Shown: piece by piece, positions 1 to 35,213 of the stretch
How the letters are laid out: the number at the start of each line of letters is the position of its first letter
Position numbering within the stretch: the stretch's first letter is position 1
IMG/VR virus record: IMGVR_UViG_3300048026_000397
Location: 1-35,213 of that record
Length of the DNA stretch: 35,213 nt
Origin: a virus
Reading direction: 5' to 3' (one strand)
The notes under the pieces: generated by a model
Database searches by the model: none
What the model was told of the DNA's origin: nothing
Seen by the model: the letters and a program-made list of their open reading frames with translations, nothing else
Program-made: the position numbers and the translations under genes

Positions 1-568
1 CGACGTCATGTCTGCGATCGAAGCGCTTTGCGGTAAGCACGATTACAAGACTGTCGTTATTGACTCGCTCGACCACCTGGAGCCCTTGATCTGGAAGAAG
101 GTCTGCGAAGACAACAACGTCAAAAGCATCGAGCAGCTGACATACGGCAAAGGCTACGTCATGGCTCTCGACCTGTGGCGCGACCTGCTGTCTGGCTTGC
201 GGTTTGTTCGCGACAACCAGGGCATGAACGTCCTGCTGATCGCACACCACCAGATCCGCAAGCACGCAGACCCAGAGATGGAGCAGATCGATCGGTACGA
301 GATCAAGCTCCACGCGAAAGCCAGCGCGCTAGTGCAAGAGTCGTGCGACCTGGTGCTCTTCGCGAAGCACAAAACTTTAATTAAGAAAGAAGACACGGGC
401 TTCGGCAACACGCGAGCCCGCGGCATCAGCACCGGCAAGCGCGTGCTCTGCACCGTCGAAACGCCGGCGTATGTGGCAAAGAACCGATTCGGCTTGCCAG
501 ACGAGATTGATCTCAGCTGGGACGCCCTCACCACCGCAATGAACAACAAACTCGAAGGAGCAGCCTGA
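1..568 (+). CDS. Sak4-like AAA ATPase (recombinase-like), C-terminal part
   Basis: This is the C-terminal part of a RecA-fold phage ATPase of the AAA_24/Sak4 kind, which acts with an SSB in single-strand annealing recombination. The frame is open from base 1. A Walker B strand is visible (KTVVIDSLD, near bases 48-74), followed by a sensor-like LLIAHHQ and the family-typical ending AYVAKNRFGLPDEI. There is no start codon or Walker A here; both are in the gene fragment beginning at 35047, and the two pieces join in frame. The stop overlaps the next start (TGATG). Downstream are the DUF669 protein and a nuclease, which is the usual recombination set. The family call is firm; the recombinase role is inferred from characterised Sak4 proteins. 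Confidence 0.88.
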   Translation, partial: DVMSAIEALCGKHDYKTVVIDSLDHLEPLIWKKVCEDNNVKSIEQLTYGKGYVMALDLWRDLLSGLRFVRDNQGMNVLLIAHHQIRKHADPEMEQIDRYEIKLHAKASALVQESCDLVLFAKHKTLIKKEDTGFGNTRARGISTGKRVLCTVETPAYVAKNRFGLPDEIDLSWDALTTAMNNKLEGAA

Positions 569-1074
569 TGGCACAGTTTCAATTTAGCACCGCCGGTATT
601 GAGCCGGCATCCGCGCCACAAGAGCGCCAGCCACTGCCAGAGGGCACATACAAGGCAGTCATTACTGACAGCGAAATGCGGGCAACAAAAGCCGGCACTG
701 GGCACTACTTGAATTTCACTTGGGAAATCACGTCTGGCGAGCATCGAGGCCGAAAGGTTTGGGCCAACTACAACGTCGATAATCCAAACGAAAAGGCGGT
801 CGAGATTGCCAAGCGCGACCTGGCAAGCGTCTGCACGGCGATGGGCAAGGATGGCTTCGCAGACAGCCAAGACCTGCATTTTCACGAAATTGAAGTGCTG
901 GTGAAAATCAGAGAGGCGTCGAACGGCTATCAAGCCAGCAACGAAATACGCGGCTACTCGGCGCCAGCGGGCGCTGCACCACCGCCACCGGCTGCCCCAG
1001 CTGCACCAGCGGCACCAGCTGCTGAAGCCGCGCCTGCGCCTCTTGAAGAGAAGACGACGCCGCCTTGGAAGTGA
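568..1074 (+). CDS. DUF669 single-stranded DNA-binding-like protein
   Basis: 168 aa. An OB-like N-terminal domain contains PLPEGTYKAVI near residues 23-33 and YLNFTWEITSGEHRGRKVW near residues 50-68, the pattern of phage DUF669 proteins that replace SSB. It is followed by a Pro/Ala linker (about residues 130-155) and a short tail ending PPWK, similar in layout to the disordered linker and protein-binding tip of bacterial SSB. It sits between a Sak4-like ATPase and a RecB/Cas4-like nuclease and overlaps both by a few bases, so the three are probably translationally coupled. Its likely role is to coat single-stranded DNA and recruit partners during replication and recombination. Family call good; function inferred. 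Confidence 0.8.
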   Translation: MAQFQFSTAGIEPASAPQERQPLPEGTYKAVITDSEMRATKAGTGHYLNFTWEITSGEHRGRKVWANYNVDNPNEKAVEIAKRDLASVCTAMGKDGFADSQDLHFHEIEVLVKIREASNGYQASNEIRGYSAPAGAAPPPPAAPAAPAAPAAEAAPAPLEEKTTPPWK

Positions 1075-2114
1075 TAGCAGCCAGCAAAACGCTCGAAGCA
1101 ATCGACACGAGCATCGAGGCTGACCAGGACAACGCACCTGGCCGGCTTCACTTCGGTGCGTCGATTGCTGGCGAGGAATGCAGCCGCAAGCTCTGGTACG
1201 GCCACCATTGGGTGCGAGGCCAGAAGCATTCAGCACGACTGCTACGTCTGTTCGCTCGCGGCGAGACAGAAGAAGTGCGCTTCGTAAATTACCTGCGCCG
1301 CGCTGGCGTGACAGTCTGGGAAGTTGATCCTGACACGAATCAGCAATGGCGCATCGAAGATCACGCAGGGCACTTCGGCGGTTCGCTCGACGGCATGGGC
1401 AAGGGCTTGCCCGACGCACCCGACGAGCCGCACGTCTTGGAGTTTAAGACGCACAACGCCAAGAGTTTCGCCGACATGGTGAAGCGTGGCGTATATGAGT
1501 CGAAGCCGATGCACTACACGCAAATGCAGATTTACATGCACAAGATGGACGTGCAGTGGGCGCTTTACATGGCCGTCAACAAAAACGACGACGACCTATA
1601 CCTGGAGCGAGTGCCGCTCGACCAGGCGCACGCAGAGCGCATGCTTAATCGTGCCAAGCGCATTATCACAAGTGACCGCCCGCTTGAGCGCATGAGCGAC
1701 GACCCGAGTTGGTTTAAGTGCAAATGGTGCGACTTTTATGACCTGTGCCACGGCACCGCCACGCCGGCCATGAACTGCAGAACGTGCGCGCATGCAACGC
1801 CAACGATGGACGGCGACGGGCGATGGCACTGCGAGAAACACGACCGGCATCTCGACAAGGCCAGCCAGCGTAATGGTTGTGACGACCACAATTTCATACC
1901 GCCGCTGCTTGCGAACTGGGCTGAGCCCATTGACGCAGACGGCGACGGCGTGACCTACGAAAACAAAACGAACGGAAAACAATTCACCAACAGCCACGCG
2001 CACTACAGTTCAGCTGAGGTTGCGTCAGTCGAGTCGCCGAAGATCATTGGCGACGCAACGACCGATCGTCTGAAGTTTGAGTTTGACGCGCGCCTGGCGG
2101 GAGAAGCGAAATGA
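1071..2114 (+). CDS. Cas4/RecB-like PD-(D/E)XK nuclease with a second Cys-rich module
   Basis: About 347 aa from the GTG at 1071, chosen because GTGA overlaps the upstream stop; a TTG at 1065 is the alternative. Nuclease motifs: D107 in GGSLDG, E124 and K126 in LEFKTH, and Q151/Q153 in YTQMQIYM. Four cysteines (C37, then C217, C220 and C226 in CKWCDFYDLC) match the Fe-S cluster arrangement of Cas4/AddB-type nucleases. A further module (C236, C239, C254, H257, C270) follows and looks zinc-binding. The likely role is DNA end resection for Sak4/SSB-mediated recombination. Exonuclease polarity cannot be read from sequence. There are no Cas genes nearby, so this is a phage recombination nuclease rather than part of a CRISPR system. 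Confidence 0.85.
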   Translation: MIAASKTLEAIDTSIEADQDNAPGRLHFGASIAGEECSRKLWYGHHWVRGQKHSARLLRLFARGETEEVRFVNYLRRAGVTVWEVDPDTNQQWRIEDHAGHFGGSLDGMGKGLPDAPDEPHVLEFKTHNAKSFADMVKRGVYESKPMHYTQMQIYMHKMDVQWALYMAVNKNDDDLYLERVPLDQAHAERMLNRAKRIITSDRPLERMSDDPSWFKCKWCDFYDLCHGTATPAMNCRTCAHATPTMDGDGRWHCEKHDRHLDKASQRNGCDDHNFIPPLLANWAEPIDADGDGVTYENKTNGKQFTNSHAHYSSAEVASVESPKIIGDATTDRLKFEFDARLAGEAK

Positions 2115-2371
2115 ACCTGACTGACATACCAATGGGCGAAGTTGTACGCGGCATTGAAAAGCCTATGCCAAGGAGCAAAAAAGCGCGTTCTGCGACGAAA
2201 TGGGCGCGTTTTAAGGCAGACATGAAGATTGGCGACTGCGTGCGCGTTGCGGACGTCAAAGAAAAAGACGCAATGAAATCGTACTTCCGCGCCAACAAAG
2301 TTGGCTGCCAAACTCTGGCAGTCGGCGACGGTAGCTTCGTTGTCTGGCGCACTCGTTGGGCCAGCAAGTGA
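2111..2371 (+). CDS. Small conserved phage protein, unknown function
   Basis: 86 aa; overlaps the nuclease stop by 4 bases (ATGA). It has two parts: a basic linker (PRSKKARSATKWARFK, about residues 20-35), then a compact segment with IGDCVRVADVKEKDAMKSYF and a C-terminal GDGSFVVWRTR. I recall similar short proteins in phage early operons, but no biochemical function is known to me. The basic N-terminus fits nucleic-acid contact, which is inference. The next gene starts inside its stop codon, so it is a coupled member of the early operon. Confidence 0.6.
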   Translation: MNLTDIPMGEVVRGIEKPMPRSKKARSATKWARFKADMKIGDCVRVADVKEKDAMKSYFRANKVGCQTLAVGDGSFVVWRTRWASK

Positions 2372-2580
2372 GCGATGAATGGGTGCGGGTGCTGACCGAG
2401 ATGCGCGCAGCCGCAAAGGCTGCTCAGCGTGAGCGCGAGAAGAAGCCAGAAAACTGCTTTTTCTGCGAGCACATGGATCGTGAGCCAGGCTTTTGCGGAA
2501 AGCACATGGCGCGTCCGCCGGCTGACTTTATGCCGAAGGAAGGCGCTTGCCCCGATTTCATCGAAGAGATTCCATTTTGA
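2368..2580 (+). CDS. Small zinc-ribbon-like protein
   Basis: 70 aa from the GTG at 2368, which overlaps the preceding stop (GTGA). An upstream TTG at 2356 is possible but less likely. An Arg/Lys-rich helix (about residues 10-27) leads into a Cys/His cluster: CFFC at 30-33, CGKH at 43-46 and GACPDF near the end. The spacing C-x2-C ... C-x2-H ... C parallels the extra C-terminal module of the nuclease encoded at 1071-2114. Zinc binding is likely; the function is unknown. It may be a stand-alone version of that nuclease accessory domain. Confidence 0.6.
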   Translation: MSDEWVRVLTEMRAAAKAAQREREKKPENCFFCEHMDREPGFCGKHMARPPADFMPKEGACPDFIEEIPF

Positions 2581-2677
2581 TCCGGCCCCTGCACGCAAGC
2601 CTCTCCTTCAGTGTGCAGCCTTCCCCTGGGCACGTTCCCGTCCGTGTGGCCAAAGGCGGGCTCTTTTGGAGCATCGC

Positions 2678-2842
2678 ATGAACGACTACGAGTTTGAGAT
2701 TTTGATCACGACCAAAAAGTACATCAAGGCAGAAGCGACCTGCATCGAAGAGGCCAAAGACAAGGTATTGAAAGTTGCGCGCGATCGCATGGGCGACGAC
2801 TTCCACAGCCTGCAAATCAACGAGCAGCCAAAAAAGCAATGA
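2678..2842 (+). CDS. Small protein, unknown function
   Basis: 54 aa, ATG at 2678. The predicted pattern is a beta strand (YEFEILITTKKYIKAEA) followed by an amphipathic helix (CIEEAKDKVLKVARDRMG), a common layout for small phage regulators and inhibitors, but it matches nothing I can name. The stop overlaps the ATG of the next gene, which supports it being real. The roughly 100 bases before it (2581-2677) hold no gene. They include a weak inverted repeat (CTGCAC ... GTGCAG) and a GGAG about 8 bases before the start that can serve as ribosome binding site. Confidence 0.55.
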   Translation: MNDYEFEILITTKKYIKAEATCIEEAKDKVLKVARDRMGDDFHSLQINEQPKKQ

Positions 2843-3108
2843 GCGATCTGTTTTTCCGAGCGATCAAGGCGCAGCGGCAGGCCAAACACCTGATGTCGCC
2901 AAAGACCAAGCGGTCTGGCAATCGCCAGTTTCACCGAGCGCTGACTGACGAGCAGATCAGAATTGTGCTTAAACTCTGGCGCGGAGGCATGCGCAAGGTA
3001 GCAATCGCCGACGCCACGGCGCTCAACCAATCAACCGTTTACAACGTCATCAACCGATACGAAATCACCGATGGCCAAGTCAAAAAAATAAAGCGAGAAA
3101 TCGAATGA
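2839..3108 (+). CDS. Helix-turn-helix DNA-binding protein
   Basis: 89 aa with a basic N-terminus (about residues 8-30) and a resolvase/homeodomain-like HTH in the C-terminal half: ALTDEQIRIVLKLWRGG, then VAIADATALNQSTVYNVINR. The second helix pair has the usual S-T-V-Y-N-V-I recognition helix. It overlaps both neighbours by 4 bases, so it is co-expressed with the early operon, just upstream of DUF3310, excisionase and integrase. It could be an early regulator or an accessory factor for DNA processing. The HTH call is reasonable; target and role are unknown. Confidence 0.65.
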   Translation: MSDLFFRAIKAQRQAKHLMSPKTKRSGNRQFHRALTDEQIRIVLKLWRGGMRKVAIADATALNQSTVYNVINRYEITDGQVKKIKREIE

Positions 3109-3359
3109 GCATCGACGACGCAACGCCAGCAGAATGGAATGCCCTGCGGAATCCGCCCGAGCACTACACCCAGGGCAACATCGAAGTGATCGAAGTGATA
3201 CGCGACACGCTCGATAGTGACCAATTCAAAGCCTACTGTCAGGGCAACATTTTGAAGTATGTCATGCGTGCCAATCACCACCGCCAACCCACCGTCGAGC
3301 ACTTGCGCAAGGCGCGTGACTACTTGAACTGGTGGATAGATGAAGAGGTGCAGTCGTGA
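3105..3359 (+). CDS. DUF3310 family protein
   Basis: 84 aa. It carries the DUF3310 signature: NPPEHYTQGNIEVIEVI (residues 16-32), then FKAYCQGNILKYVMRA (about residues 43-58), then LRKARDYLNWWID (about residues 67-79). The family is widespread in phages, alone or fused to nucleotide-kinase-like proteins, and its biochemical role is not established. The ATG overlaps the upstream stop (ATGA), and the next gene starts on GTGA across its own stop. A place in nucleotide metabolism or early takeover is the usual guess, not a demonstrated function. Confidence 0.85.
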   Translation: MSIDDATPAEWNALRNPPEHYTQGNIEVIEVIRDTLDSDQFKAYCQGNILKYVMRANHHRQPTVEHLRKARDYLNWWIDEEVQS

Positions 3360-3625
3360 TCGTGACTGAAGCAAAGTTGACTGAGATCACCGGCTACACA
3401 AAGAATCAGATTAAGCACCGCCGGTTGCAAGCGTGGGACAAAGGCACGCATTATTGGTCTGATCCTGCAAACACGACTGTCTACGATACGGAGGCAATAA
3501 CGGCATGGCAGACAAAACAGCGACCGGAATCAGAAACAAGCGCGGAAAATGCGAAATCCGTTGGTGGGAAGGCAACGTCAGGCGGTCTGAGACGTTACCC
3601 ATCGCCTATAACGCAACTGGTATAG
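3356..3625 (+). CDS. Excisionase-like directionality factor (Xis)
   Basis: 89 aa. The first 55 residues resemble phage excisionases with a winged-HTH fold: LTEITGYTKNQIKHRR, an aromatic WDKGTHYW, and TVYDTEAITAWQTK, the common 'modelled as one ID per residue' ending. Excisionases bind the attachment-site arms and steer integrase toward excision. The gene immediately precedes integrase and overlaps it by 121 bases in another frame, unusually long and consistent with translational coupling. The tail after about residue 58 lies in that overlap and is low-complexity, so the functional domain is probably only the first part. Confidence 0.72.
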   Translation: MIVTEAKLTEITGYTKNQIKHRRLQAWDKGTHYWSDPANTTVYDTEAITAWQTKQRPESETSAENAKSVGGKATSGGLRRYPSPITQLV

Positions 3626-4581
3626 CGTCAGCGCAGCGCATTCGCGCTCGCAAGATTCAAGCATTCATCGAAGGGCGCGAAGAGGCGACAGAATGGCAGC
3701 CCATGCCCACCTTCGGACAAATGGCTCAGGACAAACTGAACGAGATTAGGCACGGCAAGCCGTCGTCGCATCGCGCAATCAAAAGCCGACTGCAAATTTA
3801 CTGGATGCCTAAACTGGGCCAGCACCTGTTAACGCAGGTCAAACAAAAGCACGTCAAAGAAATCGTTAACGAAATGCGCGACCTGGGACGCTCGCCCAAG
3901 TACATTCGCGAAGTGATTAGCGCAGGAAGCAGTGTCCTGCAGATGGCGATCGAAAACGAATACATCGACCACAACCCTGCCTTAGCCGTCTCGCGCGCCT
4001 TTACGCGCAAAACAAAAACGAAGGTGCAGATAGATCCGTTCACGCAGGAAGAAATGGACGCCGTCATGCCGCTGTTAAATCACGACGACAAACTCTTCTT
4101 CGCTTTGCGTTGGTACTGCGGGCTACGGCCTGGCGAGGTGATTGCGTTGACTCGCCAAGATGTTCGAGATGGCTACATCCACGTCACGAAGTCGCGCGTC
4201 GAGGGTAACGACGATACGACAAAAACAGGGACGGAGCGCAAGGTGCCGTTGCCGCCTCAAGTTGCAGCGCTCATATCGAGCCGAGTAACTGACTTGCGAA
4301 ACGATCACTTGCTGCTCACTCAGTACGGCGAGCCATACCTAAAGCCTAGAGTCTTCAATGAGCGTTTTGTTCGCGCTTTGAAAGAAGCGGAGGTTAGGTA
4401 TCGCAACCCTTACAACGTGCGACATGGTGCTGCGTGCCGCATGCTAGCGGCAGGTATGAAACCAGGTTACTGCGCAAAAATTCTTGGTCATTCGCTGCAA
4501 ATGTTCTTCAACACATACGCGAATTGGATTGATGCGGAAGAGACGAAAGCGCAAGAAAACATCATGCGCTCACTTAAATAA
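3505..4581 (+). CDS. int: Tyrosine integrase
   Basis: 358 aa. The N-terminal region (about residues 5-50, GIRNKRGKCEIRWWEG) resembles the DUF3596/Min27-like arm-binding domain. A SAM-like core-binding domain spans about 68-165, and the catalytic domain about 177-350. Catalytic residues are visible: R208 (GLRPGE), K240 (TKTGTERK), R306 in PYNVRHGAA where Tyr303 replaces the first His of HxxR, H329 (LGHS) and the nucleophile Y338 (NTYANW). The Tyr variant is common in phage integrases. It is the last gene of the rightward operon, with excisionase upstream and the attachment site right after its stop. It should catalyse site-specific integration and excision. Confidence 0.95.
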   Translation: MADKTATGIRNKRGKCEIRWWEGNVRRSETLPIAYNATGIASAQRIRARKIQAFIEGREEATEWQPMPTFGQMAQDKLNEIRHGKPSSHRAIKSRLQIYWMPKLGQHLLTQVKQKHVKEIVNEMRDLGRSPKYIREVISAGSSVLQMAIENEYIDHNPALAVSRAFTRKTKTKVQIDPFTQEEMDAVMPLLNHDDKLFFALRWYCGLRPGEVIALTRQDVRDGYIHVTKSRVEGNDDTTKTGTERKVPLPPQVAALISSRVTDLRNDHLLLTQYGEPYLKPRVFNERFVRALKEAEVRYRNPYNVRHGAACRMLAAGMKPGYCAKILGHSLQMFFNTYANWIDAEETKAQENIMRSLK

Positions 4582-4592
4582 ACTGGTGATGG

Positions 4593-4614
4593 TGGGCCCA
4601 AACTGGGCCCAAAT
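4593..4614 (+). repeat. Arm-type integrase sites, tandem 11-bp repeat (left arm)
   Basis: Two adjacent copies of TGGGCCCAAAC/T lie 12 bases after the integrase stop (4593-4603 and 4604-4614). The same unit occurs again in the same orientation at 4795-4812, on the other side of the tRNA-like core. Flanking repeats of this kind are typical arm-type binding sites of tyrosine integrases. GGGCCC is itself palindromic, so each pair could also form a small GC hairpin. Confidence 0.6.
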
Positions 4615-4656
4615 TGATCCGTAAAAAATAAATTCCTTACCAATCAACAAGTTAAG

Positions 4657-4684
4657 TGGTCGGGGTAGAGAGATTCGAACTCTC
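4657..4684 (-). other. attP core: 3' end of a tRNA gene (probably tRNA-Pro)
   Basis: On the minus strand this reads as a T-arm (GAGAG-TTCGAAT-CTCTC, perfect 5-bp stem) followed by the acceptor strand TACCCCG, discriminator A and CCA. No anticodon arm or D-arm follows, so it is a tRNA fragment, not a tRNA gene. Phages that integrate into tRNA genes carry exactly such a 3' segment next to int, so that the host tRNA is rebuilt on insertion. A tRNA starting CGGGGTA with C1-G72 and A73 points to proline in bacteria. Identity ends near 4684, because the variable-loop side does not fit. Confidence 0.82.
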
Positions 4685-4690
4685 ACCGCT

Positions 4691-4785
4691 ACTGGCGCAG
4701 CTTGACGCAGCTGTAATTGACGCCAATAAAATCAATGACTTACAAATCCGGCTTGGCTCAGCTTGGCGTAAATTGGCGTATTTCG
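4691..4785 (+). repeat. Imperfect direct repeats in the attP arm
   Basis: Two related blocks, one starting GGCGCAGCTTGACG near 4694 and one starting GGCTCAGCTTGGCG near 4755, each followed by AATTGRCGY. They lie between the tRNA-like core and the right-hand TGGGCCC repeats. They are plausible sites for integrase, excisionase or a host bending protein. Confidence 0.45.
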
Positions 4786-4794
4786 AGCTCCAAC

Positions 4795-4812
4795 TGGGCC
4801 CAAACTGGGCCC
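4795..4812 (+). repeat. Arm-type integrase sites (right arm)
   Basis: A full TGGGCCCAAAC (4795-4805) is followed by TGGGCCC (4806-4812). The unit, spacing and orientation are the same as the left arm at 4593-4614. The pair brackets the tRNA-like core at about 45 and 110 bases. Confidence 0.6.
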
Positions 4813-4821
4813 GCTTTGCGT

Positions 4822-5028
4822 TTAGACCAACAAACTAAGCGTCGAAGACGACGCCAGCTGCTGAACTTCGACCCGACCATCCTTGGCCGTGTAGAGCGTC
4901 GGCTGAATCGTCTCAACAGCCTCACGCACGAGCTCGCCCTCGCCGCCAGTTCGCAGCACTTCCTGGCGCTGGACGGCTACCGTCTTCCAGGTGACTGGCG
5001 CCGGTGCGCTTGTCATCGAGACGTCCAT
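4822..5028 (-). CDS. Small protein at the end of the late operon, unknown function
   Basis: 68 aa; the ATG overlaps the stop of the large upstream gene (TAATG), so it is translationally coupled and probably real. Visible features are a short N-terminal segment APAPVTWKTVAVQRQEVLR and a central YTAKDGRVEVQQL, perhaps a beta-rich fold. It is the last gene transcribed toward the attachment site, after a block of probable ejection proteins. In a prophage it would lie next to one host junction. I do not recognise the family. Confidence 0.55.
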   Translation of the reverse strand: MDVSMTSAPAPVTWKTVAVQRQEVLRTGGEGELVREAVETIQPTLYTAKDGRVEVQQLASSSTLSLLV

Positions 5029-7292
5029 TACTGGGAAAGTATCCGGTCTTCAATTGAAACGTTTTCTTCTGTAGCCAGTGCGGTCGGCAGCGCAACCGTT
5101 GCGGCACCAGGTCTTGGGGCAGCACCTTCATAACCGAGCCGATTGTTTAGGCCAATGCTTGCGCCAGTGCGTCGCGCCTCTCCAACCCCTAGCGGCACCA
5201 GCATGAGCAACTTATCTAACATAGGGCCACGCATTTGAAATGCGGTTGCGGCTTGCATCGCCAGATCTTTGAGGTTGCGAGCGTTTGCCGCGGCTGTGTT
5301 GCTGTAGTTTCTGGTCGTGTTTTGCACGCGATCAGCCACTCGAGCGAATTGCTGCAATAACGCTTTTTCTTCTGCACTAAACGCAGCCGACATCACAGCC
5401 GAGCTCCGCTCTAAAGCATCGTTAACCGAGCCTTTTAGTTTCGCGCCGCTCAAGTCGCCCTGGCGAGTGCGGCCACCAGAAGCAATGCGCAAGAACAATT
5501 CTTGGCGCAGCTGATTCCACTGGTTCTCTGGCAGTAGTTCTTTCATCTTCAACAAGTCGCGTTGCAAGTTGCGCTTAGTGATAAACCCAGTGTTGGATGC
5601 GTTAAAAATAAAATTGGCGGCATCGTTTGGCGCAACATTAAACTCAAGCTGCGAGGCAGGCGTCCCCTCTCTCGTTGCCGTCAACAAGTCAACCGTGTCT
5701 CGGTCTTTATAGGTACGCATGAAGTCTGCGTTCTGCGCTATTGCGTCACGCCATGCTCCGACAGAGTTAGCATCGCCAGTAATTAACGCGCGATCTAACG
5801 CGCTGTTCATTTGCTGGTCGAAAGTACGTTTTGCTGACATCAGCGCGGTGCCCTCGGGCGTGCCTCGCTCGATCGTGTTATTAACTCGCGCACGCCATTC
5901 AAACATCTCACGCACAGACACTGGCGTTTCTCGGCTAGCGAAGCCACGCAATTGATTAACCAGGGCACCTGGCGCGCCTTCTAACACGTCTGGCGCAAAA
6001 TTTGTCCGAATGGTGCGCTCAATACCGTCTGCCATTGTCGTGATCGCTGGCTGACTGTAAACGGCAGGACTTCCACCAGAATATGTGCCGCCGAACAGCG
6101 ATGGGTTTCGCGCTTGCGAGTAAGCCTCATTTTTTTCTTGATTAGCTTGCAGACGCTGTTGTCCAAGTTGCAGCTGAGCCGCTTCGGCCCCCTGCCCTCG
6201 AGCGATAACAGGCCCGTCGCCCGCTATTTGCTGCTGTATTGCAGTTAAATTAGATTCTAGGGCAGGCGTTTGCTCCTCAGTCACAAACTGATTCATGCGC
6301 CGCTCTACCGGCTCGCCATACACGCCCTTGCGCATTTGATCCTCGACCAGCTGCTCGCTCGGGCTGCCGGTCACTTGTCCGCGCGTCATTGGCACTGGTG
6401 TTGGCAGTGATGCTGCGTCTGCAAGTATTGCTGTTTGCGCAGCCGTCATCTCACCGCCGCCCAAGGTTCGTGTCAGCAGGGCATCCTTAAACTCTTGTGT
6501 TGTTTGCTCCCAAACAATGCCGGCCTGTTCGAGCGCGTCTCTGCCTGCTTTCGTTATGCCGCCTTCGCTGTCGAATATCTTTTGCCCTTGCGCCATTTTT
6601 TGGCGCAACCCAGGCGCTACAGACAGCGCCAAATCCAAGCCCGTGCCAATGGTGGCTTCTAGCGCACCCGTTGTCAGAGCGCGTGGCACGTCAACATTGG
6701 TCGCACTGTCAATGACAGACTCGCCAGCGAGCATCCCCGACGCCACGTCTTGTCCTGCACTCGCCGTGGTGCCAGCGCCAAACATCCGCGCTGCGTTGTT
6801 CAACATGCTGATGCCTTGCTTACCTACGCCAAACACTTTTGCTGCGCCCAGTAACGCCCCGCCTTCGCCGATGACGCGAGACGCATCTTGCGTACTAAAG
6901 CCTGGGCGGTTGATATACGCGCGTCGGCTTTCACCAGTTGAGTCTTCAAAACTGACAATATCAGTGCCGTTTTCGTCTTTAGTTATTTTGGCGTTAGGTA
7001 TGTGACCCGCTACAGCGCCTTGCAGTTTTGTTTCGTCGCCGGCCATCATCATTGAAGGCCATAGGCTAGACGTCGAGCTTAGCTCTGGAGACGAGTCCAT
7101 GAGATCGCGCAGCGACGGCAAGTCTTCTAAGTTATAGCGCTTACCGCTAGCAGCCTCGAAAGCCCGCTCAGCTGTGGTAAGCCTTTTGTAGTTACCTAAG
7201 TCATTATCGTCGCCACCAAGAAAAAATAACGGAACATTCCCCTCTCCTGGCAGATTTTCTATGTATATCTTTCCTTCTCTTCGCGCCATCAT
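5028..7292 (-). CDS. Large probable ejection/internal virion protein
   Basis: 754 aa. The predicted structure is mostly helical with Ala/Gln-rich stretches. There is a small-residue hydrophobic region around residues 138-170 (VIGEGGALLGAAKVFGVG) and another around 195-230 that could be membrane-interacting. A central segment reads MFEWRARVNNTIERGTPEG. Size, composition and position at the distal end of the late operon resemble the ejected proteins of P22-like and other podoviruses (gp16/gp20-type), which exit the virion with the DNA. Two ATGs are adjacent at the start, and the first overlaps the upstream stop (ATGA). No enzymatic motif is evident. The assignment rests on context. Confidence 0.6.
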   Translation of the reverse strand: MMARREGKIYIENLPGEGNVPLFFLGGDDNDLGNYKRLTTAERAFEAASGKRYNLEDLPSLRDLMDSSPELSSTSSLWPSMMMAGDETKLQGAVAGHIPNAKITKDENGTDIVSFEDSTGESRRAYINRPGFSTQDASRVIGEGGALLGAAKVFGVGKQGISMLNNAARMFGAGTTASAGQDVASGMLAGESVIDSATNVDVPRALTTGALEATIGTGLDLALSVAPGLRQKMAQGQKIFDSEGGITKAGRDALEQAGIVWEQTTQEFKDALLTRTLGGGEMTAAQTAILADAASLPTPVPMTRGQVTGSPSEQLVEDQMRKGVYGEPVERRMNQFVTEEQTPALESNLTAIQQQIAGDGPVIARGQGAEAAQLQLGQQRLQANQEKNEAYSQARNPSLFGGTYSGGSPAVYSQPAITTMADGIERTIRTNFAPDVLEGAPGALVNQLRGFASRETPVSVREMFEWRARVNNTIERGTPEGTALMSAKRTFDQQMNSALDRALITGDANSVGAWRDAIAQNADFMRTYKDRDTVDLLTATREGTPASQLEFNVAPNDAANFIFNASNTGFITKRNLQRDLLKMKELLPENQWNQLRQELFLRIASGGRTRQGDLSGAKLKGSVNDALERSSAVMSAAFSAEEKALLQQFARVADRVQNTTRNYSNTAAANARNLKDLAMQAATAFQMRGPMLDKLLMLVPLGVGEARRTGASIGLNNRLGYEGAAPRPGAATVALPTALATEENVSIEDRILSQ

Positions 7293-8536
7293 TTACTACC
7301 TGGTGGTTGTGGGATACCCGTGCGTTCTTTTTTTCCAGCTTCGTTCGCCGCAATAATTGCTTCGACGTCTGCTCTGATGTCGTCAAACATTGGGTTGGCT
7401 TCGGCGTAGGCTGCTGCTTTTTGTTGGAAGCCTTCGTGCGTTCCATTTTCTCGGAAATGCTGCTCGGCCAGTCTCGATAGCTCTATGTCGCGCTCTAGTT
7501 GGCGCTCCATAACGATCAACAAATAAGCATTGCCCTGCTCGGTCTTAGCAAGACCTGGAACTGTTGCTACCAAGAAGTCTCTGTCGCCGTCAGACATGGA
7601 ACCTGGCATACCAGCACCACCAGCGGGGTTTCTAACTTCTAAGGCTAATCGCTTGGTCAATGCACCAAACAATTCTTGCTCTCCTATTGTGTCAACATCA
7701 AAACCGACAGATGACATGAGGTTACGGAAGCCCATCAGCTGCTCTTGGCCAGCACCTGTAGCTAGACCTTCTCGCAGTAGCTGCTGCATCAGCCTCACGT
7801 TTTTAATTTTTGCTCGAGCCGAATCACCTGCAGACATTCTGGTCTCGAACCTTTTCGCCAGCCTGTTTTTGTAGGCTAGTGGTTCAATTTTCGATATTTC
7901 TACGTCAGCCTTCGCTTCTTCTTCAGCTGTCACACCAGCTGCCTTCAAGTTGTTCAAATCGTCAGCACCACCCGCTGCTGCAATATCTTGTTGCAGCGGT
8001 GTAGGCTCAATCGCTATATCCACCTCGCCAGTGAAAACGTTTGATTGGCCGAATGTGCCCTTCGGCGCGCCGCTCAATTGACCAAATCCGCCACGCATAT
8101 TTGTCGCCAAATCTGCCAACTCTTCAGTAGGCAAAGTAGTCAAAATTCTTTTCTGCGCATCGGGAAAATAAGGCGATAACGCGGCTACGAGTTGCTCACG
8201 CCTGCTTAGCTCTTGTTGAAATTCTTGTATCTGCAAGCCTTTGTACTGATTGCTTAGCCGCTGGCCTTTTCGCTGCGGGCTCTCATCTAAATACAGGCCG
8301 TATCTCAAAGGCTGCACGATCGCGTTCTGCACAAAATTCGTAACGCCTTCTCGCAAATTACTTGGCGGCACAAAACCTGTGTCGATTTGCGGCATCTGCA
8401 TTTGGCGCATTCTTCGGTCATTAGGGTCAACCGTAGGCAAAGCACCTGCACCGGCGATCTGTCTTTGCGCGGGTGTCATAGTAGGGAACAAACTTTCCGC
8501 TAGCCTGCGCTCTTCTTCATAATCAACTTCCGCCAT
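7289..8536 (-). CDS. Probable internal virion/ejection protein
   Basis: 415 aa, acidic and largely helical. The N-terminal third is Gln/Arg-rich (EFQQELSRREQLVAAL). The C-terminal third has SMSDGDRDFLVATVPGLAK followed by IVMERQLERDIELSRLAEQ, a pattern I associate with phage structural proteins near ejection genes. It overlaps the next gene by 4 bases and the previous one by a single base, so it is part of a tightly packed cassette. I see no lytic transglycosylase or peptidase motif. Function inferred from position only. Confidence 0.58.
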   Translation of the reverse strand: MAEVDYEEERRLAESLFPTMTPAQRQIAGAGALPTVDPNDRRMRQMQMPQIDTGFVPPSNLREGVTNFVQNAIVQPLRYGLYLDESPQRKGQRLSNQYKGLQIQEFQQELSRREQLVAALSPYFPDAQKRILTTLPTEELADLATNMRGGFGQLSGAPKGTFGQSNVFTGEVDIAIEPTPLQQDIAAAGGADDLNNLKAAGVTAEEEAKADVEISKIEPLAYKNRLAKRFETRMSAGDSARAKIKNVRLMQQLLREGLATGAGQEQLMGFRNLMSSVGFDVDTIGEQELFGALTKRLALEVRNPAGGAGMPGSMSDGDRDFLVATVPGLAKTEQGNAYLLIVMERQLERDIELSRLAEQHFRENGTHEGFQQKAAAYAEANPMFDDIRADVEAIIAANEAGKKERTGIPQPPGSK

Positions 8537-8979
8537 TAGATAAGCCCTCGTTGTGCGCTGTTAAAGTAGCCCGTAGGCAGTTGCACTGACTGATTCATCG
8601 CATCAAATTCAGATTGTCCAGCCGCTTGGAATGCACGCATATTTGCCATGCGCTGTTGGAAACGCTTTTCGTCGGCATCTGTCTCGCCATCTAACGCTGA
8701 CGCAAGTTGATCACTTGCGTATTTAGCCGGATCTTGCACAAGCCCTCTGACCGCCTCGATGCTTGGCTGCACTGTCTGCATCGCGTATGCGCCTGGATTG
8801 CTAAAGGCTTCGCCAACCTTGTCAAATCCTGCGCGCGTGCCTTTAAAACTGTCGCCTAGCAACTCGCGCATGGTTTTGTCGTCTGGCGTCGGTAGCTCTT
8901 CCATCTCGCCTTCGCTACTTAACAATGCGTTTGGAAGACCTGCCGCCGTCGAGGCTGCTGACATAAGTTTGTTGAACAT
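8536..8979 (-). CDS. Late-operon protein, unknown function
   Basis: 147 aa. The N-terminus MFNKLMSAASTAAGLPNALL is amphipathic or weakly hydrophobic. The middle is acidic and the C-terminal part has an amphipathic helix (DEKRFQQRMANMRAFQAAG) and QLPTGYFNSAQRG at the end. It lies between two Ala/Gln-rich probable ejection proteins and abuts both. It may be a small ejected protein or an assembly factor. I do not recognise a family. Confidence 0.5.
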   Translation of the reverse strand: MFNKLMSAASTAAGLPNALLSSEGEMEELPTPDDKTMRELLGDSFKGTRAGFDKVGEAFSNPGAYAMQTVQPSIEAVRGLVQDPAKYASDQLASALDGETDADEKRFQQRMANMRAFQAAGQSEFDAMNQSVQLPTGYFNSAQRGLI

Positions 8980-8980
8980 T

Positions 8981-10603
8981 TTAGCTTCCTGGTAATCCGA
9001 CGTTTGTGCTTCGACCTTTGCTAGCGCTCGTCAGCGGATTAGGCAACAAGCCAGCACCACTGCGAAGCACGTCAAACATGCGGAATGGATACTCTCTCGC
9101 TTCTGCAAATCTGCGATAACGATCATCGAGCAGCTGCTGCGCTGCGCCTTGCTGCAGCCCGCCAACGCCTTGTAGCGCCGCTGCGTCCGCGAACTGCGTA
9201 CCGCGCAAGTCGCCACCAAGGTTTGCCAGCTGAGCAGCTGCACCCTGGCGCATGCCAGACGCCTGCATGCCGGCACGTTGATTAGCGAGCGCCGCTTGCA
9301 GGCCAGCGTCTGCGTTGAAGCGCTGAGCGTCGAAGCCTAGCTGCTGGCTGCGTAGCGCCGCGTTTTGGTTAGCCAATGCTGCACGCATTTGCGCGTCCTG
9401 GTTTGCCAGCTGTCCGCGCTGCCCTAGCTGAGCGGCCTGAATGTTGCCTTGCTGCGTCGCTTGTTGCGCTGCCAGGTTGTTTGCTGCGTTTAGCTGTCCG
9501 GCGCGCATAAAGTTTGCGGCTGACGTGGTGTCTGCTGCCAAGCCTGCTTGCTGATTGGCCAGCGCTGCACGCATGTTGGCGCTCTGCGCAGCCAAGCCGC
9601 TTTGCAAGCCCATCTGAGCCATCTGCTGGCTTGCTTGTTGAGCTCGACCTGCAGTGTCTTGCGCTGCCGTCAAAGACGCCCGCTGATTCGCTTGCTGGCG
9701 AGCCAGGTCAGCCTGCAGGTTTTGACCGCCAGCTGTTAAGCCGGCTTGCTGGTTAGCAAGTGCTGCTTGCTGACCAAACTGCGCCGTCTGCATGCCTGCT
9801 TGCTGAGCTCGATTGAGATCCGCCTGCGCTTGCTGCTGCGCGTTCTGGAAGCCCTGCTGGCGCAGGTTGACTGCTGTGTCTGCTGCTTGTCGCGCGAAAT
9901 TCCTGTTCGTTTCAGCCCTGACCAAAGCGTCACGATCACCACCAAACGCACCAGCCGATACGGCACTCGCTGCGTTTTGGTTCTGCGTCATCTGGCGCGC
10001 TCGATCTAAGTCGCCAAGCGCTGCATCAATAACGCCAGAATCGTATTGGTTTTGATAAGGCGTCAGATCCGTTTGCGCCAGGCTTTGCCCTGCAACCGTT
10101 TGGCCCTGCACCTGTTGTGCTTGCACTGGGTTCAAGCCACCGATTTGTTGAGCGCTGACACCTTGGCTTTGAATGTTACCGACACCCACTGGCCCTGTTG
10201 GGCCTACTCGCTGCGCACTCACGCCTTGCGCTTGTACCCGCTCGTTATCAATCGGAGCAAAGCCAAATCCGCTCTGCACGTTCGATGCGCCTACATTGCC
10301 AACTTGTCCTGGCGCAGTGATCGACCCAGCGGTTACTTGCGAGGGCTGAAAGCCTGTCTCTGCTCGAGTCGTTGCAATGGCGTCGTTTATCTCGCCCTGG
10401 CCTACGCCAGCACGCGCAGTATCTGCGGCCATGTTCATGCCTTCTAGCTGCGCAGGCGCCAAGGGCGCAATCGTTGCGTAGTTATATGGCGTGTATGGCG
10501 TTGCAGCAACACGTTGCCCTTGTCGGAACGTGTCGGTCAGCATGCCTTTAAGCTCTGGATCGAATGTTTGCTCAGAGCTCTGCTTGTTTTTGCCTAGACT
10601 CAT
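8981..10603 (-). CDS. Repetitive Ala/Gln-rich structural protein
   Basis: 540 aa. After an N-terminal region with TPYTPYNYATIAPLAPAQL, residues from about 195 to 490 are almost continuous Ala/Gln/Asn-rich helix. The repeat unit is ALANQ-x-A-x-L/M (several copies, for example RAALANQQAGL, RAALANQNAAL, QAALANQRAGM). The C-terminal DDRYRRFAEAREYPFRMFDVL resembles a segment common in structural proteins of marine podoviruses. A long repetitive helix is compatible with an ejection-tunnel, tape-like or internal-core protein. The encoded repeats make this DNA prone to recombination and assembly error. ATGA overlap with the gene before it. Confidence 0.6.
   Translation of the reverse strand: MSLGKNKQSSEQTFDPELKGMLTDTFRQGQRVAATPYTPYNYATIAPLAPAQLEGMNMAADTARAGVGQGEINDAIATTRAETGFQPSQVTAGSITAPGQVGNVGASNVQSGFGFAPIDNERVQAQGVSAQRVGPTGPVGVGNIQSQGVSAQQIGGLNPVQAQQVQGQTVAGQSLAQTDLTPYQNQYDSGVIDAALGDLDRARQMTQNQNAASAVSAGAFGGDRDALVRAETNRNFARQAADTAVNLRQQGFQNAQQQAQADLNRAQQAGMQTAQFGQQAALANQQAGLTAGGQNLQADLARQQANQRASLTAAQDTAGRAQQASQQMAQMGLQSGLAAQSANMRAALANQQAGLAADTTSAANFMRAGQLNAANNLAAQQATQQGNIQAAQLGQRGQLANQDAQMRAALANQNAALRSQQLGFDAQRFNADAGLQAALANQRAGMQASGMRQGAAAQLANLGGDLRGTQFADAAALQGVGGLQQGAAQQLLDDRYRRFAEAREYPFRMFDVLRSGAGLLPNPLTSASKGRSTNVGLPGS
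9270..9790 (-). repeat. Internal coding repeats within the Ala/Gln-rich protein
   Basis: A degenerate DNA repeat encoding the RAALANQ-type unit recurs at several points (for example around 9280, 9380, 9560 and 9760). The copies differ at third positions, so the repeat is old and maintained at the protein level. Confidence 0.6.
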
Positions 10604-11202
10604 AGTCCTACCATCCCAATGTCAAAGTTGCGGAAGTCTGGCCGTATGTCACCCATGACCGGCGAAGACTCTGAAATAAACGGCCCTGCTGCGGGCATTA
10701 CTGCAGGCCGGTAACTGCCTCCGGCCATGTCCAAAATAGGCATCGACTGACTCGGTGCCTGGTAGTTATCAATCAATTCTTGCGCCGCTTTGCGCTTTCT
10801 CTGACTGACTGATTGCCTATTTACGATTTCCATTGCTTCGGCCAAACCTGCAGGCACTGATGGCCCACCGTACTGCCCGCCTTCGCCGCCAATGCCAACA
10901 TCAAAAATCGTTATCCCATTGGACTGACCGTTACCTGCCGGTTGCCGAGCGGCGACCGGAGCCTGTACTGGTGGCTCGCTGCCAGGCAAAGGAAACTGCT
11001 CGTAATACGCCATGTCAGGTTGCGTGATCTCAGTGCCAGACCCGTAAAAATCTTCTGGCAACGCGGGAGGCGCGGCCATTGCCTGCTCGGTGAGCGAAGG
11101 CCCGCCGCCTTGCTGTAAATCGCCCATCAAGCCTGGGTTAATGCGTAACAATTCTTGCAGGCCGATATTGCTACCGCCGCCGCTGCTTCCGTCTTTGCTC
11201 AT
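10600..11202 (-). CDS. Pro/Gly-rich late protein, unknown function
   Basis: 200 aa if started at the ATG at 11202, which overlaps the upstream stop (ATGA); further-upstream starts would run through the previous gene. Composition is low-complexity: GSSGGGSN near the N-terminus, PLPGSEPPVQAPVAARQPAG in the middle, and several GG-rich stretches. One helical segment reads SQRKRKAAQELIDNY. Probably a flexible virion or assembly protein. No known domain is seen. Confidence 0.52.
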   Translation of the reverse strand: MSKDGSSGGGSNIGLQELLRINPGLMGDLQQGGGPSLTEQAMAAPPALPEDFYGSGTEITQPDMAYYEQFPLPGSEPPVQAPVAARQPAGNGQSNGITIFDVGIGGEGGQYGGPSVPAGLAEAMEIVNRQSVSQRKRKAAQELIDNYQAPSQSMPILDMAGGSYRPAVMPAAGPFISESSPVMGDIRPDFRNFDIGMVGL

Positions 11203-11582
11203 ATCTGCTTGACCAATGTTGTGTGGGCTTCTTCCCAATTCATTTCTTTTAACGCCTTCGTCCAGCCTTTGCGCCCGCTCATGCTGAGCGCGGAGCACTT
11301 CAGACTTTTGGCAAACGAAATCAAACTGGATTCCATATCTTTTATCTCAACCAAATCACCCGCCGCTAGGAAAACATGCAACGCTCTCAGGCGCGGGTAC
11401 TGCACGATCTCAGTGACCAGGCAGCTTTTGCTTGCCGGCCAAAAAAACATGTCGCCGACACTGATCGACTGCAGCACGTCTTCGTATGTGTGCGTGCCGC
11501 CTGCTCGCGCTAGCGCCATCTCTAATAGCTCGCGGTATGGCCCAACGACGTCTTCTGCCGTATGTAAAACTGCCTCGCTCAT
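11199..11582 (-). CDS. Conserved phage protein, possible GNAT-like fold (T7 gp13-type?)
   Basis: 127 aa. It has VGDMFFWPASKSCLVTEI, then LRALHVFLAAGDLVEIKDM, then AKSLKCSALSMSGRKGWTKALKEMNWE. The last segment resembles the C-terminal alpha-beta part of GNAT-like proteins (a conserved GRKGW and an E/H pair), and T7 internal virion protein gp13 has been related to that fold. Position between the tail hub and the ejection block fits a virion or assembly role. Catalysis is not implied. The family call is tentative. Confidence 0.58.
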   Translation of the reverse strand: MSEAVLHTAEDVVGPYRELLEMALARAGGTHTYEDVLQSISVGDMFFWPASKSCLVTEIVQYPRLRALHVFLAAGDLVEIKDMESSLISFAKSLKCSALSMSGRKGWTKALKEMNWEEAHTTLVKQI

Positions 11583-11785
11583 AACGACGTCGCCGAAATG
11601 GTGCCGTCGTTCGCGACAGTGATACTGAATCGCGTGCCGTCAGGGCTCTGCAAAATCAGCCGCTCACTTCGTAACTCGACGTCCTGGTTCTTTTTGCGAT
11701 TCAAGTTGTCAGCCTGCTCAATCAGGTTGTTGCGCTGGTTTTCCTGCACAAAATCATAATTACGCTGCGCCTCGGGCAAGATCAT
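11579..11785 (-). CDS. Small late protein with predicted coiled coil
   Basis: 68 aa. A charged N-terminal helix (NYDFVQENQRNNLIEQADNLNRKK without clear hydrophobic core) is followed by a beta-like tail (LQSPDGTRFSITVANDGTIS). It overlaps the tail-hub stop and the next gene's start by 4 bases each. Likely a small accessory of the tail or hub. No family recognised. Confidence 0.5.
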   Translation of the reverse strand: MILPEAQRNYDFVQENQRNNLIEQADNLNRKKNQDVELRSERLILQSPDGTRFSITVANDGTISATSL

Positions 11786-13278
11786 CGTCTGCTGCCCTCG
11801 CGCACATCGAGCCGCATGTTGCCTACTCGCCAGCTGCTAGGCGTATTGCCGGTGACTGTCATCTGCACCTGGCGCCCCTGAAATCGCACGCTCGTTGGCG
11901 CCGCCATGTCGAACGGGCCAAACGTGCTCTCAGCTGCATTTGGATAAAAACGTGTCTTAAATGTGGCAGTCACGTCGCCCTGGGTTTTTTCGTCAGGGAT
12001 CAACGACGTCGCAACCATCATCCGGTCGCCATTGCCTAGCTGCAGCGGGCCGGTTTGCGCAAAGATGGTGCTGCCAGAGTCGTATGCGTAACCGACTTCG
12101 TGCTCATAGACATAGCCGTCAGCGCTTGTGTAATTAGGGAAAACAAACGCACCAACATCGACGCCAGCCGTGCGGGCCAGGGTGCCAATCTGCCAATGGT
12201 TTTCCATGTAGTTGTAAGAAACGTAACTGTCGTTTTCGCTTGATCCGCTGCTTGGGTAAAACCAAATGATCTCGCTGAAATTGCTGTTTTGGACGGCGTA
12301 AACTTTTGAGCGCTCAGTGACGTTTAGGTTCTCGAAGATGAAGTCGCCGACACTGCTGCGCAGAGGCTGCACGCTGCCGTTGTAGACGAAGAAACCGTTG
12401 TTTCCCATCCAATAAGCCGCGCCGCCAGCTGTCGCGCAAGCGTTGGCGCTAATGACGCCACACGCCGTGCCGACTTGCTGGAAGCCATATATAAATGGCG
12501 GGCCTTGGTATCTGGCAGTATGCGCGTCCGTGTCCGTCAGCAAGAGCGTCTCGCCGCGCATGCGCTTGCCGGCCATCAAGTTACCGTCTGTCGCCAGGGT
12601 GAAACTGCCTGCTTGGTTTGTTGCCGCGGGCGTCCAGACGTTGCTCTGCTCTTGGTCAGAGAACGCGACCTTATTACCTACGCCACCAGCACCTAGTGCA
12701 AAAACAAAACGCTCTGGGCTCACCACAATGGCGTTGTTATCGACAGGCGCATTGCTGAGCATAGCTGCCACTGCGGCGGTGCTGTTGGCCCACTGATAAA
12801 TCTTGCCGTCGCTCGTGGCTGACGCGATGACATATTCGCCAAATGTGTCTAGCGACCAAGTCGTTGCCGGCGTGTAGGCGCCGCTGTCAGGCCGCGGAGT
12901 GTTCCAAGTGCTTGCGCCCCATGTCAGTCCGCCATAGCCCAGGTTCTGCACTGCGTCGGCGTTGCCGGTCGTAAAGCCAACCGGCGTGATGTCTGTCAGA
13001 GCGTTGTCTTCGCCAACAAAGTAAAGGTTCGTGTGCGTGCCTGCGACCGTGCGCCGGTTGCGGCTGTTATCGAGATAAGCGATCAACGCGCGACAGACGC
13101 CAGACATGGCCGACGTTGTGCGAGCACGCCATCCGCCTACCGGCTGCAACGCACCTTCGTACCAGCGCACCAGGTTTGCGTCTGACCAGGTATTGGCCTG
13201 CTGCAAATCGGTGCCGTTTTTTACCACGCCTGGCGGCGGTGCAATGTTAAGAAAAGACACGGTATTCACCGGTTTCAA
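11782..13278 (-). CDS. Tail hub / P22 gp10-like DNA stabilisation protein
   Basis: 498 aa. It is rich in Trp/Tyr/Gly beta-strand segments with repeated GYGGLTWG, ATTWSLDTFGEYVI, FSDQEQSNVWTP and GGAAYWMGNNGFFVY. This is the layout of P22 tail accessory factor gp10 (packaged DNA stabilisation), a beta-propeller-like hub that closes the portal after packaging. The start is uncertain: TTG at 13278, GTG at 13269 or GTG at 13260 are all in frame. It overlaps the end of the endolysin gene by about 20-32 bases. Assignment rests on pattern recognition. Confidence 0.7.
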   Translation of the reverse strand: MKPVNTVSFLNIAPPPGVVKNGTDLQQANTWSDANLVRWYEGALQPVGGWRARTTSAMSGVCRALIAYLDNSRNRRTVAGTHTNLYFVGEDNALTDITPVGFTTGNADAVQNLGYGGLTWGASTWNTPRPDSGAYTPATTWSLDTFGEYVIASATSDGKIYQWANSTAAVAAMLSNAPVDNNAIVVSPERFVFALGAGGVGNKVAFSDQEQSNVWTPAATNQAGSFTLATDGNLMAGKRMRGETLLLTDTDAHTARYQGPPFIYGFQQVGTACGVISANACATAGGAAYWMGNNGFFVYNGSVQPLRSSVGDFIFENLNVTERSKVYAVQNSNFSEIIWFYPSSGSSENDSYVSYNYMENHWQIGTLARTAGVDVGAFVFPNYTSADGYVYEHEVGYAYDSGSTIFAQTGPLQLGNGDRMMVATSLIPDEKTQGDVTATFKTRFYPNAAESTFGPFDMAAPTSVRFQGRQVQMTVTGNTPSSWRVGNMRLDVREGSRR

Positions 13279-13681
13279 TCATGTCGCAGAGCTCGTCCGC
13301 TCGATACCCGACCTGCTCTGCCCAACGGCTTGCGTTGAATTCCGTGCTGGCCCAAAAGTAATCGCCTGACTCCATCGCGGCCAGCGCTTTCTTAAAGCCA
13401 AGCAACTTAGTGAGGCCAAGGTTAAACGCAATGTCGATCATTGCCTCCCGTCGCACACTGTCGAGTTTGCTGTACCAGGTAAATCGATCCGTGAGCTCTT
13501 GCTCGACTCGCTTGATGTCGTTTGCAAGCAGCATGTCGATCTCAGAGTCGCTCAGACCAATACCGCCGCTCTCGTCAATGTTGCGACCGACGCCCACCGT
13601 TACCTTGCCGGCGCTGCATTTGTAGGCGTGGCTTTTGACGCCTTCGTGGCGCTTGAGCATCTTAATAAGTCGTTCACTCAT
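13247..13681 (-). CDS. Endolysin, GH24 lysozyme with E-C-T triad
   Basis: 144 aa from the ATG at 13681; a longer reading would extend into the holin gene. It is a T4/P22-type lysozyme that cuts the N-acetylmuramic acid-N-acetylglucosamine bond in peptidoglycan. Catalytic spacing is E13-x8-C22-x5-T28 (HEGVKSHAYKCSAGKVTVG), the Asp/Cys variant of the usual Glu-Asp-Thr triad, followed by VGRNID. The C-terminal IDIAFNLGLTKLLGFKK also fits the family. There is no signal peptide or SAR segment, so export depends on holin. It overlaps the holin gene upstream and the tail-hub gene downstream. Confidence 0.9.
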   Translation of the reverse strand: MSERLIKMLKRHEGVKSHAYKCSAGKVTVGVGRNIDESGGIGLSDSEIDMLLANDIKRVEQELTDRFTWYSKLDSVRREAMIDIAFNLGLTKLLGFKKALAAMESGDYFWASTEFNASRWAEQVGYRADELCDMIETGEYRVFS

Positions 13682-14159
13682 TACTTGTTTGATCCTTACT
13701 AGAAGCACCGAAGTAGAAACTGATGATTGAGCTAACAATTCCGCCTAAATATCCGAGCACCAGGTTAATCACTGCGTCTGAATTTTGGTTTGGCTCTTGG
13801 ATCGTGACCATGAAAATGTAGCTGCCAAAAAACAGGACGCACATGATCGCGATAAGCCTGGCAGTCCAATCACCGCTAAATCGCTTGCGCGCGTCTTGCG
13901 TGTCTGCTGTCTGCAAGGCAAACACGTCCACGTCTAGCTTTTTCATTTGGACGGCAAAGTCGTTATCTGCGCGTTTGATTTCTGCCAGCTGTTCTGGCGT
14001 AGCGTTTTGCACCGCTTGCTGCAGAGCCTTTGGCTCTGGATCACAATCGAGCGCCTTCGCGATGGCTGACGCCGCAGTGCCGGCCAACGGGCCGCCGAGT
14101 GCTTGCGCAACCGTCGGTGCCAGGCTGCCGATAATTCCTTTGATTGCGTCAAACTTCAT
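13674..14159 (-). CDS. Holin-like protein (GTA-type 3TM holin family)
   Basis: 161 aa. The N-terminus is small-residue rich (GIIGSLAPTVAQALGGPLAG). The middle has the family-typical ATPEQLAEIKRADNDFAVQMKKLDVDVF, here given in part. The C-terminus has two hydrophobic segments (LIAIMCVLFFGSYIFMVTI near residues 102-120 and VLGYLGGIVSSIISFYFG near 135-152) and ends SSSK-like. This matches the family of holins seen in gene-transfer agents and marine phages. The ATG of the endolysin lies within its last codons, so the two lysis genes are coupled. It would form membrane lesions that release the endolysin. Confidence 0.78.
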   Translation of the reverse strand: MKFDAIKGIIGSLAPTVAQALGGPLAGTAASAIAKALDCDPEPKALQQAVQNATPEQLAEIKRADNDFAVQMKKLDVDVFALQTADTQDARKRFSGDWTARLIAIMCVLFFGSYIFMVTIQEPNQNSDAVINLVLGYLGGIVSSIISFYFGASSKDQTSNE

Positions 14160-14177
14160 TCGTTCGTCCTATGTGCG

Positions 14178-14627
14178 TTATCGCGTCAGGTATGCCAGCA
14201 AGAGCGCCAAGGTCATCGGCAGCAAAAATAGAAGAACCGCTAACACCGTCCCCCACTGCCGAATCTCTTTCCAAAATTGTTTTTTTGCTGCCGCTTGTCT
14301 TGCAAGCTCTGCCTGTTTTTCTTTCCTCGCTGCTGCCATTGCGGCCATAGCCTCGCTGTACAGCTGCCCGTTTCCGCTAACCGTGAAGAGATCTTTGATC
14401 TCTTTCATGGTCTCTTGAATGTGTTTTTTTGCTAGCGCCGCCTTGACGGCGTCTGCCTCTGACAGTTTTCCATCGTTGATTGATCGTTGGAGCTCAACCT
14501 CGGCCCCTCCCAGGCTTGATAGATAGCCCGAAATACTCGAGATATCTGAAGTCGTTTCCGCGATTTGCTTGATCGCGCTTGTCGCGGCGTTGACGCCAGC
14601 GACGATTGCCGCAATCTCGCCGATCAT
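14178..14627 (-). CDS. Membrane-anchored lysis-region protein, unknown function
   Basis: 149 aa. The N-terminus has a hydrophobic start (MIGEIAAIVAGVNAATSAIKQ) similar to a class of conserved marine-phage proteins. A long charged helix (about residues 60-120) follows, then one strong transmembrane segment (VLAVLLFLLPMTLALLLAYL, near residues 127-146) and a short Thr-Arg tail. It sits between the holin and a second small membrane protein, so a lysis accessory role (spanin-like or antiholin-like) is possible, but there is no lipobox and no spanin motif. Confidence 0.58.
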   Translation of the reverse strand: MIGEIAAIVAGVNAATSAIKQIAETTSDISSISGYLSSLGGAEVELQRSINDGKLSEADAVKAALAKKHIQETMKEIKDLFTVSGNGQLYSEAMAAMAAARKEKQAELARQAAAKKQFWKEIRQWGTVLAVLLFLLPMTLALLLAYLTR

Positions 14628-14630
14628 GGC

Positions 14631-14837
14631 TTAACCCATTTTCAATAAAATTGGCAACAAAACCGAACCAAGAACGATTGCGTACAAACCAAAAATCAGT
14701 CGCTCAAGTTTTTCAAAATTCTTTGCGCCACTGTCTAGGCGACGTTCTATGTTTTGAAAGCGAACCAGGCACTCGCGTTCATGCGCCTCGATCTCTGCCA
14801 ACGCCTTTTGCGCTAGCTCTTTCTGAGTTGTCGCCAT
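14631..14837 (-). CDS. Small coiled-coil/TM protein (XhlA-like)
   Basis: 68 aa. A charged coiled coil covers about residues 5-45 (ALAEIEAHERECLVRFQNIE), then a single C-terminal transmembrane helix (LIFGLYAIVLGSVLLPILL, about 47-65). This arrangement is that of XhlA/haemolysin-type accessory proteins and small phage holins. ATG and upstream stop overlap (TAATG-like). It lies next to two other candidate lysis membrane proteins, so it is likely part of the lysis cassette. Family placement is by architecture only. Confidence 0.62.
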   Translation of the reverse strand: MATTQKELAQKALAEIEAHERECLVRFQNIERRLDSGAKNFEKLERLIFGLYAIVLGSVLLPILLKMG

Positions 14838-15055
14838 TAGGCAGACTCTTCCTCGTCTTCTTCGACCGCATGCACGAGGTCATGCAAATCGGCTGACCAG
14901 GCGTTTATGGTGCGTTCGCTTTCGATCATCTGAATCTGTAGCTGTTGCTGCTGATCCCGCAACATGCGAACGCGCTGCACAATGATTTGCGCCTCTGGCT
15001 GCAGGTCGCTGAAGTTAAAGTCGGTGTCGCCGATTGTGATTACTGCGTCTTCCAT
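14837..15055 (-). CDS. Small coiled-coil protein (DUF6447-like)
   Basis: 72 aa. The N-terminus VITIGDTDFNFSDLQPEAQ, then a helix VQRVRMLRDQQQQLQIQMIE and an acidic C-terminus. The pattern 'short beta hairpin (I-x-I-x-G-x-x-F/Y) followed by a Q-rich helix' resembles the small DUF6447-type proteins found next to phage tail fibres. It precedes the lysis cassette and follows a fibre accessory gene, so it may belong to the fibre module. Function unknown. Confidence 0.6.
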   Translation of the reverse strand: MEDAVITIGDTDFNFSDLQPEAQIIVQRVRMLRDQQQQLQIQMIESERTINAWSADLHDLVHAVEEDEEESA

Positions 15056-15065
15056 GCTCTATTCC

Positions 15066-15401
15066 TTATGCCGCCCAAGGCGTGCCTGTTGCTGTAGCTG
15101 GGGTAATCTGCGCGTCGATGTTGGCTTGTAGCGATGCTTCGGTTGCATCTTTGTCTACGCCGTCATCCCAGCACCATCCCAACACTTGCGCCTCGGTCAA
15201 ATCGGCATAGGGAGTGTAATCTGAGCTAGACGCATCGTAGGTAAACCCTTGAGTGCCGTAGCTTGTTGCAGTGTAGGTTACAGCGTCATCGCCAGTACCT
15301 TCCGTTTGCTCTGCGTTTACGCGCCAGTGAGCAGTGAAAACACCTCCATCACTCAGTTCGTAATCAGTGGTCGAGATCGTCCAAGTGAAAGTAGCGGTCA
15401 T
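15066..15401 (-). CDS. Fibre-adjacent conserved phage protein (DUF7936-like)
   Basis: 111 aa. It carries FTWTISTTDYELSDGGVFTAHWRV, here split as two strands, then SYGTQGFTYDAS, TPYADLTEAQVLGW and an ending GTPWAA. I have seen this layout in small proteins immediately downstream of tail-fibre genes in marine phages. The ATG overlaps the fibre stop codon by one base. It may assist fibre assembly or be a distal structural protein; neither is demonstrated. Confidence 0.65.
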   Translation of the reverse strand: MTATFTWTISTTDYELSDGGVFTAHWRVNAEQTEGTGDDAVTYTATSYGTQGFTYDASSSDYTPYADLTEAQVLGWCWDDGVDKDATEASLQANIDAQITPATATGTPWAA

Positions 15402-17488
15402 TAGTTGTTCTCCTTCAAGGGTTCTACAATTACTTTACCGTTTTCATCAGTCCATTCTGTGTCAATCATGTGCTGGTCTTTGCGCTCACCTACGACCATC
15501 CATGAAATAGTGTCGGTGCAGGTATTGTCTTGAGCCGTGATTGTTAGCGTATTTCCAGACACAGAACCTTTAACCGCGGTCCAGCCTGATTCATTGGAGG
15601 TAAAGCATTGCGTGTTTGTATTCAGAAGCACGTAAGTGCCTTCCGTCATGCCAGCGGCTGTGTCTATGTTTACTGTTGCAGAGCCATCTACAAGGTCTAT
15701 CTTGCCACGGTAAATGTTGTCAGCTTGTGGGCCTTCTATAAAGGAGTGGACAAGATGATGCGTGTCAGTTTTGGCAGGTAAAGGGTGATCAATCCGAAAC
15801 GAACCAGAGCCTTTAGAAAGAGAACCGGTTACAACCACACCACCATTTGCTGCAAATCGAATTATGTTTGTGCTACCTGAACTCGTCCTATACTGCCATT
15901 GCAGGTAATCAGTACTGGGGCTAAATGCTGCTAAAGCACCGAAACCTGTGTTACTAGGGCCAGTAAAGTTTATGGGGTAGAAGTCTCCGCCATTTCCTTG
16001 AATGCTCACGGCGGCGTCTAAAACATGAGACCCAACCTCATCGCTTACAACCCTTAGACCTTTGGCATGTGTGTAGTTGCCTGAAGAAGTGTTTATCAGT
16101 ACGCGGCCACCAGAGTCTATGCGCATGCGTTCATTTACACCGTTTGTATAGAACCGCATTGCATGTCCAGTAGGAGCAAGAATGTCAAGCTCTGAACCGC
16201 TGTTGTAGATGTAAGCGTTATCAGAACCTGCTGATAAAGCTAATATAGCACTTCCACTACCTCCAATCTCTATGTTACCCCGTCCACTAGAGTTGAAATT
16301 GGCGCCAGTCTTCCCCACCAGCACGTTTTGATTCTCATCAATTCGTAACGCTTCGGTCAGCGTACCGCCGCTAGAAACATTTGTGTTGAAAGTAATTTCA
16401 CCGCCACCACCGGAGCCTGCGTACAAAACTTCGATGCTCGCAGAAATTCCAGCAGGAGAATCATTAGTGAAAAACTCTATACCGCCCTGCTGGTTGTTTG
16501 CTGTAGCTGAAGTGTCAGTATCAGTGATTCGGATGTAGTTTGCTTTTGCTCCACCGTTGTTGTTTCCAGCAATTTCCAAAGCGCGGTTTACTGTGCTAGT
16601 ACCAATACCCACGTTGCCTGTAGCCCCCTCAATACGCATTCGTTCGGTTGCTGAAGTTCTAAAAATCAAGGGTATTGCGGTATCTGCTCCAATAAAGAAG
16701 TCTGCCGCAGTGTTGTTTGAACCTAAAGATACATACGCATGTGTGCCTGTTTTACCAGACAAATACAACAGGTCTGTGCTGCCGCCAATTTGTGCCACAC
16801 CATTGAGGTTACTGTCGCCATCAACAGTCACTGTGCCATCAGCACCTACTGAAAAAACTTCTGTTGGTGTTCCTGCGGCGTCGTTGTAGCCACGAATCAA
16901 ATAACGAGTGCCAGCGGTTGCGTCAGAACGTAAGTCAAGTGCCGTGTGTCCAGAAGAGGTAGCGTCTTGATACGCTTGAACTGCATAGCCGCCTACAGCT
17001 TTAGACGAGAAAGCATCTGAACTTGTAGAAACGATTGTCCCACCATCAGCAGTCACTGTGCCGAATACACCCTCAAGCCCGCTCAACGCATCCGTCACGG
17101 CACCACTAGCGCCAGCACCGTCTGTCACAATCATCTTTACGGCACCAGCAGCAATCGCCACGTTCGCGCCAGAGCCCTGGCTAAACGTCAAAGTAAAAGA
17201 CGTCTCATTGCTAATGATCCAGACCTTGCTGATCGTATTTGGCGCAAGCGTCACTGTGCATGCCTGGCCGCCGCCGGTGCATTTCAAGTACATGCTGCGC
17301 GCTTCATCGGCAGCGCCGTCTGCCAGGGTTATGGTGTGCGTTGATGCGTTGGGGATCGCTTCGCTACCCTGGCCAAATGCTGACGCCAGGTTGCTGATCG
17401 TTGTGTTTAGCAAGCCGCCCCAGGTTCCGCTGTTAGAGCCGGCCTCTTGCTCGCGAACGCGCAAATCATTGTTAAACGTATCAGCCAT
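15401..17488 (-). CDS. Tail fibre / receptor-binding protein
   Basis: 695 aa. The N-terminal 100 residues (TFNNDLRVREQEAGSNSGTW without the rest, then DEARSMYLKCTGG) are a virion-attachment domain widespread in marine phage fibres. The middle has repeated fibre modules, for example ERMRIEGATGNVGIGTST, ALRIDENQNVLVGKTG and ERMRIDSGGRVLINTSSG. The C-terminal domain reads HLVHSFIEGPQADNIYRGKI, with FTSNESGW and ISWMVVGER, a receptor-binding or trimer-cap domain. GC drops sharply after the N-terminal part, suggesting domain replacement. It should form a trimeric host-recognition fibre. Confidence 0.85.
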   Translation of the reverse strand: MADTFNNDLRVREQEAGSNSGTWGGLLNTTISNLASAFGQGSEAIPNASTHTITLADGAADEARSMYLKCTGGGQACTVTLAPNTISKVWIISNETSFTLTFSQGSGANVAIAAGAVKMIVTDGAGASGAVTDALSGLEGVFGTVTADGGTIVSTSSDAFSSKAVGGYAVQAYQDATSSGHTALDLRSDATAGTRYLIRGYNDAAGTPTEVFSVGADGTVTVDGDSNLNGVAQIGGSTDLLYLSGKTGTHAYVSLGSNNTAADFFIGADTAIPLIFRTSATERMRIEGATGNVGIGTSTVNRALEIAGNNNGGAKANYIRITDTDTSATANNQQGGIEFFTNDSPAGISASIEVLYAGSGGGGEITFNTNVSSGGTLTEALRIDENQNVLVGKTGANFNSSGRGNIEIGGSGSAILALSAGSDNAYIYNSGSELDILAPTGHAMRFYTNGVNERMRIDSGGRVLINTSSGNYTHAKGLRVVSDEVGSHVLDAAVSIQGNGGDFYPINFTGPSNTGFGALAAFSPSTDYLQWQYRTSSGSTNIIRFAANGGVVVTGSLSKGSGSFRIDHPLPAKTDTHHLVHSFIEGPQADNIYRGKIDLVDGSATVNIDTAAGMTEGTYVLLNTNTQCFTSNESGWTAVKGSVSGNTLTITAQDNTCTDTISWMVVGERKDQHMIDTEWTDENGKVIVEPLKENN

Positions 17489-17498
17489 CAGTTATTCC

Positions 17499-18086
17499 TC
17501 ACGCTGCCCGTTGCCATGATGTGCTGGCACTGGGCTGTTTTGTGTAGTTCGTGCTTGCGCTGGATTCATCTGACCAGCTGGTTGTGGCACCCGATTCGGT
17601 TTGCCATTTAATTTCGCCAGCAGCTGTGACTGAGCTTTGAGCACTGATCGCTGCAGCGCCAAAGCGAACCTGACCGCCGCTTGCTGTAAACGTAGAAGCG
17701 GCTGCGATAGTCGCCCTGCCGTTGAGTAGCGTGCTTGACGACGCAGTCGCGCTGCTTGTTGCGCTAATCGAAGCAGCTGCGCTGACAACCACGTTTGCAT
17801 TCGAGCTAAACGAAGACGAAGCCGCAATGAGCGCAGCAACGTGCCTAAACCTTTGCCCGCTTGCTGTAACTGTAGAAGAGGCTGCGACTGTCGCGCCTGC
17901 TTCCCTAATGCGACCGCCATCGGCAGTAACCAAAGCGCCAGCACTGATAGCTGCCGAAGCGTTTGCCACCACTTGCGCAGCCGCTGAAGCAGACGACGAA
18001 GCAGCGATAGTCGCGCTAGCGTCGTAGTAACTCCATTGACCAAAGCGTCCAGCGCTCCAACTACCATTGCCATAACCCTGGCTCAC
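17499..18086 (-). CDS. Ala/Ser-rich repetitive structural protein
   Basis: 195 aa. After MSQGYGNGSWSAGRFGQW the protein is a run of about seven units of 20-25 residues with core A-x-I-A-A-S-S-x-T-A-S-G and spaced Arg/Gly, for example AGATVAASSTVTASGQRFR. The C-terminus is Ser/Thr/Trp-rich (GATTSWSDESSASTNY). The start is GTG at 18086, immediately after the upstream stop. Repeats of this kind suggest a beta-solenoid or fibrous protein between the adaptor and the fibre. A second frame on the same strand is also open through most of it but encodes only Leu/Gln/Arg-rich nonsense. Confidence 0.6.
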   Translation of the reverse strand: MSQGYGNGSWSAGRFGQWSYYDASATIAASSSASAAAQVVANASAAISAGALVTADGGRIREAGATVAASSTVTASGQRFRHVAALIAASSSFSSNANVVVSAAASISATSSATASSSTLLNGRATIAAASTFTASGGQVRFGAAAISAQSSVTAAGEIKWQTESGATTSWSDESSASTNYTKQPSASTSWQRAA

Positions 18087-18470
18087 CTAGTCGAGTGTCA
18101 CGTCAAGATCGCCGGCAGGAATGCGAAACACGTCGCCGGTTTCGATCGTTCTGCTAGACGTCAGGTTTGACCAGGCTAAGAAATTGCCAGAGCTCGCTGC
18201 GTCAAAAATCGCAACGGCAACAATGGTGCCCCAATCGCCAGTAGCCGTAGGCCACTCAACAGCCGCGCTGTTTGTCGATGCGGAGCTCGTTGTAGTAAAT
18301 GCGCAGCTTTGTCGTGCATAGCCGCTGCCGCTTAATTCTGTGCCGCCGCCCGCATCCGTTGGCGCGGTCGTATACAGTGCCAGGTACTTGGTGCCAGGCT
18401 GCGAGAAAGACCCGCCGCTCAGCACATAATCGAGCACTTTGTTTTCTAGGTAGTCGCTAAAGCCCGCCAT
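18087..18470 (-). CDS. Tail/neck-associated structural protein (Gp80-like family)
   Basis: 127 aa. MAGFSDYLENKVLDYVLSGG, then KYLALYTTAPTDAGGGTELSG and YARQSCAFT, then WPTATGDWGTIVAVAIFDA and a final FRIPAGDLDVTLD. This is a well-known small phage structural family (beta-sandwich, often called Gp80-like tail or fibre-base protein). It sits directly after the adaptor and before fibre genes. Exact virion location is not known from sequence. Confidence 0.7.
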   Translation of the reverse strand: MAGFSDYLENKVLDYVLSGGSFSQPGTKYLALYTTAPTDAGGGTELSGSGYARQSCAFTTTSSASTNSAAVEWPTATGDWGTIVAVAIFDAASSGNFLAWSNLTSSRTIETGDVFRIPAGDLDVTLD

Positions 18471-18479
18471 AGTCTTTTC

Positions 18480-19106
18480 CTATTGGAGCGCAGCCGCTCT
18501 CATTTTGACGCTGGTCTGGCCAGCCGTTCGTTGGTTGCTCACTTCCAGGTCATCAATCGCTCGCTGGTACAGGCTTGCCCATACCGTGATGCGCTCGTCG
18601 TTCTGCAGGTAAGGTGCGCTCTGCATCAACGTGCCATATAGATAGATGTCTGGGTTGTGCGTGAGCAGCCAGTTGCTTGTGTTCGTGTCGGAAAGCGCTT
18701 CGATCTTGGCGTAGTAAACGAGCTCTGCCGTGTACCCAGTAGCCGTGTTGTCTGGCGCCGGATAGACCTGGATCTCTGTGCCAACGTGGCTGTATCGAGA
18801 CGGCGTGCCAGTAGCACTGCTGCCAGACTTCAGCGCGTTCAGCGCTTCGTTCGTGACAAACTCCATCTGCGTCACAGGGTTGGTCTCAAGAATCAGACTT
18901 ACTGTCTGTATCCAATCTGCCGGTGTTGCGCTGTATTCGCTGTCGATCGTCGCCTGGGATCGAGTAATCATGTAGCGATGACGGATGCTGCGGTTAAACT
19001 GCGATTCCGCCAAAGCCACAAAGTCACCTATCGCACTCGTCAAATCCGTGCGGTTTAGCCAATCGGCTACGCTCGCCTGGAGCTCTGAGTACGTCGAGAT
19101 CGCCAT
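18480..19106 (-). CDS. Head-tail adaptor (SU10-type)
   Basis: 208 aa. MAISTYSELQASVADWLNRTD is the typical start of the SU10/P22-gp4-like adaptor family; next come LVALAESQFNR-like (FVALAESQFNRSIRHR), then PADWIQTVSLIL, RYSHVGTEIQVYPAPD, LVYYAKIEALSD, PDIYLYGTLMQSAPYL and the helical ending. The adaptor ring binds the portal and joins it to the tail. The gene order capsid, small protein, adaptor matches SU10-like phages. The ATG overlaps the stop of the gene before it by one base. Confidence 0.8.
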   Translation of the reverse strand: MAISTYSELQASVADWLNRTDLTSAIGDFVALAESQFNRSIRHRYMITRSQATIDSEYSATPADWIQTVSLILETNPVTQMEFVTNEALNALKSGSSATGTPSRYSHVGTEIQVYPAPDNTATGYTAELVYYAKIEALSDTNTSNWLLTHNPDIYLYGTLMQSAPYLQNDERITVWASLYQRAIDDLEVSNQRTAGQTSVKMRAAALQ

Positions 19107-19432
19107 CAGATACGCGCGTCTCGCGTGCGAAACGCACGATTATCTGGGTCGTTAAGCCATGCCTTCATCTTTTTAGGATCGTCGGCAATGCCTCTCGCTT
19201 TCAGGTCGTACAAGACGCTCAATGGAATGGACGCAACCTTTGACCACTCACCATGCTTCTGGTGTCGATCGATATCGTTACGAGCCCGCTTGTTCGCCTC
19301 AACGATTGCCGTCACGTCTTGCGATGTCGCAATAGTGATTTTGTCGTCTTTCAGCGTCTCGCCAGCTTCGTATACGAAGTCTGATTTGATGCCTGTTGTG
19401 GCATCGTTAGACAGGTTGCGTTTTATTTCCAT
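19106..19432 (-). CDS. Conserved protein between capsid and adaptor
   Basis: 108 aa. Helical with SDFVYEAGETLKDDKITI in the first half and HGEWSKVASIPLSVLYDLK, then a C-terminal DPKKMKAWLNDPDNRAFRTR. The last motif recurs in my memory of small proteins lying between capsid and adaptor in marine podovirus-like genomes. It may be a head completion or decoration protein. It has no known enzymatic motif. Confidence 0.6.
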   Translation of the reverse strand: MEIKRNLSNDATTGIKSDFVYEAGETLKDDKITIATSQDVTAIVEANKRARNDIDRHQKHGEWSKVASIPLSVLYDLKARGIADDPKKMKAWLNDPDNRAFRTRDARI

Positions 19433-19441
19433 TGATTAGTC

Positions 19442-20410
19442 CTAGCTAGTGGATAGGTCAGCCACAACGCCCAGACCAGCCTCTTGAGTGACGACCAAGC
19501 CGTACTCAGCCAAGGTGAGAAATTTCGTTGCATCACCGGTTTTGGCCAGTTCTTCAGCCTGGATTGGGCGAAGCGTTGCAACCTCACACATATCTGGGTC
19601 GATGACGTAAGCGTCGCGTGCGCGGCTCTTGGTAGAAGGTACAATCTGAACGCTACCGAAATCGCTAAGGTAGACGTCAGCCGCCCCAACAATTGTGGTA
19701 GGGCCGTCAGAAGGCGCCATGTAACGCTGAGCAGCAATGCCGGCAAAGCCGGAAATAACCGTCTTAACGTGAGGGCCAACCATGACAAACTGAGGTGAGC
19801 CCCCGTTGGAGAAGATGCCTTGCAAGACTGTTTTTAGCATGCTCTCGCTCATGGCTCGCTGGGTGCCATCAGTAGCCGCGGCATTTACGACACCACCAGA
19901 TACAGTTGGATCTGCACCGCCCGTACCGCGAGACGTGTTGGTCTTGATGAATGCAGCCAAAGGCGCAGTCTTACGAGCGGTCGTGCTGTTACCAGCGACA
20001 GCTGCATGGTTCAAACCACAGAGGTTATGTTCCATATCGTTAGCAAGACGCTTGCCCGCTAAGCTGATCTGGTAGGCGACTTCTGCCCGTCGGCCTGCCA
20101 AATCTAACGCACTCATTGTGTCAGACACGATGAAGTCTTTGCGGCTGATCTGCGTGTAGTTACCCAAACGAGTTGTTGGGGTCACTGCAGTGAACGAAGC
20201 CAGGTCGTCGCCTTCCAAATGATGGTTAGCTGCAGCTGAGCCCAAATCATCAGTCTGCCATTCAAAGAATGTGTTTGTGACTGAGCGACTCTTGCTCATG
20301 TTGCTCATAAAGGGCCGAGTCTCTGGCGAAATCATCGTTATAATGTTAGAGAGATCTTCCCGAACGCCTTTAGCGTCGTACTTCAGAAAAGTGTTAGCAA
20401 TAATACTCAT
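19442..20410 (-). CDS. Major capsid protein (SU10/DUF5309 type, HK97 fold)
   Basis: 322 aa. The start ANTFLKYDAKGVREDLSNII is followed by TPTTRLGNYTQISRKDFIVS, VAYQISLAGKRLANDMEHNL, PQFVMVGPHVKTVISGFAG and QRYMAPSDG, with the C-terminus VTQEAGLGVVADLSTS. This is the pattern of the DUF5309 capsid family (SU10-type), an HK97-fold major capsid protein. Length is in the usual range. It lies directly after scaffold and portal genes as expected. It would build the icosahedral shell. Confidence 0.9.
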   Translation of the reverse strand: MSIIANTFLKYDAKGVREDLSNIITMISPETRPFMSNMSKSRSVTNTFFEWQTDDLGSAAANHHLEGDDLASFTAVTPTTRLGNYTQISRKDFIVSDTMSALDLAGRRAEVAYQISLAGKRLANDMEHNLCGLNHAAVAGNSTTARKTAPLAAFIKTNTSRGTGGADPTVSGGVVNAAATDGTQRAMSESMLKTVLQGIFSNGGSPQFVMVGPHVKTVISGFAGIAAQRYMAPSDGPTTIVGAADVYLSDFGSVQIVPSTKSRARDAYVIDPDMCEVATLRPIQAEELAKTGDATKFLTLAEYGLVVTQEAGLGVVADLSTS

Positions 20411-20422
20411 GGTTTTTAAGCC

Positions 20423-21445
20423 TTATAAAAGAGATTCAATCAAAGACGCTGCATTCTCTGCAGTGCCTCGCTCTTTGAGACGTTGATACGCGGCTTTAGT
20501 TTTGCGAGCGCTTGGCTTCACCTGCTGTTGACGAGATCCTGACCTGACTGTCTTGCCCGATTGACCAGCCTTGCGTGCTTTACGCACTCGGCTCTGTCCT
20601 TTGTCGAAGAGCATCGCCTTTCGCAAAACCGCGATATGGCTAGCGCGCACAAGTGCGCCGAGCTCTTCTTCCGCAACGCCGCTATCGAGCAAATAGGTTT
20701 TTAGCTCTTCGCGTTCCCTTGCGGCCACCTTGTCGTCCTTCCACTCTGGAATGACTTCAGGCAGTCGGGCTGCTTCCTGAGTGATTAGCCCGCGCATTTG
20801 CTGCTCTTGCTCTTGGGCGTTAGCGTCGTTCACACGCTGCTGCTCTATCGCAATGGCCTGCATCTTTTGCGCTCGCTGCTCAGTCCGCTGTCGGTACTGT
20901 CGCTCTAAACGACTCGCCTCAATTGGATCTTCCTCGTACATACGATCGAAATCCGGCGCTGGCTCGTCAAAAGCCTGTAGCTGCTGCTGCAAAGCTCCCA
21001 GTAACTGGGAATACTGTGTCCGCTCAAGAAGAACCGCGTCTCGGTCTTGTTGGAAAGCCTTACGCTCTTCCGCCAATGTCTGGCTCTTCTTGGTGTAGTC
21101 GGCCTGGCGTGAGTACCCGTTCTGAAGCTCATCAAGACTAACCTCTACGTTTTCACCATTTACTTTGACAGTGAATGTATCGGCCTGCTCTTGTTCGCCC
21201 TCGTCTTCGTCGTATTCCTCTTCATCCAGATCGTCGGCATCATCGTCTTCTGAGTCGAATTCCTCTTCGGATTCTTCAAACTCAGCGCCTTCCAGTGCCT
21301 CGCCCCCCTCAAGAGACTCGTCAACGTCGCTTGAATCTTCGGCTTGCCCTTCTGCGGGTTCCATCAATTTAGCGATAGCAGCCTGGGCGTCGCCCAAGGT
21401 GCCCCCCATATATGGGGTTTCTTGTGTATCTATTTTATCACTCAT
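20423..21445 (-). CDS. Scaffolding protein
   Basis: 340 aa, strongly acidic N-terminal third (EFEESEEEFDSEDDDADDLD and following), then TVKVNGENVEVSLDELQNGY, a Gln-rich coiled coil (about residues 120-220) and a basic C-terminal part (SRVRKARKAGQSGK, QQVKPSARKTKAAYQRL). An acidic, helical protein with a positively charged C-terminal capsid-binding tail immediately upstream of the capsid gene is the usual signature of a podovirus scaffold. The start overlaps the previous stop by one base. Confidence 0.82.
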   Translation of the reverse strand: MSDKIDTQETPYMGGTLGDAQAAIAKLMEPAEGQAEDSSDVDESLEGGEALEGAEFEESEEEFDSEDDDADDLDEEEYDEDEGEQEQADTFTVKVNGENVEVSLDELQNGYSRQADYTKKSQTLAEERKAFQQDRDAVLLERTQYSQLLGALQQQLQAFDEPAPDFDRMYEEDPIEASRLERQYRQRTEQRAQKMQAIAIEQQRVNDANAQEQEQQMRGLITQEAARLPEVIPEWKDDKVAAREREELKTYLLDSGVAEEELGALVRASHIAVLRKAMLFDKGQSRVRKARKAGQSGKTVRSGSRQQQVKPSARKTKAAYQRLKERGTAENAASLIESLL

Positions 21446-21675
21446 CAGCTATTCCGTTGTTTTGCGAAAGCAATCTCGTCGGCTGCGGCGCGCATGCGCA
21501 CAACAATGTCGTCGAGTGCTTCCTGTTTTTGATGTAAGCGCTCCCGCATAGCGGGGTCACGTTCCTTGCACCACAGCTCGAAGTAATCGAGCCTTAGCAT
21601 CTTGATGAGCTCGGCGAAGTCTTCGTCGTCCGCCAAGCGTTGGATGTTGAGTAGCGAGTTATGCGACAGGGGCAT
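21445..21675 (-). CDS. Small helical protein between portal and scaffold
   Basis: 76 aa. It overlaps the portal gene by 17 bases and the scaffold start by one. It is entirely helical: LADDEDFAELIKMLRLDYFE, then MRERLHQKQEALDDIVVRMR. Such small genes between portal and scaffold are frequent in marine podovirus-like genomes and may assist assembly. No known function. Confidence 0.6.
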   Translation of the reverse strand: MPLSHNSLLNIQRLADDEDFAELIKMLRLDYFELWCKERDPAMRERLHQKQEALDDIVVRMRAAADEIAFAKQRNS

Positions 21676-23743
21676 TCGGCACCTGTTGTTGTGCGGCCAG
21701 CTGTCTTACGAGCTCGCGGTCGCGTTCTGAGTTGGCTCGGATACCGGCAACATCAACCTGGGCGCCATACCTGGCAGCAATCTCAGCCGCCTTGAGCGCA
21801 ATGTCTGCCTCGTCTTTGTCGCGCCGGCGATCGTCTTCGCGCTGCATCTTTTCGCGCTCGAGATCCAACTCTGCTTTTTTCTTCTCTATGTTCGCGTTGA
21901 TCTCTGCCATCTGAACCTGGATCAGCTGCTCGTTTATGTCCGGCTTCGGCGGCTCTTGAGGTGCCGGCGGCTGCTGACTTGGATCTTTGAAGAACCGCTG
22001 CGGGTCTTTGAAGCCAGAGACTTCGAGTATCTGTACCAGCGTCTGGTAGTAGTTCTCGACGCTGACCAGGGGATTCTCTGGGCCAAGTTGCTGCAATAGC
22101 TGCTCTTGCTTCTGCGCGACTTGCTGCAGCATCTGCATGCGCTCAACGTCGCCGCCCTTACCCAAAGCCACATTGCTGACAACGTCCATGTCGGCGTTCC
22201 AGCGATCAGGGCTCATGGGCACAAACGTGTTGCGCAGCCTGATCATGCGCGGCTTGTCCATGTGTTTGATGATCAGCTGCAGCAAGCCCTTGTAGAGCCG
22301 CGTCATGCCGCCATCGGCGAACAGCCTGGCAATCATCTCAGTGCGCTGCTGAGCAGCCCCTATGGTCTGCTGTACGGCCATAAGCGTGCTGCTTTGCAAT
22401 GCGCTAGGGTCGAGCCCGTCAGCCGCCTTAGAGACGCCTGTGCGGTTCTCACGCATCTGGTCTAGGTAATCCAGCATCGGGAATGCTTCTTTGCCGACAA
22501 AGGGCAAATTGAACGGCACCACGGCGCCAGGCTGACGCATTCTGATCACGCCGCCGGCTTCGTTATTCATCACGTCTTCCAGGCTCGCCTGGCCTTCGAC
22601 AATGCCCACCCTGGGGTGCGTGCTCATCGCCAGGCTGTCTAGGCTTGCCCGCAACACAGCGGTCTTGATCCGCTGAATGTCCATTGTCAGGTCAGCGATC
22701 GACATGCCAAACATCGCGTGAGGCTCTGGATCTGGGCAGAAGAACGCAAACGGCACCATGTCGGTCGGCTCGTTGCGCAGGATTTCGTAATTCGGCCCAG
22801 CGCAGCAAATGCGTCGCAGTTCAGCCACACCGTCGCCGTCTGTGTCGATCTTGGCGTATGCCTCGACGTAGAGAACGCGGCGCACCATCTCTGAGTTTTC
22901 AAACGAGCTCTGCTGGTAGCGCTCGCGAGCCTCTACGTTAAAGAGCTCAAAGTCTGTGTCGCTGGTGGTGGCGTATTGCTCAATCTCGTCGGCGTCGTAG
23001 CCGAGCTCGACCATGTCGCTGATGGTCAGGTAAGCGCGGTGCGCGACCAGGTCAGCGTCTTCCAGGCTGCGAGCATTGCGGTTGATCACAATCTCTTCTG
23101 GCGGCACCGACTCGACCTTGATCTTGCCAACCTTCTTGCGGTGCGTGACGCGAACGGAGTGCATCGCCTCGGGGTTGTCGCTCGACGTCATGCTCTTGAG
23201 CATGTCAATTTCGACGTCAGGGTTGCTGTTAAGCGCAGCCAGTGCCTGGTCGTCCAGGTTCTCGAGCTCGTAGCTCTGCGTCTTTTCCGACTCGTCGTAG
23301 CAATACTTGATAAAGCCAGAGCCCTTCACCAGCGCGTCTTTCATCGTCGCGTAGATGATCTCGATGTACGACTGATCCTGGTCTTGGTTCAGTATGTAGT
23401 TAACGTAGTCAGTCGCCTGCTTGGCCATCTCAACGTCTTCTGGGCCGGTCGGTGCGTATTCCACAACGTGGTCAGAGCCACAGAAAATGCGCATCAGCGA
23501 CGGCAGCATCGCCTGTACGGTATCGCGTACATCCATCGTTTGTGCGGTGCTGCGGCCCTCTTCTTCGTTGCCCAGGGGCTCGCCGGCGTAATACTCGGCT
23601 GCCTCTGCACGCACTGGCGAGATGGTGTTGTCGATGAAGTCCACGGCATCTTCGATGGCGAGCGTGATCGCGGCTTGGATCTCCTCGTCGCCCATGCCCA
23701 TGTCTTCTTCAATGAATTCTTCGTCGTCGTATAGTTCTGCCAT
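21659..23743 (-). CDS. Portal protein (P22 type)
   Basis: 694 aa, within the range of P22-type portals. The acidic N-terminus (LYDDEEFIEEDMG) is followed by AAEYYAGEPLGNEEEGRSTA, DTVQAMLPSLMRIFCG, YATMKDALVKGSGFIKYCYD, KVGKIKVESVPPEEIVINRN, then LDYLDQMRENRTGVSKAADG and SSTLMAVQQTIGAAQQRTEM; a long Gln/Glu/Lys helix closes it (about residues 595-660). This dodecameric ring is the DNA gate of the head and binds terminase and adaptor. Gene order terminase, ADP-ribosyltransferase-like protein, portal is notable. Confidence 0.9.
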   Translation of the reverse strand: MAELYDDEEFIEEDMGMGDEEIQAAITLAIEDAVDFIDNTISPVRAEAAEYYAGEPLGNEEEGRSTAQTMDVRDTVQAMLPSLMRIFCGSDHVVEYAPTGPEDVEMAKQATDYVNYILNQDQDQSYIEIIYATMKDALVKGSGFIKYCYDESEKTQSYELENLDDQALAALNSNPDVEIDMLKSMTSSDNPEAMHSVRVTHRKKVGKIKVESVPPEEIVINRNARSLEDADLVAHRAYLTISDMVELGYDADEIEQYATTSDTDFELFNVEARERYQQSSFENSEMVRRVLYVEAYAKIDTDGDGVAELRRICCAGPNYEILRNEPTDMVPFAFFCPDPEPHAMFGMSIADLTMDIQRIKTAVLRASLDSLAMSTHPRVGIVEGQASLEDVMNNEAGGVIRMRQPGAVVPFNLPFVGKEAFPMLDYLDQMRENRTGVSKAADGLDPSALQSSTLMAVQQTIGAAQQRTEMIARLFADGGMTRLYKGLLQLIIKHMDKPRMIRLRNTFVPMSPDRWNADMDVVSNVALGKGGDVERMQMLQQVAQKQEQLLQQLGPENPLVSVENYYQTLVQILEVSGFKDPQRFFKDPSQQPPAPQEPPKPDINEQLIQVQMAEINANIEKKKAELDLEREKMQREDDRRRDKDEADIALKAAEIAARYGAQVDVAGIRANSERDRELVRQLAAQQQVPNAPVA

Positions 23744-23745
23744 CG

Positions 23746-26232
23746 TTATATTCCGTAAGGTGCCAATAGGCCGCCAAATGCCTCAAACGGCGCGCGAAAA
23801 GCAGCGCGCTCAGCTGGGTCTTCCATGTACTGCTGGTCTAGCAGGCCGCGCATCGCAGGCGTGCTCATCATGGAATTTGGGTTTTGCGTCGGCGGTAGTT
23901 GTTGGTTTTGAATAAAACTATCCATTTGCTGGCCGTAGCCCTGCGGAGACGCGATCGCGGCCCGCGGATCTGGTGCGGCCATGCCTTGCACGAACGTGTC
24001 TATGCCGCTCAACAAACCAGATACGAAGCCCTGGCCTGCTTCTGCAGCGCGCGGTAAGACTTGGCTTTGCGCTTCTGCTGCAAGCAGTCCGCTTGGCGGG
24101 TTGTCGCGGCGATACTTTCTGCCGCCAGCACGGCGCGCATCAATCTCGTTTTGTATGTCTAAGTCTTCAGGCGGTATCGCCATCGCATTGCCAGAAGACG
24201 TAGCAGCTGCGATTGCGGCAGCACGGCCCATCTTCTTTTTGTCTTCAAGATATTTCATGACGCCGTCTAGCCACTGCTGATCGGCTTTCTGAGCGTCGCC
24301 GCCCATCAACACGGCGCCAACACGCTCTTGCGCGTTAAGAGGCTCGCCAAAGCGCTTTGAGCTCTCTTTCGTTATTACCTTGTCGCCAGTGGCTCTGAAT
24401 AGGTCTGGAAACATGACTTGCAGCGGAACGCTTTCCTCGAGCCCGCCGGCATAGATGCCAGGAATGCCGTGCGAGTAGGTGTCGTGGTAAGCGTTATCCA
24501 GTAGATTCTCGCCAGGCATACCTCTGATTGTGCTGAAGCCACTGTCGCCTCTTTCGAGCCCGCGTAGCTCTGGCTCCGTCAAGGCGCGCACTGTGTCTTC
24601 GTAGTTGGGAAAGCCTTTGTTGCCGTATTCTTTTTTAAGCGACATTCTGCCGACGACCAATTTGCGTAGATCAGAGGAAGAAATTGCTTTGCCGTTTTCT
24701 TTGGTTGCAGGCAATTGGCCTTTTAGTTGTGCTAATCCTTCAGCGGTTTCAACGCCAGCAAAGTCAGGCACAGAGCCGCGAATGTCTTTGTTAAAACGGG
24801 CGATCTCTTTCTTCGGCAGTTGCAATGCTGGCAATTGGCGCACCATCGCTTCAGCAACCATTGTGTTGAAGTTCATTGCCTCGTCACCCATGCGCGCATA
24901 CACGCCGCGCACGTCGTCGCCTAACAAGCCCGCCCTGGTAATCTGGTTTTGCTTTGTTTGAGCCGCGTCACGCATCGACGCCCAACCCAACAAGTTGTTG
25001 CCATACGAATTCATCAGCGGGTAGTTAGGGCCACCCTGCAGATATATTTCCTGGTCTAGCGGCACGCCTTCGACATTGTCCAAAATCCCACCGGCAATAC
25101 TGGCGTCGCCCTGTATCGGCACCAGCATTTCACCCTGCATAGATTCAGGCGTGATGATATCGCGCGTCATGACGTCTACGTCTGGTGACGCGCCAGGCGT
25201 CATGCGCATACGTTCGCGCCTACCAAATGCCGTGCGATCAGCGGCTATTTGCCCCAGGTACTTGTTAACGGAATTGAGCTCGCTCTTGCTGACTTCTTCG
25301 CCACGCAACACTTTGTCCATCGAGGCACGCAAGACCGGCGACAATGAGGCTGTGACGATTCCGGCCTCTGCTTCCTCTGGCGTAGCCAATGCAGCAGCGC
25401 CTAAAAACCCAGCAAGCAACGGCGGCCCACTTGCCAGTATGTCCTCTGAAAGCGATTTCTCTGGATCAAACTTGGCGTTGATTGAGCGAATGTTGTTTGG
25501 GTTAAGCGAAACAACAACGTCGGATGGGCGCGTTAACTGTTCGAAGGCATGGTTGCGCGCCGCTGATCGCACGTCTTGAGGCACGTTCTCGTACAGTGTT
25601 CTGTCTAACGCGCGCTTTACAATTAGCTCTGTAGATTCCGCGAACGACAATCCAGGGTCTAGATAAAGCTCTGGCGGGGAATGCGTTGTACTAACTGGGT
25701 AACCCTGCTCAGCCAAATAGTTTTCGCGATTGCGCACCAAGCCAGCCTCGCTCGGGCCAACGTCAACAATGCCCTCGAAGATCAGACCCTCTCGACCCTG
25801 TTTTCGTGCTTTCGATGTAAGGGCGTCAGTGCTTGTGTAATCATCTTTTTCGGGAAACTGAAAAACGTCTTTCGCAGGCTTAACGCTGCCGTCGGGAAAT
25901 TCGATGGTCATACCGTCGATGGTTAGCCCGCCATACATTTCCCCTTCCACGACGGGTCGCACACGCAAAAAGTTTGTTTTGTTAATGAAAACGGGATAAA
26001 CGACAGGCGCGGCTGGATTGCCGAACTCGCGCGGTGAACTAGAATACGACGCGCCAACTTCGGGCGACGTAGATGCGTAAATCCCAGATCCAGAGGGCAA
26101 CTCAAACGATTCGATGTCCGCGTCAGTGCCGTGGTAATAGACCGTGTCAACGTCGAAGCCCTGCTCGCGTGCTCGAGCAAGTCGGCTAGATTTACCAGGG
26201 ATTAGCCCTAGCAGGCCGTCCAGCTTTGCCAA
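23746..26232 (-). CDS. Polyvalent virion-associated protein with N-terminal ADP-ribosyltransferase-like domain
   Basis: 828 aa. The start is TTG at 26232, directly after the upstream stop, with AAGGG before it. Residues 20-190 match the ART domain of phage polyvalent proteins: ARAREQGFDVDTVYYHGTD, GIYASTSPEVGASYS (50-64), VYPVFINKTNFLRV, GREGLIFEGIVD. The domain ends near VSLNPNNIRSINAKFDPE. Then comes a hydrophobic small-residue stretch (LLAGFLGAAALATPEEAEAG) and a long uncharacterised helical region. ART domains transfer ADP-ribose from NAD to host proteins. Position between large terminase and portal suggests packaging or ejection, as with T4 Alt; that is inference. Catalytic residues need confirmation. 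Confidence 0.72.
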   Translation of the reverse strand: MAKLDGLLGLIPGKSSRLARAREQGFDVDTVYYHGTDADIESFELPSGSGIYASTSPEVGASYSSSPREFGNPAAPVVYPVFINKTNFLRVRPVVEGEMYGGLTIDGMTIEFPDGSVKPAKDVFQFPEKDDYTSTDALTSKARKQGREGLIFEGIVDVGPSEAGLVRNRENYLAEQGYPVSTTHSPPELYLDPGLSFAESTELIVKRALDRTLYENVPQDVRSAARNHAFEQLTRPSDVVVSLNPNNIRSINAKFDPEKSLSEDILASGPPLLAGFLGAAALATPEEAEAGIVTASLSPVLRASMDKVLRGEEVSKSELNSVNKYLGQIAADRTAFGRRERMRMTPGASPDVDVMTRDIITPESMQGEMLVPIQGDASIAGGILDNVEGVPLDQEIYLQGGPNYPLMNSYGNNLLGWASMRDAAQTKQNQITRAGLLGDDVRGVYARMGDEAMNFNTMVAEAMVRQLPALQLPKKEIARFNKDIRGSVPDFAGVETAEGLAQLKGQLPATKENGKAISSSDLRKLVVGRMSLKKEYGNKGFPNYEDTVRALTEPELRGLERGDSGFSTIRGMPGENLLDNAYHDTYSHGIPGIYAGGLEESVPLQVMFPDLFRATGDKVITKESSKRFGEPLNAQERVGAVLMGGDAQKADQQWLDGVMKYLEDKKKMGRAAAIAAATSSGNAMAIPPEDLDIQNEIDARRAGGRKYRRDNPPSGLLAAEAQSQVLPRAAEAGQGFVSGLLSGIDTFVQGMAAPDPRAAIASPQGYGQQMDSFIQNQQLPPTQNPNSMMSTPAMRGLLDQQYMEDPAERAAFRAPFEAFGGLLAPYGI

Positions 26233-26385
26233 TTACTTACCCTTCTTGCTTGGCTTCTTAGCAGGCGACTTCTTATAGAGCATCTTGGCGATGTCATTTG
26301 CAGCGTCTTGCACGCCGCCTGGGCCACGTCGATAGGTCTTTTGGTCTGTATGCGCCACTCGAGCCCCCATATATGCCGATTTCAT
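26233..26385 (-). CDS. Small basic protein
   Basis: 50 aa, ATG at 26385; an internal ATG at codon 6 is an alternative. A central segment GPGGVQDAANDIAKMLYKK leads to a Lys/Pro tail SPAKKPSKKGK. The stop abuts the TTG start of the following polyvalent gene, suggesting translational coupling. The upstream region contains CCCCCAT ... ATGGGGG as an inverted repeat around the start codon. No recognised family; a DNA-binding or virion role is conceivable from charge alone. Confidence 0.52.
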   Translation of the reverse strand: MKSAYMGARVAHTDQKTYRRGPGGVQDAANDIAKMLYKKSPAKKPSKKGK

Positions 26386-26403
26386 GGGGGTTAATTTTAC
26401 CAG

Positions 26404-27804
26404 TTAGGTAATTGACAGCCCTCGCCTGAGCGGTTTCTGCCAGCTGCTAGCCGCGCTCATCACGCCGCTGAGCGTCATTGCGTCGCTGGCAAATGTGAGG
26501 CACAAAGAGTCAGCCAAGTCAGGCGAGCGCAGCCCGCGCTTGCGCATCTGGTCTTTGCTTTCCAGCTGCATCTTGCCGGAGCTCGTGAACTTGTACTTGG
26601 CGCTAACGAGCTCCGCGAGCAGGTCGTCGTCCTGGGGCAGCGACACGTCACGGGCCTCGAGCCAGGCTTTCACCTTAAACCAGAGCTCAGCGCGCAGGTT
26701 GATGTAAGTCGCCTTGCTGCTCGGGCTCTCGCTGGTGTTGATGCCTACCGCCGGCAGGCCGAGCTCACGCAGGCGGTCGCACACGCCACCGCCAAGGCCA
26801 ATCGAGTCCACGTTGATCTGAACCGGCTGCGTTCGCGGCTGCTGGCTTTCATACTCGGCAACCACGGCGCCGCATAGCTGCATAAGATCCAAGCCCTGCC
26901 AGGTCTGGATGCCCATGAGCTCGCGCCCGCGGCGCTTACAAAGCGCACTGCGGTCGGAGCCAAAGCGGCTCACGTCCAAGCCCCACACGATCGGCTCGTC
27001 TTCAGTGATAACAACCTCGCGCCTTTGGGCGCTTTCAACGAGCTCGAGCGGAATCGCCGTGTCGTCGTCGCGCTGCGGAAACTCGCCAAGCACGCGCACG
27101 CGAAAGGCATTGCTCTCTTCGCCAAAGCGCGCAGCCATCTCACTCACATAATCTTGGCTCACCCTGGGCGAGTCGATGCAGCTGACCTTGCGAGTCCACC
27201 AATCACCCGCCATGCGGTGGTGGGTATCGAAGAAGAAGCCAGAGCTCCTGGTCGGGTTGCCGAGCAGAACGGTCGTTGCGTGCTCGCCCGACATCGAGCC
27301 AGCTGCGGCCTCAAAAACCGCCTCGGGGATACCGGAGGCTTCGTCGCACACCAACATCACGTTGTCTGAGTGAACGCCTTGCAGCGCTTCTGGCGTTTCT
27401 GCTCTCGATGTCCGACATGAAATAAACGCCTCGCTCGGCGCGGCCTTTAGGCTTACGCGGTCAGACTTAACTTCCAAGAGCTCTTTGATCGCCACAGGGC
27501 ACTCATTGATCCAGCGCTTGAGCTCCGCAAACAGAGCGTCGAACAGCTGCGCGCTGGTCGGCGCGGTTACGACGACTTTGACGGGATATCGCGTCAGCAA
27601 AAAGTGCAGCATCGCCCACGAGCTCGCCGTGGATTTGCCGGTGCCGTGGCCAGAGCGCACGCTGATTTTGCGCTCGCCAGATGCTATGGCATTGAGGAAT
27701 TCTTTTTGCCAGGCGTCGGGTGATTGCTTGAGCACTTGCTCAACAAAAGCGACGGGATCACTGCGAAAGCGCTTAACAAACGCCACATATGGGTTTTCAG
27801 GCAT
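26404..27804 (-). CDS. terL: Terminase large subunit (ATPase/nuclease)
   Basis: 466 aa from the ATG at 27804. A longer frame upstream runs through repeat DNA and is not plausible coding. Residues 3-40 (NPYVAFVKRFRSDPVAFVEQ and following) match Sf6/HK97-type large terminases. Walker A is SGHGTGKS (51-58), Walker B VMLVCDEASG with DE at 154-155, and the C-terminal RNase-H-like nuclease has GLDVSRFGSDRSA and an Asp in NVDSIGLGGG. It pumps DNA into the prohead and cuts it. It is separated from the small subunit by about 2.4 kb of small genes, and a phased repeat array lies just before it. Confidence 0.93.
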   Translation of the reverse strand: MPENPYVAFVKRFRSDPVAFVEQVLKQSPDAWQKEFLNAIASGERKISVRSGHGTGKSTASSWAMLHFLLTRYPVKVVVTAPTSAQLFDALFAELKRWINECPVAIKELLEVKSDRVSLKAAPSEAFISCRTSRAETPEALQGVHSDNVMLVCDEASGIPEAVFEAAAGSMSGEHATTVLLGNPTRSSGFFFDTHHRMAGDWWTRKVSCIDSPRVSQDYVSEMAARFGEESNAFRVRVLGEFPQRDDDTAIPLELVESAQRREVVITEDEPIVWGLDVSRFGSDRSALCKRRGRELMGIQTWQGLDLMQLCGAVVAEYESQQPRTQPVQINVDSIGLGGGVCDRLRELGLPAVGINTSESPSSKATYINLRAELWFKVKAWLEARDVSLPQDDDLLAELVSAKYKFTSSGKMQLESKDQMRKRGLRSPDLADSLCLTFASDAMTLSGVMSAASSWQKPLRRGLSIT

Positions 27805-27825
27805 GACACATTGTACCGCTTTATG

Positions 27826-27930
27826 GTCTGAGCAAAGGTCTGAGCAGAAATGAGCAGCGTTCCGAGCAGAAATGGGACGCTCCGAGCAGGTCAGGGACTG
27901 ACCAGGGACTGACCAGGGATAGGTCAGGGA
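27826..27930. repeat. Helically phased short repeats upstream of terL (candidate pac/cos or operator)
   Basis: Five GAGCA units start at 27830, 27842, 27852, 27864 and 27884 (steps 12, 10, 12, 20), followed by four CAGGGA units at 27903, 27914 and 27925 preceded by 27892, exactly 11 bases apart. The 130-base gap is otherwise empty of genes. Regular one-turn spacing suggests a multimeric DNA-binding protein on one face of the helix; the small terminase is an obvious candidate. Confidence 0.6.
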
Positions 27931-27934
27931 TTCG

Positions 27935-28294
27935 TTAGTCGTATATGTGGCGCGGGTTGAGCTCGTCAGTTGGATTGTGGAACGGGTCGTCAATGACTTG
28001 GCCGCTAGAGTCAAAGGTGATTTCTTGTTCGATTAAATCTCTGACCATTTGATCTATCTCGTCGATGGGGCTTCCGTCTACATAGTCGCGTATCCAGTCA
28101 GTGACGCGAACCAGGTCGATGAACTTGGGCGACGGATCGTCATAGCGAAATTTCTTAACGTCAGGCGGGCTGACGTGGTAACTCTCGTATGCAGCGCCAA
28201 GCTCGAAGTAAATGCTAATCGTGCCCCTGCGCCACATCTCAGAGTCTTCGAGCTCTACTTCGACCAATAAATCGTCAAACTTTTTACTTACCAT
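27935..28294 (-). CDS. Small acidic protein, unknown function
   Basis: 119 aa. It begins MVSKKFDDLLVEVELEDSEM, then GTISIYFELGAAYESYHVSP, and a C-terminal acidic region IDEIDQMVRDLIEQEITFD. It is the last small gene before the terminase array, on the same strand as terL. It does not resemble a family I can name. Strongly acidic character could mean DNA mimicry, which is speculation. Confidence 0.55.
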   Translation of the reverse strand: MVSKKFDDLLVEVELEDSEMWRRGTISIYFELGAAYESYHVSPPDVKKFRYDDPSPKFIDLVRVTDWIRDYVDGSPIDEIDQMVRDLIEQEITFDSSGQVIDDPFHNPTDELNPRHIYD

Positions 28295-28315
28295 GCCTGC
28301 AGCCTATCACTTTGC

Positions 28316-28331
28316 GCCCGCGCTAGCGGGC
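28316..28331. repeat. GC hairpin after small gene (6-bp stem, GCTA loop)
   Basis: GCCCGC-GCTA-GCGGGC. It lies downstream of the small gene ending at 28359 on the minus strand and has no T-run, so it is not a standard terminator. Stem length and loop size equal those of the hairpins on the neighbouring stop codons. Confidence 0.5.
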
Positions 28332-28352
28332 TGATTCGGTGAGATTGCCTCC

Positions 28353-28368
28353 GGCGGCTTACGCGGCT
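28353..28368 (-). repeat. Stop-codon hairpin copy 3 (imperfect)
   Basis: On the minus strand AGCCGC-GTAA-GCCGCC overlaps the TAA of the 75-aa gene. The stem has mismatches, but the position over the stop codon, the GTAA loop and the following GGAGG match the better copies at 28601 and 28879. Confidence 0.5.
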
Positions 28369-28586
28369 CCTTGATTTGCGAGGTCAATCACCTCGTCCCA
28401 AAACTCCGCAGAAGGGCCGACGTACCACGAGACCACGAACGACTCGGCTTGACTTGAGTTCCAAGTCGTACCATTCGGTGCGTCGACGCAGATATGCTTG
28501 TCGGTCGTGGTGATGCTCGTGACATCCCAATCGACCTCACCGCCGTGCTGGTTGATAACACTTAATGCTTGCTTGCGTGTTGCCAT
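28359..28586 (-). CDS. Small protein ending in Ala-Ala, unknown function
   Basis: 75 aa, ATG at 28586. MATRKQALSVINQHGGEVDW, then TDKHICVDAPNGTTWNSSQA and VSWYVGPSAEFWDEVIDLAN. It is one of three consecutive small genes whose stop codon sits in the loop of a GC hairpin. I recall similar short proteins in phages and plasmids without function. The Shine-Dalgarno sequence is weak (CAGGGGAC upstream). Probably a host-takeover or accessory factor by position. Confidence 0.55.
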   Translation of the reverse strand: MATRKQALSVINQHGGEVDWDVTSITTTDKHICVDAPNGTTWNSSQAESFVVSWYVGPSAEFWDEVIDLANQGAA

Positions 28587-28600
28587 GTCGTTGTCCCCTG

Positions 28601-28616
28601 GGCCGCTTACGCGGCC
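28601..28616 (-). repeat. Stop-codon hairpin copy 2
   Basis: On the minus strand GGCCGC-GTAA-GCGGCC, a perfect 6-bp stem with a GNRA-type GTAA loop containing the stop codon TAA of the 85-aa gene. Confidence 0.7.
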
Positions 28617-28864
28617 TGCTTGTATTGCTTGATATTGTTAGGCACCCAGACCTGAGTGCGTGGCAGAACAGCGCCATTGCGCTGATAGCGAACAGGCCGG
28701 TCGGCCCACTCGATCCAGCACAGGGTGTGAGTAGCGCCAAGCTCGCTGTGGTTGCTGTCGAGCACGTCGATAATGACGGCCTCTTCGCCGTTCATGTCAG
28801 CGCCAGCGACTAGGTGGCTTTCCACCTGAGTCACAAAAATGATGTTGCCTACCGTCAGTTCCAT
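28607..28864 (-). CDS. Small protein, unknown function
   Basis: 85 aa from the ATG at 28864, which is preceded by a strong GGAGGAG ribosome binding site; an upstream in-frame ATG at 28924 would overlap the previous gene and is unlikely. Beta-rich: ELTVGNIIFVTQVESHLVAG, then EEAVIIDVLDSNHSE and HTLCWIEWADRPVRYQ. It ends KQAA. It resembles small SH3-like or OB-like phage proteins but cannot be assigned. It is second in a run of four small genes leading to terL. Confidence 0.6.
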   Translation of the reverse strand: MELTVGNIIFVTQVESHLVAGADMNGEEAVIIDVLDSNHSELGATHTLCWIEWADRPVRYQRNGAVLPRTQVWVPNNIKQYKQAA

Positions 28865-28878
28865 GTCGTTTCTCCTCC

Positions 28879-28894
28879 GGCGGCTTACGCCGCC
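28879..28894 (-). repeat. Stop-codon hairpin copy 1
   Basis: On the minus strand GGCGGC-GTAA-GCCGCC, a perfect stem with the stop codon TAA in the loop, immediately followed by the GGAGGAG ribosome binding site of the next gene. This placement could couple or modulate termination and reinitiation. Confidence 0.7.
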
Positions 28895-29232
28895 TTGTTT
28901 ATGTTGACTGTCTCGAAGCCGCAATTTGCGACCAAGTAAAACTGACCGTCCATTTCAAGCACGTCCCCGACCGATACGCTGCTCATTTGCGCGTGTTTTT
29001 GAACTAGCTCTGGCTTTTCCCAAAGGTTTGTCAGTCGAAAAACCTCGCCCAAGTCCGTAGCGTCTACCGTGGCAACATGGTCATAAGCGTGGAACCATTG
29101 AGTCGGGTCAATTTTGCCCATGCCCTTGTCTGCAAAAGCCATAGTCTTTTCTGAAGCGCCCCATCCCTCTTTGTTCAAAAGATCAATGTCTTCTTGCGTG
29201 AGGTGAAACTGGTAGATTTTTACTGTCATCAT
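28885..29232 (-). CDS. YodL-like domain protein
   Basis: 115 aa; two ATGs are adjacent (29232 and 29229), and the second has the better spacing to GGAGAACG. QFHLTQEDIDLLNKEGWGAS, then YDHVATVDATDLGEVFRLTN and SSVSVGDVLEMDGQFYLVAN followed by CGFETV. The C-terminal part matches the YodL-type domain found in phages, plasmids and polyvalent proteins; N-terminal part resembles a family often seen on conjugative plasmids. Function unknown, anti-host role suspected. First gene of the leftward late transcription unit, directly below the palindromic operator. Confidence 0.66.
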   Translation of the reverse strand: MMTVKIYQFHLTQEDIDLLNKEGWGASEKTMAFADKGMGKIDPTQWFHAYDHVATVDATDLGEVFRLTNLWEKPELVQKHAQMSSVSVGDVLEMDGQFYLVANCGFETVNINKAA

Positions 29233-29255
29233 CGTTCTCCGTTGTTATGGCCCTA

Positions 29256-29283
29256 ATTATACCGATATTGTTCTATCTGTCAC
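29256..29283 (-). promoter_or_regulatory. Leftward promoter for the small-gene/late operon
   Basis: On the minus strand a perfect -10 TATAAT (29261-29256) lies 16 bases downstream of GTGACA (29283-29278), which is part of the palindromic operator. Repressor binding would block this promoter directly. Confidence 0.65.
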
Positions 29284-29296
29284 CTTTTTGGTGACA
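29278..29296. promoter_or_regulatory. Perfect palindromic operator
   Basis: TGTCACC-TTTTT-GGTGACA, perfect 7-bp half-sites. The same half-site occurs between the repressor and Cro-like genes (33638-33717) and, degenerate, upstream of the early operon (34559). It overlaps the -35 elements of both divergent promoters here. Confidence 0.78.
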
Positions 29297-29317
29297 ATAA
29301 ATAGAAATAAATATGAG
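29288..29317 (+). promoter_or_regulatory. Rightward promoter for the small basic-protein genes
   Basis: TTGGTG (29288-29293), 18-base spacer, TATGAG (29312-29317). The arrangement is the same as at 34569-34598. The -35 lies within the operator. A GGAG Shine-Dalgarno at 29347 precedes the ATG at 29356. Confidence 0.5.
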
Positions 29318-29355
29318 AAAATTAGAGCTCACCAATCACCACATATGGAGCTCCC

Positions 29356-29487
29356 ATGTACGGATCACACTCAAAAACCATGAAAGCCATGAAAGGCAAG
29401 CGATCGGCAACCAAAGAAGCGCGCAACGCACGCATGGCTGCCGGCACGAACATGCCAGTCGTTAAGCCACCCTACCCACCACGCTAG
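29356..29487 (+). CDS. Tiny basic protein 1
   Basis: 43 aa, ATG at 29356 with GGAG five bases upstream. Lys/Arg/Met-rich: MYGSHSKTMKAMKGKRSATK, then EARNARMAAG and a Pro-rich end VVKPPYPPR. It is the first of three basic genes on the plus strand in an otherwise leftward region, under the same palindromic operator as the late operon. It may bind nucleic acid or be a virion-packaged cofactor. I recall short MK-rich proteins of this kind in marine phages; no function is established. Confidence 0.55.
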   Translation: MYGSHSKTMKAMKGKRSATKEARNARMAAGTNMPVVKPPYPPR

Positions 29488-29489
29488 CC

Positions 29490-29744
29490 GTGGCCACACC
29501 ACGCAAGGGCAAAGCCCGCGTCAAAGTAACGGCCAGCGGGAAGAAAGTGTCCTACGGCCAGGCGGGCAAGGCCAAAGACGGCTCGCGGCGCGTGCAGCCT
29601 GCGAGCAAGAAAGGCGACGCCTACTGCGCCAGGTCTGCCGGCCAGATGAAGAAGCACCCCAAGGCCGCCAAGAACCCAAACAGCCCGCTGCGGCTTTCGC
29701 GAAAGCGCTGGAAGTGCGCGGGCACGAAATCTAGGAGGAAGTGA
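29490..29744 (+). CDS. Small basic Cys-containing protein (DUF6321/DUF5872-like)
   Basis: 84 aa from a GTG start two bases after the preceding stop. The sequence KGKARVKVTASGKKVSYGQA, AKDGSRRVQPASKKGDAYCA, then NPNSPLRLSRKRWKCAGTKS is a pattern seen in many marine and cyanophage genomes as a small basic protein of unknown function. Cys at the two ends of the second half (YCARS and KWKCAG-like) could bind metal. It overlaps the next ATG (GTGATG). Possibly a DNA-associated virion protein; not shown. Confidence 0.7.
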   Translation: MATPRKGKARVKVTASGKKVSYGQAGKAKDGSRRVQPASKKGDAYCARSAGQMKKHPKAAKNPNSPLRLSRKRWKCAGTKSRRK

Positions 29745-29920
29745 TGCCACGAAAAGGACTGTACGCAAACATCGCCGCGAAGCGGCGGCGGATAAAGGCG
29801 CAGAAAGCCGCGGGTAAAAAGCCCGAAAAGATGCGCAAGCCAGGCACCAAAGGTGCGCCTACTGCCAAAGCCTTTCGCGCTGCGGCGAAGACTGCGAAGA
29901 AGGGCACTCGAAGAAAATAA
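29744..29920 (+). CDS. Small basic protein (conserved marine-phage type)
   Basis: 58 aa. MPRKGLYANIAAKRRRIKAQ, then EKMRKPGTKGAPTAKAFRAA and a Lys/Arg end. The core GLYANIAAKRRRIKA ... KMRKPGTKGAPTA is strongly conserved in phages infecting marine bacteria. The ATG overlaps the preceding stop, so the last two genes are coupled. Pure basic composition suggests DNA or RNA binding, unproven. The stop codon lies within a hairpin with an A/T-rich stem. Confidence 0.7.
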   Translation: MPRKGLYANIAAKRRRIKAQKAAGKKPEKMRKPGTKGAPTAKAFRAAAKTAKKGTRRK

Positions 29921-29934
29921 TTTTTTTTCGGTGC
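29904..29934 (+). terminator. Hairpin over the stop codon, possible terminator
   Basis: GCAC ... GTGC with an inner stem CGAAGAAAA / TTTTTTTCG around a TAAT loop and one bulged T. The run of eight T lies in the 3' arm rather than after it, so this is not a textbook intrinsic terminator. It is the only strong hairpin at the end of the plus-strand unit, and the T-run may still destabilise elongation. Confidence 0.45.
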
Positions 29935-29960
29935 GCGGAAGTCTAGTCCTCCACCCCCCA

Positions 29961-30206
29961 CCCCCCTGCTGGTTCAAGGGGGGGTCGGCCATTGTTCCAC
30001 GGCCAAATCACCCTGTTTTGCGCATAAGACCCATTATGTTAAATTGGCCGATCGCGTAAGTCATTGATTTCATTGGCCTAACAGTTTTTCCGCATGTTTT
30101 ATGCCTCAAATATGCGCAAAACGCCCCTTAACCCACCTGTTTTTACCAATTGTTCCACGGCCATTTCCTGCGCGCAAAGCCGGCTGCGCGAGCCAGTGTC
30201 TGCGAG
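29961..30206. repeat. Non-coding segment with nested direct and inverted repeats
   Basis: No gene is seen from 29921 to 30206. A 15-base direct repeat ATTGTTCCACGGCCA lies at 29991-30005 and 30149-30163. Between them a perfect 12-base inverted repeat, GTTTTGCGCATA (30015-30026) and TATGCGCAAAAC (30111-30122), spans an AT-rich middle. A poly-C/poly-G hairpin (CCCCCC ... GGGGGGG) lies just before, near 29965-29987. It separates the end of the basic-protein genes from terS, where transcription converges. Candidate cos/pac or replication-related site. Confidence 0.6.
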
Positions 30207-30647
30207 CTAGGTTTCGTCGCTCTCGTGCTCGATCACGCTGTCGTTTGTGAGCTCACGAAGCGCAGCTAAATGCTGATCACCCAGCGTGATATTGACCAAC
30301 GGATCGCGCTTCTCACGCCATTGGTCTGGGTTCACATTACCGGCCAACCACTTGCGCGTGTCGATGCGTAGCTTGCGAACGGTTGCGTCGTGCGCGTCCA
30401 TCGTGCCATCGGCTATCTCCAGACACTCTTCGGCCAGTGCATCAGCCCACAGCTTACGCGCCTGCATGTAGCGATCGTGCCTACCCTCGCCCTCTTCAAG
30501 CCAACGGTAGAAAGCACGCCGGCCAACCTGGCACTCCTTCATCGTGTTAACCACAGTCATGCCGCCAGCAATCATGTTGAACACGGCTTCCTCGCCACGC
30601 TCTTCCAGGCTCTTGATCTGCGCTCTGATTATTGGTCTGCCAGGCAT
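30207..30647 (-). CDS. terS: Terminase small subunit (Sf6 type)
   Basis: 146 aa. The N-terminal DNA-binding half reads AVFNMIAGGMTVVNTMKECQ then VGRRAFYRWLEEG (HTH), and the C-terminal half has YMQARKLWADALAEECLEIA, DATVRKLRIDTRKWLAGNVN and PDQWREK. This is the Sf6 gp1 pattern. The small terminase recognises the packaging site and recruits the large subunit. Here it belongs to the leftward replication operon, 2.4 kb from terL, not next to it. The start lies one base after the preceding stop. Confidence 0.85.
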   Translation of the reverse strand: MPGRPIIRAQIKSLEERGEEAVFNMIAGGMTVVNTMKECQVGRRAFYRWLEEGEGRHDRYMQARKLWADALAEECLEIADGTMDAHDATVRKLRIDTRKWLAGNVNPDQWREKRDPLVNITLGDQHLAALRELTNDSVIEHESDET

Positions 30648-30648
30648 C

Positions 30649-30918
30649 CTAGTTCGCTCCTAATTCGTTGAGTATGTCGTCGAGCTCGCTATCCCAACCA
30701 TCGGCCAAGTCTTCGAGCTCTTCACGCCGATACGCAGGCTCCGCAAGCTTGCGCTCCGGCTTCGCCTTCGGCTCTGCCGGTCGCTCGACCAGCACAGTCT
30801 CCATTGTGTTCCACCTGTCACCGCACCGCAAACACTCACGACGCCGTCTAACGCCCTCTCGCAGCTTGTCAGAGCTGATCACCCTGTTGCCGCTACTACC
30901 GCACTGCTTACACTTCAT
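30649..30918 (-). CDS. NrdR-like zinc-ribbon protein
   Basis: 89 aa. CKQCGSSGNRVISSDKLREG, then RRRRECLRCGDRWNTMETVL, matches the zinc-ribbon N-terminal module of NrdR (CxxC ... RRRREC-x2-C with RF/W-T). The ATP-cone domain of NrdR is absent; instead an acidic tail (EELEDLADGWDSELDDILNE) follows. NrdR represses ribonucleotide reductase; without the ATP cone this cannot sense nucleotides the same way. It could be an operator-binding regulator or a transcription cofactor. It lies between the endonuclease and terS. Confidence 0.7.
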   Translation of the reverse strand: MKCKQCGSSGNRVISSDKLREGVRRRRECLRCGDRWNTMETVLVERPAEPKAKPERKLAEPAYRREELEDLADGWDSELDDILNELGAN

Positions 30919-30924
30919 ATCGCC

Positions 30925-31320
30925 TCACAGCCCCTCTACGGCGCTCTCAGCGCCTAGTATGTCCATGACTTGCGCTATCGCATCACCCTTCGTCACCATA
31001 TCCGTCGTATATCGCAGCACCCGATAGCCAAGCTCGAGCGCCTTGTTGTATTTGAAGCAGTCCGATCGAAAGCCAACGCCGCTGGTATGCCGGCCCCCGC
31101 TCCACGTTCCGCCCTCCACCTCAATGACCAGGTCGCTGCCGGTGATCACAAAGTCAAACCGAAACCTTCGGCCAGGTATCAGCAGCTGCTCCCGCTCAAA
31201 GCTCACGCCCGCCGCCTGCAGCTGCGCTGCAAGCGCCTCCTCGCCCTTGCTGCCGGCTGACTGCTTCTTTGCCTTAGCCTTCGGCTTGGCTTTGGTCTTC
31301 GCCTTAACCATTTGCGCCAC
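30925..31320 (-). CDS. VSR/DUF559-like PD-(D/E)XK endonuclease
   Basis: 131 aa from GTG at 31320, or ATG at 31311. A Lys/Ala-rich N-terminal tail precedes the nuclease fold: FERELLIPGRRFRFDF-like (FEREQLLIPGRRFRFDFVI), then DLVIEVEGGTW, SGGRHT, and a helix FKYNKALELGYRVLRYT. The Asp of FDF and the Glu-x-Glu of IEVEGG fit the active site of VSR-type nucleases, which nick mismatches or process DNA in phages. Possible roles are junction resolution or DNA processing before packaging. Confidence 0.8.
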   Translation of the reverse strand: MAQMVKAKTKAKPKAKAKKQSAGSKGEEALAAQLQAAGVSFEREQLLIPGRRFRFDFVITGSDLVIEVEGGTWSGGRHTSGVGFRSDCFKYNKALELGYRVLRYTTDMVTKGDAIAQVMDILGAESAVEGL

Positions 31321-31370
31321 TCGTGCAGCACCGCTTTTGCAGCGTCGAAAAAGTGCGCCGACAGTCAGCT

Positions 31371-31462
31371 GCTGGTACTAGTAAAATAGTACCGGCGCAG
31401 CACTGATCTCGGCGCTTGCGACTGCGCCAGTCTGCGCCAGTCAGAAACAGCCCACTGGCGCA
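31371..31462. repeat. Inverted and tandem repeats downstream of primase (possible origin or operator)
   Basis: GGTACTA (31374-31380) and TAGTACC (31387-31393) form a hairpin, extendable to ten pairs with one G-T. Two exact tandem copies of CTGCGCCAGT occupy 31422-31431 and 31432-31441. ACTGGCGCA (31454-31462) is their inverted partner. Other GCGCC/GGCGC units lie between. The gap 31321-31466 contains no gene. Confidence 0.55.
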
Positions 31463-31466
31463 AACG

Positions 31467-33437
31467 CTATTCATCGATTTCGCCCTCTGTAAACCACTTG
31501 CCGACGACTACGAAGGCCCGCATTTTGCGATGCTTGTCTGGCTTATCGACTACCCTCAGAGCCCCGTTTTCGATCCAGACCTTGAGTAGTTGGCGGATCT
31601 TTGACTTGTTATAAGTGTCGTTGGTATCCAGGTTCAGCGCCTCGCCGACTGCTATCCCGACCCAATCCTTGGCTCTTGGGTTTTCCCGCCACTCGCTGCT
31701 GGCAACTCGCCGCTGCACGGCCTCAAGGTCGTTTCTGTTTAGATCCGAGAAAACGTCCGGCCACTGCCACGGCTCACTCACGCCGACGCTGTCGCCGTTC
31801 GGGAGCTCGACGCTAACCATTTGGCGCCACGTCGAGTCGCCAGAAGGCGGCGCCAGGTTGTCTTTACTGTCGCCTTCGCGGCTGTACCGCCAGAATTGGT
31901 CTTCATCGATGCCCGCATTGCGCGCCTCTTCTGCCGTCATGCGCTGCAGGCGTCTAACGTGCCTGGCTGCGTCTACTAGGGCACTGGCGCCGCGTGCATC
32001 AGAGACAGTCGCTTCCTGCATGCCGTTGCCCTTTCGGACGTGATGCACGAGCTCGATGCTGCAATTAGCGTCGTTCGCGACCTGCGCCCAGCGTTTGACC
32101 ACCATGTCGATGGCCTTGTTATCGTTCTCGCTGAGGTGGTGCGAGCTCACGAACGGGTCAACAATGACGACGTCAACGTTCATGGCCTTTATATGGTGTG
32201 TCAGTGCGTCCGCAGCTGGCGTGAGCACGTTGGCCCCGCCGGCCTGCTCGGCAATGATCAGCGGCTCATCTCGCCCGCTGTTGACCAGCAGTCTGTCGCC
32301 AAGGTCGTCTTGCGTGATGCCGTAGTGCTGTGCGATGCCCGCAATCCGGCGCTGGAGCTCTTCCAGCGGGTCTTCCAGGTTCCACACCCACACTCGGCGC
32401 TTTGGCGTCTCGATGCCCATGATCGAGCGGCCCGTAGCCATCGCCACGGCTTCTGCCAGCGTGATCGCCGTTTTGCCAGTGCCGCCTGGCGCTACAGTGA
32501 CGGATAGAAATTTTCTAATAAAGTGCCGGCCATAAACCCACTCCCGCGGCGGTATCTTGCTGGCGTCGCCGAGCACGAAGGGCTTTGGCTCGAGCGCCAC
32601 TTTCTGCGCTTCAGCGGCTTCGGCTTGCGCCTCGCGCGCTTCGCGCTGCTCAGCCGCGCTGTTGCGGGCGTGCGTCTGCGCGATGCTATTGACCGTGCGT
32701 TCTACTTCGTCGCGATCGAGCGGCGGGCTGTTATAGGCGTTCCACTGCAGCACCTGCTCGAGCACGGCGTCGGAGCTCAGCCCCTGGCGAAACAGCCGGC
32801 CAGCTTCGGCAGCTGCTTGGTGATTGCGGTTGCCCTCGGCTTCGCCGGCCTCTTTCACATTGAAAGACAAGCCAGTATCCACCGGCCCAGGCGCCGGTTC
32901 GTTGAAAGACTTGATCTTGCGCAGGTCTGCGGCGTTTAACTTCGGCAGGCTGCCCCACCACACGTCAACGTCAGGATCGTCGTCGCGTGTATAAACGTGG
33001 CCGCTTTCGTGGATGCTCCCTGGCGCAATCACACAGCCGCCTTGGCCTCTCAGGTCAATGCGCAGGTCTGGGTTCACGCCGTTGCGCACTGGGTAGTTTG
33101 GATCGACTTGGTAATAGAAGTGTTTGCCCTTGCTCGTCGTGACGCGCCGCGGCGTGTAGGTCAGGTTCTCTCGAACGAATTTGACGGCGTCATCGCTGTC
33201 CGCATCGACCACGACGATCTGCTTGCCAGTGATGATGGCGTAGTTGTTGTTGGCGTAGTTGGCGCTGTTTAGCCAGTATTCCTGCTGCCCTTCTGGCGGT
33301 TCTGCAGTCTGCCAGGGCTGCCACTTAACGATTGGTCGCTTCTCAACAGGGTGCGCAGGCACGACAGTGAAGCCCTCTTCTGCGAGATCACGCGCCGCCT
33401 CTCTTACCCCTTCGCGTGTATACACAGGCTCAGCCAT
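31467..33437 (-). CDS. Primase-polymerase / helicase (Prim-Pol plus RepA-like ATPase)
   Basis: 656 aa from the ATG at 33437, preferred over an upstream frame because it coincides with the end of the Cro-like gene. Prim-Pol domain about residues 5-165: IVVVDADSDDA (D78, D80) and GKHFYYQ (H106), DLRGQGGCVIAPG. ATPase domain: Walker A PGGTGKT (317-323), then VVIVDPFVSS and IELVHHVRK, as in RepA/AAA_25-type hexameric helicases. It would prime and unwind at the phage origin, so the phage replicates with its own initiator. First large gene of the leftward operon. Eight-base overlap with the HTH gene. Confidence 0.9.
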   Translation of the reverse strand: MAEPVYTREGVREAARDLAEEGFTVVPAHPVEKRPIVKWQPWQTAEPPEGQQEYWLNSANYANNNYAIITGKQIVVVDADSDDAVKFVRENLTYTPRRVTTSKGKHFYYQVDPNYPVRNGVNPDLRIDLRGQGGCVIAPGSIHESGHVYTRDDDPDVDVWWGSLPKLNAADLRKIKSFNEPAPGPVDTGLSFNVKEAGEAEGNRNHQAAAEAGRLFRQGLSSDAVLEQVLQWNAYNSPPLDRDEVERTVNSIAQTHARNSAAEQREAREAQAEAAEAQKVALEPKPFVLGDASKIPPREWVYGRHFIRKFLSVTVAPGGTGKTAITLAEAVAMATGRSIMGIETPKRRVWVWNLEDPLEELQRRIAGIAQHYGITQDDLGDRLLVNSGRDEPLIIAEQAGGANVLTPAADALTHHIKAMNVDVVIVDPFVSSHHLSENDNKAIDMVVKRWAQVANDANCSIELVHHVRKGNGMQEATVSDARGASALVDAARHVRRLQRMTAEEARNAGIDEDQFWRYSREGDSKDNLAPPSGDSTWRQMVSVELPNGDSVGVSEPWQWPDVFSDLNRNDLEAVQRRVASSEWRENPRAKDWVGIAVGEALNLDTNDTYNKSKIRQLLKVWIENGALRVVDKPDKHRKMRAFVVVGKWFTEGEIDE

Positions 33438-33627
33438 TGGCCGCGTTGCTAAAAAGGTCTGGCCTGAGCTCTTCGCGCTTGATGCCCGTGATGGCCTCAA
33501 CTTGCACGACGCGCTCTGCAGGAATCTTGTCTGCCCACTTCCACTTGTAAACTGACCCGCGCGAAATGTTTAGTTGGCGCGCGAGCTCGGCGATTTGGAT
33601 GTCTTCCCAGATGTTTGTATTACTCAT
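33430..33627 (-). CDS. Cro/YdaS-like HTH protein
   Basis: 65 aa. IAELARQLNISRGSVYKWKW is a helix-turn-helix; the following KIPAERVVQVEAITGIKREELRPDLF is the YdaS/Cro-like C-terminal pattern. It faces the cI-like repressor across an operator-rich intergenic region, so it should be the lytic regulator. The ATG at 33627 lies just after the predicted -10 TACATT. It overlaps the primase start by eight bases, thus leading the replication operon. Confidence 0.85.
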   Translation of the reverse strand: MSNTNIWEDIQIAELARQLNISRGSVYKWKWADKIPAERVVQVEAITGIKREELRPDLFSNAANG

Positions 33628-33634
33628 CGCTGCG

Positions 33635-33663
33635 AATGTACACCTTTAAGGTGACAGTCACAA
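33635..33663 (-). promoter_or_regulatory. Leftward promoter for Cro-like/replication operon
   Basis: On the minus strand TTGTGA (33663-33658), a 17-base spacer and TACATT (33640-33635). An operator occupies the spacer. The start codon follows eight bases downstream, so the leader is very short. Confidence 0.65.
33638..33656. promoter_or_regulatory. Operator O1 of the genetic switch
   Basis: CACC-TTTAA-GGTGACA: right half-site perfect, left half-site partial (CACC). It lies between the -35 and -10 of the leftward promoter. Confidence 0.7.
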
Positions 33664-33676
33664 CATACAAACACCA

Positions 33677-33695
33677 TGTCACCGAAAGTGTTGCT
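33677..33695. promoter_or_regulatory. Operator O2 of the genetic switch (one good half-site)
   Basis: TGTCACC (33677-33683) followed by a poor partner half. It lies between the two divergent promoters. Confidence 0.5.
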
Positions 33696-33719
33696 CATTG
33701 TCACCCTTTGCGATACATT
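33691..33719 (+). promoter_or_regulatory. Rightward repressor promoter
   Basis: TTGCTC (33691-33696), 17-base spacer, TACATT (33714-33719). The spacer contains operator O3. The same -10 hexamer is used by the opposing promoter. AAGGAGAC precedes the repressor ATG. Confidence 0.55.
33699..33717. promoter_or_regulatory. Operator O3 of the genetic switch
   Basis: TGTCACC-CTTTG-CGATACA: perfect left half-site and a right half keeping G-x-x-ACA. It lies inside the repressor promoter, suited to autorepression. Confidence 0.6.
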
Positions 33720-33750
33720 CGGGTGACGACATTACTAAGGAGACAAACTC

Positions 33751-34089
33751 ATGAAGGACATCGCCGACCGCATACGCGATCTCCGGAATGCACGCGAATT
33801 AAGCCTGCGTCAACTGGCTGACCTGTCCGGAATAAATCACAACGTCATTCACAAATGGGAGACTAGGAAGGCAACACCAAACCGATCGAACGTCGTTAAA
33901 CTCGCCGATCTGTTCAACGTGAAGCCTGCCTGGTTGCTGTTTGGGCGTGACGACAACGCAACGGGCCTGAATGTGCAAGACACCTTTGCCGCACTGTCTA
34001 TCCCCTCACAACAACAAGTAGACGCGCTCATCAACCATCTATTGGACATAGAGAGCGCTAGGGAATCAGCACATGGAAAAGACTCATAA
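33751..34089 (+). CDS. cI-like XRE repressor without peptidase domain
   Basis: 112 aa. The XRE helix-turn-helix covers about residues 5-62: RIRDLRNARELSLRQLADLS, GINHNVIHKWETRKATPNRS, VVKLADLFNVKPAWLLFG. The remaining ~45 residues are a short helical tail for dimerisation; no LexA/S24 Ser-Lys peptidase region is present. It is the likely lysogeny repressor and binds the TGTCACC operators upstream. A strong AAGGAG precedes the ATG. The next gene starts inside its last codons. Confidence 0.88.
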   Translation: MKDIADRIRDLRNARELSLRQLADLSGINHNVIHKWETRKATPNRSNVVKLADLFNVKPAWLLFGRDDNATGLNVQDTFAALSIPSQQQVDALINHLLDIESARESAHGKDS

Positions 34090-34543
34090 CGAGCGACACG
34101 AAATTTGGAACACCTACGCAAACAGGGCGCTAGTCGAGGCAACAAATCACTTTTGCTCTGGACATGGGCTGAAGTTTTTTTCTGTCCCGTTCGACAGTAA
34201 GTCAACGCAGCCCATAACTTTATTGAAAGAACTGTTGCAGCCCTGCCCTTGCCCCTCGGGCGAATGCAGCACGCATCGGGCATTTCGCATTGTTGCGGCA
34301 AAAATGGCGCACTTCTACAGCGGCTACTCGGCAGAGACGCTGGTGCTGTACAAAGACAGCGCGTTTGTGTGCGTGCGAATCCAAGATGAGCTCATGTACG
34401 TTGGCGTTCATCCTTGGGATCTGCCTGCAGTTAAGGCTTACGCAAGAGAAAACGACCTGTTCTACGACATGCGCAACGTCGAATTGCTCTACCTGAAAGG
34501 CAAATATAACGACTTCGACAACGTGCTCGTCGCATCGTTCTGA
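34073..34543 (+). CDS. Unknown protein co-transcribed with the repressor (lysogenic-conversion candidate)
   Basis: 156 aa, ATG at 34073 overlapping the repressor end by 17 bases, with AGGGA upstream. It has a Cys-rich segment PCPCPSGECSTH near residues 57-68, then AFRIVAAKMAHFYSGYSAET, LVLYKDSAFVCVRIQDELMY, VGVHPWDLPAVKAYAREND and a C-terminal ELLYLKGKYNDFDNVL. No recognised family; not an obvious toxin, nuclease or second regulator. Expression from the repressor promoter means it would be made in lysogens, so a superinfection exclusion, host-fitness or repressor-modulating role is plausible. Confidence 0.6.
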   Translation: MEKTHNERHEIWNTYANRALVEATNHFCSGHGLKFFSVPFDSKSTQPITLLKELLQPCPCPSGECSTHRAFRIVAAKMAHFYSGYSAETLVLYKDSAFVCVRIQDELMYVGVHPWDLPAVKAYARENDLFYDMRNVELLYLKGKYNDFDNVLVASF

Positions 34544-34558
34544 ATTAATTGTTCTAGC

Positions 34559-34577
34559 TGTCTCCTTTTTGTTGACA
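34559..34577. promoter_or_regulatory. Degenerate operator of the early operon
   Basis: TGTCTCC-TTTTT-GTTGACA. Same 7-5-7 geometry and same T5 centre as the perfect operator at 29278; the preceding bases (ATTGTTCTA then CTGTC) also match that site. It overlaps the -35 region of the early promoter. Confidence 0.7.
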
Positions 34578-34598
34578 GCGCATTAGGCCATCTATAGT
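34569..34598 (+). promoter_or_regulatory. Early rightward promoter
   Basis: TTGTTG (34569-34574), or overlapping TTGACA (34572-34577), with -10 TATAGT (34593-34598). The spacer is 18 or 15 bases, as at 29288-29317. Expected to drive the recombination-integration operon that continues across the window ends. Confidence 0.6.
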
Positions 34599-34600
34599 GT

Positions 34601-34624
34601 TCTCCTTGTCAACGAACAAGGAGA
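34601..34624 (+). promoter_or_regulatory. Hairpin sequestering the ribosome binding site
   Basis: TCTCCTTGT-CAACGA-ACAAGGAGA, a perfect 9-bp stem with a 6-base loop. Its 3' arm contains AAGGAG, the Shine-Dalgarno of the ATG at 34631. It begins a few bases after the predicted transcription start. Confidence 0.65.
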
Positions 34625-34630
34625 CACTCG

Positions 34631-35044
34631 ATGACCGACGAAACGACACGCAACGGAAACAACGAGCCAACGATTGAATCGCTAGTCGCCAGGCTGGCAG
34701 AGCTCAAAAAGATTGAAGACGACGCAAAGCTCGAACGAGTAAAGCACGAAGCCGAGATCCTGCCCTTTCTCGACCAAGTCCAAGAAGGCAGCAAAACCAC
34801 CACCCTCGCCAACGGCACGAAAGTCACAGTAAAAAATGGCTTCAACCGCCGGCTGGATCAAGAAGGCTGGAAGCGCATCAAGCACAAGATCCCGACAAAC
34901 CTGCACCCAGTTCAGCTGAAAGAAGTGCTGAGCGACACGCAAATGCGTTACCTGCAGAACAACGAGCCAGACTTCTACAAAGAAATGTCTGCCGCCGTGA
35001 CGACCTCCCCCGCGAAACCATACATCACAATAAAGGAGGCGTAA
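34631..35044 (+). CDS. First early gene, conserved phage protein of unknown function (DUF7173-like?)
   Basis: 137 aa. A Glu/Lys helix (VARLAELKKIEDDAKLERVK, about residues 19-38) is followed by LPFLDQVQEGSKTTTLANGT, TVKNGFNRRLDQEGWKRIK and a C-terminal PAKPYITIKEA. I recall similar proteins directly upstream of recombination genes in other phages, but the function is unknown to me. Its ribosome binding site lies in a hairpin. It is immediately upstream of the Sak4-like ATPase, with a strong AAGGAGG for that next gene spanning its final codons. Confidence 0.62.
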   Translation: MTDETTRNGNNEPTIESLVARLAELKKIEDDAKLERVKHEAEILPFLDQVQEGSKTTTLANGTKVTVKNGFNRRLDQEGWKRIKHKIPTNLHPVQLKEVLSDTQMRYLQNNEPDFYKEMSAAVTTSPAKPYITIKEA

Positions 35045-35046
35045 TC

Positions 35047-35213
35047 ATGGCCTTTGATCTCAAGTCGGTATCGCCGACACAATCTGCGCGCGCGCTGTTT
35101 GGGCTCGTCTTCGGCACCTCTGGTGTCGGCAAGACGACCTTTGCCGCCGACGCGCCCGACGCTGTTTTCATCCCAACGGAAGACGGCGCCGGCAGTCTCA
35201 CGCTGCAGGCATT
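35047..35213 (+). CDS. Sak4-like AAA ATPase, N-terminal part
   Basis: First 55 codons of the ATPase whose C-terminal part is at 1-568. Walker A is GTSGVGKTT (about residues 24-32), preceded by ALFGLVF; then FAADAPDAVFIPTEDGAGSL, as in AAA_24 proteins. AAGGAGG precedes the ATG. The reading frame leaves two bases at the window edge, which with base 1 complete a codon. Joined directly, the protein would be about 244 aa. Confidence 0.85.
   Translation, partial: MAFDLKSVSPTQSARALFGLVFGTSGVGKTTFAADAPDAVFIPTEDGAGSLTLQA

Follow-up and report, generated by a model that had tools for sequence, protein, structure and literature searches.

A tandem-repeat array upstream of terL

The short gap in front of the large terminase gene (terL) of a temperate, integrase-bearing phage holds ten short repeats spaced by about 11 bp, and we found that among close relatives this array is present or absent, varies in copy number, and is exchanged for intrinsic terminators. 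Our preferred interpretation, which we put forward tentatively, is that the array is an optional Rho-dependent terminator, or insulator, ahead of the terL promoter. More doubtful is the combined claim that it represents a tandem-repeat transcription-control element (either a repeat-built Rho-loading site or a phased operator) that is swapped for intrinsic terminators and expands and contracts within species. The DNA analyzed, termed the window, is the whole 35,213-bp virus record IMGVR_UViG_3300048026_000397, a nearly complete circle whose two ends lie ∼21 bp from each other when placed on the relatives G002 and G006, and which carries genes for an integrase, a CI-like repressor, a primase/helicase, the small and large terminases (TerS and TerL), a portal, a scaffold, and major head proteins.

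As the initial annotation had described, the repeats lie in a gene-free gap of 130 bp. This gap (27805 to 27934) separates terL (466 aa; 26404 to 27804, minus strand, ATG at 27804) from an orphan gene, also on the minus strand. We located its five GAGCA copies (27830, 27842, 27852, 27864, and 27884; steps of 12, 10, 12, and 20) and its four CAGGGA copies (27892, 27903, 27914, and 27925; three steps of 11). These nine repeats stand, but the count was one short: a degenerate unit, TGGGA at 27873, divides the 20-base step into 9 + 11, and the mean step over the ten units is 10.67 bp. With terL encoded on the minus strand, transcription reads the motifs as TCCCT and TGCTC. Read on that strand, the whole array (27826 to 27934) runs TCCCT (four times), TGCTC, TCCCA, and TGCTC (four times), with steps of 11, 11, 11, 9, 11, 9, 12, 10, and 12, and is followed by TACAAT. 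It thus consists of a TCCCTG sub-array of four units in exact 11-bp register (27892 to 27930; CAGGGA on the plus strand) and a TGCTC sub-array of five units plus the degenerate TCCCA (27830 to 27888; GAGCA on the plus strand).

The pattern is far beyond chance. CAGGGA was the sole 6-mer with at least four in-register copies at any period from 7 to 24 in the 35-kb window, and four identical 5-mers in 11-bp register appeared in 0/20,000 shuffles of the gap (any 5-mer five times, 99/20,000). The proposal that all units sit on the same helix face held for the positions, which deviate by −1.0 to +1.5 bp from a 10.5-bp lattice (R = 0.91); as a claim of phasing beyond mere spacing it is weak, because random steps of 9 to 12 bp equal this value in ∼6% of trials. 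Across the array loci compared, the TCCCT core was held in exact 11-bp register and the spacer varied (pairwise differences per position of 0, 26, 26, 0, and 0 in the core versus 44, 59, 54, 14, 59, and 72 at the other six positions), and a decayed unit, TAGCTGTTCAG, retained its 11-bp slot. A fixed core with a variable spacer suggests that some factor recognizes the units, perhaps in the RNA. The array matched no known RNA family, and it had no DNA match in annotated phage records.

Two structural candidates were rejected: a plus-strand G-quadruplex (four GGG tracts with 8-nt loops) is not kept, some relatives being down to one TCCCT unit, and a conserved hairpin in the gap fails because the structure is no better than that of shuffles (z = −1.0). 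A perfect 10-bp inverted repeat, CGCCACATAT/ATATGTGGCG (27781 to 27790 and 27943 to 27952), flanks the array with one arm in each gene; it is probably due to chance, because it is changed in L010, L012, and L022.

The array is exchanged for intrinsic terminators among relatives

A TerL search of IMG/VR yielded 75 loci, and for comparison we took the 32 upstream regions that read best, counting the window's own. Sixteen of them carried the array and the other 16 lacked it. It comprised 3 to 12 units, gained or lost in steps of 11 or 22 bp, and was always located directly 5′ of terL; the orphan gene preceded it in every locus with a readable upstream gene. We then looked for intrinsic terminators, defined as a hairpin plus a T-run within (up to) 260 bp upstream of terL, and found none in the array-bearing loci (0/16, window gap included) versus 9/16 in the array-less loci, 59 to 76 nt before terL. 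A hand calculation gives ∼4e-4 for this exclusion under the assumption of independent loci, which these are not; nearly all array loci have one upstream gene family in common. The intrinsic terminators are not one inherited element, because they have three different stem sequences. The exchange extends to very close neighbors: four loci with TerL 99 to 100% identical (L003 to L006) had no array and an intrinsic terminator instead. Neither element was recognized by the hairpin-plus-T-run rule in seven loci. L031 to L033 and L421 are array-free and without a recognized terminator, and L034 and L036 have hairpin-like ends missed by the rule. Some relatives thus do without either element, which indicates that no terminator is strictly needed there.

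Comparison of L421 with L422 gave a view of how the array may be acquired. In L421, the terL promoter comes immediately after the orphan gene and no array intervenes; L422 shares that gene end, which is followed by a relic promoter with its start codon (GTATAATGCGGCATGACAGA), and beyond these lie the array and another promoter with its ATG. From this layout, the array and its −10 box appear to have moved as one block in front of terL. A junction pattern used to look for the array elsewhere returned 10 further contigs, all single chance matches without arrays.

The array-less relative G002 is a complete circle of 35,466 bp with a 127-bp terminal repeat, 93 to 96% identical to the window in the main shared blocks; all 35,466 bp are free of TCCCT pairs at 11-bp distance and of TGCTC pairs. 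The two genomes differ here by a cassette swap (window 27819 to 29232). Both cassettes begin after the same TATAAT leader: a promoter-like site, GTGACA-16-TATAAT (11/12; 29256 to 29283, minus strand), lies at the upstream edge, and its TATAAT end and the following leader are retained in G002. In both, small orphan genes are strung together by short linkers rich in GC, e.g., GCCGCGTAAGCGGC, and the G002 cassette ends with AGCCCGC-4-GCGGGCT-T8. In the window, the chain comprises, on the minus strand, a gene with a YodL-like match that is weak and below cut-off (28885 to 29232), two small orphan genes (28607 to 28864 and 28359 to 28586), and the acidic orphan gene next to the array (27935 to 28294; 119 aa, net charge −16), which ends with DPFHNPTDELNPR. 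According to nucleotide alignment, the orphan gene plus the array is the sole segment of >200 bp found in three array phages and absent from G002. We regard the array as an optional, fast-changing cis element, located where an exchangeable small-gene cassette has its 3′ end. Hairpin linkers rich in GC (GCCGCGTAAGCGGC and GCCCGCTAACGCGGGC) are repeated at 28312 to 28925 of the window (minus strand) and at 29016 to 29950 of G002, and may allow the exchange of gene cassettes.

The gap has features of a Rho-dependent terminator

On the terL side of the array, TACAAT (27810 to 27815, minus strand), located 5 nt before the ATG, is a candidate −10 box of the terL promoter. TAnAAT is maintained in all near relatives, with changes in the surrounding sequence. 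The terL message is probably translated without a leader, since a ribosome site would not fit before the ATG. A conserved palindrome, TGCGGTAAAA-N11-TTTTACCGCA, overlaps the −35 region of this promoter in most relatives (L003 to L006, L013, L017, L018, L021 to L026, and L031 to L036) and is likely a late-promoter operator; it is missing from the array-only group. Because the gap is preceded by a promoter-like site at a distance of 1.3 kb and closely followed by a −10 box, a terminator between the two is expected.

The RhoTermPredict rule for rut sites calls for 78 nt with C/G > 1 and a C every 11 to 13 nt (PMC6407284), and Rut sites of B. subtilis are described as having no stable structure and short U/C-rich anchors (PMC12350095). 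A candidate rut window of 78 nt (27904 to 27981, minus strand) has a C/G ratio of 2.82, a C every 11 to 13 nt, and a predicted MFE of −2.1; among ∼451 sense-strand windows of the genome it ranked first with the C-spacing rule and second without it. The C/G ratio was 1.4 to 1.8 over the remaining gap, and the whole 129-nt gap folded at −34.4 (z = −1.0), with weak hairpins predicted in the TGCTC half. The same C spacing was found in 10/13 other array-bearing loci. We extended the ranking to non-overlapping sense-strand 78-nt windows of related genomes: the gap ranked 1 to 3 for C/G in 8/9 distinct array genomes (C/G of 2.5 to 4.0, MFE of −0.2 to −7.6) and 4 to 27 in six array-less relatives, where it was strongly folded (MFE of −22 to −37) because of the terminator hairpins.

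We propose that transcription of the cassette, started at the promoter-like site (29283 to 29256), would be stopped before terL and the late operon. The minus-strand RNA would carry UCCCU or UGCUC every ∼11 nt, with C in excess of G; its nearly unstructured TCCCT half would load Rho, and the TGCTC half, in which short hairpins are possible, would form with the terL promoter region a zone of pause and release. The position of the array, its confinement to this slot, its exchange for intrinsic terminators, its C/G bias, and its periodicity are observed; that Rho binds, that transcription ends there, and what the TGCTC half does are inferred from the sequence. The gap resembles known Rho-dependent terminators (PMC6407284) in its C>G RNA of ∼80 nt with a C every 11 to 13 nt, and in lying after a stop codon and ahead of a promoter; little structure is predicted for its best 78-nt window, although the gap as a whole folds. 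Rut sites described so far are degenerate, however, whereas the putative one in the window consists of 11-bp units in tandem, with a core that is fixed and a copy number that varies. Several observations argue against the Rho reading: some relatives have neither array nor recognized terminator, the loci are not independent, an invariant TCCCT core in exact 11-bp register is not needed by Rho, the gap of one array genome (G014, locus L019) ranked only 7th and was structured, and the opposite strand of the window has stretches of higher C/G.

If a repeat-built Rho site is indeed present, it would offer phages a simple route to make, lose, and tune a transcription stop via copy number, and near-identical phages with 0 to 12 units would provide a natural series for relating Rho loading to the number and spacing of C anchors.

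Operator and minisatellite as alternatives

The fixed core in strict 11-bp register exceeds the known needs of Rho, so a sequence-specific protein stays a fair rival. In line with the other half of the initial proposal, a new binding array, the repeats would then form a phased DNA-binding site, or operator. A phage or host protein would bind them cooperatively and either regulate the terL/late promoter or block read-through; we consider this somewhat unlikely. It would account for a TCCCT core that keeps its register as the other six positions vary, with the decayed unit still in its slot, and for unit positions that fit a 10.5-bp lattice (R of about 0.87 to 0.93), although this phase is only marginally above that of random 9- to 12-bp steps (P of about 0.06). 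The last unit begins about 19 bp upstream of the −10 box, and the array-only group lacks the TGCGGTAAAA..TTTTACCGCA palindrome found at the −35 region in relatives. On the other hand, subgroups differ by 34 to 35 bp (∼3.3 turns) in how far the array lies from the −10 box, which argues against a fixed promoter geometry. No candidate regulator was found: the sole co-travelling gene is the orphan gene (27935 to 28294), whose product is very acidic (−16) and has no DNA-binding fold match. We rejected it as the array binder given this charge and the lack of any structural match, its AlphaFold model (pLDDT of 88) having no hit with an E value of ≤0.001 in PDB or BFVD. A binder could be a conserved phage protein or a host protein. 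In the parC site of plasmid R1, ParR binds 11-bp repeats arranged as two sets of five. Its architecture recalls the ten units at about 11 bp described here, but the window is a temperate phage with an integrase, and no gene of the ParR type (ribbon-helix-helix) and no ParM gene was found beside the array.

Slightly less probable still is that the array is a selectively neutral minisatellite that grew by tandem duplication, through recombination or slippage, where cassettes are frequently exchanged. This possibility keeps some weight because relatives lack the array, and evidently live without it, and because its copy number is unstable: TCCCT shifts between 3 and 6 copies among neighbors with 97 to 99% identical terL, and L007 shows a 22-bp loss relative to L008. 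The relic promoter and start codon beside the array of L422, compared with array-free L421, likewise fit a recombination scar. Runs of four TCCCT were found in 77 virome contigs at a 10-bp period, 97 at 11 bp, and at least 120 at 12 bp, i.e., about equally often, so such arrays arise readily; the 97 contigs had looked striking, and we abandoned the idea of a widespread 11-bp TCCCT class in view of the 10- and 12-bp controls. Outside the window's phage group, arrays had no preferred orientation to genes. Against neutrality, the core positions are far less variable than the spacers, and the array occurs only 5′ of terL and never together with an intrinsic terminator.

The array is very unlikely to be a packaging site

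The initial annotation had taken the repeats for a candidate packaging site, to which the small terminase would bind. In favor of such a start (pac or cos), they adjoin terL and the phage encodes an Sf6-type TerS with an HTH (PF20901; 30207 to 30647, minus strand). We regard this as very improbable. TerS of G002 and of G001 is 100% identical to that of the window, and the complete G002 has no array anywhere; absence from near-identical phages with an identical TerS argues strongly against the array as the packaging start. The array, which ends at 27934, is also neither in nor next to terS, being 2.4 kb away, whereas the pac sites of P22 (PMC9611059) and SPP1 (PMC4737164) lie in or at the terS gene, and near-complete contigs begin at unrelated places, none of them at the array. 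The pac of SPP1/SF6, with its boxA/B/C direct repeats, is similar in having direct repeats near terminase genes, but SPP1 pac spans the start of terS (PMC4737164). The supporting argument, that a small terminase ring wrapping DNA needs phased repeats, is weak too: for SF6, the repeats made little difference to how the DNA-binding domain bound (PMC4737164), and in HK97 the DNA is threaded through the TerS channel, not wrapped around it (PMC11331095). Repeats next to terL should hence be read as packaging sites with caution; here, the comparison with a near-identical relative speaks strongly against it.

Least probable of all are replication-origin iterons bound by a phage initiator: arrays with a TCCCT/AGGGA core and an 11-bp period do occur inside initiator-like helix-turn-helix genes of unrelated phages (L101, L118, L126, and L184), but those are coding, with AGGGA on the coding strand, whereas the window's array is intergenic and dispensable, the replication region (29233 to 35213) is 93% identical in array-less G002, and 11 bp is not a favored period in the virome. 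The AGGGA repeats of L101, L118, L126, L184, and others are themselves candidate origin iterons.

A candidate attachment site

A search for the host by comparing TerL with bacterial genomes gave a distant Planctomycetaceae MAG as its sole match. Just after the integrase gene (3505 to 4581), we noted two pairs of 11-bp TGGGCCCAAAC repeats (4593 to 4812) that flank TCGGGGTAGAGAGATTCGAACTCTCACC (∼4664 to 4692), which resembles the reverse complement of a tRNA 3′ end. This region is a candidate attP with arm sites, from which the host could be named.

Follow-up and report, generated by a model that had tools for sequence, protein, structure and literature searches.

The window, i.e., the whole stretch of DNA that was analysed, is a 35,213-base virus record from a temperate-type tailed phage, described as marine-type, which encodes an integrase along with excisionase-like and repressor-like genes, an SU10-type portal, a terminase and a Prim-Pol primase, as well as a Sak4-like annealing protein, an SSB and a Cas4-domain exonuclease. 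One segment (29541-29732) shares ~70% identity with hypothetical genes from phages of Vibrio lentus, a weak hint as to the host group. Between conserved flanks, at 27.9-29.3 kb on the minus strand, sit three small genes, whose neighborhood, together with the annealing protein discussed below, is laid out as follows:

8..568 (+): Sak4-like single-strand annealing protein (phrog_124, E = 1.3e-30)
27935..28294 (-): gene 4, the first gene of the conserved right flank
28316..28331 (-): fourth hairpin, GCCCGC-UAGC-GCGGGC, the former stop-codon hairpin of a deleted gene
28332..28352 (-): remnant of a deleted cassette, comprising the ribosome-binding site (RBS) GGAGGCA and last codons (L-T-E-S)
28353..28368 (-): third joint, AGCCGC-GTAA-GCCGCC, chimeric and poorly folding (z = +1.2)
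28359..28586 (-): cassette gene 3, 75 aa, no family match
28601..28616 (-): hairpin 2 (type C), GGCCGC-GUAA-GCGGCC, UAA stop in the loop, -13.5 kcal/mol
28607..28864 (-): cassette gene 2, 85 aa, no family match
28879..28894 (-): hairpin 1 (type G), GGCGGC-GUAA-GCCGCC, UAA stop in the loop, -13.9 kcal/mol
28885..29232 (-): cassette gene 1, 115 aa, no family match
29236..29262 (-): shared leader before the first cassette, with -10 box and RBS (GTATAATTAGGGCCATAACAACGGAGA)
29256..29283 (-): promoter of the array, GTGACA-16-TATAAT, 11/12 in a consensus scan, kept in relatives
29279..29295 (no strand): palindrome GTCACC-N5-GGTGAC, overlapping the -35 element, operator-like

Searches against PHROG and Pfam returned no match for the three cassette genes, and tblastn of gene 1 against annotated phages likewise found none. 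A promoter scan of 27700-29600 recovered a single promoter-like site, upstream of gene 1, and none at the hairpins. This sigma-70-like promoter overlaps the 17-bp palindrome, which is conserved in relatives and occurs in the same place in eight other loci, some of them from one contig; it is a candidate operator for a phage repressor, and the regulator encoded at 33751-34089 (+) perhaps acts on it. The leader is identical in four contigs (L006-L009) and near-identical in two more (L085, L088), all of them otherwise unlike the window. On the other side of the array, between gene 4 and the start of the terminase (27840-27945), lie short, imperfect repeats (GAGCAGAAATG..., GACTGACCAGG...) that may be a site of packaging or regulation.

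The sequence-only reading of this DNA had described GC hairpins centred on the stop codons of three consecutive small genes, each following Ala-Ala codons, in genes sharing no other similarity. The open reading frames bear out the core of this description: the TAA in the loop of all three copies is the in-frame stop of the ORFs 28885-29232, 28607-28864 and 28359-28586, all three genes end in Ala-Ala, and their proteins are mutually dissimilar. Further, the window holds seven matches to the motif at ≤3 mismatches against a mean of 1.56 in shuffled sequence, with none of 100 shuffles reaching seven; the curated covariance models of Rfam gave no match to 27700-29500 at E up to 1. Other details needed amendment. 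Copies 1 and 2 fold well, but the third is not a working hairpin; its 5' arm is of type C (as in the contig L293) and its 3' arm of type G, and it looks like the result of an exchange between the two types. Such chimeric-arm hairpins with a gene after them are rare (1/206), and arrays tend to keep to one arm type (29 CC, 4 GG and 3 mixed). The GGAG-type RBS ascribed to two of the hairpins is in fact AGGGG after hairpin 2, and while an RBS-like GGAGG does follow the third copy, no start codon comes after it. The fourth 6-4-6 hairpin reported at 28316 is present, but proves to be the remnant of a deleted gene.

This last point emerges from the close relatives, which share the left and right flanks of the window but enclose different genes. 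CCGCG-TAA-GCGG closes the first cassette in all seven relatives examined (L136, L138, L140, L142, L143, L144, L183). Four of these (L138, L143, L144, L183) retain an intact last gene, which terminates in GCCCGC-TAAC-GCGGGC, such that the counterpart of the fourth hairpin holds a stop in its loop, UAAC; in L138 and L143 an intact 71-aa gene occupies the position of the remnant at 28332..28352. Thus, the fourth hairpin exists because the window kept the RBS and last codons of this gene and lost its body. The close relatives often retain stems of only 4-5 bp. Outside the clade, the matches shrink to islands: over 6.3 kb of another phage, L321, similarity to the window is confined to 28869-29266 (98.5%), in L006-L009 it is confined to about 28602-28867 (the gene 2 island), and in L293 to 28353-28617 (the gene 3 island, both hairpins included). 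The three genes therefore move separately, with the edges of the islands falling on the hairpins. Absence of the hairpins from homologous gene ends would have spoken against their significance; they are kept in 11/11 homologues of gene 1 and 10/10 convincing homologues of gene 2, with 4-6 of the 6 pairs in each case, but the picture is mixed for gene 3, whose homologues often go without one. A hairpin is therefore not required for a gene. Directly upstream of a gene 3 homologue in L344 (2582-2985), we observed consecutive hairpin-ended cassettes with stops exactly 195 bp apart and two unrelated 56-aa genes. In L092 (5075-5200), an array ends in GGCCGC-GTAA-GCGGCT plus a T run, after which come a new leader and a second array; here, the joint can apparently double as a terminator.

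To gauge the spread of the motif, we compared the window with hundreds of viral contigs, largely metagenomic and mostly fetched by the motif itself, in which ORFs were called in a simple manner and motif counts are lower bounds. At least 122 distinct viral copies were found; among the matches listed, the arms are complementary in 114 and non-complementary in eight. In the same listed matches, 84/114 complementary copies have an RBS and start codon in the next 50 nt, as against 0/8 with non-complementary arms and 4/114 read in reverse. This RBS-start context served as the criterion in place of open-frame length, which was dropped since most of the non-complementary controls passed it too. With this context, the motif occurs in eight stretches of the genome collection and at least 119 of the viral collection; it is centred on the upstream stop, and the next start codon lies 10-23 nt beyond in most copies. 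The hairpin-bearing phage contigs are non-T4 and ~25-60 kb in size, and an SU10-type portal match was strong in 11, weak in seven and lacking in 12 of 30 such contigs. The stop-codon joint is common to several phage lineages, and at least 110 protein families end in it. In the complete annotated phage genome C72C1 (L219), the motif (GGCCGC-GTAA) lies at an annotated stop, with an RBS and start after it. The gene that comes next there ends in its own hairpin (17860-17880), GGGGC-ATAA-GCCCC, again with the stop in the loop.

A set assembled independently of the motif, comprising 115 loci fetched by protein similarity or the window itself, gave a comparable picture: at least five pairs flank the stop in 33/1078 gene ends that have an RBS and start after them, versus 7/4312 displaced controls. 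Stems of other sequence likewise hold the stop in the loop (GCCGA-GTAA-TCGGC, GGCTGC-GTAA-GCAGCC and GGGGGC-ATAA-GCCCCC); both arms of these stems vary, with the stop retained in the loop. The covariation measured on 16 homologous gene ends is modest, with 5/500 shuffles reaching the score. The protein-similarity loci also hold a further gene-end hairpin, GGCCAA-GTA(A/G)-TTGGC, which has the stop in its loop and no RBS-start after it. The suggestion that the hairpin itself is selected gains from the observation that the 3' arm, although non-coding, varies in step with the coding arm, and conserved Ala codons alone are therefore insufficient to account for it; the matching 3' arm and the stems encoding other protein ends both contradict an origin from such codons. 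At the level of sequence, these comparisons show a stem maintained through matching changes in both arms, and the paired stem was probably selected as an RNA insulator or 3'-end protector.

The hairpins also mark the places where gene neighborhoods change. Among pairs sharing the upstream gene, the downstream sequence is unrelated in 58/72 at hairpins, compared with 7/46 at the ends of nearby small genes lacking the hairpin and 45/574 elsewhere; in the mirror test, with the downstream gene shared, the values are 70/82, 16/46 and 53/606, respectively. These pairs come mostly from metagenome contigs fetched by the motif, in which pairs of unrelated phages are over-represented relative to the controls, and this sampling may account for part of the large contrast in break rates. 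The pairs are also not independent events, and counts of families are the safer measure: at least two unrelated partners were found for 27/36 upstream and 26/31 downstream families. Region-wide gene turnover as the sole cause is disfavoured by the behavior of the nearby non-hairpin gene ends.

The breaks can be placed more finely. In pairs with the same upstream gene, identity is ~0.92 up to the hairpin, rises to ~1.0 at most core positions and drops to ~0.25 within ~20 nt past it, the tail of this decay corresponding to the RBS. The first base of the hairpin differs in 6/73 same-upstream against 21/66 same-downstream pairs, and the sixteenth in 28/73 against 10/66. Base 1 goes with the gene upstream and base 16 with the one downstream, which places the crossover inside the 16-mer. 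Judging from these alignments, whole genes have been swapped at the hairpin between otherwise unrelated phages. Of the roles that the sequence-only reading had entertained, that of a mobile element and that of a marker of small-gene cassettes are both strongly supported by the isolated, hairpin-edged islands, the break rates (58/72 vs. 7/46), the swapping of partners and the position of the crossover inside the motif.

Taken together, we consider it likely, with a probability of roughly 0.7, that the hairpins are the joints of an array of promoterless small-gene cassettes, swapped at a repeat whose stem is under selection. Briefly, we advance the following mechanism. One regulated promoter and leader would read a variable row of one-gene cassettes, each consisting of an RBS, an ORF and the 16-bp inverted repeat with the stop codon in its loop. 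Swapping would proceed through the short homology of the 14-16-bp core, to which the RBS often adds, and might be performed by a phage annealing protein or by host recombination; in the window phage, the Sak4-like protein is a candidate for this step. A recognised Sak4, ERF or Rad52-type protein is encoded in 9/30 hairpin contigs, many of them incomplete. Recombinants would survive, since the swap leaves the end of each gene whole and the RBS of the following gene in place. The C(GUAA)G tetraloop is unusually stable, and in the mRNA the hairpin would re-form after each terminating ribosome, keep the next RBS clear of upstream structure, limit coupling to the neighbor and block 3' exonucleases. 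The stem closed by the GNRA-type GUAA, with a free RBS directly after it, would thus render each cassette independent of its neighbor, and any cassette could work beside any other. Structure just past a stop codon reportedly lowers translational coupling (reviewed in PMC12548453), and palindromes or REPs ≤15 nt from a stop stall ribosomes (PMC12306157); this published work favors insulation or a slowing of termination over promoted reinitiation.

Several other explanations have to be weighed against the cassette array. The hairpin might have an RNA function only, gene ends having independently acquired it as a 3'-end, insulator or slow-termination signal; mosaic breaks would then coincide with it simply because phage mosaicism favors gene boundaries. 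Stems of other sequence that still hold the stop in the loop, the presence of GGCCGC-GTAA-GCGGCC at gene ends in a few cellular and unrelated phage genomes, and the stalling of ribosomes by REPs within 15 nt of a stop (PMC12306157) are all compatible with this. However, breaks are far rarer at the non-hairpin ends of neighboring small genes, the copies share primary sequence and not structure alone, and the crossovers map inside the hairpin; hence, we regard this explanation as unlikely, albeit the least so of the alternatives. Somewhat less probable still is a dedicated recombinase, structure- or site-specific, that would recognise the hairpin much as IntI does folded attC sites. The layout is indeed integron-like, with one promoter and leader serving unidirectional cassettes that have no promoter of their own, and with inverted repeats at the gene ends, but a tyrosine integrase was found in only 4/30 hairpin contigs (some being fragments), the repeat has no GTTRRRY core, and there are just 1-3 hairpin copies per genome. 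A recombinase common to all 30 hairpin contigs, many of them incomplete, was sought and none was found. It is similarly doubtful that the folded repeat is an enzyme substrate in a broader sense, for a structure-specific recombinase or annealing machinery, in a compact integron-like form of exchange; if true, unrelated phage lineages would draw on a common pool of small genes.

That the hairpins are intrinsic transcription terminators overlapping the stop codon is very unlikely: a T tract follows 6/114 copies among the matches listed, and also that in L220, but an RBS and start come 10-23 nt on after most copies, no terminator was found on the coding strand at the window hairpins, and some arrays end in a separate terminator-like hairpin. 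Assembly chimeras joined at a short repeat deserve mention as nearly all the contigs are metagenomic. Assembly k-mers are usually longer than 14-16 bp, i.e., than the shared core, six records (L321, L323-L327) share the same junction of gene 1 with the gene after it, and C72C1 is a complete annotated genome, leaving this explanation with hardly any weight. We reject the view that the repeat is a by-product of a selected C-terminal Ala-Ala, e.g., a protease degron. The cassette proteins do end so, largely by construction of the motif, but the non-coding 3' arm nonetheless matches the coding arm, and some stems specify a different C-terminus, e.g., Ala-Glu in L333-L335.

Among known systems, the nearest kind is the PeSLs of T4-like phages, which we compared by way of a summary citing the original work. 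PeSLs, credited to Arbiol 2010 and Comeau 2014, are reportedly promoter early stem-loops, i.e., composite promoter-terminator motifs. As summarized, a short shared stem-loop between small accessory genes mediates gene shuffling among related phages of this kind (PMC4503421); motif-mediated shuffling of small phage genes is, on this account, already known, and the joint described here likewise is a shared motif at which phages exchange accessory genes. However, going by the same summary, each PeSL carries an early promoter whereas the hairpins of the window have none, and here the stem-loop holds the stop codon, usually with the RBS next to it. Further, the window phage, with its 35 kb, integrase, SU10-type portal and Prim-Pol, is not T4-like. 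In cluster K mycobacteriophages, start-associated sequences (SAS/ESAS) lie at the boundaries of some small genes, about half of them with an inverted repeat, as 13 bp plus 17-bp imperfect repeats in 11-19 copies per genome (PMC3203893). Unlike the stop-centred hairpin, they are tied to the translation start of the downstream gene. In integrons, too, a single promoter serves consecutive cassettes that lack promoters of their own and carry an inverted repeat at the end. In contrast to the 16-bp joint, attC sites are much longer, have conserved cores and need IntI; their GTTRRRY core is, by reading, absent from the 16-mer, and the integrase of the window itself matches phage integrase families. 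Finally, REPs resemble the joint in being GC-rich palindromes near gene ends, but they are chromosomal, extragenic and high-copy, whereas the hairpins overlap the end of an ORF, occur in 1-3 copies per phage, hold the stop codon within the loop and are sites at which genes are swapped. In the literature searched, we found no joint built around the stop codon itself and common to several phage lineages.

These observations bear on the old question of how a single small gene can pass intact from one phage to another: recombinants can stay functional because the stop lies in the loop and the RBS directly after it. Short boundary sequences are hard to show as real crossover sites, and here the polymorphic bases of the hairpin do so. 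The at least 110 cassette protein families are almost all without known function, one being an ArdC-type anti-restriction protein, and PADLOC gave no match for the 103 cassette proteins searched. The 16-bp motif thus offers a sequence handle for finding the pool of small genes that phages exchange.
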